A stretch of DNA of 58,039 nt, from positions 1 to 58,039 of the forward strand of contig JAGWSR010000105.1 of NCBI GenBank assembly GCA_028869385.1. Reading direction: 5' to 3'. Shown one piece after another: positions 1-58,039 of the stretch (position 1 is its first letter; every line of letters begins with the position of its first letter). The notes beneath the pieces are model-generated. The model was not told the origin of the DNA, did no database searches, and saw only the letters and a list, made by a program, of their open reading frames with translations. This DNA is from a bacterium. GTDB lineage: Bacteria; Vulcanimicrobiota; Vulcanimicrobiia; Vulcanimicrobiales; Vulcanimicrobiaceae. Both the position numbers and the translations under genes were made by a program.

Positions 1-1159
1 CCCCGAACGACGTCGCGTCTCGGCAGAGCTGCATGCCGACGAAGTGTATCGGCCGCAGCTCATCGGGAACCGCGAACGATGCCTGCTCGAGGTAGCGCTG
101 GTACATGTCGCTCGCCCATTGGCCGCGAACGCGCTCGCTCCACGCCGCGTCGCCGCATTCGCTGCGCACGAGGGCATCGACGCCCCGGCCGCCGCTGCTG
201 CGTTTGGCGATCAGGTCGCCGTCGATCGCAAGCAGCGATTCGCATGCATCCCGATCGGTCGCGACCCAGGATGGAATGAGAAACGCGCGCAGCCATGCGT
301 AGTCGTCGTCGGAGAGCATCTCGCGCATGATCGCCTCGTCCCAGAGCACCGCGAGCGTGCGCTTGTCGTGAACGAGTATCAACGTTCGAACGTCGTTGAA
401 GTAGGCCCCGGAGGCGAGCAGCGCATCGAGCGCTTGCGCCGGAATCAGCGGAAGTTCGGTGCGATCCATTTCGAGGATGCACGCATCGACGGGCGCGCCA
501 GCGGCATGCAGCCGGCCCGCCCGCACGTCGAGTTGCGACGGGTGTGCCTGAACGAAGCGCAGGCCGCGTTCGCGCATCGCTTGCGCGAGGAGAAAGATCT
601 CGGTTCCGGCCTCGCGCGCGTGGAGCATCGCCACGCACGCGCCCGCGGGATAGCTCTCGCAGAGCTGGGCGATGAAGTTCGGCTGCTCGGCCTGAACCGC
701 GAGCCCGAGCTTCGCCGCGTACGGCGCGTACGCGAGACTTGCTCGCGCGCTCAACATCCAGCCGTTGAGCGGATAGCGCGCGCCGATCTCGCAGATTCGT
801 GGATGGCCGCTCGTGTCGTACACGAAATCCGGACGATAGTACCCGACGCGGTACGGGAGCGACGACGCACGCTTGACGATCGCTTCGAGCGCCGCCGGAA
901 GCGCATAGATGCGGCGGATGCGTGGATCCTCGCCGTAGCGCGCCACGATGCCGCGAAGCGCCGCGTCGAGCACGCAACCCAGGTGACGGAGCGCATCGAG
1001 GTAGGCAGGGCTCACGGCGACGGGTACGGACGCCAGTTGGGCGACGTCGACCACCGGCGGCGAGCCCAGCCGCGACGCGAGTTCGCTGCGCGCCGATGCA
1101 TCGAATTCAACCGTGCCGATGCGCAGCCGGTTCGCGGGCTCGAGTGCCTCGAGTCTCAA
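1..1159 (-). CDS. ATP-grasp / glutathionylspermidine-synthase-like ligase (3' end outside window)
   Basis: This is an open minus-strand frame that runs off the left window edge, with about 386 residues visible. It starts at a TTG (1157-1159) that overlaps the stop of the upstream gene as TTGA. Visible features suggest the glutathionylspermidine-synthase-type ATP-grasp fold: a segment RPDFVYD followed by CEIGARYPLNGW in the first 130 residues, NDVRTLILVHDKR in the middle, and a glycine-rich loop AKRSSGGRG near residue 330, where an ATP-grasp lid would sit. Such enzymes form amide bonds with ATP. The substrate is not deducible. The 4-base overlap with the heme-oxygenase-like gene argues that both are co-translated in one pathway. 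The family call rests on motif resemblance only. The arginine-rich frames on the other strand are shadows of this gene. Confidence 0.55.
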   Translation of the reverse strand, partial: MRLEALEPANRLRIGTVEFDASARSELASRLGSPPVVDVAQLASVPVAVSPAYLDALRHLGCVLDAALRGIVARYGEDPRIRRIYALPAALEAIVKRASSLPYRVGYYRPDFVYDTSGHPRICEIGARYPLNGWMLSARASLAYAPYAAKLGLAVQAEQPNFIAQLCESYPAGACVAMLHAREAGTEIFLLAQAMRERGLRFVQAHPSQLDVRAGRLHAAGAPVDACILEMDRTELPLIPAQALDALLASGAYFNDVRTLILVHDKRTLAVLWDEAIMREMLSDDDYAWLRAFLIPSWVATDRDACESLLAIDGDLIAKRSSGGRGVDALVRSECGDAAWSERVRGQWASDMYQRYLEQASFAVPDELRPIHFVGMQLCRDATSFG

Positions 1160-1980
1160 CGCAGCACCTCGAGCGCGCCGACCTGGTCGAGCGCGACGGC
1201 TTGCATCACCGCGGCCTTCTGCGCGAGGTACGACGCGACGATCGTTTCGACCGCGGCGAGATCGGCACGCACACCCATCGCGGTGGTGTATCGCTCGAGC
1301 GCATCGAGCGCGTGGAAAAAGTGATTCTTTTCGGTCGGCCCGCAGTGCACGCCGATCCACGCGAGCGTGCGCAGCGTCTCGGCATGCGTGCGCTCGTACG
1401 ATTCGCCCAACCACCGCTCGAAGAGCGGGAGGATGAACTCCACTTCGCCGTGCGTGTAGATTTCGTGCGCGATCGTGGTGAGCAGGGCGATGGTGAGGTC
1501 GTGCTCGCGCAGCGAATTGGCATCCTTCCACGCCTTGAACGCCCTCGCAGTCGGGTGAACGTAGCGCTGCGAGAGCCAGTCGTCGTCGCCGACGATGCCG
1601 GTCGCCATGTCGTAGAAGAGTTGCGCGTGCAGCACTTTGCCGGTGACCGCGAGATCCTCGTCGATGATGCGGTCGAGGCTCGCGAGCGCGCCCAGCATCG
1701 CTCGCTCGTCGGCTACGTCGGCGCCCTTATGCACGAGCAGCGTCATGCGATTGCCGATACCGGCGACCGTCGTGGCGCTGTTGTTCGTTTGTGCCCAGCT
1801 TGCGAAGAACGTACGCAGCATCTCCGGATCTTGACGCCGCGCCGTCAGCGCACGAAAGCCCGCTTCGATGGTTTCGAAATGCCTCCGTTGCGCGACGAAC
1901 GCGTCGCGCAGTGCGGGTTTGAGGTGCGATTCGGGCATCGAATCCAATACCGGATTGATGATGGCGAGCAGTGAGTTCAT
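1156..1980 (-). CDS. Heme-oxygenase-like / TENA-type putative diiron protein
   Basis: The product is 274 aa, starting at ATG 1980 with AAGGA a few bases upstream; a longer reading frame exists but adds a low-complexity leader. It is largely helical, with a central TIAHEIYTHGEVEF segment and a later HCGPTEKNHF segment. These provide spaced His and Glu residues like those of heme-oxygenase-like diiron oxidases and the TENA/PqqC fold. It has no signal peptide. Its stop overlaps the start of the ATP-grasp-like gene (TTGA). Pairs of this oxidase fold with amide ligases occur in small-molecule biosynthesis, so a tailoring role is a reasonable inference. A thiaminase-like role cannot be excluded. 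Confidence 0.5.
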   Translation of the reverse strand: MNSLLAIINPVLDSMPESHLKPALRDAFVAQRRHFETIEAGFRALTARRQDPEMLRTFFASWAQTNNSATTVAGIGNRMTLLVHKGADVADERAMLGALASLDRIIDEDLAVTGKVLHAQLFYDMATGIVGDDDWLSQRYVHPTARAFKAWKDANSLREHDLTIALLTTIAHEIYTHGEVEFILPLFERWLGESYERTHAETLRTLAWIGVHCGPTEKNHFFHALDALERYTTAMGVRADLAAVETIVASYLAQKAAVMQAVALDQVGALEVLR

Positions 1981-2175
1981 GGCGGTCCTTGTCCGGGCAA
2001 GCGAAAGCAGCCGGATGCGCCGACATGACAAAACAGGACCAAACACTGATGACTCACGTGAAGACGCACCCGTTCGTTCCACAGAGAGTGTTGCGGTAGG
2101 CTAAGAGACTTGTCGTTCCGCACGCACGCTCCTGTGCGCGCGCAATGGGCCTTAGGTCATGCCTATGAGATTCGC

Positions 2176-2310
2176 CCCTTCGACAAGCTCAGGGTGACAC
2201 AGTATGGCCTTTAGTCCTGAGCAAGCGAAGCGCGTCGAAGGGTCAGGGTGACACAGTATGGCCTTCAGTCCTGAGCAAGCGAAGCGCGTCGAAGGGTCAG
2301 GGTGACACCG
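2176..2310. repeat. 54-bp tandem repeat, about 2.4 copies, in an intergenic gap
   Basis: A unit beginning AGGGTGACACAGTATGG occurs at 2191-2244 and 2245-2298 with one mismatch. A partial third copy from 2299 runs into the aroE 3' end and supplies its stop codon. Just before the array, at 2176-2200, lies CTTCGACAAGCTCAGGGTGACAC, related to the tail of the unit. A near-identical core lies on the other strand at 44160-44184 inside fabD. The rest of the 1981-2322 gap holds no convincing gene. Confidence 0.85.
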
Positions 2311-2322
2311 TGTGGGTGGCCT

Positions 2323-3075
2323 TTAGGGGGCGGCGGTTTCTTCGGGGGCTACGCCGTCGATGTGGGCGAGCCAGAAGTCGAACGAGGCGCGCGCTTGCGC
2401 TTCGAGCATCGCGTCGCCGCTCACGATCTCGCGTTCGAGTTGGCGGCGCATCGTGGCGCGCTCGCCGTAATTTGCGTCCATCACGACGTCGGCGCGCATG
2501 AGCGCTTCGAGCATCGGCGGCTCGAAGCGCACGTTCGGCGGGAGCGTGCTGATGACGATCTCGGGTGGATTCTCGAACGGAAATGCCTCGGCGCCGTAGC
2601 GCTCGCACGCGGCGTGCACCTTCTTCTCATCGCGACCCCACACGTAGAGGTACGCATCGAGCTCCGAAAAGTGTGCGAGAATCGCGCGCGCGGTCGCACC
2701 GTAGCCCAGAACGGCGATGCGCTTGAGCGCGATCGCGTCGTCGAGCAGCGTTTCGAGCGCCATGCGCGCGCCGATGCCGTCGGTATTGTGGCCGAGAATC
2801 TCCGGGCCGAAGAAAATCGTATTGACGGCGTCGGCGCCTTGCGCTTCGTCGGTGAGCGTGTCGCAGGCGCGCAGCGCTTCTTCTTTCAGCGGAAACGTGA
2901 CGTTGCAGCCGGTGTACCCGTCGATCCGCATGCGGCGCACCACCGCGATCGCATTGCCCTGCGGCACCCGAATCGCGACATAGCTCCCGTCGATCTCCGC
3001 TTCGCGCAGAAATGCCTTGTGGATGTGCGGAGAGCGGCTGTGTTCGACCGGGTCGCCGATGACCGCGAGCTTCAC
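2323..3075 (-). CDS. aroE: Shikimate dehydrogenase (NADP+)
   Basis: The product is 250 aa and catalyses 3-dehydroshikimate to shikimate reduction in aromatic amino acid biosynthesis. The N-terminal substrate domain has [16 protein letters not shown] (shikimate-binding SxS) and NVTFPLKE with the catalytic Lys. The following HNTDG carries the catalytic Asp. The NADP-binding domain has [10 protein letters not shown]. The start is GTG 3075-3073, overlapping the yqeG stop as GTGA; the longer open frame upstream is arginine-rich and not protein-like. The length is slightly short for the family (about 270 aa). The stop codon lies in the adjoining 54-bp repeat. Coupling to yqeG is a common bacterial arrangement. 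Confidence 0.93.
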
Positions 3076-3557
3076 GGCCCGCTGCGCTCCGGCAGCATCA
3101 GGCGTTCGAAGAACCGGAAGACCTTGGTGATCGGAAAATCCTTGGATTCGATCGGCTCGGTGAGGATCGTGTAGAGCCCGCAGAACTTGCCCGAGAGCAC
3201 GTCGGTGAAGAGTTGATCGCCGACGACCGCGATGCGCTCGCGGGGAAGTTCGAGCATCTTCACCGCCTTCATCACGCCGAACGGCAACGGCTTGAGCGCG
3301 TTCGGCACGCACGGAATGCGCAGTTGTCGGGCGATGCCGGTGACGCGCTCGGTGAAGTTGTTCGAGACCATCACCATCTTGAAACCGCGCTCGTGCGCGC
3401 GCTCGCACCAGGCCAGGTGGTCCTCGCAGAGTTCGGTCTGCCGGAAGCCCATCAGGGTGTTGTCGAGATCGACGATGAGGCCGTGCTTGCCCATCGCCTC
3501 GAGCTCCTCGTGGGCGATGTCGGCAAGGCGCGTTACGAAGCGATCGGGTCCGAACAT
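3072..3557 (-). CDS. yqeG: YqeG-family HAD phosphatase
   Basis: The product is 161 aa. HAD motif I is DLDNTLMGF (about residue 30), motif II is VMVSNN, the Lys motif is NALKPLP and motif III is VVGDQLFTD. This matches the YqeG/HAD-IIIA subfamily, related to phosphatidylglycerophosphate phosphatases but of unsettled substrate in most bacteria. It is first in a two-gene unit with aroE (GTGA overlap) and is divergent from nrdJ across a 258-bp regulatory gap. Confidence 0.88.
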
Positions 3558-3659
3558 GGACTCCAGGGCTTCCGCGCGCTTATCCCCAGGTCATCCACCC
3601 GGCCTCCTCCGATATTTCTCGCAATCCACAGCCGAAACACAAGGAGTTGTGGGTGCCAA

Positions 3660-3705
3660 CCCCAATATCTTGTGCCAATGGGGTCGGTGTGGCACAATAG
3701 GTGTC
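3660..3705 (+). promoter_or_regulatory. Paired NrdR-box-like sites with overlapping promoter, upstream of nrdJ
   Basis: Site 1 (3660-3675, CCCCAATATCTTGTGC) resembles the NrdR box acaCwAtATaTwGtgt. A weaker site, GCACAATAGGTGTCC (3692-3705 region), follows 32 bp later, the spacing typical of paired NrdR boxes. The two are joined by a perfect 8-bp inverted repeat TTGTGCCA (3670-3677) / TGGCACAA (3690-3697). A candidate -35 TTGTGC (3670-3675) and -10 CACAAT overlap the sites. NrdR represses RNR genes when dATP is high. The assignment is by pattern only and no nrdR is in the window. Confidence 0.5.
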
Positions 3706-3735
3706 CCGCTGGCCTACGTGTCTCTCGGACACAGG

Positions 3736-3751
3736 TCGAACAGGTGTTCGA
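3736..3751. promoter_or_regulatory. SOS-box-like palindrome TCGAAC-N4-GTTCGA
   Basis: TCGAACAGGTGTTCGA is a perfect 6-bp palindrome with a 4-bp spacer. It is identical in form to the actinobacterial/Gram-positive LexA site (TCGAAC-N4-GTTCGA). It lies 65 bp before the nrdJ start, downstream of the candidate promoter, and could add DNA-damage control to nrdJ. LexA specificity in this lineage is unknown. Confidence 0.5.
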
Positions 3752-3815
3752 TAGAGAACACTTCCGGTCCAACTCTTCTCTCTTCAAGCGCGCACGTACG
3801 AGCAAGGAGCAGCTC

Positions 3816-6800
3816 ATGAAATTCCGCCGCCTCTATTCGACCCCGGGCGACCCCTACGCGGGACTCGTTTTCGAGCCTCGCACTTCGCGCATCGTCAACC
3901 CCGACGGCTCGGTGATCTTCGAGGCGAAGGACATGATGGTGCCGGCGAGCTGGAGTCAGGTCGCCGTTGACGTGCTCGCCCAGAAGTACTGCCGCAAGGC
4001 GGGCGTTCCCGATAAGACGACCCGCGTGGCCGAGGACGGCGTGCCGGAGTGGCTGTGGCGCTCCGAGGCGGCCTCCGATGCCACCTTCGGCGCCGAGCGC
4101 GACGCGCGCGGGGTCTTCGAGCGGCTGGCGGGCTGCTGGACCTACTGGGGTTGGAAGTACGGCTACTTCGACACCGAGGAAGACGCCAAAATCTACCGCG
4201 ACGAGATGTGCTCCATGCTCGCGCGTCAGGTCGGCGCCCCGAACTCGCCGCAGTGGTTCAACACCGGTCTGCACTGGGCGTACGGCATCTCGGGCCCCGC
4301 GCAGGGTCACTACTTCGTGGATCCGCGCACGAACGAAGTGCTGAAATCGGCGAACGCCTACGAGCATCCGCAAGTCTCGGCGTGCTTCATCCTCTCGATC
4401 GAAGACGACCTCGTGAACGAAGGCGGCATCTTCGACGGCCTCGTGCGTGAGGCGCGCATCTTCAAAGGCGGCTCCGGCTCCGGTGCCAACTTCTCGAAGA
4501 TCCGCAGCTCCGGCGAAAAACTCACCGGCGGCGGCACATCGAGCGGCTTGATGTCGTTCCTCAAAGTCTTCGATCGCGCGGCGGGTGCGATCAAATCGGG
4601 CGGCACCACGCGCCGCGCCGCCAAGATGGTGGTGCTCAACGCCGATCATCCCGACATCGAAGATTTCGTGTCGTGGAAGGTTCGCGAGGAGCGCAAGGTG
4701 GCCGATCTCGTCATCGGTTCGCGCATCCTGCAAGAGCAGTTGAACAACATCCTCGCCGCCGCGCACGACACGCGCATCCCGGAGAGCGCGCGCATGGACC
4801 TCGCGCTCAATCCGCATCTGCGCGAAGCGCTGCGGCGCGCGCTCGCCGTCGGCGTGCCGAGCGGTGCGACGCAGCAGGCGCTCGACTACGCGCGCCAGGG
4901 CTACTCGCGCATGGAGATCGAGCAGTACGACACCGGCTGGGATTCCGACGCGTACGGCACCGTCGCCGGGCAGAATTCGAACAACTCGGTGCGTCTGCCC
5001 AACAGCTTCTTCAGCAAGCTCGATAAGAACGAGCCGTGGGAGCTCGTTTCGCGCACCAAAGGCAACGTGGTCAAGACGATCAACACCGCGGACCTGTGGG
5101 AGCAGATCGGCCTCGCCGCGTGGCAGTGCGCCGATCCGGGGCTGCAGTTCGACGACACGATCCAAGAGTGGCATACGTGCTCGAACGACGATCGCATCAA
5201 CGCGACCAATCCGTGTTCGGAGTACGTCTTCATCGACGACACCGCGTGCAACTTGGCCTCGATGAACCTCGTCACGTTCCTCAAAGACGACGACACCTTC
5301 GACGCCAAACGCTTCGCCGAAGCCTCGCGCATCTGGACGACGACGCTCGAAATCTCGGTGACGATGGGCCAGATGCCCTCGAAAACGATCGCTGAGAAGA
5401 ACCACGGCTATCGCACGCTCGGCCTCGGCTACGCGAACATGGGCACGCTGCTCATGCGCATGGGCCTGCCGTACGATTCGGAAGAGGCCTTCGGCTGGTG
5501 CGCCGCGATCTCGGCGCTCATGACCGGCTCAGCCTACCGCACCTCGGCAGAGATGGCGCAGCAGCTCGGCGCGTTCGCGCGCTACGAGCACAACAAGGAA
5601 CCGATGCTGCGCGTCATCCGCAACCATCGCCGCGCCGCATACAACGCGCCCGACGGCGAGTACGAAGGCCTCACCGTCAAGCCGGTGACGCACGCGCCGA
5701 CGCTCTTCACGCAAGAGACGTGGGCGCTCGCGCGCCGCATGTGGGATGACGCGCTCGCGATCGGCGAAGTCTCGGGCTTCCGCAACGCGCAGACCGTCGT
5801 CATCGCGCCGACCGGCACGATCGGCCTCGTGATGGATTGCGACACCACCGGCATCGAGCCCGACTTCGCGCTCGTGAAGTTCAAGAAGCTCGCCGGCGGC
5901 GGCTACTTCAAGATCGTCAACCAGTCGGTCGAGCCGGCGCTGCGCAAGCTCGGTTACAGCGAAGAGCAGATCCTCGCGATCGAAGCCTACGCCAAGGGCA
6001 CCGGCACGCTCGAGAGCGCGCCGCACATCAACCGCGCGACGCTCAAAGCCAAGGGCTTCGACGACGACGCGATCGCGCGCATCGAGCAGTCGCTGCCCGG
6101 CGCGTTCGAACTGCCCTTCGTGTTCAACAAGTTCGTGCTCGGCGAAGAGTTCTGCAAGCACAAGCTCGGCCTCACCGACGAACAGCTCAACGACTGGAAC
6201 TTCTCGATCCTGCGCGACGGCCTCGGCTTCTCGGCGCAACAGGTCGAAGAGGCATCGGCGCACATCTGCGGCCGCATGACGCTCGAGGGCGCACCGTACC
6301 TCAAAGACGAGCATCTCGCGGTCTTCGACTGCGCGACGCCGTGCGGCCGCTACGGCACGCGCTACATTCGCCCGCTCGCGCACGTGGATATGATGGCCGC
6401 GGCGCAGCCATTCGTATCTGGCGCGATCTCGAAGACGATCAACCTTCCGCAGACGGCCTCGATCGCCGACGTGAAGGAAGCCTATCGCTATAGCTGGGAG
6501 CGCATGATCAAGGCGGTCGCGCTCTATCGCGACGGCTCGAAGCTCTCGCAGCCGCTCGCAGGCAGCTACGACCTCGGCGGCGACACCACCGAGGAAGAGG
6601 GCGCGCTCGTCGCGGCTCCGCAGGCCTACGCGCAACCGCTGCAGATCGCCGAGAAGATCGTCTATCGCTACATCGCCAAGCGACGCCGGATGCCCGAGCG
6701 CCGCAGCGGCTACACGCAGAAGGCCATCATCGGCGGCCACAAAGTGTACCTGCGCACCGGCGAGTACGAGAACGGCCAACTCGGCGAGATCTTCATCGAC

Positions 6801-7430
6801 ATGCACAAGGAAGGCGCCGCGTTCCGTTCGTTGATGAACAACTTCGCGATCGCCGTCTCGATCGGTCTGCAGTACGGCGTGCCGCTCGAGGAGTACGTGG
6901 AGGCCTTCACCTTCACGCGCTTCGAGCCGAACGGCCCCGTGGTCGGTCACCAGAACATCAAGATGGCGACCTCGCTGCTCGACTATATCTTCCGCGAGCT
7001 CGCCGTGAGCTATCTCGGCCGCTACGAACTCGCGCACGTGCAGCCGTCCATGGAGATGGACGCGATGGGCGTGGAAGCGGGCGAGACGACCGAGTATCTC
7101 GCCGAGGAAGAGGGCCCGACGCACATGCGCCCGGCCGGCGTCGCCGAGCAGTTCCATCCGGTCTCGCCGCACCTGCGCCCCGGCAACGAGCCCGTGCAAG
7201 CGAGCGCGACGCTCGCACCGCCGAGCGCACCCGTCGCACCCGCGATGCACGACACCGGCACCGCGACCGCGACGCTCATCGCCGTGGCTCCGAAGCTCGA
7301 GCTGATCAACGCAGCGAAAGCAAAGGGCTACACCGGCAACGCCTGCGGCGAATGCGGCCAACTCACGATGGTCCGCAACGGCGCCTGCGAAAAATGCGAC
7401 AACTGCGGCGCCACGAGCGGCTGCAGCTAG
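3816..7430 (+). CDS. nrdJ: Adenosylcobalamin-dependent (class II) ribonucleoside-diphosphate reductase
   Basis: The product is 1204 aa. Start ATG 3816 is preceded by AAGGAGC (3804-3810); the open frame extends upstream but that part is not conserved-looking. The enzyme reduces ribonucleotides using a cobalamin radical. Active-site signatures: HPQVSACF with the first redox Cys near residue 190, [19 protein letters not shown] near 395, NPCSE with the radical Cys and Glu near 466-469, and [17 protein letters not shown]-terminal region (about 850-1000) with [14 protein letters not shown] and GELGEIF-like segments matches the TSCPD-type extension of long NrdJ. The last 30 residues hold CGECG and CEKCDNCG, a zinc-ribbon/redox tail. 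No cobalamin riboswitch is evident upstream. Confidence 0.97.
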
Positions 7431-7442
7431 GACGCTAACGAG

Positions 7443-7477
7443 CGACGGCGGGCATCGCGCAGCGGTGCCCGCCGTCG
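7443..7477 (+). terminator. Strong hairpin after nrdJ
   Basis: A perfect 12-bp stem, CGACGGCGGGCA (7443-7454) pairing with TGCCCGCCGTCG (7466-7477), with an 11-nt loop, begins 12 bases after the nrdJ stop. No U tract follows, so it may be a Rho-assisted or 3'-protecting hairpin rather than a classical intrinsic terminator. Confidence 0.6.
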
Positions 7478-7532
7478 TATCGGCCTACCGCGCGCAAGCG
7501 GGCAAGCATTCGAGCCCGGCGAAGGTGGCAGC

Positions 7533-9281
7533 ATGCTGTGGCGTCGATGCCTCCTCGGTGTCAGTGGATTCGCGATCGCGATGTGGTGCGTGAGCATCGC
7601 ATTGCAACTCACGACGTCCGGCCAACTTGGGGCGTTTCACGTCCCGTCCGGCACTCCGTTCGTTGCTCGGCTTATCGTTGGACCAGGCTCGGCGGCTTTT
7701 CAGGCCGGTGTACGTACGGGCGACGAGGTCGACGTGCGGGCGTTGTCCACCGAAGAACGCTATCGCTTCTTGAATCGAGCACTGGCCGGCTCGACGATGC
7801 ACTTCCCGATCCTCCGTCACGGACGCTCGGTTCGCATAGGCGTTACTCCTCGCCACGTACAGATAGCATGGTGGGCGATCTTAGGCTGGGCCGGCACGCT
7901 TTGGTTCAGCATCTTCGCCGTGTTCTTCGCGTTGAGACGTTCAGAGGACGTCGCGGTGCGCGTGCTCGTCATTATGCTGTCGTCTTTCACGCTCACCGCG
8001 GTATTTGGCGGAAATTGGGTTACGCCGTGGCTGCCGCTCGACGTCGCCGCAAACCTCTTGGGCTTGTTGGCTAGCAGCTCCACCGTCCTGCTGGCCACCT
8101 ATGCACTTCAATTTGCAAAGCCGATCTCGCGCCCCCGCAGGATCCTCACGGGCGCGACCTACGCCGTCTTTGCAGCCGATATGCTCCTCCAAGTCATAAA
8201 TCAGGCTGCTGGGATCACGACGACTATCGATCCGTTCAATCGGATTTTCTCCGATCCGACGAGCATTCTGGCCCAAACGCTTGTGCCTTTCGTGCTGCCG
8301 CTCATCTGCGTCCTCGCGGCGATGCGTGCAGCCCGCGGATCCGAGAGACTGCGCTTGGCCTGGGCGACGGCCCCCATCGCGCTGTTTTACGTCAGCTACC
8401 TCGCGGCCAGCGTGCTGCAGAGCGAAAGTACCAACTACCCGCTTATTCTTGCGGCATTGATACTTCAAAATCTCTCAACACTGCTGCTGCCGATCGGACT
8501 GACCTACGCATTGTTGAGCCGCCGACTGCTCGACATCGGCTTCGTACTGAACCGTGCGGCGATTTTTTCAGGCGTCTCGATCGTGATCGTCGGCGCCTTC
8601 ATCCTCGCCGAATGGGCTATCAGCGAATGGCTTGCCGGCGCGAGCCACTCGACAAACGTGGCGATCAGCGCTGCATTGGCGCTCGCGCTCGGACTGTCGG
8701 TGCGCGCGGTGCATCATCGCGTCGACACCATCGTCGACTCCGTCTTCTTCCATCGCCGTCACGAAGACGAGAAAGCAATCCTCACCTTTGCGCGCACGTG
8801 CGCCCACATCACCGATTCGCAGACGTTGCTGCAGCGGGCCGCGGAGACGCTCGAACGACACGCCGACGCCTCGGCCGTCACGTTCGCGCTAGCCGACGAG
8901 GCCGGCCACTACGGCGACGTATCCGAGAACGATCCTGCGCTCGTCATGTTGCGCGCCCGCGGTGAGATCGTCGATCTGCACGCGTTCGACACAGAGCTAC
9001 GGGGCGAGTTCGCGTATCCAATGATCGCGCGCGGGCGGCTGATCGGCGCGCTTATCATCGGGCCGAAGCGATCTGGAGAATCCTACGCACCGGATGAATC
9101 GGAGGCCGTGATGCAATTGGCGCGCGATACCGGCACGGCCCTCTACGCGCTGAACGAATGCACGCCCGATCGCGATGCCACGGCCGCGCTGACTCTCCTA
9201 ACGGAGAAGATCGATGCGCATTTCGCGGCGCTGCCGGGGCAGATCGCAGCCGCGTTGCGTGAGGACGCTGCGCTGCGCTAA
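7533..9281 (+). CDS. Multi-pass membrane sensor-like protein: PDZ-like domain, 7-8 TM, GAF-like domain
   Basis: The product is 582 aa. An N-terminal membrane anchor (about 7-27) is followed by a PDZ-like segment (about 45-105: GPGSAAFQAGVRTGDEV then RHGRSVRIGV). About seven hydrophobic segments span residues 110-370. The C-terminal third (about 405-560) looks like a GAF domain. This architecture matches the input half of some membrane histidine kinases, but there is no H-box or HATPase domain; the protein ends after the GAF-like part. It could signal through a partner or be a regulatory remnant. It stands alone between the nrdJ hairpin and a convergent gene. Confidence 0.6.
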   Translation: MLWRRCLLGVSGFAIAMWCVSIALQLTTSGQLGAFHVPSGTPFVARLIVGPGSAAFQAGVRTGDEVDVRALSTEERYRFLNRALAGSTMHFPILRHGRSVRIGVTPRHVQIAWWAILGWAGTLWFSIFAVFFALRRSEDVAVRVLVIMLSSFTLTAVFGGNWVTPWLPLDVAANLLGLLASSSTVLLATYALQFAKPISRPRRILTGATYAVFAADMLLQVINQAAGITTTIDPFNRIFSDPTSILAQTLVPFVLPLICVLAAMRAARGSERLRLAWATAPIALFYVSYLAASVLQSESTNYPLILAALILQNLSTLLLPIGLTYALLSRRLLDIGFVLNRAAIFSGVSIVIVGAFILAEWAISEWLAGASHSTNVAISAALALALGLSVRAVHHRVDTIVDSVFFHRRHEDEKAILTFARTCAHITDSQTLLQRAAETLERHADASAVTFALADEAGHYGDVSENDPALVMLRARGEIVDLHAFDTELRGEFAYPMIARGRLIGALIIGPKRSGESYAPDESEAVMQLARDTGTALYALNECTPDRDATAALTLLTEKIDAHFAALPGQIAAALREDAALR

Positions 9282-9440
9282 CTCATGTGAGGCGAAAGCT
9301 CATAAAAGAGCTCTTGAGCCTCATAATGTCCTCGCTACCGCGACCGCGCTCGTAGGCGAAGGCCGCGACGTGCACCGACAATGCGGCGATGATCGCCGCA
9401 GTTGCGGGCCATCACCGCGAAGCCGTGCGATCCAACGCGC

Positions 9441-10487
9441 TCACGCTCGGCGCGGATCCGAATCTTCCGTTCTCGATGCAACGGCGTTGAGAAATAGCCC
9501 TGAAAGCCCGGCGAAGAGCACCGACCCGCTTATGATATCCGGCGTCCACCAAAGGCCGCCCATCGTCGCCGCAAGCACGCCGAGCATCACGATCCAATAG
9601 GCGGCGGGAATGCTGAACGAAAACAAGACGAAGCGCCGCTTGCTCGATTGCGGGCCCACGGCAATGGCATCGGCGCAGATCCCCGCGGCCGCACTTGCAA
9701 GCAGAACTGCAGCAAACTGCCCAGCGTAGTTCGACTGCGCACCCGCCACGAACACGTTGCCGAGCACCAGCAGCACGGTATATCCACCGGCGGCGATACG
9801 GATCCTCCGCGCAAGATAGATCGCGAATCCCGCAAGCAGCAAGCTCTGCACGACGACCGAGATCAATCCGATCCCCTGTTTGTAATAGTCGAGCGCGAGC
9901 AGCGTCAGCGTATCGTGTGAGAAGGCCCCGAGCGCAAGCGGTGCGTTCATCTGCTCCGCGGCACTCGGAAAGACGAACTGGGTGCCCCAATGGAGCAACT
10001 CCATCATCGACGCAGCCGCGGCGATCATCGGCAATTGCGCGAGTAGCGTCTGCGGCCGTTCCTTGCGTGTGAGTGCGGCGGAAATCGGGCCTGCGATGAT
10101 AAGGAACATTCCCGCGCCAATGACGAGGTGCGATGGGCTGACGAGCGCATTGAAACCTTCCTCGAATCCCCAGAGCGTATGCTTGATTAGGTCTAGCACG
10201 CCGCCAAGCAAGAACACGCCGAGCCCGGCGAGCGTCGTTTCGTACCCGCGCGGCAGCGCGTCGCGCCACGTGTAGCCGCGTCGAGAGTTGTACCAGACAG
10301 CGATGCCGGTAAACACGAACGACGCCAAAAGGCCCGCGTAGAGCACCGCGTGCCCCGTCTCGAAAAACGTCTCGATCGTCTCGTGAAAATGATGCCAGGC
10401 ATCGTAGAGGATTCCGCCGGAGATCCAGAGGCTCGCGAGCGCCATCGCCCAGTCGTAGAGCGGAAGCGTAGCGGGGCGATTCGTCAT
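9441..10487 (-). CDS. Hypothetical polytopic membrane protein
   Basis: The product is 348 aa from ATG 10487; a GTG six codons upstream at 10505 is also possible. Around nine to ten hydrophobic segments are seen, with a charged region after the second (HHFHETIETFF) and a KHTLWGFEEGF loop. I do not recognise the family; His-rich membrane faces suggest cofactor or proton chemistry but prove nothing. It is divergent from the lipoprotein gene at 10529. The 9282-9440 gap contains a weak inverted repeat and no solid gene. Confidence 0.6.
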   Translation of the reverse strand: MTNRPATLPLYDWAMALASLWISGGILYDAWHHFHETIETFFETGHAVLYAGLLASFVFTGIAVWYNSRRGYTWRDALPRGYETTLAGLGVFLLGGVLDLIKHTLWGFEEGFNALVSPSHLVIGAGMFLIIAGPISAALTRKERPQTLLAQLPMIAAAASMMELLHWGTQFVFPSAAEQMNAPLALGAFSHDTLTLLALDYYKQGIGLISVVVQSLLLAGFAIYLARRIRIAAGGYTVLLVLGNVFVAGAQSNYAGQFAAVLLASAAAGICADAIAVGPQSSKRRFVLFSFSIPAAYWIVMLGVLAATMGGLWWTPDIISGSVLFAGLSGLFLNAVASRTEDSDPRRA

Positions 10488-10528
10488 CCCGGGAGCGATT
10501 CGCACCGAAGACGAAACATCCGCCTCGC

Positions 10529-10960
10529 ATGAAGCTTCACGCGCTCACCGTTACCGCGCTCGCACTCGTTACGTTCGCAAGCTGCACGCCCACAATTCCG
10601 TCGGGGCGACGGCTCGATCCGACGCAGGTAACCGCCTTGCCGCGCGCATGGCCGACACCCGCCGCGCTTGCGCCCACGGCGGCGCCGCGTATTCAGGTGC
10701 TCTGGATGAACGAAACCACGATCCCGACCGGCAGCGATTGGTATGGGCGCATCGTCGCGAGCACCAACACGGCAAGCATTGAAATACGCACTGAGTCGTT
10801 CTCGTTCGTCGCCGATCGTACCACGTTCGGCAACTTCTCCTTCCGCGAACACGTGCTCGACATGATCGAACCCTACCGCAGCGGCTACACGCTCGTGGTG
10901 ATCGCTCGCAACGCAGCCGGTGTCGAAGATCGCGTGACGGTTCCCATCGCGTTCAAATAG
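10529..10960 (+). CDS. Putative lipoprotein with Ig/Gmad2-like fold
   Basis: The product is 143 aa. The N-terminus MKLHALTVTALALVTFASC is a lipoprotein signal with a lipobox-like FASC (Cys about residue 19). A Pro/Ala-rich linker follows, then a short beta-rich domain ending RNAAGVEDRVTVPIAF, typical of Ig-like or bacterial spore-germination immunoglobulin-like modules. The family is not certain. Its short divergent gap with the membrane protein gene suggests a shared promoter region. Confidence 0.6.
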   Translation: MKLHALTVTALALVTFASCTPTIPSGRRLDPTQVTALPRAWPTPAALAPTAAPRIQVLWMNETTIPTGSDWYGRIVASTNTASIEIRTESFSFVADRTTFGNFSFREHVLDMIEPYRSGYTLVVIARNAAGVEDRVTVPIAFK

Positions 10961-11090
10961 CCGCTAGCAGCGCAGCGATCCGTTCGCTTTGCGCCTTTGC
11001 CACCGTGACGACGTCGGTGCGCATGCAGGAGAAATATGCGATCCGCGATGTGGGCGCCGCTTCATCAATCAATTCCGCTAAGTCCGGGGT

Positions 11091-12026
11091 TCACGGTCCT
11101 TCACGATCGGTGGCAGCGCGGCGGCGGAACTCGCCCGGGGCTTCCTTCGCTCCGCGCCGGAAGAATTTGACGAAGTTGGATGGCTCGTCGAAGCCCAGTC
11201 GTTCCGCCACGACGGCAATGCCGAGCGTCGTGTTTGCTAGCAGGCGTTTCGCTTCGAGCGTGAGTCGTCTCGAGAGGTACGCTTTGGCGGTATCGCCGGT
11301 GGCAGCAAGCACCGCGCGCCCGAGGGTCTTTTCGGAACACCCGGCCATCCGTGCGTAGTCGGCTACGCGATGCGTCGTCGCGATGTTTCGCTCGACGTCC
11401 TTTCGGAACCGACGGAACAGCTCCGCGTTTGCGCCGCCTCCGTTCTTTATCGCGGCCTCGGATCGAGCGCACAGGCGCAGGCGTGCAAAAAGGGCGGCGA
11501 GTTCGTGATGCAGCAGCGCATCGAGCGTTCGCGCATCGCCCGCTCGCAGCGTATCTTCGTGCATGCGCTCGATGCTCGCAACCACTATCTCGCGATCGCG
11601 GCCGTGCAAATGATGCCGGGTCGGGACGTCGAGCATCTCTTCTTTGTTTGCCGAAATAGACGACTCGCTCGCGAACTGCGGACCGCACATGACGATCCAC
11701 CCATCCCACGTATCGAGCGAAACATCGAAGCGCTGCACTTGACCCGGCTGCAACACCAGCAGCGTCCCCGGCTCGCACCGCACCGGCTCGAAGTCGATCA
11801 TGTGGGTGCACGTGCCCGATTCGAAGTAGATCATGATGTGAAAGTCGACCCGCTGGGTACGGCGCAGATGCGCATCGCTGACGCGCCCCCGGAACCGCGC
11901 GAGCGTAAACACTTCCACGTCGAGCGCGTAGCTCGCCGGCGGACGAAAGGGGATGTCGACGATATCGGCGTCACGCGCCGCGCTCGTTTTTCGAGAGTTC
12001 CGCACGAATTGTCCGAATTGTACCAT
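11091..12026 (-). CDS. AraC-family transcriptional regulator
   Basis: The product is 311 aa. The N-terminal half is a cupin-like ligand domain (HIMIYFESG ... PGTLLVLQPGQVQRFD). The C-terminal 100 residues have two helix-turn-helix motifs: VADYARMAGCSEKTLGRA and IAVVAERLGFDEPSNFVKFFRR, the second being the AraC signature. The gene is divergent from the NAD(P)-binding reductase gene at 12083, 56 bp away, which is its most likely target together with the metallo-hydrolase behind it. After the stop, the same frame stays open to 10953, a possible remnant. Confidence 0.9.
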   Translation of the reverse strand: MVQFGQFVRNSRKTSAARDADIVDIPFRPPASYALDVEVFTLARFRGRVSDAHLRRTQRVDFHIMIYFESGTCTHMIDFEPVRCEPGTLLVLQPGQVQRFDVSLDTWDGWIVMCGPQFASESSISANKEEMLDVPTRHHLHGRDREIVVASIERMHEDTLRAGDARTLDALLHHELAALFARLRLCARSEAAIKNGGGANAELFRRFRKDVERNIATTHRVADYARMAGCSEKTLGRAVLAATGDTAKAYLSRRLTLEAKRLLANTTLGIAVVAERLGFDEPSNFVKFFRRGAKEAPGEFRRRAATDREGP

Positions 12027-12082
12027 GAAGGAACGTGAATCTACCTTGCGACGCGGGTGAGGCGGTCGCTACGATCAGACAC

Positions 12083-12724
12083 ATGGTCATCGCACTCATC
12101 GGGGCGACCGGCTTCGTCGGCTCCTCGATTTTATCCGAACTCTTGCACCGCGGGCACCACGTGACCGCGCTCCTCCGCGATCCCTCGCGGCTCACGACTC
12201 ACGAACACCTGCGCGCCGTCCAAGCCGACGTTCAGAACGAAGGCGACGTCGCGCGCGCGGTCGCGAAGCACGATGCGGTTGTGAGCGCCTTCAACCCCGG
12301 CTGGGATAACCCAAAGATCTACGGGGACTACCTGAGCGGCACGCGCGCGATCATCGACGGCGTCAAAGCCGCCGGCCTCTCGCGCCTGCTGACGATCGGC
12401 GGCGCGGGCAGTCTCTTCGTCGCGCCGGGAGTTCAAGGGCTCGACCGCCCCGACTTCACCGGCAAGTATCGCCCGGGCGCCATGGCTGCCCGCGACGCGT
12501 ACGTGCTGCTCTCGCACGAACCCTCGCTCGCGTGGACCGTGCTCTCGCCACCGCCGCAACTCGAACCGGGCGAACGCACCGGCATCTTCCGCATCGGTGG
12601 CGATGACGTGCTCGTGGGAGCCGACGGCACGTCTCGCATTACGACTGCAGACCTCGCCGTTGCCGTCGTCAACGAACTCGAAACGCCGGCGCACGTACGC
12701 CGCCGCTTCACCGTCGCATACTAA
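12083..12724 (+). CDS. NAD(P)-binding atypical short-chain reductase (NmrA/YwnB-like)
   Basis: The product is 213 aa from ATG 12083. An N-terminal Rossmann dinucleotide motif (IALIGATGFVGSSI) is followed by the TALLRDPSRL cofactor loop and GGAGSLF, the pattern of the SDR_a5/NmrA-like NAD(P)H-binding family (YwnB, YwkA). Substrates are usually unknown; many are linked to redox stress or quinone reduction. The divergent AraC regulator suggests inducible expression. The next gene starts 30 bp downstream with its own ribosome site. Confidence 0.85.
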   Translation: MVIALIGATGFVGSSILSELLHRGHHVTALLRDPSRLTTHEHLRAVQADVQNEGDVARAVAKHDAVVSAFNPGWDNPKIYGDYLSGTRAIIDGVKAAGLSRLLTIGGAGSLFVAPGVQGLDRPDFTGKYRPGAMAARDAYVLLSHEPSLAWTVLSPPPQLEPGERTGIFRIGGDDVLVGADGTSRITTADLAVAVVNELETPAHVRRRFTVAY

Positions 12725-12754
12725 CTCTCTCACAAAAACACACTGGAGTATCGT

Positions 12755-13678
12755 TTGAATCGTCCCACTCGCAGCACGCTGCGCCGCGCGAGCGCGCTCG
12801 CTGCGCTCCTCCTCGGCCTGCTCGTCGCCGTCCCGGGCCAAGCCGAAGCCAACGCACCGGCGACCGCCGCCCCCCTTGCGCTTCAGGTCTACAATCCCGG
12901 CGCGAAGTCCATCTTTCCGGTATCATCCGAGATCGTTACCGGACGCAGAGATGCGATCCTGATCGACGCGCAGTTCCAGACGAACGACGCCGCCAAGGTC
13001 GTCCGCCTCATCAAGGCGAGCGGCAAGCGTCTCACGACCGTCTATATCAGCCACAGCGATCCGGATTACTATTTTGGGTTGAGCGTCGTGAAGGCGGCGT
13101 TCCCCGATGCGAAGATCGTCGCGATGCCGTCAACCGTCGCCGCGATCAAGCTTTTGATGAAGCGTAAACTCGCGTATTGGGGGCCGATCCTCAAGGGCAA
13201 CGCGCCGAAGACGCTCATTCTTCCCGCGGTGCTCGACGCCGATCACCTCACCCTCGAAGGCCGGCGACTCGACATCGAAGGGCTGCATGGATCGAATCCC
13301 ACGCGCACCTTCGTGTGGATCCCCTCGCTGCGAACCGTCGTCGGCGGGCCGCTGCTCTTCACCGGAACGCACGTGTGGATGGCCGACTCGCAGACGCCGG
13401 CGGAGCGGGCGGCGTGGCAAGACTCGCTACGCGCGATCGAAGCGCTGCATCCACGCGAGGTCGTGCCCGGGCATTACCTCGGGCCGATTCCGCCAGGCCT
13501 CTCGGGCGTGCAGTTCGTCTCGACGTACATCTCACGTTTCGAAGCGGCGCAAGCGCAAGCGCCCAACGCGGCGGCCCTCATCGCCGCGATGGAGCGCGCG
13601 TATCCGAACCTTCCCGAGCGCTCGTGGCTCGAACTCGGAGCCAACGTCATCAAGGGCGACATGCGCTGGCCGCAATAG
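12755..13678 (+). CDS. Exported metallo-beta-lactamase-fold hydrolase, variant metal motif
   Basis: The product is 307 aa from TTG 12755, preceded by GGAG (12745-12748). A signal peptide (RRASALAALLLGLLVAVPGQAEA) is clear. The MBL-fold core is seen in ILIDAQF, YISHSDPDYYFGL, VVGGPLLF and VVPGHYLGP. The usual HxHxDH is here SHSDPDYY, so the first and last metal His are replaced. A His and two Asp remain, and HY in the later motif could give a ligand. It may bind one metal or be a pseudo-enzyme. It follows the reductase in the same direction, likely under the same AraC regulator. Confidence 0.8.
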   Translation: MNRPTRSTLRRASALAALLLGLLVAVPGQAEANAPATAAPLALQVYNPGAKSIFPVSSEIVTGRRDAILIDAQFQTNDAAKVVRLIKASGKRLTTVYISHSDPDYYFGLSVVKAAFPDAKIVAMPSTVAAIKLLMKRKLAYWGPILKGNAPKTLILPAVLDADHLTLEGRRLDIEGLHGSNPTRTFVWIPSLRTVVGGPLLFTGTHVWMADSQTPAERAAWQDSLRAIEALHPREVVPGHYLGPIPPGLSGVQFVSTYISRFEAAQAQAPNAAALIAAMERAYPNLPERSWLELGANVIKGDMRWPQ

Positions 13679-13699
13679 CGCAACGCTGCAGTCCACTCG

Positions 13700-15073
13700 C
13701 TAACCTTTTCGTACGTTGCCTCGTTCAGAGAGCACCTTGATATGATCGAGCACGCGCAAATGAATTTGATGGATGATTTCGTCTGAAAACAAGGCCCAAT
13801 ATGGAGCCGGCCACAGATGATGCTGATACCACGTCGTGCCCGTTAAGCGTGTCTTGCCTCCGGGAAGTGCGACCAATACGAACTCTCCGTGCTTCGAAAC
13901 GAGATAGTTGTGGAGGTGCGCGGTATCGAGGCCTGGATACGGGGAAAGCTCACGCAGAGGTTCGGCATTGTGAGCTACTCGAAAAGCGAGACGATGACCC
14001 GGGTCCCACGTGGTAATCGGCTCCACGAAATTTCCGGTCGAAAATTCGCAATAGCGAACCGCTCCAACGCCACGTCCGACAATATGCGCTCGCTCGGGAT
14101 ATGCGATGCCGAGCCGAAACATCAACTGCTTCGGGGGCGGCAGATCGGGAAAAGCGATGACATTGTTCCAAACCACCGATGGAGGTGCATCTACGACGAT
14201 CGTGCTTTGGACCCGGTACACCGGTGCCTCTCGCGGGAGCTCAGCTTCTGCGCCCATGATTGCCGGCGCAACGAGGATGAGAATCAAGACGCTGGCCAGG
14301 CTTACTGGTGCCCGCGGTCGACTGTTCTGCAGCGTATATCCGAGAAACGCGCCCAATACCCCAAAAACCAGCGCGAGGGGCGCCGCCATGACAATACAAA
14401 TTGCCCCTTCGAGCGCGACGGCCAAGAGCGCCGCAAAGGTGACAGCAAGTGACAGTATCGCGACCGTGATGCATTGCGAGAGCGTCTTTCGTCCGTGGAC
14501 GCCGATGAGAAACGCCGCGAGCGCGCCTTGGGCAAACGGTATCGCCGCAAAGAGGCCCCATCCATACGTCGCGAGGATCTTGGTCGCCAGCGCCACGCAG
14601 AGCACGCTCATCACGGACGTCACAACCAGTGCCACGACTGCGGCTCCAAGCGGGTCCGACGGCGTAACGCGCTGCAACCAGGTTTTAGGCTCATCACGCA
14701 TCTCTTCGCCTGAATCAGGCCACACGGCAGCAAGCGCAAAGGAGACGATGTTGGCAATTGGTACGAAGAAAAGCAGGACGAGCCATGGCGACCAACCGAT
14801 GGTTCGGAAACGTTTCACGGTTATTGCCAGGCCGATCCACGCAAAGGGAATCGAAAGGGCGACCATCACCAAGAGAAAGCTACGATCCGCCTGCGATATG
14901 CTACCAATCGGGATGCCGAGCGGGCTGATGTAATTCAGCGGCGTCCACTCGCGGTGAAATATGCCGCTCGCCACGCTCAGGTCAACGATGTGCTTGACGA
15001 GCACTCCGATAAGAGCGATGAGAATATACGGAGCGCGCCCGAGCCGCCCCGTGAACGAAAAGAGCATCGTCAT
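13700..15073 (-). CDS. DUF805-type membrane protein fused to a SRPBCC/polyketide-cyclase-like domain
   Basis: The product is 457 aa. The N-terminal 120 residues resemble DUF805 (FSFTGRLGRAPY, then RFRTIGWSPW near residue 90). More membrane segments follow to about residue 285. The C-terminal 165 residues begin YRVQSTIVVDAPPSVVWNNV, the opening strand of a START/SRPBCC lipid-binding domain. A membrane protein with a ligand-binding tail is implied; no function is known. ATG 15073 overlaps the upstream regulator's stop (TAATG), so the two are co-transcribed. Confidence 0.75.
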   Translation of the reverse strand: MTMLFSFTGRLGRAPYILIALIGVLVKHIVDLSVASGIFHREWTPLNYISPLGIPIGSISQADRSFLLVMVALSIPFAWIGLAITVKRFRTIGWSPWLVLLFFVPIANIVSFALAAVWPDSGEEMRDEPKTWLQRVTPSDPLGAAVVALVVTSVMSVLCVALATKILATYGWGLFAAIPFAQGALAAFLIGVHGRKTLSQCITVAILSLAVTFAALLAVALEGAICIVMAAPLALVFGVLGAFLGYTLQNSRPRAPVSLASVLILILVAPAIMGAEAELPREAPVYRVQSTIVVDAPPSVVWNNVIAFPDLPPPKQLMFRLGIAYPERAHIVGRGVGAVRYCEFSTGNFVEPITTWDPGHRLAFRVAHNAEPLRELSPYPGLDTAHLHNYLVSKHGEFVLVALPGGKTRLTGTTWYQHHLWPAPYWALFSDEIIHQIHLRVLDHIKVLSERGNVRKG

Positions 15074-15633
15074 TAGCGCCTCACCTTAAACACGTTGCGC
15101 ACTTTGCCTCGGAGTCCGGAAAGAGCACGTATCGTTGCAGCGGGAAGCGCCGCGAACTCATCCACCAGTGGGCTCAATGTCTCGAACAGTTCGAGCATCG
15201 CTCGAACTCGGTTCGCTACGAATCGCTCATTCGGCGTCGAAGCCGATCGCATCTCGGCCTCACACTCTCGTAAAATCGCGAGGGTAGGGTCAATCTCTCG
15301 CCGCTTCCGCTGCTCGGCGATAATGGTCAGAATCTGCCAGACGTCTCCGATTGCTTCGTAATGCTCGCGCCGGTCGCCGAGGATATGCACGGGCCTCACG
15401 AGTCCCCACGCGAGCAACTCACGCACGGAGGTGCTAGCATTGGAACGAGCGACGCCGAGCGCATCCGTAATTGCCTGAACGTCCAGCGGGCGCTGAGACA
15501 CGAAAAGCAACGCATGCACCTGCGCGACGGTGCGATTGATGCCCCAGCGCGTGCCGAGCTCCCCCCAGTGCACCACAAACTTCCGGGCTCCGGGAGAGAG
15601 CGAAGCCGCCGCCTCATCATTTCTATCTGCCAT
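15073..15633 (-). CDS. GbsR/MarR-type winged-helix transcriptional regulator
   Basis: The product is 186 aa. A winged helix lies in residues 20-95: FVVHWGELGTRWGINRTVAQVHALL, AITDALGVARSNASTSVRELLAWGLVR, then GDRREHYE in the wing. This is the GbsR-like branch of the MarR superfamily. I chose ATG 15633 because an upstream ATG (15651) lies inside the -10 element of a good promoter. It is first in an operon with the DUF805/SRPBCC protein, which it probably controls along with itself. Confidence 0.88.
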   Translation of the reverse strand: MADRNDEAAASLSPGARKFVVHWGELGTRWGINRTVAQVHALLFVSQRPLDVQAITDALGVARSNASTSVRELLAWGLVRPVHILGDRREHYEAIGDVWQILTIIAEQRKRREIDPTLAILRECEAEMRSASTPNERFVANRVRAMLELFETLSPLVDEFAALPAATIRALSGLRGKVRNVFKVRR

Positions 15634-15677
15634 GTCTGTTATGACTGACATTACAGTATCGTCCGCCAAGCAGTCAA
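15633..15677 (-). promoter_or_regulatory. Promoter with imperfect palindromic operator for the GbsR-like operon
   Basis: On the minus strand, TTGACT (15677-15672), a 16-bp spacer and TGTAAT (15655-15650) form a sigma-70-like promoter. The expected start site (about 15643) falls in an imperfect 18-bp inverted repeat (15633-15650, TGTC-N-GTTA/TGAC-N-GACA). Repression by the encoded regulator is inferred. The leader would be at most about 10 nt and has no Shine-Dalgarno, so translation may be nearly leaderless. Confidence 0.55.
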
Positions 15678-15781
15678 GGCAGCCTGGCGAGACGAGGCTC
15701 TGCGTGCAGTTTCGCGTAGGGTTACGCCCGTCGCGGCCTCGAACGATGCGTCCGTCACACGACGCACGGAGCATCTACCCT

Positions 15782-16711
15782 ATGCAGCAGATCCTCGCAG
15801 CACTTCTTCTTCTCGGCACGATTGGGGCGGCCACGCGAAACGGCGTGCCGCCCGTCGTGCCGCCGAGCGGCTACGTCTCCACGCACGACGTACGGCTCGC
15901 GTATTGGCGTTATGGTGCGCCGTCGAACGCGACCCCGGTCATCGCCGTCAACGGCGGGCCGGGGCTCTCGCACATCTACATGATGCAGAACGACGTGTGG
16001 CTGCGGATCGCTCGCGAGCGCGAGGTCGTGCTCTACGATCAGCGCGGAACGGGTCGCTCGACAACTATCCGTTCCGGCGCATCGCAGAGCATGGCCGCGC
16101 AAGTCGCCGATCTCGACGCGCTTCGCGCGCACCTCGGCTTCGCGAAGTTCGATCTCGTCGGAGATTCCTTCGGCGGCATGATCGCGATCGCGTACGCCGC
16201 GGCGCACCCGGAACACGTCGCGAAGCTCGTCATCAGCGACGGCGTGCCGTCGTGGAACGGCATCGTGCATCTGCTGCCCGACGTCTTTCCCGACGTCGAG
16301 GCGAACGATGCCGCCGCCATGAAGCGACTCGGTGAGAACAGCGATGCGGCCGCCCAACGCTCGCTGCGCGATCACTTTCGCATGATCTTCTATAGCCCGG
16401 AGCTACGCGACCGCTATCTGGCAAACGCGCCCAACCTCGGCTACACACCCGCCGTAGGCGAAGCCGTCGGCAAGGCGACGGCCTCGCTCAACCTCACGAG
16501 CGCGCTGCCGAAGTTCCGTTTTCCGACCCTCGTCATCAACGGGCGCTACGACATGAACGTCGCGCCGCTCACGGCTTGGCGCATGTACAACGCGATCCCC
16601 GGCGCCCGCATCGTCTTCTTCGAGAAGAGCAGCCACCTCCCGTCGTACGAAGAGCCCGACCGCTACGTGAACGTACTCGACGACTTCTTCAGCGAACGCG
16701 AGCAGCCGTGA
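15782..16711 (+). CDS. Exported alpha/beta hydrolase, proline-iminopeptidase-like
   Basis: The product is 309 aa from ATG 15782, with an N-terminal hydrophobic leader (QQILAALLLLGTIGAA). Hallmarks: NGGPGLSH oxyanion region, YDQRGTGRS, GDSFGGM with nucleophile Ser (GxSxG), catalytic Asp in NGRYDMN and His in KSSHLPS. This pattern is that of peptidase S33/proline iminopeptidases, probably acting outside the cytoplasm. It overlaps the next gene by 4 bp (GTGA), so the two are translationally coupled. Confidence 0.87.
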   Translation: MQQILAALLLLGTIGAATRNGVPPVVPPSGYVSTHDVRLAYWRYGAPSNATPVIAVNGGPGLSHIYMMQNDVWLRIAREREVVLYDQRGTGRSTTIRSGASQSMAAQVADLDALRAHLGFAKFDLVGDSFGGMIAIAYAAAHPEHVAKLVISDGVPSWNGIVHLLPDVFPDVEANDAAAMKRLGENSDAAAQRSLRDHFRMIFYSPELRDRYLANAPNLGYTPAVGEAVGKATASLNLTSALPKFRFPTLVINGRYDMNVAPLTAWRMYNAIPGARIVFFEKSSHLPSYEEPDRYVNVLDDFFSEREQP

Positions 16712-17367
16712 GTCGCGATACGAAACTCGTTCTGCGCATCGCTGCCGGTGCCGCAACGGTTGCCGTGGTCGGCGTCTTCGCGGTGTGGTTTTCGCTGCAC
16801 GCGGTCGTGGCGACGTACCGCATTACGAACGCAGCCATGATGCCGACGCTCCATCCGCACGACGTCGTTTTCGCCGACAAATTCTCGTATCGGACCGTCG
16901 GACCGAAACGCGGGGAGATCGTCGTCTTCGCTCCTCCGCTCCCCGAGAGCGGCGTTTTCATCAAACGCGTCATCGCGATTCCGGGCGACCGTGTGACGTT
17001 GATCCATGGGATTTTGACGATCAACGGTAAGCGCGTGAACGAGCCCTATACCGCCGAAAAGGCCGAGTACGACCTTCGCGTGGCCGACGATACGATCGAG
17101 ATCGACGAAGGAGACGGGTGGCACGCGCTCGACCGCTCCCAGGCCAATATTCCGCCAAAATCGGCGTGGCGCGCACCCGACGAAATTCCCCCGCACGCCT
17201 ATCTCGTACTCGGCGACAACCGCAACGACTCCGAAGACTCCCACATCTTTGGATTTATGCAAGACGAAGGCACCTTTGCGAGCGGTCCGGCCGCCGGCGC
17301 GCGTGCACGCTTCGAGGCTCGCATCACGCGAATTGGGGCACCTGCCGAACGCGCTCGCAACCTGTAA
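16708..17367 (+). CDS. Signal peptidase I homologue with catalytic Ser replaced by Ala
   Basis: The product is 219 aa from GTG 16708. One N-terminal membrane segment is followed by S26-family boxes: box B reads NAAMMPTL (residues 41-48), where the family has xSMxPTL, so the nucleophile Ser is Ala43 (codon GCC at 16834-16836). The general-base Lys is kept (FIKRVIAIPGD, Lys86), as is GDNRNDSEDSHIFGF (box E). The domain is otherwise complete, with an insertion including EGDGWHAL. It should not work by the usual Ser/Lys mechanism unless another Ser substitutes. It might be a non-catalytic chaperone-like homologue. It is coupled to the preceding peptidase gene. Confidence 0.85.
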   Translation: MSRDTKLVLRIAAGAATVAVVGVFAVWFSLHAVVATYRITNAAMMPTLHPHDVVFADKFSYRTVGPKRGEIVVFAPPLPESGVFIKRVIAIPGDRVTLIHGILTINGKRVNEPYTAEKAEYDLRVADDTIEIDEGDGWHALDRSQANIPPKSAWRAPDEIPPHAYLVLGDNRNDSEDSHIFGFMQDEGTFASGPAAGARARFEARITRIGAPAERARNL

Positions 17368-17397
17368 CGCCGATGCTCGAGCGGTCGCGGACGACGG

Positions 17398-17592
17398 CTA
17401 ATCCGCTCGCTCGGCTTGCTCGACGAGCGCGTCACCGTCGCCGTCGATGCGCACGGTGAAGGCGATCGGACTGCAGCACACCGGGCAGTCCTCGATGAAC
17501 GATTGGCGTCGCGCGGCGAGAGGATCCACGCCCACGTAGTTCGTCTCGCCGCAGTATGGGCACGTGTACGATGCGTCGGCATCCAAAGGCAT
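17398..17592 (-). CDS. CPXCG-motif cysteine-rich small protein
   Basis: The product is 64 aa. TCPYCGET near the start and EDCPVCCSPI about 27 residues later form a zinc-ribbon-like pair of the CPXCG family. ATG 17592 is chosen because GGAGGG sits 10-15 bases upstream; a TTG further up would fall in that ribosome site. The family has no assigned function. Confidence 0.85.
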   Translation of the reverse strand: MPLDADASYTCPYCGETNYVGVDPLAARRQSFIEDCPVCCSPIAFTVRIDGDGDALVEQAERAD

Positions 17593-17621
17593 CCGGGAAC
17601 GTCCCTCCAAATGGCCTCGCT

Positions 17622-18209
17622 ATGCTTCGCCGCGAACCGCGCACGTTGCTGCGCTGGATGCTGGCCGTCCTCACCGCCGTGGCGATCCTCGTGCAGGGCG
17701 CCTGGTCGGTGCTGCACGGCGCATCGCTCTGGAACTTCGTCAGCTTCTTCACGATCGAAAGCAATCTCGTTGCGATCGTTGCGCTCGTCGTGCCGGGCGC
17801 GCCGCTCCTGCGCGGCGCCGCCACGCTCTACATCACGATCACCGGCATCGTGTACGTGCTGCTCCTCTCCGGGCTCGAAGCATCGCTGCAGACGACGATC
17901 CCTTGGGTGAACATCGTCGTTCACTACGTTACGCCGGTGGCGCTGCTGCTCGATTGGGTGCTCGAACCGGCGGCGCTCGCGCTTCCGCTCGTGCAGGTCG
18001 TCATGCGTTGGCTCGTCTATCCCATCGCGTATCTCGCCTACTCGCTCGTGCGAGGTGCGCTCGTCGGGTGGTATCCCTATCCATTCCTCGATCCGGGCCA
18101 CGGCGGCTACCTTACGGTCGCACGCATCTCACTCGTCATCGCCGCGACGACGGCGGCGATCGCTTTCGCTCTCGCCGCCTACGCCCGCCGGCGTCACGCG
18201 TACTCGTAA
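17622..18209 (+). CDS. Pr6Pr-family membrane protein
   Basis: The product is 195 aa with about six hydrophobic segments. The pattern LWNFVSFFTIESNLVAI, a YITITGIVYVLLL helix, VNIVVHYVTPVALLLDW and YPYPFLDP matches the Pr6Pr family (FAR-17a/AIG1-like). Biochemical function is unknown in bacteria. It starts at ATG 17622, divergent from the CPXCG gene and convergent with the next gene, overlapping its 3' end by 16 bp. Confidence 0.82.
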   Translation: MLRREPRTLLRWMLAVLTAVAILVQGAWSVLHGASLWNFVSFFTIESNLVAIVALVVPGAPLLRGAATLYITITGIVYVLLLSGLEASLQTTIPWVNIVVHYVTPVALLLDWVLEPAALALPLVQVVMRWLVYPIAYLAYSLVRGALVGWYPYPFLDPGHGGYLTVARISLVIAATTAAIAFALAAYARRRHAYS

Positions 18210-19039
18210 GCGATCTCGTCGAGCCGCGCGCGCCACACCGCGAACTCGCCATCGGTCGGTGCCCAACTCACCTCGGCAGCGCACGGAATCATCATGCCGT
18301 CGATGCGGCGATACTCTCCGTAGCGCGCGATCCATCGCGTCGGAACGAGTTCCCGCCCGATCGCGCGACCGCGCTCGCCCGCAACTTCGGCCAGCATGCC
18401 GTCGCCATCGAAGCGTACGTCGAGCGAAGCCTCCACGTTGCCGTGGTGCATCTCGAGGCGCGCCTCATCCTCGCCGCGGTCTTCCCAGCGGACGTACGGA
18501 CCCGGTTCGAGCACGGTCGGGTACCACGCCGCCTCCGCCGCAAAGCGCATGAGCCCGGCCGCGTCGAGCAACGGCGATGCCGACGGAGCGGCGAGCGGCA
18601 ACGCACCGAGCACGCTTCCCCGCACGCTCGCTCGGCCGTCGATGTAACGATCGTGAACCGAAAAGAGCGGAATGCGGCCAACGCACACGTTCGCATCCCA
18701 CACGAAGCCGGGCGGCTCGGTCGAAACGTACTCATCGGCGTTAAAGTGATTCCACGACGCGCGCGCGTCGCCGCGCAACTCACCGCGTTGCCGCAGGCGA
18801 ACGGCGCGAATACGCCGCTGATCGAGTGCGAACGCTGCGTCCAGATACCGCGCGACACAGCGTGGAACCGCCGACGGCAACGGGATGCTCGTGCTCTCCG
18901 ATCCCGTCGTTCGCTCGCGCAACTGCGCGATATCCTCGCGCCCTTCGCGCATCCAGCGCGAGCGCGCGATCCCAACCGTGGTCGCGCCGATCACCGCGAC
19001 CGCCGCCGCACCGGCGGCCGTTCGAGTCCATCGTTCCAT
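18194..19039 (-). CDS. Hypothetical membrane-anchored protein, DUF6544-like
   Basis: The product is 281 aa from ATG 19039, with an N-terminal hydrophobic anchor (TAAGAAAVAVIGATTVGIA). The body is a beta-rich domain with VPRCVARYLDAAF, RASWNHFNADEYVSTEPPGFVWDA, AAWYPTVLEPGPYVRWED and a C-terminal IPCAAEVSW. This resembles the DUF6544/DUF6920 family of uncharacterised proteins. The longer frame reaching 19261 is low complexity and unlikely. It ends in a 16-bp convergent overlap with the Pr6Pr gene. Confidence 0.7.
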   Translation of the reverse strand: MERWTRTAAGAAAVAVIGATTVGIARSRWMREGREDIAQLRERTTGSESTSIPLPSAVPRCVARYLDAAFALDQRRIRAVRLRQRGELRGDARASWNHFNADEYVSTEPPGFVWDANVCVGRIPLFSVHDRYIDGRASVRGSVLGALPLAAPSASPLLDAAGLMRFAAEAAWYPTVLEPGPYVRWEDRGEDEARLEMHHGNVEASLDVRFDGDGMLAEVAGERGRAIGRELVPTRWIARYGEYRRIDGMMIPCAAEVSWAPTDGEFAVWRARLDEIAYEYA

Positions 19040-19143
19040 GCTGCAGCCTCCTCTTCGATACACTCTTGCCCGCACACGACGCATTGATAACGCGCGCACG
19101 GGCACGATGCAGCATCGGAGCGGCCGAGGAAGCCAGTCGGCCG

Positions 19144-19674
19144 TTACGACGATGGACGAATGGCGCGCCCGCGCGCCGTCGGGCGGTACGGGAAGACGGC
19201 GCCGCGATCGTGCGCGTCGGCGGCGAGGCGCCGCCGCAGCCGCAAGCGCCGATCCGCCCACATGCCGACGCCGAGAATCGTGTAGTCGTTCTCGCGCACG
19301 AAGATCGGATCGAGCACGAGCGTCACGATGCTCGCGTGTTCGCAGAGCCGCGCGGCGCGCTCTAAGAGATGCACCAACATCCCGCGGGCATTGTCGGTCA
19401 GCGCAACCAACCCGTCGCTCTCAAGCTGCGCGATCATCTCTCGCGCCTGATGCTCCGCGAGCGGCAGCAGGCGCCAGGTGCGAAACGCCGCGTGTCCGAT
19501 CGAGATGCGCGCGCCGTCGAGCGCCGGCGCCACGCGAATCCACAAGCGCGCGCCGCGATCCACCTCCGCGTGCGCGAGGAAGCGCTCGTCGGTCGTCGGG
19601 GCGTGAATTTCAAAACGACGCAGCAGTTCGACGACGTCCTGCACGCGTAGCCGTTGTCCGGGAGTGGTCATCAT
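19144..19674 (-). CDS. Stand-alone ATP-grasp_5-like domain (NDP-forming acyl-CoA synthetase beta-subunit-like)
   Basis: The product is 176 aa. VVELLRRFEIHAP at the N-terminus, then FRLLPL-like FRTWRLLPLAEHQAREMIAQL and VTLVLDPIFVREND near residue 125 mirror the ordered motifs of the ATP-grasp_5 domain of acetyl-CoA synthetase (ADP-forming) beta subunits. The C-terminus is Arg-rich. At 176 aa it is short of the usual 220-240 and lacks the CoA-binding alpha subunit and any GNAT partner here, so it may be a regulator or a decaying fragment. The call rests on motif order. Confidence 0.5.
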   Translation of the reverse strand: MMTTPGQRLRVQDVVELLRRFEIHAPTTDERFLAHAEVDRGARLWIRVAPALDGARISIGHAAFRTWRLLPLAEHQAREMIAQLESDGLVALTDNARGMLVHLLERAARLCEHASIVTLVLDPIFVRENDYTILGVGMWADRRLRLRRRLAADAHDRGAVFPYRPTARGRAIRPSS

Positions 19675-19757
19675 CCGTGCACTCTACCACCGTGTTGGGA
19701 AGCTCTCGCGACGCGCGCTTCTCGAAAAGCGCATCGCGAGGGGCGCAGAGTAGGAGC

Positions 19758-20894
19758 ATGACGATCGCGCGGATCTTCGGGATTCCCGTGCGCGTCGACG
19801 GGAGTTGGCTGCTCGTCTTCGCGTTCTTCGTCTGGGCCCTGGGCGCACCCGAAGCGCTCTTTCCCAGCGCGCAGCCGAGCGCTCGCTTCATGTTCGCCGC
19901 ATTCACCGTACTCGGACTCTTCGCATGCGTGGTCGTCCATGAATTCGCCCATGCGCTCGTCGCGCGGCGCTTCGGCGCGACGATCCGCGAGATCGAGCTC
20001 TTTGCATTCGGCGGCGTCTCACGCATCGACGGCGCCGATGCGACCCCGTGGCAGGAAGCCGCGGTCGCGTTCGTCGGCCCGCTCGCGAGCGTGGCCCTCG
20101 GCGTGCTCATCGCGTTCGCCGCGCTCGCCGCGGGAGACGGGAGCCCGGTGTACCGCGCGCTCGCCTATCTCGCCGCGATGAACGTCATGCTCGCCGCGTT
20201 CAACCTGCTGCCGTCGTATCCGCTCGACGGCTCGCGCGTGCTGCACGCGCTGATCTGGGCTTTGAGCAAGCGGCGCTCGTTCGCCGTTACCGTCATATCT
20301 GCGACCAGCAGCATCATCGCCGCGCTTCTCGTTGCCGCGTCACTCGCGCTTTTCTTCTCCGGCGCCGTCGCGGCGGGAATCTGGACGGCCTTTCTCGCCT
20401 GGTTCATCATGCGCGCGGCGCGCAGCGAAACGACGAATGAACTCTTCGTAACGCCTCTTGCGGCCCTGCGCTGCAGTCAGATCGCCGACGAGGTTCCCGA
20501 TGCCATCGAGCCCGATACGACCTGCGCGCACGCGCTCTCGCGCATGATCGCGACGCGGCGGCGCGCCCTCCCGATCACGATCGGCGGAACGCTCGCAGGG
20601 CTCGTCACCTTGAGCGATTTCGCGAAGCTCGATGGGCGCGATCCATCCTCGGCCTATGTCGGCTGCATCATGACGCCCGCGCGGCTGCTCGTCGCGGTGG
20701 AGCCCGGACTCGGCGCGCTCGAAGCATTCCGGCGCCTCTCCGATTGCGGCTTTCACCAGCTTCCTGTGCTCGATGGCGGCACGCTCGTCGGCTTCATCAG
20801 CGGCGAGACGTTCCATCGGGCGCTCACCTTCGCGCGAGAGGAACGGGCGATCGTTCCGCGAGCGCTGCACGCCGCCGCCGACCGCGCCCGGTAG
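19758..20894 (+). CDS. Site-2 protease family (M50) metalloprotease with CBS domains
   Basis: The product is 378 aa from ATG 19758 (GGAG just upstream). About six membrane segments occupy residues 10-215. The zinc site is VVVHEFAHALVARRFGA (HExxH, near residue 55) and the second motif is FNLLPSYPLDGSRVL (about residue 150). The C-terminal 150 residues form a CBS pair (RRALPITIGGTLAGLVTLSDF and HQLPVLDGGTLVGFISGE). Such proteins cut transmembrane substrates, with CBS domains sensing nucleotides. No substrate is suggested by neighbours. Confidence 0.93.
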   Translation: MTIARIFGIPVRVDGSWLLVFAFFVWALGAPEALFPSAQPSARFMFAAFTVLGLFACVVVHEFAHALVARRFGATIREIELFAFGGVSRIDGADATPWQEAAVAFVGPLASVALGVLIAFAALAAGDGSPVYRALAYLAAMNVMLAAFNLLPSYPLDGSRVLHALIWALSKRRSFAVTVISATSSIIAALLVAASLALFFSGAVAAGIWTAFLAWFIMRAARSETTNELFVTPLAALRCSQIADEVPDAIEPDTTCAHALSRMIATRRRALPITIGGTLAGLVTLSDFAKLDGRDPSSAYVGCIMTPARLLVAVEPGLGALEAFRRLSDCGFHQLPVLDGGTLVGFISGETFHRALTFAREERAIVPRALHAAADRAR

Positions 20895-20897
20895 CGG

Positions 20898-22223
20898 CTA
20901 CTTCACTTCGACGCGTTCGATGCCGTCGAATTCGGCCTTGCGGTCGATCAGCACCGTCTTCGTGCAACTGTCGCGATAGTAGGCCGCGACCGTATCGAGC
21001 GGATTGGCGAGCACGACGCGCGAGAACGCACGATGCGCGCTCAAGAGCAGCCCCTTGCGAAAATCGGCGACGGCGCGGGAAAAGAGCTCCGCGGTCTCGG
21101 CTTTGAGCGCATGTTGCTCCACGGAGTCGGTGTCGAAGCATTCGTAGATCTCGACGCTCTTGGTCTTGCCCTTCGCCTGCACCGCGCCGAGGTGACGGAG
21201 CGAAAACTCATGCCCTTGCGGCAGCGCATCAACCACCGACGAACTCACGAGCAGCGAGACGCCGAAGGTCTTCGTCAGCCCTTCGATACGCGAGGCGACG
21301 TTGACCGCGTCGGCGATGACCGTCGTCTGCATGCGCTCCGCTTCGCCGATCGTTCCGAGAATCAAGTCGCCGCGATGCAACCCGATGCCGACGCGGATCG
21401 GCACGTACCCGGCTTTGCCACGGCCGGCATTATACCCAACGAGCATCTTCTGCAGTCCGACCGCGGCTTCGAGCGCGTGCACCGGCTCTTCGGGAAAGAG
21501 CGCCATGATCGCGTCGCCGATATACTTATCGATAAAGCCACCGTGCTCGCGGATGATCGGCGTGGCGTTGCGCAGGTAGGAATTGAGAAACGCGAAGTTG
21601 TCTTGCGGCGACATCGCTTCGGAGAGCGCCGTGAAATCGCGGATGTCGCTGAAAAATACGGTCATCTGCCGCGCGACGTGATCGCCGAGCGCAACCTCCG
21701 CGATCGTCTCCCGTCCGAGGTGATTCAAGAACTCGCGCGGCACGAACTTGCGCGACGCCTGCGAGTAGAGTTCGATAACAGCCGTCTCGTTGATTTCCGG
21801 GCGCGACGCGCGCAGGCGCACGGTGAACTCCCGCAGATGCTTGCGCTGGATGCAGAGCTCGATCCGTCGCGTCACGACGAGTGCGTGCGCGGGATCGAAC
21901 GGCGTCACGAGATAATCTTCGGCGCCGCGCTGCAGACAGGCCTCGATGCGATCGGCAGCCGATGCCGGCGCCGTTACGAGCACCGGCACGCGGCTCGTGC
22001 GCCCGGTCGTCGGACCGGCGGCGCGCATCAGCGCGAAGACATCGGCACTGTTCTGCAACAGGTCCAGGATCAGCAGATCGGCTTCACGCGCTTGGAGCGC
22101 TTCCACCGCATCGGCGGACGCGACGAAACGGACGTCGGTGTAACCGGCATCCCGCAGGAGCGCTTCGAGTGTGGCGAAATCGCTCTCGCTTCCACCCACG
22201 CGTAAAATCCGCGCAGAGCTCAC
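20898..22223 (-). CDS. Response-regulator receiver domain fused to class III adenylate/guanylate cyclase
   Basis: The product is 441 aa from GTG. Residues 1-125 form a receiver domain with the phospho-acceptor Asp in LLILDLLQN. After a helical linker, the cyclase domain (about 185-360) shows FFSDIRDFT and YIGDAIMALF with the two metal-binding Asp, and VIADAVNVASRIE with the transition-state Asn/Arg. A C-terminal helical tail of about 80 residues follows. It should produce cAMP (or cGMP) when phosphorylated by an unlinked kinase. No partner kinase is in the window. Confidence 0.92.
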   Translation of the reverse strand: MSSARILRVGGSESDFATLEALLRDAGYTDVRFVASADAVEALQAREADLLILDLLQNSADVFALMRAAGPTTGRTSRVPVLVTAPASAADRIEACLQRGAEDYLVTPFDPAHALVVTRRIELCIQRKHLREFTVRLRASRPEINETAVIELYSQASRKFVPREFLNHLGRETIAEVALGDHVARQMTVFFSDIRDFTALSEAMSPQDNFAFLNSYLRNATPIIREHGGFIDKYIGDAIMALFPEEPVHALEAAVGLQKMLVGYNAGRGKAGYVPIRVGIGLHRGDLILGTIGEAERMQTTVIADAVNVASRIEGLTKTFGVSLLVSSSVVDALPQGHEFSLRHLGAVQAKGKTKSVEIYECFDTDSVEQHALKAETAELFSRAVADFRKGLLLSAHRAFSRVVLANPLDTVAAYYRDSCTKTVLIDRKAEFDGIERVEVK

Positions 22224-22349
22224 GTGCGTGTACCCTCCGGGAGGGGCCTTCGCTACCGGCGAACTCCGGTTCCCGCGCCGGAGCCCAAGAATCTCGCCGC
22301 GAATCAGGCGCTTTTACACCAGCTTTACACCCGCCACGGAGCGCGCCAC

Positions 22350-23264
22350 GTGAAACTAGTTTTGCCACTCCGGGTACGCGACGAGATTCGCGATGCGCTC
22401 GCCGCAAAGCGCCCCGTCGTGGCGCTCGAAACGACGATCCTCTCGCACGGCATGCCGTATCCGCGCAACCTGGAAACGGCGCGCGCCGTCGAGGCGATCG
22501 TACGCGATGCGGGCGCCGTTCCGGCCACGATCGCCGTCTTCGACGGCGCGATCTCCGTCGGGCTCGACGACGAGCAACTCGCGCGCCTCGCAACCGCGCG
22601 CGACGTGATGAAGCTCAGCCGCGCCGATCTTCCGTATGCGATCGCCGAGCGCCGCGTCGGCGCCACCACCGTGGCTGCGACGATGATCTGCGCGCACCTC
22701 GCGGGCATCGAGGTCTTCGCTACCGGCGGCATCGGCGGCGTTCATCGCGGCGCGGAGACGAGCTTCGACGTATCGGCCGATCTGCACGAACTCGCGCGAA
22801 CGCCGGTCGCGGTCGTCTGCGCGGGAGCGAAGGCGTTGCTCGACGTTCCGAAGACACTCGAAGTGCTCGAAACGCTCGGCGTGCCGGTCATCGCATACGG
22901 CAGCGACGACTTTCCCGCGTTCTGGAGCCGTTCGAGTGGTTTGCGCGCGCCGCTTCGCTACGATGACGCCGCCGGTGTCGCGCGATTCATCCGCACGGCC
23001 CGCGCGACGGGCATGACCGGCGGAGCGCTCGTCGCCCAACCGAACACGTACGAGGCGGAGATTCCGCGCGCGGAGATGGAGACGGTCATCGCACGCGCGC
23101 TCGACGAAGCCGCACGCGAAGGCGTCACCGGCAAGGCGGTCACGCCGTGGCTGCTCGATCGCATCTACCACCTCACCGCGGGGCGCAGCCTCGAATCCAA
23201 CATCGCGCTCGTGTGCAATAACGCGCGTCTGGCAGCCGAGATCGCGGTCGCGCTCGGCGCGTGA
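22350..23264 (+). CDS. psuG: Pseudouridine-5'-phosphate glycosidase
   Basis: The product is 304 aa from GTG 22350. Family signatures include VVALETTILSHGMPYP near the N-terminus, VPATIAVFDGAISVGL, VGATTVAATM, FATGGIGGVHRGAE and TPWLLDRI near the C-terminus. It splits pseudouridine 5'-phosphate into uracil and ribose 5-phosphate. The kinase partner psuK is not adjacent. The 126-bp gap upstream contains a CCTCCGGGAGG hairpin but no recognised riboswitch. Confidence 0.95.
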   Translation: MKLVLPLRVRDEIRDALAAKRPVVALETTILSHGMPYPRNLETARAVEAIVRDAGAVPATIAVFDGAISVGLDDEQLARLATARDVMKLSRADLPYAIAERRVGATTVAATMICAHLAGIEVFATGGIGGVHRGAETSFDVSADLHELARTPVAVVCAGAKALLDVPKTLEVLETLGVPVIAYGSDDFPAFWSRSSGLRAPLRYDDAAGVARFIRTARATGMTGGALVAQPNTYEAEIPRAEMETVIARALDEAAREGVTGKAVTPWLLDRIYHLTAGRSLESNIALVCNNARLAAEIAVALGA

Positions 23265-23270
23265 TCGCGC

Positions 23271-25001
23271 CTACGAGATCAAGATGTTCTGCATCATGCC
23301 GGTATCTTCGTGCGGCAAGATGTGACAGTGGTGGACGCTCTTTCCACCGAACTCTTTGAAGCGCACGCGAAACGTAATCGATCCCGGCACGCCGTTCTGC
23401 GCGGCCGGTACGAGGAACGTATCCCACACCTCGGGCGGATCGTTCTTCACCCCGTTGATCGCCGTCAATTGAAACGAGTTCACGTGCATGTGGAACGGAT
23501 GCGCTTCGGGGCTCTTGTTCACGATCGTCCACTCTTCGGCCGTGTCGAGACGCGGACTCTGGTTGATCGTCATCTCGTCGTAGAGCGCGCCGTCGATCGT
23601 GAAGTAGAAATTCGTATAGAGCAGCTTCGCGCCGGGGGGCGGATTCGGCCCCTCGTCATAGGTGATCGTGCGCCGCGTCACGATCTCCGCGTCGGTGATG
23701 ATCGGATACTCGCGCGTCGGCTCCGGTAGGCTCGCCGGAATGCCCATCGAGACGGGCGATCCGCTCACGACGAACTGCAGCAAGTCGATCTTGGGAAACG
23801 GCATGAACGACACGTTCGACGTGGCGGCCGACGAGAGCGTGTAGGTGCCCGGCGTGCTCGGCGCCTGCACCAGCATCTCGATGCGGTTGCCCGGCATCGT
23901 GTTGCGCACGTTCACGCTGAAGAGATTCGCGCTGCTCACCGTGCCCGTGAAATCGAAGCTGCTCTGCACGGGCGCGAGCAGGTTGACCCCGTCGAAACCG
24001 ATCTGATAGCACGTCATGCCGGGGAGCACGAGCGGCATCGCCCAGGCGTTCGTGCCATTGAGGATGCGCACGCGCACCACCTCGCCCGGACGCATCTGGA
24101 TCTGCGGTGGCGCCAGCACGACCGGAGACTGTGGAGCATTGGTATTGTCGATCCACGCGACGCCTTCGCCGTTGACCGTGAGCAGCGTGAACGCCGTGCC
24201 GAGGGAGTAACCGTTGCCCTGGGGCGGCGGCGCTTGATACGCCGTCGGCTCGTACTCGTAAAGCGTCGGGTCGGTCGGGCTCGGGTTCACGTTCAGCGAT
24301 TGAATGATGATCGGAATGTCGCGCGCCGCGGCGATCTCGGGAACCGCGTCGATCGGCCCGCGTACGATGATGCCGCCCGCCATGCCGCCGGAGACCTGCA
24401 CGTCGGTCGCACCGTGATGGTGGGGATGATACCAATGCAGCCCGCACGGGTGATCGGCCGGGATCGGAAAGCGATAGCTGAAGCTCGCACCCGGCTCGAT
24501 CGAGAGCATCATCGCCTTCGGATCGCTCGTGCCGATGGGGTCGAAGAGATGCGGAATCGTCTGCAGGCCGTGCACGTGCAGGTTCGTGCTGTTGAACGCG
24601 TGCGGGTTGTTCATCGGGTCGAAGGTGCCCGTCGCCTCAACGCTCCCAGACGAGCGGCCGCGCATGGCATCCATCATGGACGCGTAGTGCGGCAGGCGCA
24701 CCGTCTGCTCCGCGAGCATCGGCGAGGCCGCCGGATTCGGCGGCAGATCGTTCACCACGGTAACGGCAAAGACCGAGCCCGGCTGCACGTCGAGGATCGG
24801 CCCGAGCATCGAGCCGTTGTACGTGCGCGTGCGCAGGCGATATCCGGCGATCGTCTTCTCCGTGTAGCCGACGCGCAGCGTGTACCCGAGCGCGGACGAG
24901 CCGACCGGCCCGAGCGAACCGAAAGCGGAACATCCGTCCGCCGAGAGGACGGCGCCGGCCGACACCGCGGCGGCCGTGCCGAGAAAAGAACGGCGATTCA
25001 C
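23271..25001 (-). CDS. Exported multicopper oxidase
   Basis: The product is 576 aa. MNRRSFLGTAAAVSAGAV with twin Arg suggests Tat export, and LSADGC (Cys about 24) may be a lipobox. Copper-ligand motifs are all present: LHVHGL and HWYHPHHHG (type 2/3) in the first cupredoxin domain, and HPFHMHVNSF and HHCHILPHEDTGMM (type 1 and trinuclear) in the last. The three-domain laccase/CueO-like layout is of normal length. It may oxidise copper, iron or phenols. It is followed upstream in the same direction by an exported hypothetical, 14 bp away, in one operon. Confidence 0.93.
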   Translation of the reverse strand: MNRRSFLGTAAAVSAGAVLSADGCSAFGSLGPVGSSALGYTLRVGYTEKTIAGYRLRTRTYNGSMLGPILDVQPGSVFAVTVVNDLPPNPAASPMLAEQTVRLPHYASMMDAMRGRSSGSVEATGTFDPMNNPHAFNSTNLHVHGLQTIPHLFDPIGTSDPKAMMLSIEPGASFSYRFPIPADHPCGLHWYHPHHHGATDVQVSGGMAGGIIVRGPIDAVPEIAAARDIPIIIQSLNVNPSPTDPTLYEYEPTAYQAPPPQGNGYSLGTAFTLLTVNGEGVAWIDNTNAPQSPVVLAPPQIQMRPGEVVRVRILNGTNAWAMPLVLPGMTCYQIGFDGVNLLAPVQSSFDFTGTVSSANLFSVNVRNTMPGNRIEMLVQAPSTPGTYTLSSAATSNVSFMPFPKIDLLQFVVSGSPVSMGIPASLPEPTREYPIITDAEIVTRRTITYDEGPNPPPGAKLLYTNFYFTIDGALYDEMTINQSPRLDTAEEWTIVNKSPEAHPFHMHVNSFQLTAINGVKNDPPEVWDTFLVPAAQNGVPGSITFRVRFKEFGGKSVHHCHILPHEDTGMMQNILIS

Positions 25002-25015
25002 GTCGTTACCTTTGG

Positions 25016-25912
25016 TTACTCCGGGGCGTCATCCTGGTGCTGCGCGTAGTCGCGCGGGTTGAAGTACCAGGCCGGAAGCGTGAGCGGGAAGCTCACGTCC
25101 TTGAACGTGTAATCGACGGTCGCGCCGTCGCCGTCGTAGCCCCCGTACACCACGCCGTGAATCGTCGTGATGATCGGTATCCCGTCGAACATCTTGAAGT
25201 TTACGGTAAAGAGCACGGGATAGACCGGCCCCTTCTGCACGAAGAGTTTGTCGGTCGCGACGAGCTTGCGCAGGTCGAGTGTCTTCGCGTCCACCCAGAG
25301 TTGGCGCAGACGATTGCGGTCGGGTTGACGACGCGGCTCGAGGCTCAGGTGCAGTTCGTCACCTTCGCGCGCGACGTTCGTCACGCGATAGTCGAATTCG
25401 CCGCGCACTTTGATCACGGCGATCGTCGGCGGCATCGAGGCCTCCGGCGTCGGCACGAAATCCGGCGGCAGCGTGTGGAGCGGCGCGGGCTCGAACACGT
25501 CGGCGGTCGGCGGACCCGGATCGGTCGCCTGATTGAACATCGGCCGCATGAACTCGAGATAGCCTACGTCGCCGAGTTCGGAGATCTTGCGCTCGAGCGC
25601 CGCGTGATCCGACGAGCGATACCACACGTGGTACGTGTAACTGTTCGCGTAATCGGGGTAGCCGTAATTCGTGTCCTGTTTGCGCACGAGGGTATAGACC
25701 TCGTATGGCGGCGGCGGACGATGCGAACGAAACCTGTTGCGAATCAGCGCGAGCAGTTCGTCGGGGGATGGCAGCGGCGTGGGCGTGCCCACCGCGAGCA
25801 TTGCGTGCAGCGGCGTCTGTGCGCGCACGGCGGGTGATGCCGCGCAAGCAAGCGCCAAGCAGCATCCGGCAAAGAGCATGCCGAGGCGACGTCGGTTCAT
25901 TCCTGGATTCAT
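25016..25912 (-). CDS. Exported hypothetical protein, outer-membrane lipoprotein-sorting-like fold
   Basis: The product is 298 aa with a signal peptide (RRLGMLFAGCCLALACAASPAVRA). A central VIKVRGEFDYRVTN strand, LWVDAKTLDLRKLVATDKLF and a late FKDVSFPLTLPAWYFNPRDY resemble the MucB/LolA-like beta-sheet folds used for lipid or protein carriage. Function is unknown. It sits 14 bp upstream of the multicopper oxidase. A distant relative with the same ordered pattern is at 52414-53196. Confidence 0.7.
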   Translation of the reverse strand: MNPGMNRRRLGMLFAGCCLALACAASPAVRAQTPLHAMLAVGTPTPLPSPDELLALIRNRFRSHRPPPPYEVYTLVRKQDTNYGYPDYANSYTYHVWYRSSDHAALERKISELGDVGYLEFMRPMFNQATDPGPPTADVFEPAPLHTLPPDFVPTPEASMPPTIAVIKVRGEFDYRVTNVAREGDELHLSLEPRRQPDRNRLRQLWVDAKTLDLRKLVATDKLFVQKGPVYPVLFTVNFKMFDGIPIITTIHGVVYGGYDGDGATVDYTFKDVSFPLTLPAWYFNPRDYAQHQDDAPE

Positions 25913-25997
25913 ACGTTTAACGGCTCAACACTTGCTGAGAATACATCGTGACGCGAGGATTCAGGCAACCGATGGGTAAAATCCTTATATCAGCCAT

Positions 25998-26131
25998 CTG
26001 CGCCGAATCTCGCATGTTGCGAGAGCGGGGGACCCAACGTCAGCGCCATCGCGCGCTCGGGGTGAATCCGGTCACCGACCGGACGGAAACGGGACACGTT
26101 CCGAACCCGACAGCTAACCTCGCAGGCGACC
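25998..26131 (+). ncRNA. ydaO/yuaA riboswitch (cyclic di-AMP)
   Basis: The leader has the family's conserved blocks in order: GCGGGGGACCCAA (26025-26037), TCGGGGTGAATCCGG (26057-26071), and GAACCCGACAGCTAACC (26103-26119) followed by TCGCAGGCGACC. A TCTCGCA/TGCGAGA hairpin lies near the 5' end (about 26009-26023). This matches the actinobacterial-type ydaO/yuaA consensus closely. The aptamer binds c-di-AMP and normally lowers expression. Downstream, GCCGGC-TTTC-GGCCGGC (26141-26158) could form the expression platform just before the GAGGAG ribosome site. No U tract is seen, so translational control seems likelier. Boundaries are approximate. Confidence 0.88.
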
Positions 26132-26178
26132 GTATCCCGTGCCGGCTTTCGGCCGGCCGACCGATGAGGAGTGAACCC

Positions 26179-27405
26179 TTGCTATCTCTCGAGCGCCGAG
26201 CTCCTGCTTTCGCGCGCGCGTATTCCATCGCGCTCATCTCGCTCCACGCCGATCCTGCGACCGTGGTCGGCTCTCCGCAGAACGGCGGCGTCACGATCTA
26301 CGTGCGTGAATTGGCCCGTGCGCTCGCCCAATTCGGGCACCGTGTGGACGTATTCACGCGGCGCACCGATCCGCAGGCTCCGGCGAGCGAGCGTCGCGAC
26401 GGCTACACGCTGCATCGGATCGCGGCCGGCCCCCCGGCCCACCTCGGCAACGACGAGATCGCGGCGCATCTCGACGAGGCGCTCGCGGCGCTCGACGAGG
26501 CGTTCGATCGTCATGCCTACGATCTCATTTCGTCGCATTATTGGCTCTCGGGCACGCTCGGCGACGCGCTCGCGCGGCGCCGCGGCATCGCGCACGTTCA
26601 TACGCTGCACTCGCACGGCACCGCGCGCAAACGCCGCGACGCGATCACGCTCGAACGCATCGAGATCGAGCGCAAGCTGCTCCAAACGACGCCGATCGTC
26701 ACGCTCTCGCCGTCGCATCGCGAACTCTTCGCGCGCGACTACGGCTTGGTGCCGCCGCGTCTCGCGGTCGTGCCCGCGGGCGTGGATCTCGCGCGCTTTC
26801 GCCCGGGCGACGTCGCCGAGACGCGACGCGCGCTCGGCGTCCCGGAGCGCGGCCGATACGTGGGCTACGTCGGCCGACTCACACGCGAAAAAGGCATCGA
26901 CGAACTGATCAGCGCCTTTGCGCTGTTGCGCGCGAACGGTACCGAAGCGGGCCTGCTCGTCGTCGGCGGCGCGCAGCGCGGATCGCGCGTTCCCGAATTG
27001 CGCGCGCTCGCCGCGCGCTTCGGCGTCGCCGAGCACGTGCATTTCTTGGGTGCGATTCCGAATGCTCGCGTGGCCGATGCGTTTCGCGCGGCCGACGTAG
27101 TCGCCGTTCCAAGCCACTACGAGGCCTTCGGGCTCGTCGCGCTGGAGGCGCGGGCCTGCGGCGTTCCCGTCGTCGCGAGCGACGTCGGCGGCCTGCGCGA
27201 TCTCGTCACGCCGGCCAGCGGCGGCGCGCGCGTGGCGCCGGGCGATCTCGCCGGCTGGGCACGCGAGCTCGGCGCCGCGCTCGAACCCGGCGAGCTCCAA
27301 CGCCGCCGCGCGCGAGTGCTTCACGAAGGCGTCGGCCCGTACTCTTGGACGAGCATCGCATCGCGCATCGTCGCGTTCGGACTCCACGATGTCTGCGCCG
27401 ACTAG
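26179..27405 (+). CDS. GT4 glycosyltransferase, sucrose-phosphate-synthase-like
   Basis: The product is 408 aa from TTG 26179, chosen because GAGGAG (26166-26171) lies 7 bases upstream; ATG 26164 is an in-frame alternative with no clear ribosome site. The N-terminal Rossmann half has GGVTIYVRELARALAQFGHRVDVFTR. The C-terminal donor half has GYVGRLTREKGIDELISAF and PSHYEAFGLVALEARACGVPVV with the E-x7-E motif of retaining GT4 enzymes. The next gene is a sucrose-phosphatase-like HAD enzyme overlapping by 17 bp, so synthesis of sucrose phosphate from UDP-glucose and fructose 6-phosphate is the best inference. The c-di-AMP riboswitch controls the pair. Confidence 0.82.
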   Translation: MLSLERRAPAFARAYSIALISLHADPATVVGSPQNGGVTIYVRELARALAQFGHRVDVFTRRTDPQAPASERRDGYTLHRIAAGPPAHLGNDEIAAHLDEALAALDEAFDRHAYDLISSHYWLSGTLGDALARRRGIAHVHTLHSHGTARKRRDAITLERIEIERKLLQTTPIVTLSPSHRELFARDYGLVPPRLAVVPAGVDLARFRPGDVAETRRALGVPERGRYVGYVGRLTREKGIDELISAFALLRANGTEAGLLVVGGAQRGSRVPELRALAARFGVAEHVHFLGAIPNARVADAFRAADVVAVPSHYEAFGLVALEARACGVPVVASDVGGLRDLVTPASGGARVAPGDLAGWARELGAALEPGELQRRRARVLHEGVGPYSWTSIASRIVAFGLHDVCAD

Positions 27406-28174
27406 GCTTCTCGTCTGCGATCTCGACGGCACGCTCGTCGGGAACGACGCAGCGCTCGCGTGGCTGCTCGACGCGCTCACCTGGGATGGCGCGCCGATGC
27501 TCGCCTTTGCCACCGGACGTCAGCACGATTCCGCCTGCGCGCTGCTCGAGCGTGCGAACGTTCGCGCGGGCGCGTATCTGATCGCCGGCGTCGGCAGCGA
27601 GATCTACGAACGCGACGGCGACGCTTGGCGCGCGTTGCCCTGGCCCCCGGCCTCGTCGACGTGGGATGCGGAGCGCATCCGCACGTCGCTCGCCGACGTG
27701 CCCGAGCTCCATCCGCAAGCGGTGCATTCGCCGCACAAGATTTCGTACGTCGCGCACCCACGAACGCTCGCGCGCGTGCGCGACGCGCTCGAGGGCTCGG
27801 GCATCACCGCGACGCTCGTGCACAGTCACGACGAACTGCTCGACATTCTCCCGCCCGGCGTCGATAAAGGCAGCGCGGTGCGCCACCTCGCCGAACGCCT
27901 AGGGCTGCGACTCGACGCGGTGATGACCTGCGGCGACACCGAGAACGACCTCGCCATGCTCGCGTTGCCCGGACCGGCGGTGATCGTCGGCAACGCGCAC
28001 CCGCGGCTGCGCGCGGCGGCGGTGCGCATGCGCAACGTGTACATCGCGCGGGCGGAGGCCGCCGCGGGAATCCGCGAGGGCCTCGAACGCTTCGGCTGGC
28101 TTACGACGCTCGGTTGGAGTGCGCTCGACGGCACGCCGCGATCCCGTCGCGGTACCAGTAGCCGCTCTCTTTGA
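27389..28174 (+). CDS. HAD hydrolase, sucrose-6-phosphate-phosphatase-like
   Basis: The product is 261 aa, starting within the 3' end of the glycosyltransferase (17-bp overlap). Motif I is VCDLDGTLVGND, motif II ATGRQ, the C2-cap Lys region DKGSAVRHLAERLGL and motif III MTCGDTENDLAML. This is the S6PP/SPP branch of the HAD superfamily. It would release sucrose from sucrose 6-phosphate, finishing the two-step route with the upstream gene. Glucosylglycerol- or mannosylglycerate-type phosphatases are alternatives. The last 24 codons overlap the convergent beta-glucosidase gene. Confidence 0.82.
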   Translation: MSAPTRLLVCDLDGTLVGNDAALAWLLDALTWDGAPMLAFATGRQHDSACALLERANVRAGAYLIAGVGSEIYERDGDAWRALPWPPASSTWDAERIRTSLADVPELHPQAVHSPHKISYVAHPRTLARVRDALEGSGITATLVHSHDELLDILPPGVDKGSAVRHLAERLGLRLDAVMTCGDTENDLAMLALPGPAVIVGNAHPRLRAAAVRMRNVYIARAEAAAGIREGLERFGWLTTLGWSALDGTPRSRRGTSSRSL

Positions 28175-29462
28175 TCGTGCGGCGCTGCGTCTCGTAATCG
28201 ACGTGCACGAGACCGAAGCGTTGTCGGTACCCTTCGGTCCATTCGAAATTGTCGAGCAGCGACCACGCGAAGTAGCCGCTCACCGGCACGCCGTCGTCCA
28301 TCGCGCGCGCGACCTGCTCCAAATGCGATTCGAAGTACGCGATGCGCCGCGGATCCCGAACGGCGCCGTCGAGATCGACGACATCCGCATATGCCGCGCC
28401 GTTCTCGGTAACGAGCATGTCGCCCGGTGCGTAGCGCTCGTGAATGCGGCGCAGGGTGTCGTAGAGACCGTCGGGATAGACTTCCCAGCCCATCGACGTG
28501 CGCTCCGCGTGCGTCTGCTCGACGTACTCACCCAGCGGATTGAACGGCGAAGGGCCGCTGCGCAGCAGAAAGCGCGTGTAGTAATTCACGCCGAGAAAAT
28601 CCGTCTTCGCACCGATCGTCGCCATGTCGCCGTCGGCGATACGCAGCCGCGCGTGCGAGAGATCGGGTAAGAGCACGTCGTTGTACTCACCGCGATAGAG
28701 CGGGTCGAGAAACCACAGGTTTACGTTGACGTCGGCGGCGCGTGCCGCGGCGATATCTTTGGGTGCGTCGCTCGCGGCTTCGATCGGGCTGAAGTTGAGC
28801 GTGATTCCCACCCGGGCGTGCGGCGAGTTCGCGCGCAGCACCGGAACCGCCAGGCCATGCGCGAGCAGCAGGTGATGCGCGGCCTGCATGCCGAGCTCCA
28901 TCGAGCGATACCCGGGCGCGTGACTCCCCCACCCGTAGCTCAGCCACGACGAGACCCACGGCTCGTTGAGCGTGATCCACCCGGCGACGCCGTCGCCGAG
29001 CGCTCGCGACACGACGTCGGCGTACTCTTCGAACGCATACGCGGCGTCGCGCCCGATCCAGCCGCCGTAGCGGTCTTGCAGCGCCTGGGGCAGATCCCAG
29101 TGATAGAGCGTCGGGTAGGCGGCGATGCCGGCCGTCGCGAGTTGATCGATCAGGCGCCGGTAAAAATCCAGCCCGCGCTGATTCACCGGACCGCGCCCCT
29201 CGGGGAGTACGCGCGGCCACGCGATCGAAAAGCGGTAGGCATCCACGCCCAGCTCGCGCATGATGCCGACGTCCTCGGGCATACGGTGATAGTGGTCGTC
29301 GGCCACCATGCCGGTCTCGTTATTCGCGATCGTGCCGGGCAGTTCGCAGAATGTATCCCAAATGCTCGGGCCGCGGCCGTCTTCGGCGACGGCTCCTTCG
29401 ATCTGGTAGGCAGAGGTGGCGACACCCCAAAGAAACTCACCGGGAAAACGCTCGAATGTCAT
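28101..29462 (-). CDS. Beta-glucosidase, GH1 family
   Basis: The product is 453 aa, of the usual length. FLWGVATSAYQIEGA is the GH1 N-terminal signature. The acid/base Glu lies in TLNEPW (about residue 166) and the nucleophile in VTENGAAY (about residue 355). YHWDLPQAL and WSLLDNFEW are further substrate-site motifs. No signal peptide is present, so it acts in the cytoplasm on imported beta-glucosides. Its 3' end overlaps the sucrose-phosphatase gene by 74 bp, convergently. Confidence 0.95.
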   Translation of the reverse strand: MTFERFPGEFLWGVATSAYQIEGAVAEDGRGPSIWDTFCELPGTIANNETGMVADDHYHRMPEDVGIMRELGVDAYRFSIAWPRVLPEGRGPVNQRGLDFYRRLIDQLATAGIAAYPTLYHWDLPQALQDRYGGWIGRDAAYAFEEYADVVSRALGDGVAGWITLNEPWVSSWLSYGWGSHAPGYRSMELGMQAAHHLLLAHGLAVPVLRANSPHARVGITLNFSPIEAASDAPKDIAAARAADVNVNLWFLDPLYRGEYNDVLLPDLSHARLRIADGDMATIGAKTDFLGVNYYTRFLLRSGPSPFNPLGEYVEQTHAERTSMGWEVYPDGLYDTLRRIHERYAPGDMLVTENGAAYADVVDLDGAVRDPRRIAYFESHLEQVARAMDDGVPVSGYFAWSLLDNFEWTEGYRQRFGLVHVDYETQRRTIKESGYWYRDGIAACRRAHSNRAS

Positions 29463-29518
29463 TACCCTCTTCGTACAAGCTCATCCGTTCAGAGCCTTCC
29501 GGCGTTACAGATTTTGCA

Positions 29519-30163
29519 ATGACACGATTGGTATCGCGCGTCGCGATGACGCTGGTTCTTCTTCTCACCGCGCTGACGGCCGCCGCATCGGCAGCGACGC
29601 AGCACGTCGTCTTGGCGGGCGGATGCTTCTGGGGCATGCAGGCCGTCTTCGAATCGGTCAAGGGCGTCACGAAGGTCGTCGCCGGCTACTCGGGCGGCAA
29701 CTTCTTGACGGCGCACTACGAACTCGTCAGCACCGGCACGACGGGGCATGCGGAGTCGGTGGACGTCACCTACGATCCCGCGCGGGTGAGCTTTGCCGAT
29801 CTGCTGCGCGTCTATTTTCTCGTCGCGCACGATCCGACCGAACTGAACCGTCAGGGACCCGACGAAGGCTCGCAGTACCGATCCGAAATCTATTACACCT
29901 CCGCCGCGCAGCGCGACCAAGCGCAAGCGGAGATCGCACGCCTCGAGCGCGACCACGTCTTCGGCGCGCCGATCGTGACCAAGCTCGCGCCGCTAGCGGG
30001 CTTCTATCCGGCCGAGCAGTACCATCAGAATTATCTGGTGCACAACCCCGATAGCCCGTATATCGTGTATAACGATATCCCGAAGCTGATCGCACTTCGC
30101 GAGAAGTTTCCCACGCTCGCACGCATGGACGCCGCGCCGATGCGCGTTGCGATGCGCCGTTAA
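29519..30163 (+). CDS. msrA: Exported peptide-methionine (S)-S-oxide reductase MsrA
   Basis: The product is 214 aa from ATG 29519. A signal peptide (VSRVAMTLVLLLTALTAAASA) precedes the enzyme. The catalytic Cys is in AGGCFWGMQ. Later motifs VVAGYSGG, TGHAESVDVTYDP and EQYHQNYL are typical. The resolving Cys usually found after HQNYL is absent (SPYIVY instead), and no other Cys exists in the mature protein. Recycling may depend directly on thioredoxin or a small thiol. It repairs oxidised Met in envelope proteins. It is divergent from the GH1 gene and overlaps the convergent CoA-transferase by 4 bp. Confidence 0.93.
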   Translation: MTRLVSRVAMTLVLLLTALTAAASAATQHVVLAGGCFWGMQAVFESVKGVTKVVAGYSGGNFLTAHYELVSTGTTGHAESVDVTYDPARVSFADLLRVYFLVAHDPTELNRQGPDEGSQYRSEIYYTSAAQRDQAQAEIARLERDHVFGAPIVTKLAPLAGFYPAEQYHQNYLVHNPDSPYIVYNDIPKLIALREKFPTLARMDAAPMRVAMRR

Positions 30164-31002
30164 CGAATCGCCGCGAGCGGCACGTCGTGCTGCTCGCCGA
30201 GTCGTTCCCACTCGGCCGCGCTGCGCCGCACGAAGACCTCGCGCAGCGCCTCGTGTGTAAGCACCTCGATCCCGAGCAGTTGCTGAAGGCGCTCGATAAA
30301 ATGGGGCTCGAGGGCGGCGAGCGCGATCCATCCGTCTTCCGCCGGATAGATGGCATACGTCGGTAACGCGCCGCCGAGCGAGCCGTCGGCGCGCGTGAGT
30401 CCGTAGCGATACGGTTGCGCGAAATCGGCCGCCGCCCCCGTGATGCTCACGTCCACGCGCGTCGCGCGTCCCGTGCGTTCGCGCAGCAGCAGCGCCCCGA
30501 GCGTCGCGCTCACCGCGCGCTCCGTCGCGGCCATGTCGCCGACGAGCGTGCGCGGCATCGCGGGCGGAGCGATCGTACCGGCATGCGCTTGATAGGTGAG
30601 ATCGTGACCGGCGCGATCGTCGTGCGGGGGCGCCTCACCCGAAATCGCGACGTGAATCAGGCGCGGGTAGCGTGCGTGCAGCGAGTCCCACGACGCGCCG
30701 ATGCGTTCGAGCGAGCGCGCGCGCACCGACGTAAGCAACACGTCCGCCGGGGCGAGCAGCGCGTCGAGCGTGCGCAAGGCGCCGGGTTCGCGCAGATCGA
30801 GTCGCACGATCTCGATGCCGTTCGAGACGGCCGCATACCAGGACGCCGACGCGAGTTCGAGCGGATCGCCGCGCAGCGGCTCGATCTTGGTCACGTGCGC
30901 CCCAAGCGCGCGCAAGCGCGCGGCGCTAACGGGTCCGGGAATGTTCTGCACGAGGGCGACGACCGTAATGCCGTCGAGCGTTTCAGCGAGCGCGTCGATC
31001 AT
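30160..31002 (-). CDS. CaiB/BaiF family class III CoA transferase (short)
   Basis: The product is 280 aa from ATG 31002, against about 380-410 aa for the family. N-terminal GITVVALVQNIPGPVSAARLRALGAHVTKIEPLRGDP is typical. The catalytic Asp region is AGHDLTYQAHAG. Family C-terminal parts are shortened but include DVSITGAAADFAQP and LPTYAIYPAEDGWIALAALE. The short form resembles alpha-methylacyl-CoA racemase/CoA transferase variants. The substrate is unknown. It is divergent from the deacetylase gene. Confidence 0.82.
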   Translation of the reverse strand: MIDALAETLDGITVVALVQNIPGPVSAARLRALGAHVTKIEPLRGDPLELASASWYAAVSNGIEIVRLDLREPGALRTLDALLAPADVLLTSVRARSLERIGASWDSLHARYPRLIHVAISGEAPPHDDRAGHDLTYQAHAGTIAPPAMPRTLVGDMAATERAVSATLGALLLRERTGRATRVDVSITGAAADFAQPYRYGLTRADGSLGGALPTYAIYPAEDGWIALAALEPHFIERLQQLLGIEVLTHEALREVFVRRSAAEWERLGEQHDVPLAAIR

Positions 31003-31079
31003 AGGGCGCGAGCTTCGACGCGGCACCCGCTCCTCGCTGCGAAGGTCAATGCGCCGCGCGCGAGCAATCGTCGGGCGTC

Positions 31080-32036
31080 GTGCCCAAGCGTAAATCGTCG
31101 CGGCGCAAGGCCGCTCGCCCATCGTGGATCGCTCCCGCGCTGCTGGTCGTCACCGCGATCGCGGTCGGCTGGTTCCTCTTTCGCCCCGTGCATCGCATCG
31201 CACACAAGCCGCACCATCGCGTCGCCGTAGCCACGGCCACGCCGGAGGCGAGCGCCTCGCCGGAGCCGAGCCCAAGCGCCACGGCGACCGCAAGCGCCGC
31301 GCCTAGCGCGTCGCCAACGGCGTCGCCAAGCGCGTCGCCGACCGCATCGCCGAGCGTGCTCCCCGCCATCCCCGGCGGGCCGAAGCTCGCACTCATCGTG
31401 GACGACTGCGGTCAGTGGGTCGCGACCGAGCGCGGCTTCATTGCGCTGCCGATTCCGATCACGCTCTCGGTGCTGCCCGACGTGCACGCGACGACGACGA
31501 TCATGCGCGAAGCCGCCGATGCCGGGAAAGGCGTCATGCTGCATCTCCCGATGGAGACGATCTCGGGGTTGAACCCGGGTCCGGGCAAGGTGACGACCGA
31601 GATGACCGACGCACAGATCGTCGCGCAGGTCGAAGACGATCTCGCGCAAGTTCCGCTCGCGCAGGGCGTCAACAATCACGAAGGCAGCAAGGCGAGCGCC
31701 GATCCCCGCGTGATGCGCGACGTCATCGGCGTGCTCGCGAAACACGGCAAGCTCTTCTTCGTGGACTCGCGCACGAGCGCGGCGTCGGTCGGCGCGACGG
31801 TGGCCGCCGCGGATGGCGTGCCGAGCGCCTCGCGCGACGTGTTTCTCGACAACAAGGCCGAAGTCGCGTACACCGAAGCGCAGCTGCGCGAAGCGGCGGC
31901 AATCGCCAAGCGCACGGGAAGCGCGATTGCGATCGGCCATCCTCGTCCGACGACGCTCGAAGCGGTCCGTGCGATGATTCCGGAACTGCAAGCCGAGGGC
32001 ATCACCTTCGTGCTCGCCAAGTCGCTCGCGCGTTAG
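31080..32036 (+). CDS. Divergent polysaccharide deacetylase (YibQ/DUF610-like)
   Basis: The product is 318 aa from GTG 31080. A Lys/Arg-rich start and one membrane anchor (about 15-35) precede a long Ala/Ser/Pro/Thr-rich linker (about 48-98) made of near-repeated SPSASPTA units. The NodB-like domain begins LALIVDDCGQ and contains TLSVLPDVH, MLHLPMET, GVNNHEGSKA and IGHPRPTTLEA, as in the divergent deacetylase family. It is likely periplasmic and linked to envelope polysaccharide. It converges on the HxlR gene with a 4-bp overlap. Confidence 0.88.
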   Translation: MPKRKSSRRKAARPSWIAPALLVVTAIAVGWFLFRPVHRIAHKPHHRVAVATATPEASASPEPSPSATATASAAPSASPTASPSASPTASPSVLPAIPGGPKLALIVDDCGQWVATERGFIALPIPITLSVLPDVHATTTIMREAADAGKGVMLHLPMETISGLNPGPGKVTTEMTDAQIVAQVEDDLAQVPLAQGVNNHEGSKASADPRVMRDVIGVLAKHGKLFFVDSRTSAASVGATVAAADGVPSASRDVFLDNKAEVAYTEAQLREAAAIAKRTGSAIAIGHPRPTTLEAVRAMIPELQAEGITFVLAKSLAR

Positions 32037-32380
32037 TCGGGAGCTTTACCCCAGCGCTCGGCCCAGCGCCCGATCGCATCCATCGATTCTTGCAACTCGG
32101 CACCGGCGCAGGTCAACGCGTAGACGACCTTGACCGGCGAGCCGGGCTCGACGTTGCGGGTGATGAGGCCCTCGCCCTCGAGCTCGCGCAGGCGCTCGGT
32201 AAGCAGCCGGTCGGAGATGCCCGGAATCGAGCCCAAAAGTTCGTTGAAGCGACGCGGGCCACCGAGCAGCACGCGAATGACGGCGCCGGTCCAGCGTCGG
32301 CCGATGAGTTCGACCGCGCGGTGAAAGCGCGGGCAGAGCTGCACGTCGAGGTGGTCGCTGGTCGTCTGCGTCATTGCCAT
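32033..32380 (-). CDS. HxlR-family transcriptional regulator
   Basis: The product is 115 aa. The domain is complete: CPRFHRAVELIGRRWTGAVIRVLLGGPRRFNELLGSIPGISDRLLTERLRELEGEGLI is the HxlR winged helix, with a Cys near residue 16 where redox- or aldehyde-sensing members have theirs. A second ATG lies two codons in. It is divergent from the DUF389 membrane protein gene (88 bp), the likeliest target. Confidence 0.93.
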   Translation of the reverse strand: MAMTQTTSDHLDVQLCPRFHRAVELIGRRWTGAVIRVLLGGPRRFNELLGSIPGISDRLLTERLRELEGEGLITRNVEPGSPVKVVYALTCAGAELQESMDAIGRWAERWGKAPD

Positions 32381-32468
32381 TGGTATCGTCCTACGTCAAC
32401 TTTCTCTTCATAGCTTACCATAAGTAGGCTGAAGGCACAAACTCCGTTCCCGCCAATCGCCTGAGCCA

Positions 32469-33467
32469 ATGACCGTGGATTTCATCCGGCCGCTCGCTCC
32501 GGCCGAGCGCAAGGCCTTCATCGAGGCGATCGCGCGCGACTCGAGCCTCCATGCGCCCTTCATCGTGCTCGTCATCGCTTCGTGCGCGATCGCGACGTTC
32601 GGACTGATCGCCAACAGCGCCGCGGTGATCATCGGCGCGATGATCGTGGCGCCGCTGATGTCGCCGATCACGGCATTCGCCTTCGGCGTCGTCAACGCCG
32701 ATCCACGCGTCACGCGCGGCAGTCTCACCACGCTCGCCGTGGGCGTCGCGCTCGCGCTCGCCATCTCGACGATCCTTTCGTTCGTGACCGGCGTCCCGAA
32801 CTACGGCAGCGAGATCCTCGCGCGCGGCGCACCGACGCTGCTCGACCTCGGCGTCGCACTCGCCGCGGGCTTCGTCGCCGCCTACGCGCGCGTGCGTAGC
32901 GAGATTTCGGCCACGCTCGCCGGCACGGCGATCGCCGTCGCGTTGATGCCGCCGGTCTGCACGATCGGCATCGGTCTCGCACACTTCGACGCAACGCTCG
33001 CGCGCGGCGCCGCGCTGCTCTTCGTGACGAACTTGCTCGGCATCGCCTTCGCGTGCATGCTCGCGTACGCACTCACCGGCTTCGCATCGTGGGAGCGCGC
33101 TCGCGCGGGCCTCGCCTGGATCGCGATCCTCGTCGCGGTCGTCGCGATTCCGCTCGGCGTCAGCTTCGCGCGCCTGCTCAATCAGTCACGGCTCGAACAC
33201 GCACTCCAGAGCGCGCTGACCGGCGGTACGGTCACCTTTCGTCGCGTCACGATCGTCGCGACCGAGTTCGATTGGCTCGACTCGCCCCCGAGCGTGGAAC
33301 TGACCGTGCGCGCCGCCGAGCCGATCACCTCGACACAGGTGCGCCTGCTCGAAGCCTACGCCAAGCGCGAGACGGGCGTACCGTTTCGCTTGATTTTCGA
33401 TGTCGAACCCGTGGTGCGCGTCACCGGGACCACATCGAGCGTAGCCACGCCGACACCGCCGAACTGA
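32469..33467 (+). CDS. DUF389 (TIGR00341-type) membrane protein
   Basis: The product is 332 aa. After about 25 polar residues there are roughly six membrane segments, with NSAAVIIGAMIVAPLMSPI and ALMPPVCTIGIGL motifs, the DUF389 signature. The C-terminal 100 residues are soluble. The family has been proposed as transport-related but is uncharacterised. Its 3' end overlaps the convergent hydrolase gene by 47 bp. Confidence 0.9.
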   Translation: MTVDFIRPLAPAERKAFIEAIARDSSLHAPFIVLVIASCAIATFGLIANSAAVIIGAMIVAPLMSPITAFAFGVVNADPRVTRGSLTTLAVGVALALAISTILSFVTGVPNYGSEILARGAPTLLDLGVALAAGFVAAYARVRSEISATLAGTAIAVALMPPVCTIGIGLAHFDATLARGAALLFVTNLLGIAFACMLAYALTGFASWERARAGLAWIAILVAVVAIPLGVSFARLLNQSRLEHALQSALTGGTVTFRRVTIVATEFDWLDSPPSVELTVRAAEPITSTQVRLLEAYAKRETGVPFRLIFDVEPVVRVTGTTSSVATPTPPN

Positions 33468-34890
33468 CGCGCTCGTCGAACGGCTGCGTGCCGTGTGTGA
33501 AGAGATGGTCGTCATGCTCGAACGTGACGAGCGTGATGCGGCGCCGCGCGCGCCGCGCCGCCGCGACGAGCGGAGCGAGTTCGGCGTCGGTGACGTTCTC
33601 GTCGCGCCCGCCGTGGACGATCAAGATCGGTTGACGAACCCGCGCGATCTCGGCCCGCGGATCGATCCCGTTCCAACTCGCCAAAAAGTGTGCGTTCGCA
33701 TGCTCGAGCTGCGCCAACATCGCCGACGACATCATACCGCGTTTGCGCTGGTCGTCGAGGATCGCAAGATACGGCATCGGGAGCGGCGCGAGCAGCACGA
33801 GCGCGGAGACGGGTGCCCCGCCGAGCGCGGCTCCCAACGCGAGTTCGCCGCCTTCGCTGTGGCCCACGAGCGCGATCTTCGCCGGATTCACGCGTGGATC
33901 ACCGCGCAGCGTTGCGAGCGCCGCGCGTACGTCGTCGAGATACGACGTGCGCGTCACGAGCGCGGGTGCGAGCGCGGAATGCGAGCGACCGGCAAAGCGT
34001 TTGTCGTACCGCAACACGGCGAAGCCGCGTGCGTTGAGCTGCTGCGAGAGGTCGAAGAACGGATGGAGCGATCCAACCTGCTCGTTACGATCGTTCGATC
34101 CGCTCCCGCCGATCAAGAGCACTGCGGGGAACGGCGCGCGTCCGCGCAGCGGATAGGAGATCGTTCCCGCGATCGAACTTCCGTCGGCCGAGGTAAAGCG
34201 CACCTCGCGCGACGGATAGCGCGAGTGCAGCGGAGCGGGCGTCGCGAGCACGGGCGGAGCCGTCGCAGCCGAACGAGCCTCGAGCCGCACGTGGACGGCG
34301 CCGGCTTCGAGATCGTCGGGAACGAGTGTGTGCGGATCGTACCAAATGGTCTCCGTCGTCTGCGCGATGCGAACCACGAGCGCGCGATCGTGGCCGCCGA
34401 GGGCGCTCGACGGCGGCGCGGGCGAAGCGGCGACGATGGCCGCATCCACGGCACGACCGGCGTTCGGAACCACGAAGGTGCAATCGGTCGCCTGCGATGC
34501 GTTCACGACCGCCGGTAACATGACCATCGCGCTCATCAACGAATCCGCGACGACCGCGCATGCGGGGTGCGCGATCGCGATATGCTGTTCGGTTGATCCG
34601 AGCTTCATCACCGCGTCATGACCCTCGACGCGAATGGAGAGCGGCGGCATGCCGACGTTCGCGCCAGTATACGCACGCAGACGCAGTCGCGCGTCGTACG
34701 AACTCGTGGTGCGCGCCGTTGCCGTGGGTGCGACGAACGCTTCGTTCGTACTCGCACCGCGGTCGTCGATGGTCACGACGACGGTCGTGTGCCCGATCGG
34801 CGCGGTCGACGCCGAACTGAAGATCGTGTACCGATACGTGCCGCTCGCGGGCATGACGATCGGTGCGGTGGTCGGTGGCGCGGCAATCAT
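33421..34890 (-). CDS. Alpha/beta hydrolase with N-terminal beta-rich domain
   Basis: The product is 489 aa from ATG 34890, overlapping the slipin stop as ATGA. Residues 1-200 are beta-rich (SGTYRYTIFSS..., resembling DUF3108-type domains). The C-terminal half is an alpha/beta hydrolase: LLIGGSGSNDRNE, FAVLRYDKRFAGRS, GHSEGGELAL (nucleophile Ser), HGGRDENVTD (Asp) and HDDHLFTHG (His). The family is close to dienelactone-hydrolase/esterase-like exoenzymes, but no signal peptide is visible from this start. It is last in a GntR-slipin-hydrolase operon. Confidence 0.82.
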   Translation of the reverse strand: MIAAPPTTAPIVMPASGTYRYTIFSSASTAPIGHTTVVVTIDDRGASTNEAFVAPTATARTTSSYDARLRLRAYTGANVGMPPLSIRVEGHDAVMKLGSTEQHIAIAHPACAVVADSLMSAMVMLPAVVNASQATDCTFVVPNAGRAVDAAIVAASPAPPSSALGGHDRALVVRIAQTTETIWYDPHTLVPDDLEAGAVHVRLEARSAATAPPVLATPAPLHSRYPSREVRFTSADGSSIAGTISYPLRGRAPFPAVLLIGGSGSNDRNEQVGSLHPFFDLSQQLNARGFAVLRYDKRFAGRSHSALAPALVTRTSYLDDVRAALATLRGDPRVNPAKIALVGHSEGGELALGAALGGAPVSALVLLAPLPMPYLAILDDQRKRGMMSSAMLAQLEHANAHFLASWNGIDPRAEIARVRQPILIVHGGRDENVTDAELAPLVAAARRARRRITLVTFEHDDHLFTHGTQPFDERVSSAVSAWLRSMWSR

Positions 34891-35759
34891 TTCGCGCCGC
34901 CTCCACCCGCGATGCCGCTCAAGCCGCCGATCGTGCCGAGCCCCATCGTTTCGACCGCGCTGCTCGGAACCACGAGCATCGCGCCCTTCTCTTTGAGTCC
35001 TTCGTAGAGCATGTTCATCGCACGCAGATGCAGCGCGATGGGATCGTTTTCGTAGGCACGCGCCGCCACGCGAAAGACATCGGCGATATCCGCCTCCGCT
35101 TGACTCAAGATGATGCGTGCTTCTCGCTCGCGTTCGGCTTGCGCTTGACGCGACATCGCATCTTCGAGTGCGTCGGGGATGCGAATATCGCGAATCTCGA
35201 CCGACTGCACGGTAATTCCCCACGGCGTCGTACGCGCGTCGATGCTCGCCTGGAGACGCTCGCCGATCGCGTGACGATCGCTCAAGAGTTCGGAGAGCGT
35301 GGCCGCACCGATGACTTCGCGCAGCGCCGTCTGCGACGCCCAGGCGATCGCACTCGTGTACGACGCGACTTCGAGCGCGGCTTTGCGCGCGTCCCATACG
35401 ACCGAGAAGAGCACCGCGTCCACGTTGACCGGCACGGTGTCCTTCGTGAGTGCCTTCTCCGCCGAGAACGGGGTGGTGACGACGCGCTGGTCGATCCATG
35501 CCGTGACGCTCTCGACGATCGGAACGATCCAAAAGAGTCCCGGCTCCGCGACCCGGACGAAGCGCCCGGCCCGCAGGATGACGGCGCGCTCCCAGGCTTG
35601 CGCCATCTGCAGCGACACGACGACGAGCACGCCGACGACCGCGGCCGCGACCACGTAGGCAGGCTCTTGCGTCGTCTTCGTCATCCAGGCCCCGGCGAGC
35701 ACGAGTACGACGGCGACGGTGAACGAGATGGGATTGATTCTCGCGATGGTCAGTCTCAT
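34887..35759 (-). CDS. Slipin / stomatin-like SPFH-domain membrane protein
   Basis: The product is 290 aa. Two N-terminal hydrophobic segments form a membrane hairpin. The SPFH domain has WERAVILRAGRFVRVAEPGLFWIVPIVESV, DTVPVNVDAVLFSVVWD and VQSVEIRDIRIPDALEDAMSRQAQAEREREARII, all classic slipin landmarks. A Gly-rich tail ends the protein. Slipins organise membrane microdomains, often with an NfeD or protease partner; here the partner positions are taken by a GntR regulator and a hydrolase. Confidence 0.94.
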   Translation of the reverse strand: MRLTIARINPISFTVAVVLVLAGAWMTKTTQEPAYVVAAAVVGVLVVVSLQMAQAWERAVILRAGRFVRVAEPGLFWIVPIVESVTAWIDQRVVTTPFSAEKALTKDTVPVNVDAVLFSVVWDARKAALEVASYTSAIAWASQTALREVIGAATLSELLSDRHAIGERLQASIDARTTPWGITVQSVEIRDIRIPDALEDAMSRQAQAEREREARIILSQAEADIADVFRVAARAYENDPIALHLRAMNMLYEGLKEKGAMLVVPSSAVETMGLGTIGGLSGIAGGGGAK

Positions 35760-35769
35760 GAATGACTCC

Positions 35770-36153
35770 TTATCGTTGGCGAGTGGTCTCGGAGGCGACG
35801 ATGTCGTGAATCTCTTCGGGCGAGAAGCCGAGGGTGCGGGCGAAGGCCACGAAGCGTTCGGCCGCGCGCTGTATGCGTTCGCGTTGGGGGGCGAGATCGG
35901 CGGAGGCGGCCCCGGTGACGAATGTTCCCCGCCCGCGCTGCGAGCGCAGAACGCCGTCCCGTTCGAGCTCGGCGTAGGCTCGGTTGACGGTGTTGGGATT
36001 GACGGCGAGCTCGACGGCGAGCTCGCGAACGGTCGGTAGCTGGTCGCCTTGGGTCAACGCCCCTCGGGCGATCGCCGCGAGGATCTGGTCGCGGAGCTGG
36101 AGGTACACCGGGACGCCGGAGCGCTCGTCGAGGCGAAAATCGCGGGGATTCAT
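35770..36153 (-). CDS. GntR-family transcriptional regulator (YtrA subfamily)
   Basis: The product is 127 aa, short as in YtrA members, with no large effector domain. The winged helix is PVYLQLRDQILAAIARGALTQGDQLPTVRELAVELAVNPNTVNRAYAELERDGVL, and the C-terminal 45 residues form a small helical dimer arm. AAGGAG lies a few bases before ATG 36153. It is first in the operon with slipin and the hydrolase, and a perfect palindrome lies 17-38 bases upstream. Confidence 0.95.
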   Translation of the reverse strand: MNPRDFRLDERSGVPVYLQLRDQILAAIARGALTQGDQLPTVRELAVELAVNPNTVNRAYAELERDGVLRSQRGRGTFVTGAASADLAPQRERIQRAAERFVAFARTLGFSPEEIHDIVASETTRQR

Positions 36154-36169
36154 GAGCGCTCCTTTCCAT

Positions 36170-36191
36170 TTGTCTTAATTCACTAAGACAA
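36170..36191. promoter_or_regulatory. Palindromic operator TTGTCTTA-N6-TAAGACAA
   Basis: Perfect 8-bp inverted repeats separated by 6 bp lie just upstream of the gntR ribosome site. Placement and symmetry fit an autoregulatory site for the YtrA-type regulator. A second TGTCTAG half-site lies nearby (about 36192-36199). Confidence 0.65.
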
Positions 36192-36249
36192 CTAGACAGC
36201 AGCCTACAGCGAAACTCCGGGCGCGTCAAGCGGCGTCATGGCGGGGGTC

Positions 36250-37092
36250 ATGCAGATTCGTACCGTCGCCTTTTACGGAGCCGGGATGCTCGGCTCGGGA
36301 TTCGTGAAGTCACTGCGCCGTCAGGGCTTCGAGGTCAACGTTTGGAACCGTAGCGCGGAGAAGGCCACGGCCCTCGAGGCCGTCGGCGCACGCGCCTTCG
36401 AGCACGCCGCCGAGGCGGCGCGCGACGCCGACATCGTGCACCTCTGCGTGCGCGACGACGCCGCGGTGGATGCGATCCTCGACGCCGCGCTCCCGGGGCT
36501 GCGCGCGGGCGTCCCGGTGGTCGATCATACGACCGTGCTACCGCAGGGCGTCGTGGGGCGCGCGCAGCGCCTGGCGGCGGCCGGCCACCCGTTTCTCCAC
36601 GCGCCGGTCTTCATGGGCCCTCCGCAGAGCGAGAGCGCGACGGGCACGATGCTCGCCTCGGGCTCGCAGGCGCTCCTCGCCGAGCTGGAGCCGCATCTCG
36701 CCAAGATGACCGGGAAAGTGGTGAATCTCAGCGAGCGCACCGACCTCGCCGCCGTCTACAAACTCATGGGCAACCTGATGATCCTCGCGACCATCGGTGG
36801 GCTGGACGATCTCTTCACCTTCGCGCAGGCCAACGGCGTGGCGAAGGCCGACGCCTACAAGCTCTTCGGCTTCTACAGCCCGCAAGGCCAGATCGACGGC
36901 CGCGGCAAGAAGATGGCGCACGGCGAGTACGATGCGCTCTGGACCGTGGACATGGCGCTCAAGGATGCGAATCTGATGCGCGCGGGCGCCGCCGGGGCAA
37001 CGCTCGCCGTCGTGGACGCGGTCGTCGGACGCCTGGAGGCGACGATCGCCAAAGGCGACGGCCAGCTCGATCTCGGCGCGATCTCGCGCTAG
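36250..37092 (+). CDS. NAD(P)-dependent beta-hydroxyacid dehydrogenase (3-hydroxyisobutyrate dehydrogenase-like)
   Basis: The product is 280 aa from ATG 36250; another ATG four codons upstream (36238) is possible. The Rossmann motif is VAFYGAGMLGSGFVKSL. VVDHTTVLPQ and FLHAPVFMGPPQSESATGTML correspond to the substrate-binding segment, and YKLMGNLMI carries the catalytic Lys. The substrate may be a small beta-hydroxyacid or an imine; imine reductases share this fold. The gene is divergent from gntR and unlikely to be in its operon. Confidence 0.88.
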   Translation: MQIRTVAFYGAGMLGSGFVKSLRRQGFEVNVWNRSAEKATALEAVGARAFEHAAEAARDADIVHLCVRDDAAVDAILDAALPGLRAGVPVVDHTTVLPQGVVGRAQRLAAAGHPFLHAPVFMGPPQSESATGTMLASGSQALLAELEPHLAKMTGKVVNLSERTDLAAVYKLMGNLMILATIGGLDDLFTFAQANGVAKADAYKLFGFYSPQGQIDGRGKKMAHGEYDALWTVDMALKDANLMRAGAAGATLAVVDAVVGRLEATIAKGDGQLDLGAISR

Positions 37093-37580
37093 GAGGGGTT
37101 CGGCGGGCTCGCCTGCACGAAGGGCAGCGGCGTGCGGCGCGGGAGCGGTGAACCGGTCCAGATCGGCCGCGGCGTGGGGGTGACCATCGGGGTGAAGACC
37201 GCGTGCGGCGCGAGGGTCGGCCACCCGACCGGATAGGGTGAGGGCGTGCCCAGCGCGACCGGCGGCGGCAGCGTCACGTCGAGCGTTCGGCGACCGAAGC
37301 GCACGTCCAGGCCGAGATCGCGCAGCACCGGCGCGAGGGGCACGTAGAGGCGGTCGAGCGACCGCGGGGCTCCGGCCGCGATGGGTACGAGCACGCGGTG
37401 CCCGTCACGCTCGATCACGATGCGATTGCCTACGATACGGATGCGATCGGATACCGCGGTGACGAAGGGCATGAGCGGCCCGACGACGCGCCCGCCGCGG
37501 GCGAACGCACCGTTGTACGCGTCGAGTTCGTGTCCCGCGATCCGCACGCGGACCGCGGCCGACGGAGGGTATGCGGTCAC
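37089..37580 (-). CDS. Copper-amine-oxidase N-terminal-like (stalk) domain protein
   Basis: The product is 163 aa from GTG 37580; an in-frame stop upstream limits the start. VRVRIAGHELDAYNGAFARGGRVVGPLMPF, then RDGHRVLVP and LYVPLAPVLRDLGLDVRF match the Cu_amine_oxidN1 stalk repeats, common on cell surfaces. The C-terminal 60 residues are Pro-rich. No signal peptide is seen, which is odd for this module. The start overlaps the divergent BrkB-like gene region. Confidence 0.65.
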   Translation of the reverse strand: MTAYPPSAAVRVRIAGHELDAYNGAFARGGRVVGPLMPFVTAVSDRIRIVGNRIVIERDGHRVLVPIAAGAPRSLDRLYVPLAPVLRDLGLDVRFGRRTLDVTLPPPVALGTPSPYPVGWPTLAPHAVFTPMVTPTPRPIWTGSPLPRRTPLPFVQASPPNPS

Positions 37581-37603
37581 GTCTGCGCGATATACGGTTT
37601 GCG

Positions 37604-38464
37604 ATGTCGCGACTCATCTCGACCCTGCGCGAAGCCGGGCTTCGATTCTCACGGGACGGCTGTGCCTTCTTGGCGCAGGCGGTCGCCTTCAACGCGATCT
37701 TCGCGCTCTTTCCCTTGGTCGTGCTGATCCTCTCGGCGGCGTCGTACGTGTATCCGTACGCGCAGACGCGCGTGCTCGCGTTCTTCGACAGCTTCAGCCC
37801 CACGCTGCACGCGTTCGTCGCCGCCAACCTGCAGACGTATATCTACGGTCGCGGCATCTCGAGCCTCATCGCCTTCGCGTTCCTCGTGTGGTCGGGCAAG
37901 GATCTCTTCATGGGACTCGCGTACGCGCTCGATCGCGCGCTCGGCGTGCCGAAGGGACGCCCGCTCATTCACAACATCGCGCTCTCGCTCGTGATGCTCC
38001 CGGTGATGTCGGTGCTGATCCTGGTCGCGATGTCGCTGCCGGTGATTCTCTCGATCGTGATGTTCGTCGCCGACGTGCCCGACCGTCAGAACCTCACGCA
38101 TTTGGGCGCCTACATCATCTCGATTCTGCTGGTCTTCGCGGCCTCGATGCTCCTCTATCACTTCTTGCCGAATCGCCGCGTGTCGTGGCAGTTTTCGCTG
38201 CCCGGCGCGACGGTCGTCGCGGTGCTCTGGCCGGTCGTGCAGTACGCGTTCACGCAGTACACGCTGCACGTGAACTTCACGCAAATCTACGGCGCGCTCT
38301 CCGTGCCGCTCGCGCTGCTGCTCTGGTTTTACGTGATGGGTTCGACCTTCTTCTACGGCGCGGAGTTCTCGGCGGCGTGGGCCGCGCACGGCGGCCGCGA
38401 GCGAATTCCGCTCGTCGTCGACGTGATCGAGCCGGAACCCAACGCCATGCCCGTCGAACGCTAG
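37604..38464 (+). CDS. YihY/BrkB-family inner-membrane protein
   Basis: The product is 286 aa from ATG 37604; an ATG at 37571 would overlap the neighbouring gene further. Six hydrophobic segments include AFLAQAVAFNAIFALFPLVVLIL, LYHFLPNRRVSWQFSLPGA and SVPLALLLWFYVMGSTFFYGAEF, the family signature. The role of YihY/BrkB proteins is unsettled; transport or envelope functions have been suggested. It is followed by a hydrolase gene 6 bp away. Confidence 0.92.
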   Translation: MSRLISTLREAGLRFSRDGCAFLAQAVAFNAIFALFPLVVLILSAASYVYPYAQTRVLAFFDSFSPTLHAFVAANLQTYIYGRGISSLIAFAFLVWSGKDLFMGLAYALDRALGVPKGRPLIHNIALSLVMLPVMSVLILVAMSLPVILSIVMFVADVPDRQNLTHLGAYIISILLVFAASMLLYHFLPNRRVSWQFSLPGATVVAVLWPVVQYAFTQYTLHVNFTQIYGALSVPLALLLWFYVMGSTFFYGAEFSAAWAAHGGRERIPLVVDVIEPEPNAMPVER

Positions 38465-38470
38465 ACGACG

Positions 38471-39154
38471 ATGCCCATCTTCTGCTTCATCCACGGCGCC
38501 GGCTGCACGGCCGAGGTCTTCGCCGAACAGCTCGCCGCCTTTCCCGACGCGCTCGCACCGACGCTCCCCGGACATACGACTCCCGGAGCCCCGGCGAGCA
38601 TCGCGGCGTTTGCCGACGCGCTCGAGGCCGACCTCGCGCCGCGGGGCGAGCGCGAGATCGTGCTCGTGGGCAGTTCGATGGGCGGCGCGATCGCACTCGA
38701 ACTCGCGTTGCGCCGCCTGCCGCAGGTGGCGGGCATCGTGTTGATCGGTTCGGGCGCTCGCCTGCGCGTGGCGCCGGCGATCTTCGAGTCGATCGAGCGT
38801 GACTTTCCGGCGGCGGCGCGCATGCTCGCGGGGTACTTCTTCGCCGATGCGACCCCCGAGCGCGTGGAGCGTGCCGCGGCGGCGATGCTCGCCGTCGGCG
38901 CGGAGCAGACGCTACGCGACTTTCACGCCTGCAACGCCTTCGACGCGACCGAGCGCCTCGGTGAGATCGCCGTGCCGCTGCTCGCCCTCGTCGGCGAGCG
39001 CGACGTGATGATGCCGCCGAAATTCTCCCAGTTCGTCGCCGACCGGGTACCGGGAGCCCAAGCGCGAATACTGCCCGAGGCCGGTCATCTCGCCATGCTT
39101 GAATCACCGGCCGCGACGAACGAAGCGCTGCGCTCGTTCGTTACCCAGTTATAG
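38471..39154 (+). CDS. Alpha/beta hydrolase
   Basis: The product is 227 aa, cytoplasmic. FIHGAGCTAEVF forms the oxyanion HGxG motif, VGSSMGGAIAL the nucleophile Ser, VGERDVMMP the Asp and PEAGHLAML the His. This is the MenH/YbfF-like esterase group; the substrate is unknown. It is 6 bp after the BrkB-like gene and 28 bp before an exported protein gene, probably one transcription unit. Confidence 0.88.
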   Translation: MPIFCFIHGAGCTAEVFAEQLAAFPDALAPTLPGHTTPGAPASIAAFADALEADLAPRGEREIVLVGSSMGGAIALELALRRLPQVAGIVLIGSGARLRVAPAIFESIERDFPAAARMLAGYFFADATPERVERAAAAMLAVGAEQTLRDFHACNAFDATERLGEIAVPLLALVGERDVMMPPKFSQFVADRVPGAQARILPEAGHLAMLESPAATNEALRSFVTQL

Positions 39155-39182
39155 TCACCGTCGTCCCGTACAAAGGAGTGCC

Positions 39183-40196
39183 GTGCGCCGCTTCGTTGGT
39201 GTAGCCTTGCTCTGCTCGACCCTCGCCCTGATTGCGGTCGCGCCCGCCCCGAAAGCGACGCCGTCGGCCAAGCCGACCGCGAGCCCGACCCCGCACGCGG
39301 CCCCGCTGCCGGCGGGCCCGAAGGTGCTCGTGTATGTGTTCGACTCGCCGAGCGATCTCGATCCGAAGTACGGCACCGCCGTCGCTCAAGTGTACGACCA
39401 GGTCTTCACGCAAGTTGGCGGGGTCACGGTGCTGCCGACGCCGCAGAAGATCAAGCGCGAAGATTACGCGAAGTTCGCGCACTCGAAGGGCGCGGACTAT
39501 TACATCAGCGGCTACCTGCAGCCCATCGGCGACGGCGTCGCGATCGTCTCGCAGATCTACGACGTCAATAACGAGATCAGCGTCTACTCGCAGACCACGC
39601 AGGTCACGAGCATGCAAGACGTCGGTTCGCAAGCGCTCAGCGCGCGTCAGATCATCCTTCAGGCCGCCGGCATCGACCACCCGACGATCGCCGCGCCCCA
39701 GCAGTCGCCGACGCCGAGCGCGACCGCCGGCGCGTCGGTTTCGATCACGAACGTCCTCGGCAACCTCTTCAAGGGCCATGCGAAATCCACGCCCGCGCCC
39801 ACCGAAGCTCCCTCGGCGAAGCCGGCACGCGGCGTACTGATCGCGCATCTCTTCGGCAACGCCGCAACGGGCGATCTCAACAGCATGACCGACGAGCTTT
39901 ATCGGGCGATGAACGCGCACTACCGCACCCAGATGAGCAACGTCAACAGCATGACCGCCGCAAAGCAGGCCGACGCCGCGTGCGGCGTGCATCGCGATAA
40001 TACGATCGCCGGCGGCAAGCTCGACGTGTCGCGCTCCGGCGGATTCCGCCCGCACGATACCTACACGTTTACGCTCGACATCTACACCTGCTTCGGTGCA
40101 AAACTCTACACCGTGACCAAGAGCGATCCCGATCGGGTCAAAGCGGTGCACGAGGCGGTCGATGCCTATACCACCGACCACCCCGACAACAACTAA
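39183..40196 (+). CDS. Exported hypothetical protein, CsgG/TolB-like N-terminal fold possible
   Basis: The product is 337 aa from GTG 39183, with AAGGAG at 39173-39178. A signal peptide (RRFVGVALLCSTLALIAVAPA) is followed by a Pro/Thr/Ala linker. The middle reads VLVYVFDSPSDL, then TVLPTPQKIKREDYAKFAHSKGADYYISGYLQPIGDGVAIVSQIYD, a pattern seen in proteins that assemble a hypothetical periplasmic response domain. A second linker and a C-terminal domain with two Cys (DAACGVHR, IYTCFGA; possible disulfide) follow. The family is not identified. It converges on rimM with its stop adjacent. Confidence 0.65.
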   Translation: MRRFVGVALLCSTLALIAVAPAPKATPSAKPTASPTPHAAPLPAGPKVLVYVFDSPSDLDPKYGTAVAQVYDQVFTQVGGVTVLPTPQKIKREDYAKFAHSKGADYYISGYLQPIGDGVAIVSQIYDVNNEISVYSQTTQVTSMQDVGSQALSARQIILQAAGIDHPTIAAPQQSPTPSATAGASVSITNVLGNLFKGHAKSTPAPTEAPSAKPARGVLIAHLFGNAATGDLNSMTDELYRAMNAHYRTQMSNVNSMTAAKQADAACGVHRDNTIAGGKLDVSRSGGFRPHDTYTFTLDIYTCFGAKLYTVTKSDPDRVKAVHEAVDAYTTDHPDNN

Positions 40197-40727
40197 CTAG
40201 GCGCGCTCGCCCTCGTCGTCGAGCAGGCCGGGCGGAACGTCCACGACGATCCGCTTGGCCGCCATGTCGATCTCGCGCACGAACGCACGCACCATCGGCA
40301 GCATGCGACCGCCCACGATGAGCATGTCGCTCGCGGGGTAGTGCTCGACGCGCTGCACGTCGCCGTAGCTATGGCCGTCGGTCGCGACGACCGCGCAGCC
40401 GATCAGATCGACGTCGAGGTACTCGTCGTCGGCTACGTCGAGCGCTTCGCGCGGCGCGAAGAACTCGCCGCCCACGTAACGCTGCGCCGCGGTCGCGTCG
40501 GGAACGCCGTCGAGCGCGACGAGCAGGCGACCGCCGTGCTCGCGCACGCTCGCGATCCGCACCCGCTCGGAGCGGCCGTCGAGCTCGAGGCGCAGCTCGG
40601 CACCGCGTAAAAAGACGGCGCGACCCGCGCTGGTCGGGTCGCACTTGAGTTCGCCACGAAGTCCGAAGAGGCCGGCGATGCGGCCGATCGGATGCTCGTT
40701 ACTCGGCGTCTTCCGCGCCATCGTCAT
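40197..40727 (-). CDS. rimM: Ribosome maturation factor RimM
   Basis: The product is 176 aa from ATG 40727 (an ATG two codons later is also possible). IGRIAGLFGLRGELKC is the N-terminal signature. The PRC-barrel half has DVDLIGCAVVATDGHSYGDVQRV and LPMVRAFVREIDMAAKRIVVDVPPGLLDD. It assists 30S subunit maturation. The start overlaps the KH-protein stop. trmD, normally next, is absent here: the downstream neighbour is a convergent exported protein gene. Confidence 0.95.
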   Translation of the reverse strand: MTMARKTPSNEHPIGRIAGLFGLRGELKCDPTSAGRAVFLRGAELRLELDGRSERVRIASVREHGGRLLVALDGVPDATAAQRYVGGEFFAPREALDVADDEYLDVDLIGCAVVATDGHSYGDVQRVEHYPASDMLIVGGRMLPMVRAFVREIDMAAKRIVVDVPPGLLDDEGERA

Positions 40728-41238
40728 ACGCGGCTGCTTCTTCCTTATCGAGAATGTCGACCGAGACGCGTCCCTCGGCGGTCGCACGCACGATCGTGCG
40801 CAGCGCTTGCGCCACGCGACCGTTGCGTCCGATCACCTTACCGAGATCGTCCGGATCGACGACGAGTTCGATCACCGGCTTACCGTCTTCGTCGATGAAG
40901 AGTTCGGTCGAGGTCTCCTCGGGCTTCTGCACGAGTTTCTTCGCGAGGAAGTCCAGGAGCTCGGTGGCGCGCCGCTGCGACGCCCACGGATCGCTCGGCT
41001 GACGGCCGCGCTCGCGCGTGCCGCCGGCTCCGCCTCCGCGCCGATTGCCGTAATCGCCGCGCGGTTTGCCCCCGCCACGTTGCGGGCGCTCCGCGCGCGG
41101 CGCACGTGCCTCTTCGGGCTCGATCTCGTCGATGATCTTCTCGTTCGAGGCGATCTTGCGAGCGCCTAAGGTCGAACGACGCTCGCCCTCCTCGGCATCT
41201 TCGCCGAAGAGACCGAACTCGTCATCGAACGCGCTCAT
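40699..41238 (-). CDS. khpA: KH-domain RNA-binding protein (KhpA-like) with N-terminal extension
   Basis: The product is 179 aa, about twice the usual 75-80 aa KhpA. Residues 1-95 are low complexity, acidic then Arg/Gly-rich with RGGGKPRGDYGNRRGGG-type RGG repeats. The KH domain follows, with VIGRNGRVAQALRTIV (GxxG loop). The C-terminus is acidic. KhpA proteins bind RNA and sit between rpsP and rimM in many bacteria, as here. ATG 41238 overlaps the rpsP stop by 1 nt (TAATG). The extension suggests added RNA affinity or phase behaviour. Confidence 0.9.
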   Translation of the reverse strand: MSAFDDEFGLFGEDAEEGERRSTLGARKIASNEKIIDEIEPEEARAPRAERPQRGGGKPRGDYGNRRGGGAGGTRERGRQPSDPWASQRRATELLDFLAKKLVQKPEETSTELFIDEDGKPVIELVVDPDDLGKVIGRNGRVAQALRTIVRATAEGRVSVDILDKEEAAAYDDGAEDAE

Positions 41239-41531
41239 TACTCTTTGCCTTCGTTTTTCGGCTTACGCTTGGTGGTCGGAACCGGTCCGCGCTCCATGAT
41301 TCCCTTTTCGGCGAAGAGACGACGCACGGTCTCGGTCGGCTGCGCGCCCTTGGCGAGCCATTCCTTGGCCTTGTCGGCGTTCACTTCGAGGGTCTTGGGT
41401 TCGGTACGCGGGTTGTAATGCCCGAGGATCTCGATGAATCGGCCGTCACGCGGCGCGCGCGAGTCGGCGACGACGAATCGGTACGTCGGCTGCTTCTTGG
41501 CGCCCATGCGGCGCAGTCTGATCTTCACCAT
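41238..41531 (-). CDS. rpsP: 30S ribosomal protein S16
   Basis: The product is 97 aa. [42 protein letters not shown] is the complete S16 signature, and the C-terminus is Lys-rich. It heads the rpsP-khpA-rimM group within a longer operon and is separated from ffh by 113 bp containing a candidate internal promoter. Confidence 0.98.
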
Positions 41532-41573
41532 GATTGTTACGAACGTTCTTTCCTTGAGTTGTGCGAACGACGC

Positions 41574-41582
41574 GTTATAGCA
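41574..41582 (-). promoter_or_regulatory. Candidate extended -10 promoter for rpsP
   Basis: On the minus strand, TGC-TATAAC (41582-41574) is an extended -10 element about 45 bases before the rpsP start. No matching -35 is seen. It could provide independent expression of rpsP-khpA-rimM. Confidence 0.4.
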
Positions 41583-41644
41583 CGCGACAAGCTAGAGAGC
41601 CACGGCACCGGAGTCATCCGCACATACCCCGAGCCGAATCTGTA

Positions 41645-42994
41645 TTATCGAAACGCGCCCATCGGCAAACGTGGGCGCTTTCCGCCCTTCATGCCGCCGA
41701 GCTGCTTCATCATCTTCTGCGCGCCTTCGAAGTTCTTGATCAAGCGATTCACGTCGGAGACCTGCGTGCCCGAGCCGAACGCGATGCGCTTGCGGCGCGA
41801 TCCGTTGAGGATTCCCGGATTGCGGCGCTCGGCGCGCGTCATCGAGCAGATGATCGCTTCGACGCGCTTGATATCGCCCTCGGGAATCTCGAAGTCTTTT
41901 GGCAGCGCTCGCGAGACGCCCGGAATCATCTTGAGAATGTCCGTCATCGAACCGAGCTTCTTCATCTGGCGCATCTGCTCGAGAAAATCGTCGAGCGTAA
42001 AACTATTCTTGCGCAGCTTCTCTTCGAGCGACTTCGCCTGCTCTTGCGAGTAGAGATTCTGCGTCTTCTCGATGAGCGTGAGGACGTCGCCCATGCCGAG
42101 GATGCGCGACGCGAGACGATCGGGATGGAACGGTTCGAGCGCGGAGAGCTTCTCGCCCGTGCCGACAAACTTGATCGGCGCGCCCGTCTCGCTGAAGATC
42201 GAGAGCGCGGCACCGCCGCGCGCGTCGCCGTCCATCTTCGTGAGCAGCACGCCCGTGATCGCGAGACGGTCGTTGAAGCTCTTCGCGACGTTCGTGGCTT
42301 CTTGGCCCGTCATCGCGTCGGCGACGAAGAGCACCTCTTTCGGATTGACCGCGGCCTTGATGCGCTCGAGTTCTTGCATGAGCGCGTCGTCGATCTGCAG
42401 GCGACCCGCGGTATCGATGATGACGGTCGAGATGCCGAGGCGCTTGGCCTCGTTCACACCCTCGCGCGCGATCTTCACCGGATCTTCAGGCTTGTCACCT
42501 TCAGCGTGTTGCAGCGCGAAGACGGGGAGATCGATCTGCTTGCCGAGCGTCTGCAACTGCGCGATCGCGGCGGGCCGATAGACGTCGGCTGCCACGAGCA
42601 GCGTGCGGCGGCCCTGTTCTTTGAGACGCAGCGCGAGTTTACCGGCCTGCGTCGTCTTGCCCGAGCCTTGAAGTCCGACCAGCATGATGATCGACGGCGG
42701 CGCATCGGAGAACTGCAGTCGCGCTTCCGCGCCGCCGAGCAATTCGACGAGTTCGTCGTGGACGATCTTGATGATCGTCTGCGCCGGCGTGAGCGATTCC
42801 AGGACGTCCGAACCGAGCGCCTTTTCTTTGACGCGCGCGACGAACGCCTTGGCCGCGGCGAGCGAGACGTCGGCCTCGAGCAGCGCGATACGCACCTCGC
42901 GCATCGCGTCGTTGACGTCGGACTCGCCGATCTTGCCGCGACCGGAGAGGCGCGAAAAGATCGCGCCTAACCGATCGCTGAGCTGGTCAAACAT
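41645..42994 (-). CDS. ffh: Signal recognition particle protein Ffh
   Basis: The product is 449 aa. N domain helices start MFDQLSDRLGAIFSRLSGRGK. The G domain carries LQGSGKTTQAGKLA (P loop), VAADVYRPAAI, IDTAGRLQID and LTKMDGDARGGAAL. The Met-rich M domain (about 300-430) has FLEQMRQMKKLGSMTDILKMIPG and a GSGT-containing RNA-binding helix. It targets membrane proteins co-translationally. It lies between acpP and rpsP in the operon. Confidence 0.98.
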   Translation of the reverse strand: MFDQLSDRLGAIFSRLSGRGKIGESDVNDAMREVRIALLEADVSLAAAKAFVARVKEKALGSDVLESLTPAQTIIKIVHDELVELLGGAEARLQFSDAPPSIIMLVGLQGSGKTTQAGKLALRLKEQGRRTLLVAADVYRPAAIAQLQTLGKQIDLPVFALQHAEGDKPEDPVKIAREGVNEAKRLGISTVIIDTAGRLQIDDALMQELERIKAAVNPKEVLFVADAMTGQEATNVAKSFNDRLAITGVLLTKMDGDARGGAALSIFSETGAPIKFVGTGEKLSALEPFHPDRLASRILGMGDVLTLIEKTQNLYSQEQAKSLEEKLRKNSFTLDDFLEQMRQMKKLGSMTDILKMIPGVSRALPKDFEIPEGDIKRVEAIICSMTRAERRNPGILNGSRRKRIAFGSGTQVSDVNRLIKNFEGAQKMMKQLGGMKGGKRPRLPMGAFR

Positions 42995-43006
42995 GAGGGT
43001 TGCGGT

Positions 43007-43246
43007 TTACGCTCCCGCGGTCGCCGAATCGATGCGCGAGACGGCGTCACCGACGGTCTTGATCTTCTCGGCCTCTTCGTCCGGAATGTCGATGTTGAAC
43101 TCCGTCTCGAACGCCATCACCAACTCGACCTGGTCGAGCGAGTCGGCTCCGAGATCATCGGTGATCGAAGCTTCGAGCGTGACTTCCGATTCGTCAACGC
43201 CGAGCTGCTCGACGATGATCTTCTTGACTTTGTCGAACGTGGACAT
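43007..43246 (-). CDS. acpP: Acyl carrier protein
   Basis: The product is 79 aa. The phosphopantetheine Ser is in [17 protein letters not shown] (Ser near 39). It is acidic, as usual. It carries acyl chains for the adjacent fabH-fabD-fabG enzymes. A GAGCT ribosome site precedes ATG 43246, with a 55-bp gap from fabG. Confidence 0.98.
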
Positions 43247-43301
43247 TACAGCTCCTTATTTCCTTAGTGAATTCTTTTGAGGTTGGTACGAGGCCGCAGC
43301 C

Positions 43302-44048
43302 TTACATTATCACGCCGCCGTCAACCACGAGGGTTTGACCGGTGACGTACGCGGCAGCATCCGAGCAGAGAAACGCGACGACTCCGCCGATGTCCTCGGG
43401 ACGTCCGGCTCTGCCGAGCGCGGACTGTTTTACGAGGGCCTCTTTGGCGGCGTCGGGCATCTTTTCGGTCATCGCCGTTTCGATGAGACCCGGCGCGACG
43501 GCGTTGACTCTTATGTTCCTCGAACCCAACTCCTTTGCAAGCGACTTGGCTAGCGCTAGGAGTCCGGCTTTCGAAGCGGCATAGGCGGCCTGTCCGGCAT
43601 TGCCGGTGATACCCACGATGCTCGAAACGAGCACGATCGAGCCGGCGCGCTGCTTCATCATGGGCTTGGCGACCGCGCCGCACAGGTAGAACGCCGACTT
43701 CAGGTTGACGTCGAGCATCTGGTCGATCACGTCGGGCTTGAGACGCAGCAAGAGCGCGTCCACCGACTGCCCGGCGTTGGCGACGGCGAAATCCACGCGC
43801 CCGAAGCGCTCCATCGTCTCGCTCACGACGCCTTCCATCGCGGTCTGATCCGCGACGTCGGCGGTGATCACATGGGCGACGGCACCGATCCGCGCGCCCG
43901 CGCAGGCCTCGGCCGTCTCATCGAGCGCCGCACGGTCGCGCCCAACGAGCACGACGTCGGCGCCATCCTTGCAGAGCTCGACCGCGATCGCGCGCCCGAT
44001 ACCACGGCTCGCGCCCGTAATGAGCGCCACTTTCCCCGCAAACCTCAC
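43302..44048 (-). CDS. fabG: 3-oxoacyl-[acyl-carrier-protein] reductase
   Basis: The product is 248 aa from GTG 44048, overlapping fabD's stop as GTGA. It has TGASRGIGRA (cofactor), VANAGQS, SSIVGITGNAGQAAYAASKAG (Ser and Tyr-x3-Lys catalytic residues) and VAPGLIETAMTEKM. It reduces 3-oxoacyl-ACP with NADPH in fatty acid elongation. Confidence 0.97.
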   Translation of the reverse strand: MRFAGKVALITGASRGIGRAIAVELCKDGADVVLVGRDRAALDETAEACAGARIGAVAHVITADVADQTAMEGVVSETMERFGRVDFAVANAGQSVDALLLRLKPDVIDQMLDVNLKSAFYLCGAVAKPMMKQRAGSIVLVSSIVGITGNAGQAAYAASKAGLLALAKSLAKELGSRNIRVNAVAPGLIETAMTEKMPDAAKEALVKQSALGRAGRPEDIGGVVAFLCSDAAAYVTGQTLVVDGGVIM

Positions 44049-45106
44049 GCCTTCACCCCCACCTGAGCCGCCCCAGTATCATCCTGAGCTACCCCAGTGT
44101 CATCCTGAGCTGCCCCAGTGTCATCCTGAGCTGCCCCAGTGTCATCCTGAGCTGCCCCAGTGTCATCCTGAGCTTGTCGAAGGAGGCCACGCAGCTTCTC
44201 CACGCCCGCGTAGTCGCTCACGACCATCACTTGCGGCGCGTTCGGCAGACGCTTCACGAGCGGACCGAGGACGCCGCTCGCGCCGAATTCGACCACGAGG
44301 TCGAGCGATTCATCGAGCATGCGCAGGGCGGTCTCGTGCCAACGCACTTCGTGCGTGATCGAGGTAACGAGATTCTTTTTGATCGCCTCGGCGTCGCGAT
44401 ACGGCTGCGCATCGACGTTCGAGATGACGTCGAAGCGCGGAGTGGCAAAACGGCCACTCTCGACCGCCGCGGCGAACCGCTCCACCGCCGGCTGCATGAG
44501 CTCCGAGTGCCACGCACCGGAGACGTTGAGCGGCACGACGCGTTTTGCGCCGGCGGCGAGCATCGCGTCGCCCGCCGCGACGACCGCGTCGAGGTCGCCC
44601 GAGATAACGATCTGCGCCGGCGAGTTGAAGTTTGCGAGCGTGATGCGCTTGCCGGTCTCCGCGCGCGTTGTATCGACGACGCGGCGAATCGCATCGGCAT
44701 CGAGGCCGAGTACCGCCGACATGCCGCCCGGCGCGAGTTCCGCGGCGTACTGCATCGCCTTCCCGCGCTCATCCACGATGCGCAACGCATCGTCGAATTC
44801 CAATGCGCCCGCGGCGAACAGACTGCAGAATTCGCCGAACGAGTGTCCCGCGCTCGCGACCGGCTTCAGCGCATCGCCGACGGCGGTATAGAGCGCGACG
44901 TTGGTGGTGAAGATCGCGGGCTGGCTAAACTGCGTCTCGCGCAGCTTCTCTTCGGGCCCGTCCTTCTGGAGCGCGAGCAGATCGTAGCCGAGGATGCTCG
45001 ACGCGCGCTCGAAGAGCGCGCGCGCTTCGCTCGACTGCGCCGCGACGTCGGCGCCCATGCCGAGCGCCTGCGAACCTTGACCGGGGAAAACCACGCCAAC
45101 CCGCAT
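44045..45106 (-). CDS. fabD: Malonyl-CoA:ACP transacylase with repetitive C-terminal tail
   Basis: The product is 353 aa; a typical FabD is about 310. ATG 45106 overlaps the fabH stop (TAATG). VFPGQGSQALGMG, AGHSFGEFCSLFAAGAL (nucleophile Ser), and GAWHSELM with the catalytic His confirm the family. After VEKLRGLLRQ the protein enters a tail of five AQDDTGA-like heptads plus AQVGVKA. The tail DNA is a 21-bp tandem array that begins with a dispersed intergenic repeat (CTTCGACAAGCTCAGG core). The extra tail is therefore likely a recent repeat-driven addition. The enzymatic core is intact. Confidence 0.96.
   Translation of the reverse strand: MRVGVVFPGQGSQALGMGADVAAQSSEARALFERASSILGYDLLALQKDGPEEKLRETQFSQPAIFTTNVALYTAVGDALKPVASAGHSFGEFCSLFAAGALEFDDALRIVDERGKAMQYAAELAPGGMSAVLGLDADAIRRVVDTTRAETGKRITLANFNSPAQIVISGDLDAVVAAGDAMLAAGAKRVVPLNVSGAWHSELMQPAVERFAAAVESGRFATPRFDVISNVDAQPYRDAEAIKKNLVTSITHEVRWHETALRMLDESLDLVVEFGASGVLGPLVKRLPNAPQVMVVSDYAGVEKLRGLLRQAQDDTGAAQDDTGAAQDDTGAAQDDTGVAQDDTGAAQVGVKA
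44071..44184. repeat. 21-bp tandem array in the fabD 3' end, linked to a dispersed repeat core
   Basis: Five consecutive 21-bp units of the form CCCCAGTGTCATCCTGAGCTG (one variant with TATC in the first, one with a changed spacer base), then TCATCCTGAGCTTGTCGAAGGA at the 5' end of the gene's tail. The last segment is the reverse complement of the CTTCGACAAGCTCAGG core next to the 54-bp array at 2176-2200. The period is a multiple of three, keeping the fabD frame. Confidence 0.9.
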
Positions 45107-46086
45107 TACGCCCACTTCCACACGACGGCGCCCCACGAGAGACCACCGCCGAAACCAACGAAAACGATGACGTCACCAGGCTTCACGCGTCCGGCTCGCA
45201 CGGCTTCGGAGAGCGCGATCGGAATCGACGCCGCCGAGGTGTTGCCGTACTCGTGAATGTTTACCACGCAACGCTCGGCCGGAATGTCGAGATACTTCAT
45301 CGCCGCGTCGATGATGCGTTTGTTCGCCTGGTGCGGAATCAAGAAGTCCACGTCGGACTTCGCAAGGCCGGCCTTGGCGAGGGCCGCGTCGGTCGCGGCG
45401 ATCATCTTGGTGACGGCGAACTTAAAGACTTCGCGGCCTTCCATGTAAATGCGATCCGCGCCCTCGTCGAGCGCCGCGTGATCGACCGGACGACGCGATC
45501 CACCGGCAGCCACGCGCAGGAGTTCGGGCTTGCTGCCGTCGGATCCGAGCTCCGCGGCCAGGAACGAATCCTGCTCCGAGGCTTCGAGGATCACGGCACC
45601 GGCACCGTCGCCGAAGAGGATCGCGGTGCCGCGATCTTCCTTGTTGACGAGTTTCGAGAGCGTCTCCGCGCCGATGAGCATCACGCGCTTGTACACGCCC
45701 GCGCGAACGAGCGACGACGTGACGGTGAGCCCATAGATGAATCCGCTGCAGGCGATCTCGATGTCGAACGCGGCCTTATCGACCGCGCCGAGCTTCGAAG
45801 CCACGATGCACGCGGTTGCCGGAAAGAGATAGTCCGGATAGACCGTGGCTACGACGTACGCGTCGATATCGCCCGGCTCGAGGTTCGCATTCGCGAGCGC
45901 GTTGCGCGCCGCCGCCAACGCCAAATCACTGGTCGCTTCGTCCGGCGAAGTCCAGTGGCGGCGCTTCATCCCGGTTCGCGACGTGATCCACTCATCGGAC
46001 GTGTCGAACCAGGTCTCGAGTTCTTGGTTATCGACGATGCGTTCGGGCGCGTAGTGCCCGACGCCGACGATCCGTACTCCCGTCAA
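45106..46086 (-). CDS. fabH: 3-oxoacyl-[acyl-carrier-protein] synthase III
   Basis: The product is 326 aa. ACSGFIYGL holds the catalytic Cys, IPHQANKRII the His and EYGNTSAASIP the Asn. GDGAGAVIL is another FabH landmark. It starts fatty acid synthesis by condensing acetyl-CoA with malonyl-ACP. It lies 24 bp after rpmF; plsX, often between them, is missing. Confidence 0.98.
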   Translation of the reverse strand: MTGVRIVGVGHYAPERIVDNQELETWFDTSDEWITSRTGMKRRHWTSPDEATSDLALAAARNALANANLEPGDIDAYVVATVYPDYLFPATACIVASKLGAVDKAAFDIEIACSGFIYGLTVTSSLVRAGVYKRVMLIGAETLSKLVNKEDRGTAILFGDGAGAVILEASEQDSFLAAELGSDGSKPELLRVAAGGSRRPVDHAALDEGADRIYMEGREVFKFAVTKMIAATDAALAKAGLAKSDVDFLIPHQANKRIIDAAMKYLDIPAERCVVNIHEYGNTSAASIPIALSEAVRAGRVKPGDVIVFVGFGGGLSWGAVVWKWA

Positions 46087-46110
46087 GACGCGTATGCCGT
46101 CCCGACGCTA

Positions 46111-46317
46111 CTAGGCGTGATCGTGTCCGGCGTGTTCGTCGCGGATCTCGACGACCTGACGGCCGTCGTAGGTTCCGCACGTACCGCACGTAAAGTGCGG
46201 GCGCTTCGGCTGATGGCACTGGGGGCACTCGACCGTCGTCACCGGATTGAGCTTCCAGTTCGCCGCACGGCGGCTGCGCGTTTTGCTGCGCGGCGTTTTC
46301 CACTTCAGGTTGGCCAC
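46111..46317 (-). CDS. rpmF: 50S ribosomal protein L32
   Basis: The product is 68 aa. KWKTPRSKTRSRRAANWKL is the L32 N-terminus, and CPQC ... FTCGTCGTYDGRQVVE gives four zinc-binding Cys. The C-terminus is extended with His/Asp residues (EHAGHDHA). It lies 6 bp after yceD, the usual arrangement. Confidence 0.97.
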   Translation of the reverse strand: MANLKWKTPRSKTRSRRAANWKLNPVTTVECPQCHQPKRPHFTCGTCGTYDGRQVVEIRDEHAGHDHA

Positions 46318-46323
46318 TGTAAC

Positions 46324-46785
46324 TTACTCTCCATCGCACGAGCACGCGCTCGTGTTCTTGTTTGCACCGCAGGTTCCGCACAGTCCCTTGCAATCGTCGC
46401 CGCAGCGCAGCCCCATGGGCATCGCGCTCAGCACCAACTGCTGGGTCAGATCGGCGACGTCGAGACGGTCGCCCGTCAGGACGTTGTTCTCTCCGAACTG
46501 GTCGCTCTCGCTCCCGGCATGCGGATCGAACCGCTCGTCGACGTCTACGTGCACGGCACGCGAGACATCTTCCAAGCACGAGTCGCACTGGCCCTCCGCC
46601 TTCACGTCGATTTCGCCTTCTATATGAAGGAGCCGGTCCACGTAACGCATCTCCAGATGCACCGTCGCCGGCACGGGGAACGCGATCCCCTCGAACTCCT
46701 CGATGGGCACCTGGTCTTCGACCACCAGAACCTGGCGGCCGCCGCCCATCAACCCACTGACATCAACCCTGTGCGAACGAGCCAT
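46324..46785 (-). CDS. yceD: YceD/DUF177 family, 23S rRNA accumulation protein
   Basis: The product is 153 aa from ATG 46785; the open frame continues upstream but past the promoter. It has CDSCLEDV in the middle and a C-terminal Cys cluster CGDDCKGLCGTCGANK ending CSCDGE. YceD proteins affect 23S rRNA accumulation and almost always precede rpmF, as here. It is the first gene of the long operon. Confidence 0.92.
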   Translation of the reverse strand: MARSHRVDVSGLMGGGRQVLVVEDQVPIEEFEGIAFPVPATVHLEMRYVDRLLHIEGEIDVKAEGQCDSCLEDVSRAVHVDVDERFDPHAGSESDQFGENNVLTGDRLDVADLTQQLVLSAMPMGLRCGDDCKGLCGTCGANKNTSACSCDGE

Positions 46786-46804
46786 ATTGAATCGGTCGCA
46801 GGAT

Positions 46805-46833
46805 GAGGGCCCCGCCACTGCGGCGGAGCCCTC
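46805..46833 (-). promoter_or_regulatory. Leader hairpin of the yceD operon
   Basis: GAGGGC-T-CCGCC / GGCGG-G-GCCCTC forms an 11-bp stem with one mismatch and a 5-nt loop, about 12 nt after the predicted transcription start and 20 nt before yceD. No U run follows. It may stabilise the mRNA or allow feedback by an operon product such as L32 or S16; this is inference. Confidence 0.5.
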
Positions 46834-46851
46834 TCCCATAACGACTACGAG

Positions 46852-46880
46852 ATTGTAGATTCCCGGCCGGGTCTTGTCAA
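46852..46880 (-). promoter_or_regulatory. Sigma-70 promoter of the yceD-rpmF-fab-ffh-rpsP operon
   Basis: On the minus strand, TTGACA (46880-46875), an exact 17-bp spacer and TACAAT (46857-46852). This is near-perfect consensus and the best promoter seen in the window. It is divergent from the lytic transglycosylase gene. Confidence 0.82.
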
Positions 46881-46910
46881 ACGCATCGGACCGAGGGATG
46901 GCCCGGCGCC

Positions 46911-47576
46911 ATGCTATTTCCGAACGACCCGGTCGCCGCCCGTCTCGCCCAACACGGCGTCGAGTACGCCCCGGCCATCGCCGCCGCCGCCCGCCGGCAC
47001 GGCCTCGACCCGACGCTGCTGGCCGCCGTGGCAGCCCAAGAGACCGGCGGCCCCGGCGCAAATGCCGGGCGCAACGTGGTCGGCGACGGCGGCCACGGCC
47101 ACGGCCTCTTTCAGATCGACGACCGCTGGCACGCCTTCGCCAGCTCGCCTGCCGCGATGGACCCGGCGAAGAACGCCGACTACGCTGCCGGAATGCTCGC
47201 CGGACTGCTGCGCCGCTACGGTGGCGACGCGCACGCCGCGCTCTCGGCCTACAATGCCGGAGATCCACGTGCCGTCGGCACCAAGACCACCTGGGCCGAC
47301 GGCGCGCGCCTCGGCTATGCCGATTCGGTCCTGCGACACGAGCGCGCCCTCGAAGGCGGCGAGCCGCTCGAGAGCGCCCGCGCCGAGAGCCAGGCGACCG
47401 CCGAGGCGGTCAATGCGCCGCTTCAAGGGCTTCAAGGCCTCCAAGCGAGCCTCGCTTCGCTCGGCTTCTCCGCACCGAGCCTGCCTCCGCCCTGGCGTCC
47501 TCACAGCCCCGACCTCGACGCGACCGGGCACAAGCGCGCCACCCCGAGCGATGCGGATGCCGCCGGCGAGGCCTAG
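46911..47576 (+). CDS. Lytic transglycosylase (SLT domain)
   Basis: The product is 221 aa. The SLT domain spans residues 20-130: LDPTLLAAVAAQETGGPGANAG with the catalytic Glu (about residue 44), GHGLFQIDDRWH, NADYAAGMLAGLLRRYGGDAHAALSAYNAGDP. The C-terminal 90 residues are Ala/Pro/Ser-rich. There is no signal peptide, so it may be exported by another route, as seen for transglycosylases of secretion systems, or released by lysis. It probably forms an operon with the two small protein genes downstream, 62 bp away. Confidence 0.88.
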   Translation: MLFPNDPVAARLAQHGVEYAPAIAAAARRHGLDPTLLAAVAAQETGGPGANAGRNVVGDGGHGHGLFQIDDRWHAFASSPAAMDPAKNADYAAGMLAGLLRRYGGDAHAALSAYNAGDPRAVGTKTTWADGARLGYADSVLRHERALEGGEPLESARAESQATAEAVNAPLQGLQGLQASLASLGFSAPSLPPPWRPHSPDLDATGHKRATPSDADAAGEA

Positions 47577-47638
47577 CCGCGCGGCCCACCGCGCGTGAAC
47601 GACCCTACGATTCCCAACGTCATAAGGAGAGCATCACC

Positions 47639-47965
47639 ATGGGATTCCTCGTGCCGGCCCTCGAGGCCGCGGCACCCTCGCTCATCGGCGGCCTGGTCAG
47701 CGGCGGAGCGAACGCCGTGCTCGGCGGCTCGAACGGCGTGCTCGGCGGCCTGCTCGGCGAGAACAATCTGTTCCAAACCGGCCTCATGGCGCAGCAGATG
47801 GCCGCGCAACAACAGCTCGACTTGCAGTCCAGCGTCTTCGACGAAGCGATGAATCAGCAAGCCGAGAACATGCGCGAGATCAACACGCTGCGCGACGCGC
47901 AGATGGCCCAGCGCAAAGCCGACGACGGCATCACCAAGAAATTCATCCAGAGCATCAGCGAATGA
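47639..47965 (+). CDS. Small glycine-rich/helical protein with MAQxKxxDxIxKKxI C-terminal motif
   Basis: The product is 108 aa, with AAGGAGA at 47624-47630. The N-terminal 50 residues are hydrophobic and Gly-rich (IGGLVSGGANAVLGG, then NGVLGGLLG). The rest is a Gln/Met-rich helix. The last 20 residues (QMAQRKADDGITKKFIQSI) align without gaps to the end of the next protein. The family is unknown. Small, helical, pairwise-related proteins next to a transglycosylase could be structural parts of a surface or secretion apparatus; that is a guess. Confidence 0.6.
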   Translation: MGFLVPALEAAAPSLIGGLVSGGANAVLGGSNGVLGGLLGENNLFQTGLMAQQMAAQQQLDLQSSVFDEAMNQQAENMREINTLRDAQMAQRKADDGITKKFIQSISE

Positions 47966-48165
47966 TCGCACCGGTCGGGCCGGCGTCGCCGAAATCCAAG
48001 GCGGCGCCGGTCAACGGCGCACACAGCGCCCAAGCCGCGGCGTTCGATATCGCGCTCGACGAGCGCGCCGAACTCGAACGCGAACGCGCGGCCCTCGAAG
48101 CCCTCACGATGGCGCAACTCAAAGACGAAGATGCCATCATGAAAAAGTGGATCGAGATGATCTAA
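47962..48165 (+). CDS. Small helical protein sharing the MAQxKxxDxIxKKWI motif
   Basis: The product is 67 aa; its ATG overlaps the previous stop (ATGA). After a Pro/Ala-rich start, an ERAELERERAALEALTMAQ helix leads to the motif TMAQLKDEDAIMKKWIEMI at the very C-terminus. The gapless match to the preceding protein's tail suggests a shared export or docking signal, or a shared helical packing surface. No known family is recognised. Confidence 0.55.
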   Translation: MIAPVGPASPKSKAAPVNGAHSAQAAAFDIALDERAELERERAALEALTMAQLKDEDAIMKKWIEMI

Positions 48166-48172
48166 CGCACGA

Positions 48173-48622
48173 TCACGAAGAGCGCTGGGCGCTACACCGG
48201 CCTTGATAGATGCCGTATTGCGCAGCATCTCCTACATTATTCACGAACGGGCGATCGTCCACGAGCTTGAATCGGCTGTCGAGTTGGACGATTTCGTGTT
48301 CGGAGCTGATAACATATTCAAATGGCATTCCCGGTTGCCGAACGAGATGACCGCTCTCCCCGAACGCATCCACGTACGTACCAGCCTCCGCATCCACCAC
48401 AAACGTGGCCGTGCGCTGCAAAGCGGGTCTGTCAGCGGCAGCGTTCATCTGCAAGCACCGGGCGCGGTCGATCTCTTTCTCGCCTGATACCCCGATGCCC
48501 ATACATCCGGTCAGGTGCTCCTGGCACGTCCAGGTCACCGGCTGCGCCCACGCAACAGCGCCGCAGCTTGCGGCCAGCGAGATGGCCAGCAGGACGATGC
48601 GTCTCAACATGCTGCGAAACAT
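48173..48622 (-). CDS. Exported hypothetical protein with Cys pairs
   Basis: The product is 149 aa; ATG 48622, or ATG 48610 four codons in. The signal peptide is MLRRIVLLAISLAASCGAVAWA. The mature part has four Cys (WTCQEHLTGCMG, ARCLQ, GRCSA), probably disulfide-bonded. The family is unknown. It is convergent with the small-protein operon (7-bp gap) and divergent from the next exported protein. Confidence 0.6.
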   Translation of the reverse strand: MFRSMLRRIVLLAISLAASCGAVAWAQPVTWTCQEHLTGCMGIGVSGEKEIDRARCLQMNAAADRPALQRTATFVVDAEAGTYVDAFGESGHLVRQPGMPFEYVISSEHEIVQLDSRFKLVDDRPFVNNVGDAAQYGIYQGRCSAQRSS

Positions 48623-48670
48623 TCTGAGCGATCGAGTGCTCGGCCTAGTGAACGTGCTACGATAACGATC

Positions 48671-49138
48671 ATGTTTGCCGCAGTCATCGCCGCCGTCACG
48701 CTGGTCGCATCGCTGATGCCGACACCGGTGCCCACGCCGACGGTGCTCCAGCCGCAGCAGTACCAGGTTTTCGTGCGACACTTGCCGCACGAGCGCGAGC
48801 CCTTCTGCGCCGTACTGGCTTCCGCTGCCGACTGGCGCCGCGTCCTCGCTCCGGCGGCGGTCGGCTTCGGCAACAAACCCTTCGCGCCGCCGACTGCATG
48901 GTGGCGCACGCACGCGGTACTCTTCGTCGCCCGCTCGAGCGCGATGTCGTCGGCTCCGGTGCTCCGCATCAACACCATTATGCGCGATGGAGCGTCGCTC
49001 ACGCTGCACTATACATTCACGCCGCCGCCTCCGGCGAGCGCCACGATGAACACCTGGATCGGCCTCGTCGTTGAGAAGCCGCTCCCGAAGCACGTCACCT
49101 TTTACGAGAACGGGCATCGCGTCTGCGGTCACGCCTAA
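48671..49138 (+). CDS. Exported hypothetical protein
   Basis: The product is 155 aa. The N-terminus (FAAVIAAVTLVASLMPTPVPTPT) is a short signal followed by a Pro/Thr spacer. The domain contains FVRHLPHEREPFCAVLASAADWRRVLAPAAVGFG and a second Cys near the end (RVCGHA). It resembles protease-inhibitor-like secreted domains only loosely. It ends 61 bp before the tRNA-Ile gene. Confidence 0.6.
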   Translation: MFAAVIAAVTLVASLMPTPVPTPTVLQPQQYQVFVRHLPHEREPFCAVLASAADWRRVLAPAAVGFGNKPFAPPTAWWRTHAVLFVARSSAMSSAPVLRINTIMRDGASLTLHYTFTPPPPASATMNTWIGLVVEKPLPKHVTFYENGHRVCGHA

Positions 49139-49199
49139 AGCGGGAGGCCCACCCTACCCGCAGGGGGCTTGCGCGCTATGCTATACTCTGTTCTTGTCC

Positions 49200-49276
49200 G
49201 GGCCATTAGCTCAGCTGGTTAGAGCGCATGCTTGATAAGCATGAGGTCCCTGGTTCGAACCCAGGATGGCCCACCA
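49200..49276 (+). tRNA. tRNA-Ile (GAT anticodon)
   Basis: A 77-nt cloverleaf with encoded CCA. Acceptor GGGCCAT pairs with ATGGCCC, the D arm is GCTC...GAGC, the anticodon stem GCATGCTTGATAAGCATG holds anticodon GAT at 49234-49236, and the T arm is CCTGG-TTCGAAC-CCAGG. A -10-like TATACT lies at 49182-49187. The 3' half (from 49239) is repeated at 50385-50432. Confidence 0.97.
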
Positions 49277-49286
49277 TTCGAAAGCC
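49239..49286 (+). repeat. 48-bp direct repeat, copy 1 (3' half of tRNA-Ile, attL-like)
   Basis: Starts in the anticodon stem and covers the T arm, acceptor, CCA and 10 further bases (ATTCGAAAGCC region). It is identical to 50385-50432. tRNA 3' halves are typical tyrosine-recombinase attachment sites. Confidence 0.9.
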
Positions 49287-49311
49287 CCGCAAATCGCGGG
49301 GCTCTTTCTTT
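49283..49311 (+). terminator. Intrinsic terminator of tRNA-Ile
   Basis: AGCCCCGC (49283-49290) pairs with GCGGGGCT (49296-49303) around a 5-nt loop, followed by CTTTCTTTACTT. Confidence 0.85.
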
Positions 49312-49341
49312 ACTTCTTCGTCGCCGAACCGGCGGCCCGTG

Positions 49342-49971
49342 TCAGCAACGGATGCCAAGCGAAGCGTCACACCAATGGTTATTCAGGGTGAGGTAGAGTT
49401 CGTAAATGCTCAGAACCTGAGGGTTGAAATCGTTAATAAAGTTCTGGGTGATGTCCGAAGAAGGCGTGCCGAGAACTTCGGCCACGATCGTCCCGTTCGG
49501 CAAGCGGAGCGGGCGGAGCCGGCCGCTGAGCTCCGACATAAAGAGACTCGAGTAAATTCCATTTGATGTATCGGCGTACCACTCAAACGTGCTGTGAAAA
49601 GAGACGGTGAGGTTTCCGGCGGAATCGCACGATTCTTGAAACGGCGACGGCCTCCGCATCCGTACCTCCATCGATTGACCTGAGTATCGCTGGTAAATAT
49701 CAGGCACGATGCTCATCCAGGCGTCGGTTTGGAGCCGGAATGGAAACCAGCGGGGAAGATTTTGATCGCCCCAGATAAGGCTATAAATCCTCCCATCAAA
49801 GGCGTTGATCTCTCTCGGCCAATGCGTATTCGACTGATAGGTTGACCAAAGCGCTTTCGATGCGCTGCAGGAAGCGGTTGCGGGTTGCGCATCGCTTATC
49901 GCTTGGGCCCTGGCGTAGCCGGGTGTCAAGATAACGAGAAGCGCGAGCGCAAAAAGCACGTTACGAAACAT
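49342..49971 (-). CDS. Exported hypothetical protein within a tRNA-flanked mini-island
   Basis: The product is 209 aa with a signal peptide (RNVLFALALLVILTPGYARAQA). Three to four Cys are found (TASCSAS, ESCDSAG, HWCDASLGIRC). It is rich in Trp, Tyr and Phe (SLIWGDQNLPRWFPFRLQ). Its codon use is less GC-biased than flanking genes. The C-terminal segment DITQNFINDFNPQV recurs in a fragment at 50899-50966. The gene lies wholly between the duplicated tRNA-Ile 3' halves, supporting horizontal arrival. No function is assigned. Confidence 0.6.
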   Translation of the reverse strand: MFRNVLFALALLVILTPGYARAQAISDAQPATASCSASKALWSTYQSNTHWPREINAFDGRIYSLIWGDQNLPRWFPFRLQTDAWMSIVPDIYQRYSGQSMEVRMRRPSPFQESCDSAGNLTVSFHSTFEWYADTSNGIYSSLFMSELSGRLRPLRLPNGTIVAEVLGTPSSDITQNFINDFNPQVLSIYELYLTLNNHWCDASLGIRC

Positions 49972-50384
49972 GACGCCTCCGATGATTAAATACGATCCCG
50001 CCGTGAAAATCCGAAACGTGAGTTAGTGCTACGCTCAGAGATCCCCCTCCCAAAGCAGCGCAGTTAGCCATTTGGCCTATTTACAAGCGCTCGAGGTGGC
50101 TTATCGTACGTACATGCGGGCCCAGCGGCAACACGCCGACATCGCGCCCAAGCTCATAGTCGATTTCGAGCTTTTGGATTCGCTTGGCGCGCGCCGCGCG
50201 CGCTAGGTGTCAATCCCAAATCTTGACATCTACTTTAACACCTAAGACGATGCCGAACGCTGCCGTTCGTTGCCGGTTGTGCCGCAGGTCGACAGCTGCG
50301 AATTCATCCGACATTTACTGCGTATTGCCGCTATTTGCTGGTCGATTCCGATCGCACCGGAAAAGGTCATTTTACAATTGATAC
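49972..50384. other. Gene-poor part of the tRNA-Ile mini-island
   Basis: No convincing intact gene. A plus-strand open frame of about 45 codons ending at TAG 50206 (segment AYLQALEVAYRTYMRAQ) looks protein-like but has no good start and may be a remnant. The rest is of lower GC and non-coding in appearance; no integrase remnant was recognisable. Confidence 0.5.
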
Positions 50385-50432
50385 GCATGAGGTCCCTGGT
50401 TCGAACCCAGGATGGCCCACCATTCGAAAGCC
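50385..50432 (+). repeat. 48-bp direct repeat, copy 2 (partial tRNA-Ile, attR-like)
   Basis: Exact copy of 49239-49286. The preceding sequence cannot complete a cloverleaf, so this is not a tRNA gene. It marks the right end of a 1.15-kb insertion or its scar. Confidence 0.9.
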
Positions 50433-50460
50433 TCGATCGCTCGATCGAGGCTTTGTGTTT
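50427..50460 (+). terminator. Intrinsic terminator after the tRNA-Ile fragment
   Basis: A 13-bp stem, AAAGCCTCGATCG (50427-50439) with CGATCGAGGCTTT (50442-50454), 2-nt loop, followed by GTGTTTT. Its stem differs from the terminator of the intact tRNA. Confidence 0.8.
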
Positions 50461-50551
50461 TAGTTAGCGATCGCCATCGCCTCGAGCTGCGCTTGATTGG
50501 CGATATTGATGTCGCGCGCTCAGAGCGTACAGTGATTCGGGGACTCGTCGT

Positions 50552-50743
50552 TTATTTCTCGGAGTTCGAGAGGCCGAGGATCGAGTATGGCTTCGCCACG
50601 TACGTGTATTTTTCGCCGCAAACGCGGCAGACGTTGAGCGGACTGCCGAAATGTTCATGCGGGGGATAGATTTTCGGCGTCGCAACGCGTTTGGTGGTCG
50701 CGCGCTTGGCGGCGACGGGGGCGAGAGCTACTTCGGTTTTCAT
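50552..50743 (-). CDS. Small zinc-ribbon-like protein
   Basis: The product is 63 aa. A basic N-terminal half (KRATTKRVATPK) is followed by VCRVCGEKYTYV, a single CxxC knuckle, and a hydrophobic end. One CxxC would need a partner or dimer to bind zinc. The family is unknown. It lies outside the tRNA-Ile repeats, 120 bp past the second copy. Confidence 0.5.
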   Translation of the reverse strand: MKTEVALAPVAAKRATTKRVATPKIYPPHEHFGSPLNVCRVCGEKYTYVAKPYSILGLSNSEK

Positions 50744-50898
50744 GACGTGGTACGTTTCTGGCTCTCAAACGAGAGCAGCACGCGTTCAAAAGTGAATACG
50801 TATAGACGATAGTATTCCGCACGCGAGGAGGATCGCCTCCATTTCACGCGTTGCTCGCCGGAGCGCGAACGCATCGGACCCTACCGTGGCGACCCGAA

Positions 50899-50966
50899 TC
50901 AGCGACGTCTGCCCAGCGAAACACTACACACGTGCGGGTTGAAATCGTTTATGAAGTTTTGGGTGA
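50899..50966 (-). pseudogene. Remnant of the 49342-49971 protein family (C-terminal fragment)
   Basis: The frame reads TQNFINDFNPHVCSV...SLGRRR and stops at 50899. The DNA at 50936-50966 matches 49421-49451 at 28 of 31 positions. The remnant adjoins, and in another frame supplies, the last codons of the acyltransferase gene. Confidence 0.6.
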
Positions 50967-52064
50967 AAGGCGCAAGAGCGGGCGTTCCATGGCATAGGTG
51001 AGGAGCACCGCGACACCGATCGCGAGCACGACGGCCGCGACGAAGAACGTAACTTGCCAGTGCCCGAGAGCCGCCGCATCGCTCGGCGCCGGGGACGGGA
51101 ATCGCAGGCGCAGTTCGCGCGCGATCATTTGGTGGTAGAGATAGAGATTGAGCGAAATGATCGCGACGAAGCGCGTAACCGGATTCGCGAGGATGAACGA
51201 CCAGCCGCGCGGCGAGCAAAGCGCCCCGAGCGTGATGATCCCGAAGGCGATACCTGCGAATGACCAGATCTGGAATACCGATGTCCCGCCGATTTGAATT
51301 GCAACGGGCACCCCGGACGATTTCGCGAACATCCAGAGGCCGAGGACGGCGAAGGCGCTCACGGCAAACGCGAACATCAGGTAGCGGTTACGCCCCTCGC
51401 GCAGCCGGTGGCCGAACCGTACGAAGAGCCACGCGCACAGCATTCCGCACGCAAAGTAGTCGGTATAGCCCGGCAAGTTTCGCGCAACCTGCGTGAGCGT
51501 TCCACCGCAGCAGGAGGGCGCGAGGGAGCGCACGACCCACGCAAGCGCGATCATGGCAAGGCCGGTAACCCACGGCTGCCGCCGGAAACACCACCAAAGC
51601 GCCGGAAACACGACGTAGAATTGAACCTCGATCGCGAGCGTCCACAGCACCCAGTTGATCGAGAAATACGTTTGCGGCCACCAGGTGTGAATGAACAACG
51701 CGTGCGTCACGATTTCTTGCGGCACCGTGGAACCATTGCGCACGATCGCCGCATATCCGATCGCATACGCAATCACGATCGAAAGCGCATACGATGGAAC
51801 GACCTTGATAAACCGACGCCATGCGAAGTGCCCCCACGCAGGCTCGGGACGCCGCGCGACGCGCGCTTGGATGAACGGATAAGCGATCAGGAAGCCGCTG
51901 ATGAAAAAGAATGAGAACAGTCCGACGTAGCCGATGATCGGAATGTACGGGAGCCAGACCGGCGCCGGGGCTGGAGCTTGCTCCATTTGCGCAAGGTGAT
52001 ACCACAGGACGATAAGCGTCGCGTAGCACCGCAGCCCATCGAGAACACCAAGTCGCTCCGTCAT
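50949..52064 (-). CDS. Acyltransferase 3 family membrane protein
   Basis: The product is 371 aa with about ten membrane segments. VLDGLRCYATLIVLWYHL is the family's N-terminal motif with the catalytic His; FFFISGFLIAYPF, RRFIKVVPSYAL and NWVLWTLAIEVQFYVVFPAL are further landmarks (OafA/NodX-like). It probably O-acylates a surface glycan. The last five or six codons and the stop derive from the duplicated fragment at 50936-50966, so the original C-terminus may have been replaced. Confidence 0.9.
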   Translation of the reverse strand: MTERLGVLDGLRCYATLIVLWYHLAQMEQAPAPAPVWLPYIPIIGYVGLFSFFFISGFLIAYPFIQARVARRPEPAWGHFAWRRFIKVVPSYALSIVIAYAIGYAAIVRNGSTVPQEIVTHALFIHTWWPQTYFSINWVLWTLAIEVQFYVVFPALWWCFRRQPWVTGLAMIALAWVVRSLAPSCCGGTLTQVARNLPGYTDYFACGMLCAWLFVRFGHRLREGRNRYLMFAFAVSAFAVLGLWMFAKSSGVPVAIQIGGTSVFQIWSFAGIAFGIITLGALCSPRGWSFILANPVTRFVAIISLNLYLYHQMIARELRLRFPSPAPSDAAALGHWQVTFFVAAVVLAIGVAVLLTYAMERPLLRLSPKTS

Positions 52065-52115
52065 GGCGACCCCGTTCGCAGCCTCTCGACCAAGCCCTCG
52101 CTCGACGCGGAAGCG

Positions 52116-52364
52116 CTACGAACGGACCGGCGCGGCCCTCGCGGCGTAGCGCGACGCGACATGAACGAAGCCGTACGCGAGGATCGAGAGCAGCGCGGCA
52201 TCGTCGAAGAGTCCGAGTACCGGGACGTCGCTGAAGAGGTCGAGCGGGGAGACGATCACGATTCCCACCGCGGCCGTACCGAGCTTCAGCGCCAGCGGAA
52301 CACCACCGTGACGCATGAGCGGGATCGTCTGCTTCAATGCCGCGAGTTTGCGAACAATGTTCAT
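52116..52364 (-). CDS. YkvA-like DUF1232 protein
   Basis: The product is 82 aa from ATG 52364; a longer frame to 52400 exists. The core is VPLALKLGTAAVGIVIVSPLDLFSDVPVLGLFDDAALL, the DUF1232 signature (PxDLxxDxxPxxGxxDD). Small membrane-associated proteins of unknown role. It is upstream of the acyltransferase on the same strand. Confidence 0.82.
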   Translation of the reverse strand: MNIVRKLAALKQTIPLMRHGGVPLALKLGTAAVGIVIVSPLDLFSDVPVLGLFDDAALLSILAYGFVHVASRYAARAAPVRS

Positions 52365-52413
52365 ACCGGTATCTACCCGCGCTCGCAGCCGATGTTGCAC
52401 GGCGGGCGGTCGG

Positions 52414-53196
52414 CTAGTGCTCCCGCGAGGCGAAGAGCGTTCCCTCGGGCGGCGTGTCGGCGAACTGATAGTTCGTGAACACGTACTCGCCGTCGAGCAC
52501 CGAACCTTGATCGTATACGCGGTAGCGATACGTCCACGTGACGTGATGCACCACCTGATACGGGCCGATGCGCGTGATGCCGATGCGATAATCGACGAGC
52601 GCGTTCGGCACGTCGGCGTCTTGGCCGTAGTAAGCGAGCGGCGCGCTCATCACGATCCTCGCGACGTCGTGGCTCGTGCGGTCGATCCAGATCTCTTTGA
52701 GCGCCGGAGCATCGGTCGGCGCATCGGGCAGTTCCAGGTGCGCGACGCGATTGCCGTTGACCACGTCGTCACCGCGGTCCACGCAGCGCTCGTTCGACCG
52801 CGCTTGCGTCGAGGCGATCGTTTTGTACGGTCCCTCGGTCTGCAAGAGCGCGAGCCACGCGCTGCGCCGATCGTGGCCGTAGGGCCCGAGAATCGGCGGT
52901 CCGGGATCGAGGAAACGGCTCAAAAACGGACGTGCCCAGCGATCGTCGTCGACGGAGGCATACCCGTCGTCACGATAGGTGATGTTCGCCGCGGAGCGTG
53001 CGATCAGCGTGCGGTCCTGAACGATGCGAATGCTCTCGGCGTAACTGATATAGGGTGCATGCGGAGCGCTCGCGCTGTGCTCGATCGCATCGTAGATCAG
53101 GCTCCAACAGGGGGCACTTTCCGCGCGCGCGGCCATCGGCGCCGCGCAGGTGCACGCGCACGCGAAAAGGAGACTCGACGACCACCGTGCGATCAT
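52414..53196 (-). CDS. Exported hypothetical protein, related in layout to 25016-25912
   Basis: The product is 260 aa with a signal peptide (RWSSSLLFACACTCAAPMAARA). It has GNRVAHLELPD, EIWIDRTSHDVARIVMSAPLAYYG, HHVTWTYRYRVYDQGSVLDGEYVFTNYQFAD, the same order of strands and a 'W-hydrophobic-D' step as the protein at 25016. Likely an envelope protein with a LolA/MucB-like sheet. Function unknown. Confidence 0.68.
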   Translation of the reverse strand: MIARWSSSLLFACACTCAAPMAARAESAPCWSLIYDAIEHSASAPHAPYISYAESIRIVQDRTLIARSAANITYRDDGYASVDDDRWARPFLSRFLDPGPPILGPYGHDRRSAWLALLQTEGPYKTIASTQARSNERCVDRGDDVVNGNRVAHLELPDAPTDAPALKEIWIDRTSHDVARIVMSAPLAYYGQDADVPNALVDYRIGITRIGPYQVVHHVTWTYRYRVYDQGSVLDGEYVFTNYQFADTPPEGTLFASREH

Positions 53197-53292
53197 GGCG
53201 CGGCACCTCCCGAAGCCTCTCCATTGTGCGCCCGGCCCGACGTTTCACGCAAGGGAGCGAGGCGGGCGCCCCGAAACCTGATGCCGGTCCCC

Positions 53293-53368
53293 GGGGACGT
53301 AGCTCAGCTGGTAGAGCGCCTGCTTTGCAAGCAGGATGTCAGGGGTTCGAGTCCCCTCGTCTCCACCA
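53293..53368 (+). tRNA. tRNA-Ala (TGC anticodon)
   Basis: A 76-nt cloverleaf with encoded CCA. Acceptor GGGGACG pairs with CGTCTCC including the G3-U70 wobble that identifies tRNA-Ala. Anticodon TGC is at 53326-53328. Confidence 0.97.
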
Positions 53369-53374
53369 CCGTCC

Positions 53375-53407
53375 GAAGCCGCGCCATCGCGCGGCTTCGC
53401 CATTTTT
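53375..53407 (+). terminator. Intrinsic terminator of tRNA-Ala(TGC)
   Basis: GAAGCCGCGC (53375-53384) pairs with GCGCGGCTTC (53389-53398), 4-nt loop, followed by GCCATTTTTT. Confidence 0.88.
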
Positions 53408-53473
53408 TGAAACAGCGAGCGGGCACCCGGCGTATATGCGAGCAAAACAACCATGCTCGGAGGAACCATCGCT

Positions 53474-53989
53474 GTGAAGTCTGCCTATCTCGTTGCGTGC
53501 GCGGCCGCTGCCGCCGCACTTTTCGCCGTTCCGGCTCGTGCCGACGTGCCGGCCGCGGTCACGACCGCGCTTGCCGACAAGTACAAGCTCACCTGCACCG
53601 CCATCCTGAGCGGCGCCGACAAGGACGTAAAAGCCGCGTTCGCCGAGCTCGCCCCGGATTACGTCGAGACCGATCTGCAGGGCAAGACGCAGAATCGCGA
53701 TGAGGTGCTCGCGTCGGCCGAGCAGCAAATGAAGACGTTCCACGGCACGAGTTGCGACGAGAAGATCGATTCGGCGGCGCAGCCCGACGCGAACACGATC
53801 GTCGCGACCGTCACGCAGCACATCGACGGACAGGTACAAGCCCCCGACGGAAACCACGACATCACGTCGACGCAAAAGAGCCAGGATACCTGGAAGCTCG
53901 AGAACGGCACGTGGGAGCAGACCGCGAGCAAGGCGCTGCGCACCCTCCTGAAGATCGACGGCAAAGTCGTTCAAGATGACGGACAGTAA
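53474..53989 (+). CDS. Exported hypothetical protein, SnoaL/NTF2-like
   Basis: The product is 171 aa from GTG 53474, with GGAGG about 10 bases upstream; ATG 53453 would place the ribosome site inside the gene. The signal peptide is KSAYLVACAAAAAALFAVPARA. The mature domain has two Cys (KLTCTAIL, TSCDEK) and DTWKLENGTWEQTASK near the end, the closing strands of an NTF2-like cone. Ligand unknown. It is 3 bp before the BNR-repeat gene, so they are co-transcribed. Confidence 0.7.
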   Translation: MKSAYLVACAAAAAALFAVPARADVPAAVTTALADKYKLTCTAILSGADKDVKAAFAELAPDYVETDLQGKTQNRDEVLASAEQQMKTFHGTSCDEKIDSAAQPDANTIVATVTQHIDGQVQAPDGNHDITSTQKSQDTWKLENGTWEQTASKALRTLLKIDGKVVQDDGQ

Positions 53990-53992
53990 GCG

Positions 53993-56900
53993 ATGAACGC
54001 CCGGATGCTTGCCGCGTCAGCGTGCCTCTGCGCGCTGGCGCTGATTCCCCATGCCGCCCGCGCCGACGATCGGCCCGTTGCCCAAATGCGCTGGCGCGCG
54101 ATCGGTCCGGCGCTGCCCGAGGGGCGCGCAACCTCGGTCGTCGGAAGCGACGCGAACCCGCTACTCTACTACATCGGCTCGGCGGGTGGCGGGGCGTGGA
54201 AGACCATCGACGGCGGCCTGTCGTGGACGAACATCACCGATGCGATCCACGTCGCGTCGGTCGGCGCCGTCGCCGTGAATCCGAACGACGATCGCGACGT
54301 GTGGCTCGGCGCGGGTGAGACCAATCCGCGCAGCGACGTCATTCAAGACGCCGGCCTCTACCACTCGACCGACGGCGGCCGCAGCTGGAAAAAGATCGCC
54401 GCATTTCCGGCCGACGCGGTCGGCGTTTCGAAGATCCTGATCGATCCGAAAAATCCCGCGCACGTCGTGGTCGGCGTGCTCGGCAACGCCTTCGGGCCTT
54501 CGCGCGATCGCGGCGTGTACGTCACCTTCGACGGCGGCGCGACGATGAGCAACGCGCTCTTCGCTTCGAACGAGAGCGGCGCGAGCGATCTCGCCATGGA
54601 TCCGGCCAACCCCGACGTGCTCTACGCCGGCATGTGGCACGTGCTGCGCCGCCCGTGGGCGCTCACGAGCGGAGCCGCGACCGACGACGGCCTCTACCGT
54701 TCGAATGACGGCGGCAAGACCTGGAGCCTCGTCACCGGGCACGGGTTGCCCGCCGGTCCGCTCGGGCGCATCGGCGTGGCGTTCGCGCCGTCGAATCCCA
54801 AGCGCATCTTCGCGCTCGTCGAATCCAAGCACGGCTTGCTGTGGCGCTCCGACGATGCAGGCGCAACGTGGACGATGGTGAGCGACAACACGCTCGTGGA
54901 TCAGCGTCCCTTCTACTTCTCGCACGTGCGCGTCTCGCCGGCGAACGAGAACACCGTCTATGGCGTAAGCATGCTGCTCGCGTCGTCATTCAACGGCGGC
55001 AAAACGTTCAACCTCTCCGCGTTCGGCGTGCACCCCGATCTCCACGACATGTGGATATCGAAGGACGGCCAGCGCATGGCGCTCGCCGGTGACGGCGGCA
55101 TCGCCACCACCACGAACTTCGGCGCCACCTGGAGCAACGCGCGCAATTTGCCGATCGGCGAAGTCTATCGCGTCGGCCTCTCGAGCGGCGTGCCGTACCT
55201 CGTGTGCGGCGGCTTCCAAGACAACAACGGCTGGTGCGGCCCCGCGTTCAACGGCGAAGACGGCATCGCGAATCGCGACTGGGTCAACGTCGTCGGAGGC
55301 GACGGCGAATGGACCGTTCCCGACCCGCTCGATCCGCACGTCGTGTGGGCGGATTACGAGAACGGCGAACTCAGCAGCACCAACATCGTCACGCACGACA
55401 GCACGAACCTGCGTCCCTATCGCGACACGGCCGCCGACGAGTTCACGCTCGCGCGCGCCAAGTATCGCTTCGATTGGGAAGCCCCGGTCGCGTTCGCCGC
55501 GTACGATCCGCATATCGCGTTCATCGGCGCGAACGTCGTCTTCGCGACCCACGATCGCGGCGCGCACTGGAGCGTGATCAGTCCCGACCTCACGCGCAAC
55601 GACAAGAGCAAACAACAGGGCGACCGCGATTCGGTCACGCGTGATGAGTCGAGCGCCGAAAACTACGGCACGCTGCTCGACATCGAAACGTCCCCGCTAC
55701 GCAAGGGCGAGATCTGGACCGGCTCCGACGACGGATTGGTGCACGTCACGCTCGACGGCGGCAAACACTGGCGCGACGTCACGCCGCCCGAACTTCCGGC
55801 CGACAGCGCGGTCGAAACGGTCGCGCCCTCGACGCTGCACGACGGCGTGGCGTACGTGTCCGCCGATCGTCACGGCGTGAACGACGACGGCACCTATCTC
55901 TTCTCCACCAGCGACTACGGCGCGCATTGGACGAAGCTCGGCACCGGCATTCCGGCCGGTGAATACGCGCGCGCCGTACGCCCCGACATTCGCAACGCGA
56001 ACATCGTGTACGCCGGAACGAACCGCGGCATCTACATCTCGTGCGACCGCGGCGCCACGTGGCAATCGTTCCAGCAGAACCTGCCCACGGTCGAGGTGCG
56101 CGACATTCGCTTCCAACCGCAGTTCGACGATCTCGCGATCGCGACGCACGGGCGCGCCATGTGGATCATGGACAACATGGCGCCGGTGCAGGCAGCCGGA
56201 TGCGGCAAACCCGCCGCGCCGCTCGTGCTCGCACCGCGCCCGGTGATCGCCTTCAACTCCTACGCGAACGACGAGGGCAATTACAACGCGTTCGTCGCGA
56301 GCCAACCCGGAGGCGGTTTCCTCGGAAACTCCGCCGCCGCCGATCTCTATTTCTACCTGCCGAACGATCCGGATTCGCGTCCCACGATCGACGTGTACGA
56401 CGCCAAGGGCCATCTGCTGCGCCACATCGCGGGCAAGCACGATGTGTACACCGGGCAAGACGGACGGTCGTATTGGATCAGCGCGAGCGCGGGCGTGAAC
56501 GACTTCCAGTACGACTTCACGATCGCCGGTCCGGTGCGCTACGACTCCGCGCCGTACTTCTTCCGCGGTCCCGAAACCGGTCCGCCGTTGCCGCCGGGGC
56601 GCTACCGCCTCGCGCTGCACATCGACGGCAAGACGTACTCGGTCCCGGTCGTCAAGGAGCCCGATCCGCTCTCCAAGACCACCGCCGCGGAGTACGTCGC
56701 GCAGTTCGACCAAGAGCGTCGCGAGTACGATCTGCTCTCGCGCACCGACACGATGCTCAATGCCATGCACGATACGCGCGAACAACTCGCCGAACGCAAA
56801 AAGTCCCTCAAAGCCGGCGATCGAAACGCGGCGGCCGTGCAATCCGCCATCGACGCAACCGACGCGCTGATCGCCACGATGACTTCGAATCCGCAGAACT

Positions 56901-57163
56901 TCGAAGACTCGATTCAAAAGCCCGGAGCGTTCCACGAGGACGTGATGGCCTTACTCGGCGACGAACCGCTCGCGCAAGCAACGCACGATCTCTACGTGCG
57001 CCTCGAACGCGAGTACGTCGGTCACGTCACCGCCTACACCGCGTGGCGAACGCGCATTGCGACGATCGACCGAACGCTCGCGGCAGCGGGCGCGAAACCG
57101 GTCGCGATGCCGGTCGTTGCTGCGACCAAACCCGCACCGCTCGCTCCGATCGTCACGCACTAG
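53993..57163 (+). CDS. Large exported BNR/sortilin-like beta-propeller protein
   Basis: The product is 1056 aa with a signal peptide (ARMLAASACLCALALIPHAARA). Residues 30-720 contain repeated S/T-x-D-G-G-x-x-W blades (KTIDGGLSWTNI, HSTDGGRSWKKI, RSNDGGKTWSLV, RSDDAGATWTMV, VTLDGGKHWRDV and others), the BNR/Asp-box signature of VPS10/sortilin-type propellers. Residues 750-870 are a beta domain, and 880-1010 a helical region. No catalytic residues of a sialidase or glycosidase are evident. Members of this family are often wrongly named glycosyl hydrolases. A binding role at the cell surface is more likely. It is cotranscribed with the preceding NTF2-like protein. Confidence 0.9.
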   Translation: MNARMLAASACLCALALIPHAARADDRPVAQMRWRAIGPALPEGRATSVVGSDANPLLYYIGSAGGGAWKTIDGGLSWTNITDAIHVASVGAVAVNPNDDRDVWLGAGETNPRSDVIQDAGLYHSTDGGRSWKKIAAFPADAVGVSKILIDPKNPAHVVVGVLGNAFGPSRDRGVYVTFDGGATMSNALFASNESGASDLAMDPANPDVLYAGMWHVLRRPWALTSGAATDDGLYRSNDGGKTWSLVTGHGLPAGPLGRIGVAFAPSNPKRIFALVESKHGLLWRSDDAGATWTMVSDNTLVDQRPFYFSHVRVSPANENTVYGVSMLLASSFNGGKTFNLSAFGVHPDLHDMWISKDGQRMALAGDGGIATTTNFGATWSNARNLPIGEVYRVGLSSGVPYLVCGGFQDNNGWCGPAFNGEDGIANRDWVNVVGGDGEWTVPDPLDPHVVWADYENGELSSTNIVTHDSTNLRPYRDTAADEFTLARAKYRFDWEAPVAFAAYDPHIAFIGANVVFATHDRGAHWSVISPDLTRNDKSKQQGDRDSVTRDESSAENYGTLLDIETSPLRKGEIWTGSDDGLVHVTLDGGKHWRDVTPPELPADSAVETVAPSTLHDGVAYVSADRHGVNDDGTYLFSTSDYGAHWTKLGTGIPAGEYARAVRPDIRNANIVYAGTNRGIYISCDRGATWQSFQQNLPTVEVRDIRFQPQFDDLAIATHGRAMWIMDNMAPVQAAGCGKPAAPLVLAPRPVIAFNSYANDEGNYNAFVASQPGGGFLGNSAAADLYFYLPNDPDSRPTIDVYDAKGHLLRHIAGKHDVYTGQDGRSYWISASAGVNDFQYDFTIAGPVRYDSAPYFFRGPETGPPLPPGRYRLALHIDGKTYSVPVVKEPDPLSKTTAAEYVAQFDQERREYDLLSRTDTMLNAMHDTREQLAERKKSLKAGDRNAAAVQSAIDATDALIATMTSNPQNFEDSIQKPGAFHEDVMALLGDEPLAQATHDLYVRLEREYVGHVTAYTAWRTRIATIDRTLAAAGAKPVAMPVVAATKPAPLAPIVTH

Positions 57164-57236
57164 CGGAGCCGATCGCTGCGACAAAACCAGCGCAGGAAAC
57201 GACCCGGCCGCCCCTAATTAGGTCGGGTCATTTCCC

Positions 57237-57312
57237 GGGGGCATAGCTCAGCTGGTAGAGCATCACGCTGGCAGCGTGAGGGTCAGGAGTTCGAGTCTCC
57301 TTGCCTCCACCA
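57237..57312 (+). tRNA. tRNA-Ala (GGC anticodon)
   Basis: A 76-nt cloverleaf with encoded CCA. Acceptor GGGGGCA pairs with TGCCTCC with the G3-U70 wobble. Anticodon stem TCACG/CGTGA with loop CTGGCAG gives anticodon GGC (57270-57272). Its 3' half from 57258 is repeated at 57464. Confidence 0.96.
57258..57312 (+). repeat. 55-bp direct repeat, copy 1 (3' half of tRNA-Ala(GGC))
   Basis: Runs from the end of the D arm through the anticodon arm, T arm and CCA; identical to 57464-57518. Confidence 0.9.
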
Positions 57313-57317
57313 TGAAC

Positions 57318-57355
57318 GACGAGGGTCTGCACGTGCGGACCCTCGTCTTTGTTTT
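57318..57355 (+). terminator. Intrinsic terminator of tRNA-Ala(GGC)
   Basis: GACGAGGGTC (57318-57327) pairs with GACCCTCGTC (57338-57347), 10-nt loop, followed by TTTGTTTT. Confidence 0.88.
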
Positions 57356-57363
57356 ACGCGCAT

Positions 57364-57460
57364 TCGGGGGCCCCGCGATAGCGGGGGGCGCGCAGGTGCG
57401 AAGCACCGAAGCGCCTGTTCAAGCATTCGGGGTCCCCGAAAACGCGCAGCGTTTTTGGGG
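57364..57460. repeat. Approximately 97-bp hairpin-rich repeat element, copy 1 (between tRNA-Ala copies)
   Basis: Contains GGGGCCCCGCGATAGCGGGG, GCGCAGGTGCGAAGCACCG and a final GGTCCCCG...CGTTTTTGGGG hairpin. The same order and near-identical sequence occur at 57834-57932 inside rnpB. Confidence 0.85.
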
Positions 57461-57463
57461 CAT

Positions 57464-57518
57464 GAGCATCACGCTGGCAGCGTGAGGGTCAGGAGTTCGA
57501 GTCTCCTTGCCTCCACCA
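57464..57518 (+). repeat. 55-bp direct repeat, copy 2 (partial tRNA-Ala(GGC))
   Basis: Exact copy of 57258-57312, lacking the 5' half. It cannot fold as a tRNA. Confidence 0.9.
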
Positions 57519-57525
57519 CTTCGAA

Positions 57526-57561
57526 ACGACGGTTCGTCCTACGACGAGCCGTCGTTTTTTT
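57526..57561 (+). terminator. Intrinsic terminator after the tRNA-Ala fragment
   Basis: ACGACGGTTCGTC (57526-57538) pairs with GACGAGCCGTCGT (57543-57555; one G-U), 4-nt loop, followed by a run of seven T. It ends just before the rnpB -10. Confidence 0.92.
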
Positions 57562-57569
57562 GTTATACT
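57562..57569 (+). promoter_or_regulatory. Candidate rnpB -10 element
   Basis: TGTTATACT includes TATACT (57564-57569) about 7 bases before the apparent 5' end of rnpB. The -35 region is occupied by the preceding terminator stem and is not consensus. Confidence 0.5.
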
Positions 57570-57575
57570 GCGCGG

Positions 57576-58039
57576 GCGAAGTACGCCGGGCGATCGCACG
57601 GCGCGTCGAACGGCGCGCTTGGGTGAGGAAAGTCCGGGCTTCACAGGGCAAGGTGCAGGATAACGTCCTGTCAGGGTGACCTGAAGGAAAGTGCCACAGA
57701 AACATACCGCCCCAAAAACTGCAAGCAGTTTTTGGGGACCCCGAGAGCTTTTGAAAGGTGCTCCGGTGCTTCGCACCTGTGCACCCCCCGCGTTCCGCGG
57801 GGCCCCCACATCCCGCGAACGAGTCGTGGGATCTCTGGGGGACCCGCGCGAGCGGGGGCGCGCAGGTGCGAAGCACCGGAGTGCCTCTTTCAACTCGTGG
57901 GGTCCCCAAAAAGCGCAAAGCGCTTTTTGGGGTAAGGGTGAAATCGTGAGGTAAGAGCTCACGGAGCTTCGCGGTGACGCGGGCTCGGGTAAACCCCACC
58001 TGAAGCAAGACCGCTCGAACTCTGGGACCTTCGAGTCCC
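57576..58039 (+). ncRNA. rnpB: RNase P RNA component (bacterial type A-like), 3' end outside window
   Basis: Signature blocks in order: GAGGAAAGTCCGGGCTTC (57626 region; P4 5' strand/CR I), CAGGGTGACCTGAAGGAAAGTGCCACAGAAACATACCGCC (CR II region), then after a long insert GGTAAGGGTGAAATCGTGAGGTAAGAGCTCACGG (CR III) and GCTCGGGTAAACCCCACCTGAAGCAAGACC (CR IV). CR V and the P1 3' strand lie beyond the window. The region between CR II and CR III, where helix P12 sits, holds a 223-nt hairpin-rich insert. It matures tRNA 5' ends. Confidence 0.95.
57710..57932. repeat. Hairpin-rich insertion in the rnpB variable (P12) region, including repeat element copy 2
   Basis: Small hairpins CCCCAAAAACT/AGTTTTTGGGG (57710-57736) and CCCCAAAAAGCGC/GCGCTTTTTGGGG (57904-57932) flank a long stem: CCGGTGCTTCGCACCTG (57763-57779) pairs with CAGGTGCGAAGCACCGG (57863-57879). 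The 3' part (57834-57932) is homologous to the 57364-57460 element. Confidence 0.85.

Follow-up and report, generated by a model that had tools for sequence, protein, structure and literature searches.

The window analysed here is a whole contig (G000:C67) of 58,039 nt from a genome of 3.08 Mb in 152 contigs, and towards its end a tRNA-Ala gene is followed by rnpB, the gene for RNase P RNA. The tRNA-Ala (GGC) at 57237–57312 on the plus strand is intact (ARAGORN; Rfam tRNA, 66.3 bits), and its 3′ end is duplicated: copy A of a 55-bp direct repeat is the 3′ part of the gene (57258–57312, plus strand), and copy B, 100% identical, lies at 57464–57518 on the same strand. Between tRNA copy A and the element described below stands a terminator-like hairpin with a T run, seen as an inverted repeat at 57315–57350 (plus strand). 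rnpB begins at 57578 and runs on the plus strand to 58039, where it is truncated by the contig end. It is a genuine class A RNase P RNA (RF00010, 153.6 bits against a gathering threshold of 100), with an enlarged P12 that cmscan reports as an insertion at 57707–57935 (plus strand). Elsewhere in the window, a c-di-AMP riboswitch (ydaO/yuaA leader) is found at 25991–26143 (73 bits).

Three copies of one element of roughly 95 nt lie in this region, one after tRNA-Ala and two, in inverted order, inside P12. Copy 1, a long form, occupies 57366–57460 (plus strand) and scores 75.6 bits (E = 9e-13) with R1, a covariance model of the element core whose E-values are only rough; its fold has a z-score of −3.9, with hairpin A at 57371–57386, hairpin B, carrying a GNA/GNA internal loop, at 57387–57415 and hairpin C at 57434–57460. 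When 57364–57460 was used as a blastn query against its own genome, copy 2, inverted in P12 at 57710–57807 (minus strand), matched with 82% identity (E = 2.5e-17; R1, 75.6 bits) and copy 3, direct in P12 at 57837–57932 (plus strand), with 80% identity (E = 3e-16; R1, 61.7 bits). The sharing of sequence between the spacer and rnpB is therefore real and far above chance. There were also matches to another rnpB allele, only partial, on contig C110 (86%) and to further loci, making 8 BLAST matches in the genome as against 10 matches to the R1 model.

A preliminary description, made from the sequence alone, had proposed that an element in the tRNA spacer at 57364–57460 recurs in an rnpB insert. This held, and the sharing is larger than was claimed, with three copies. 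The direct rnpB copy had been placed from 57834 and in fact starts at 57837, and what had been read as an insert of about 223 nt holding a match in its 3′ part is two whole copies, head to head. The inverted GGTGCGAAGCACC arm reported at 57763–57779 is hairpin B of the complete inverted copy. The proposed long continuous stem in rnpB held as a rod of two copies, which lies between two local hairpins in the predicted P12 fold (minimum free energy −174.5 kcal/mol, z = −17.3). A reading of 57464–57518 as a second tRNA-Ala gene does not hold: the stretch matches the 55-nt 3′ portion of the first tRNA base for base and is incomplete, lacking the 5′ half and the D arm, with only a weak Rfam tRNA match (29.3 bits, with a deletion). 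That this tRNA repeat belongs to the insertion, and that the element core also serves as a 5′ leader, had both been missed.

The long form of the element reads, in order, GGGGN, hairpin A, hairpin B, a TTTNAAA linker, a further GGGGN and hairpin C. Hairpin A is a CCCC-stem-GGGG; hairpin B comprises GGCGC, a 3 × 3 internal loop of GNA opposite GNA, a variable inner stem of 3–5 bp, and GCGCC or GTGCC; and hairpin C is a CCCC-variable stem-GGGG. Copies from several genera align well, and the alignment demonstrates that the element is conserved as a folded RNA of one strand, through compensatory changes and G-U pairs. Across 26 core copies, 91.8% of paired cells can pair, compared with 37–61% when the partners are slid, and both-sided changes occur in 6 of 16 pairs, amounting to 21 cells against 5.1 in shuffles. 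One hairpin B pair is G-C in 16 of these copies and G-U in the other 10, a pairing that is good only for RNA of this strand. Among 82 long forms, 78 have a hairpin C of 8 bp or more, and 62 different 5′ arms are used. The two GGGGNCCCC motifs of the element can also pair together, their middle pair being G-U (27) or A-U (11), so that the RNA may switch between its local hairpins and a closing long-range helix; we infer this switch from the pairing alone and regard it as no more than possible. No Rfam family was matched by the element in the window or by seven element loci, even at an E-value of 0.5. A general complementarity of the 5′ flank to hairpin C was considered and rejected, as a copy's own pairing clearly beat mismatched ones in only 8 of 76 cases, mostly tandem copies plus one rnpB copy.

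The copy in the tRNA-Ala spacer is probably the result of a recent movement. In the near-identical species G002, the region from the tRNA to rnpB is nearly the same as in the window, with few differences along rnpB, and the site is empty: pairwise alignment shows that it lacks 205 nt between the tRNA and the terminator (57315–57519 in the window, plus strand). This insertion consists of the terminator-like spacer, the element and the repeated 55-nt 3′ part of the tRNA. For the 51-nt spacer that accompanies the window copy we found no source in the family's genomes; with a 151-nt query, other loci match only from position 44 onward.

The same arrangement, in which the 3′ end of an upstream gene is followed by a spacer, the element and a repeat of that 3′ end, recurs elsewhere. 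Direct repeats of at least 13 bp, ranging from 13 to 55 bp, flank 8 of 79 long forms, none of them in rnpB, and most long forms have none; among 929 mismatched pairs of flanks, taken as a control, only 6 give a repeat of 15 bp or longer. Besides the 55 bp of tRNA-Ala, the repeats at tRNAs measure 27 bp at a tRNA-Arg (L104) and 19 bp (G002) and 15 bp (G000) at tRNA-Val. The others come from fliG (44 bp in G011 and 20 bp in G001), nusG (26 bp) and one further site (13 bp), where fliG and nusG were named by eye from their translated 3′ ends and not by family search. The second copy of the repeat usually starts 1–5 nt past hairpin C. At four loci (L039, L269, L322 and L355), one and the same GGGG closes hairpin C and opens a tRNA-Ala gene, which implies competition between hairpin C and the acceptor stem for these bases, at the site that RNase P cleaves.

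We next compare rnpB across the 88 family genomes in which it was found. Measured in the same way as in the window, P12 of relatives is mostly 16–73 nt long, and about 16–35 nt in congeners. Element-filled P12 helices occur in nine alleles of eight genomes from three genera: in the window's genus, G000 (the inverted pair of the window and a single copy on C110), G001 (a tandem pair) and G002 (an inverted pair); in another, G069, G076 and G077; and in a third, G097 and G100. P12 is empty in congeners of these genomes. The preliminary description would have been refuted had all relatives shared the enlarged stem and had no other copies existed; neither is the case, since almost every relative has a short P12 and further copies are scattered across the family. 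On an rnpB tree built without P12, whose deeper branches are weakly supported, G077 groups with the empty G062 and with G063 (99/99), G069 with the empty G070 (100/89) and G076 with the empty G066 (94/77). This scatter of filled genomes among empty sisters suggests about five gains in P12, probably three in the genus of G069, G076 and G077, one in that of G097 and G100 and one in the window's genus. Repeated loss is not excluded, and the pattern could in principle reflect a single old gain followed by many losses. In G063 the element sits in P3 rather than P12, and a sister species has an ordinary P3 loop.

G001 and G002 each have a single rnpB with a complete core, scoring 228–230 bits despite the insert, and so presumably rely on the enlarged RNA; without transcript data, the function of the enlarged RNase P RNA remains an inference. 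Base pairing between the insert's 5′ flank and the 3′ arm of hairpin C prolongs P12 in several species, though outside rnpB this is no general rule. An unrelated palindromic repeat, CTTCGACA..GCTCAG..TGACA, also enlarges P12 in other genera (L301 in G032, L303 in G113, L387 in G112, L388 in G118 and L393 in G111), which points to P12 as a general landing site. The metagenome-derived G000 has two differing rnpB alleles, at the ends of contigs C67 and C110 (L002), suggesting a strain mixture. As a separate observation, G004 carries, beside a normal rnpB, a second RNase P RNA-like sequence of 266 nt (C13:85248–85513, L314; 198 bits).

Among the genomes searched, the element is found only in one family of soil bacteria of Ca. 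Eremiobacterota. The R1 model finds 10, 9 and 9 copies in three genomes of the window's genus and matches 69 of the family's 99 genomes, with up to 35 matches per genome (two near-complete genomes carry 33 and 35) and none in the remaining 30. In a phylum-wide search, all 68 positive genomes belonged to this one family. A partial scan of a GTDB-based genome collection with a 27-base pattern gave records of Ca. Eremiobacterota/WPS-2 and at least two whose title says no more than 'bacterium'. Carriage by phages or plasmids was rejected, as the pattern had no match in IMG/VR and blastn gave none in phage or plasmid records. Our sample of copies was seeded from the window copy, so that proportions are indicative only and enrichment near RNA genes is overestimated.

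Many genomes also carry the A–B core without hairpin C and with an extra 5′ stem, P0. Here the core is the 3′ half of a structured 5′ leader of about 115 nt, composed of P0, hairpin A, hairpin B and GGAGCGCCTTTAAA-ATG (for example, L105:1429–1558), with a start codon at fixed spacing and no Rfam match. Of 189 copies, 52 have a start codon within −3 to +6 nt of the end of the core, in every case in sense orientation; roughly 10 nt before that codon stands a GGAG, part of the internal loop of hairpin B, which is a possible Shine–Dalgarno sequence. The long forms show no such placement, 37 being sense and 32 antisense to the downstream gene; for both forms, genes were called with a simple codon-score caller and not a standard annotator. 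Leaders precede Eremiobacterota housekeeping genes at L062, L105, L108, L113, L114, L252, L267, L270 and other loci. By NCBIfam best match, ten downstream proteins are MetK, TrxB, PurC, NuoG, DnaJ, SucD, AtpA, AlaS, HslU and FabH, several of them below whole-protein cut-offs because only 250 residues of each were searched. Leaders at atpA, purC and dnaJ recur across genera. In an alignment of 28 leaders, 97.3% of paired cells can pair, and double changes affect 12 of 23 pairs, with 74 double-changed cells against 22.7 when shuffled and at most 9 when slid. The P0 stem occurs in exchangeable versions, one with its strands swapped; those 72 nt upstream of cores at L235–L294 include GGACCGAGCGCA...TTGCGAGGTC and a strand-swapped version of the same motif, as though the two strands of an internal-loop motif could come in either order. 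On the evidence of the shared core alone, we infer that the long form either derives from the leader family, as a mobile version of it, or has an ancestor in common with it.

Three other loci touched by the element are recorded as observations. At L054:1478–1590, judged by eye, the element seems to form an in-frame C-terminal extension of RplD (L4) that ends at the RplW start codon. At L057:1320–1770 (G001) it lies in what appears by eye to be a group I intron of tRNA-Leu, an assignment that neither Rfam nor ARAGORN confirmed. At L093:1254–1650, two tandem copies stand directly 3′ of an M-box (magnesium) riboswitch (RF00380, 131 bits).

A common structure, dispersal, filled and empty sites, recurrent insertion and direct repeats are shown by these data, and they most likely represent a new family of palindromic elements, small, mobile and non-autonomous, that fold as RNA. 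The preliminary proposal that a mobile palindromic element entered a tolerant helix of an essential ribozyme is thus supported. In the mechanism we propose, insertion would be mostly intergenic and preferentially beside or inside genes for folded RNAs (tRNA ends, and the P12 and P3 loops of rnpB), would sometimes duplicate 13–55 bp of the 3′ end of the upstream gene, and could let copies accumulate as tandem or inverted arrays. rnpB would tolerate the element because the latter forms an independent domain on the P12 loop; in several species the pairing of 5′ flank and hairpin C 3′ arm would simply lengthen P12. Insertion is inferred to occur at the DNA level, by an unidentified recombinase acting in trans or by template switching at hairpins. 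The variable and long direct repeats, the hairpin targets and the tandem and inverted pairs are compatible both with a trans-acting transposase and with template switching at palindromes as the DNA is replicated; as an inference, we give the two about equal odds. Retrotransposition by a resident reverse transcriptase was rejected: PF00078 was absent from 22 of 28 carrier genomes, including G000 and G001.

One rival account, ordinary length variation of P12 with one local duplication into the tRNA spacer and no mobile element, can be practically ruled out. It is helped by P12 being variable and in some bacteria dispensable (PMC2858038), and by the two sites being only 0.4 kb apart, but copies are dispersed over many loci and genera and P12 is empty in congeners. 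Nor is the spacer copy closest to the window's P12 copies: it has only the 80–82% identity given above with them, and copies from tRNA spacers of a different genus are among those that it matches best. The same identity pattern leads us to reject the alternative offered in the preliminary description, that the element was copied out of rnpB. An assembly artefact of the metagenome is also highly improbable. C67 ends inside rnpB, C110 carries a different rnpB allele and contamination is 3%, but the same inverted P12 pair was found independently in G002 at 98–99% identity, and, as listed above, nine alleles carry P12 inserts. A derivative of REP/RAYT or IS200/IS605 elements, moved by a Y1 (HUH) transposase, would account for short intergenic palindromes with GTAG- or GGAG-like feet that sometimes pair head to head. 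However, the Y1 transposase (PF01797) was absent from 27 of 28 carrier genomes, with a broken one in G105, whereas the same search was positive in 5 of 14 controls; because nearly all carriers lack it, we do not regard this as a REP/RAYT element, and this origin has very little to recommend it. Y1 enzymes, moreover, are not known to make long target duplications.

Remnants of tRNA-targeting integrative elements, with att sites of a tyrosine recombinase, are also hard to credit. Such elements rebuild the 3′ end of their target gene and leave direct repeats, and the repeats observed are indeed gene 3′ ends (tRNA-Ala, tRNA-Arg, tRNA-Val, fliG and nusG), but the targets differ from site to site with no shared core site, the inserts are only about 100–200 nt, most copies lack repeats, and the rnpB copies lie in loops and not at the 3′ end. 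The rival with most in its favour, although we doubt it, is a host regulatory module whose copies are selected in place, bind a common protein or ligand and tie together translation, tRNA supply and RNase P, the leader form controlling translation and the long form acting to the same end, either in trans or where RNA is processed. The fixed, always sense spacing of leader start codons, the strong leader covariation, the retention of leaders at atpA, purC and dnaJ and the positions of long forms, abutting tRNA 5′ ends and within rnpB, all speak for it. Against it, long forms lie on either strand relative to their neighbours, rnpB copies come and go between sisters, inverted or tandem, and nearly a third of the family's genomes (the 30 noted above) have no match.

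Among the traits that define MITE-like small mobile repeats such as Correia, ERIC, RUP and YPAL, the element shows those of being under 200 bp, non-coding, dispersed and non-autonomous (95–100 nt, many copies per genome), and that of filled and empty sites, at the tRNA-Ala spacer (G000 versus G002), at P12 in three genera and at P3. By analogy, the closest kinds of known element are the Rickettsia palindromic elements (RPEs), YPAL and BOX, none of which was compared in sequence. RPEs occur in tmRNA and M1 RNA (Ogata et al. 2002, as reviewed in PMC2229807), so that palindromic repeats in rnpB are already known. The likeness is of kind only: both are dispersed palindromic repeats (100–150 nt in RPEs) that form RNA hairpins and sit in rnpB and other functional genes with no obvious loss of the gene. 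RPEs belong to an unrelated lineage and are noted mainly for in-frame insertion in proteins, whereas the Eremiobacterota element is G+C-rich, keeps its fold by compensatory changes, has a core in common with a translation leader and has repeatedly come to lie in one rnpB helix, in separate lineages. YPAL/RU-2 of Yersinia makes target duplications of 3–26 bp at or beside dyad symmetry and has filled and empty sites (PMC2229807). Like the present element it is not A+T-rich, lacks TA ends and has internal palindromes and dyad targets, and its variable duplications resemble the direct repeats seen here, which may be target duplications; the repeats here, however, reach 55 bp, and no leader counterpart of YPAL is given in that review. 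BOX elements of Streptococcus pneumoniae are built of modules, boxA-(boxB)n-boxC, and are enriched between convergent genes; they too are modular and conserved at the RNA level, transcribed at operon 5′ and 3′ ends, found beside riboswitches and may affect the expression of neighbours, but no constant spacing from start codons is described for them (PMC3049150).

Two further comparisons concern the helix and the palindromes. Short tandem repeats of the heptamer type (STRR) enlarge P12 of cyanobacterial rnpB, the same RNase P helix that is enlarged here by repetitive sequence; the Eremiobacterota inserts differ in being whole structured elements, direct, tandem or inverted. REP/BIME sequences with their RAYTs share intergenic palindromes and paired copies, but the present carriers lack the Y1 transposase and the element is larger. 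The definition of REP as a single palindrome of 20–40 nt with a 5′ tetranucleotide is not met by about 95 nt with three hairpins, and GNA stands on both strands of an internal loop, unlike the conserved 5′ tetranucleotide of REP.

In the literature searched, we found no paper on such repeats in Eremiobacterota. What is probably new is recurrent entry into one ribozyme helix within one family, strong conservation at the RNA level, and a core in common with a fixed-position translation leader. In the first, one folded mobile element has invaded an essential ribozyme again and again, apparently independently each time, and the filled and empty rnpB genes of sister species offer a natural experiment on how far RNase P RNA tolerates large extra domains. 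The last brings to light an undescribed class of structured leader RNA before housekeeping genes of an uncultured phylum, linked through its core to a mobile element, and so makes it possible to test whether cis-regulatory RNAs of bacteria can spread in the manner of mobile elements. A bolder reading, which we put forward only as a possibility, is that the family harbours a mobile translation-leader RNA: a ribosome-binding cassette of P0, A, B, GGAG, spacer and ATG would have spread before housekeeping genes family-wide, and the A–B core with a third hairpin would be the spreading form that invades tRNA loci and RNase P RNA. If true, a mobile element of bacteria would be spreading in the form of a 5′ UTR that is ready-made and open to selection.
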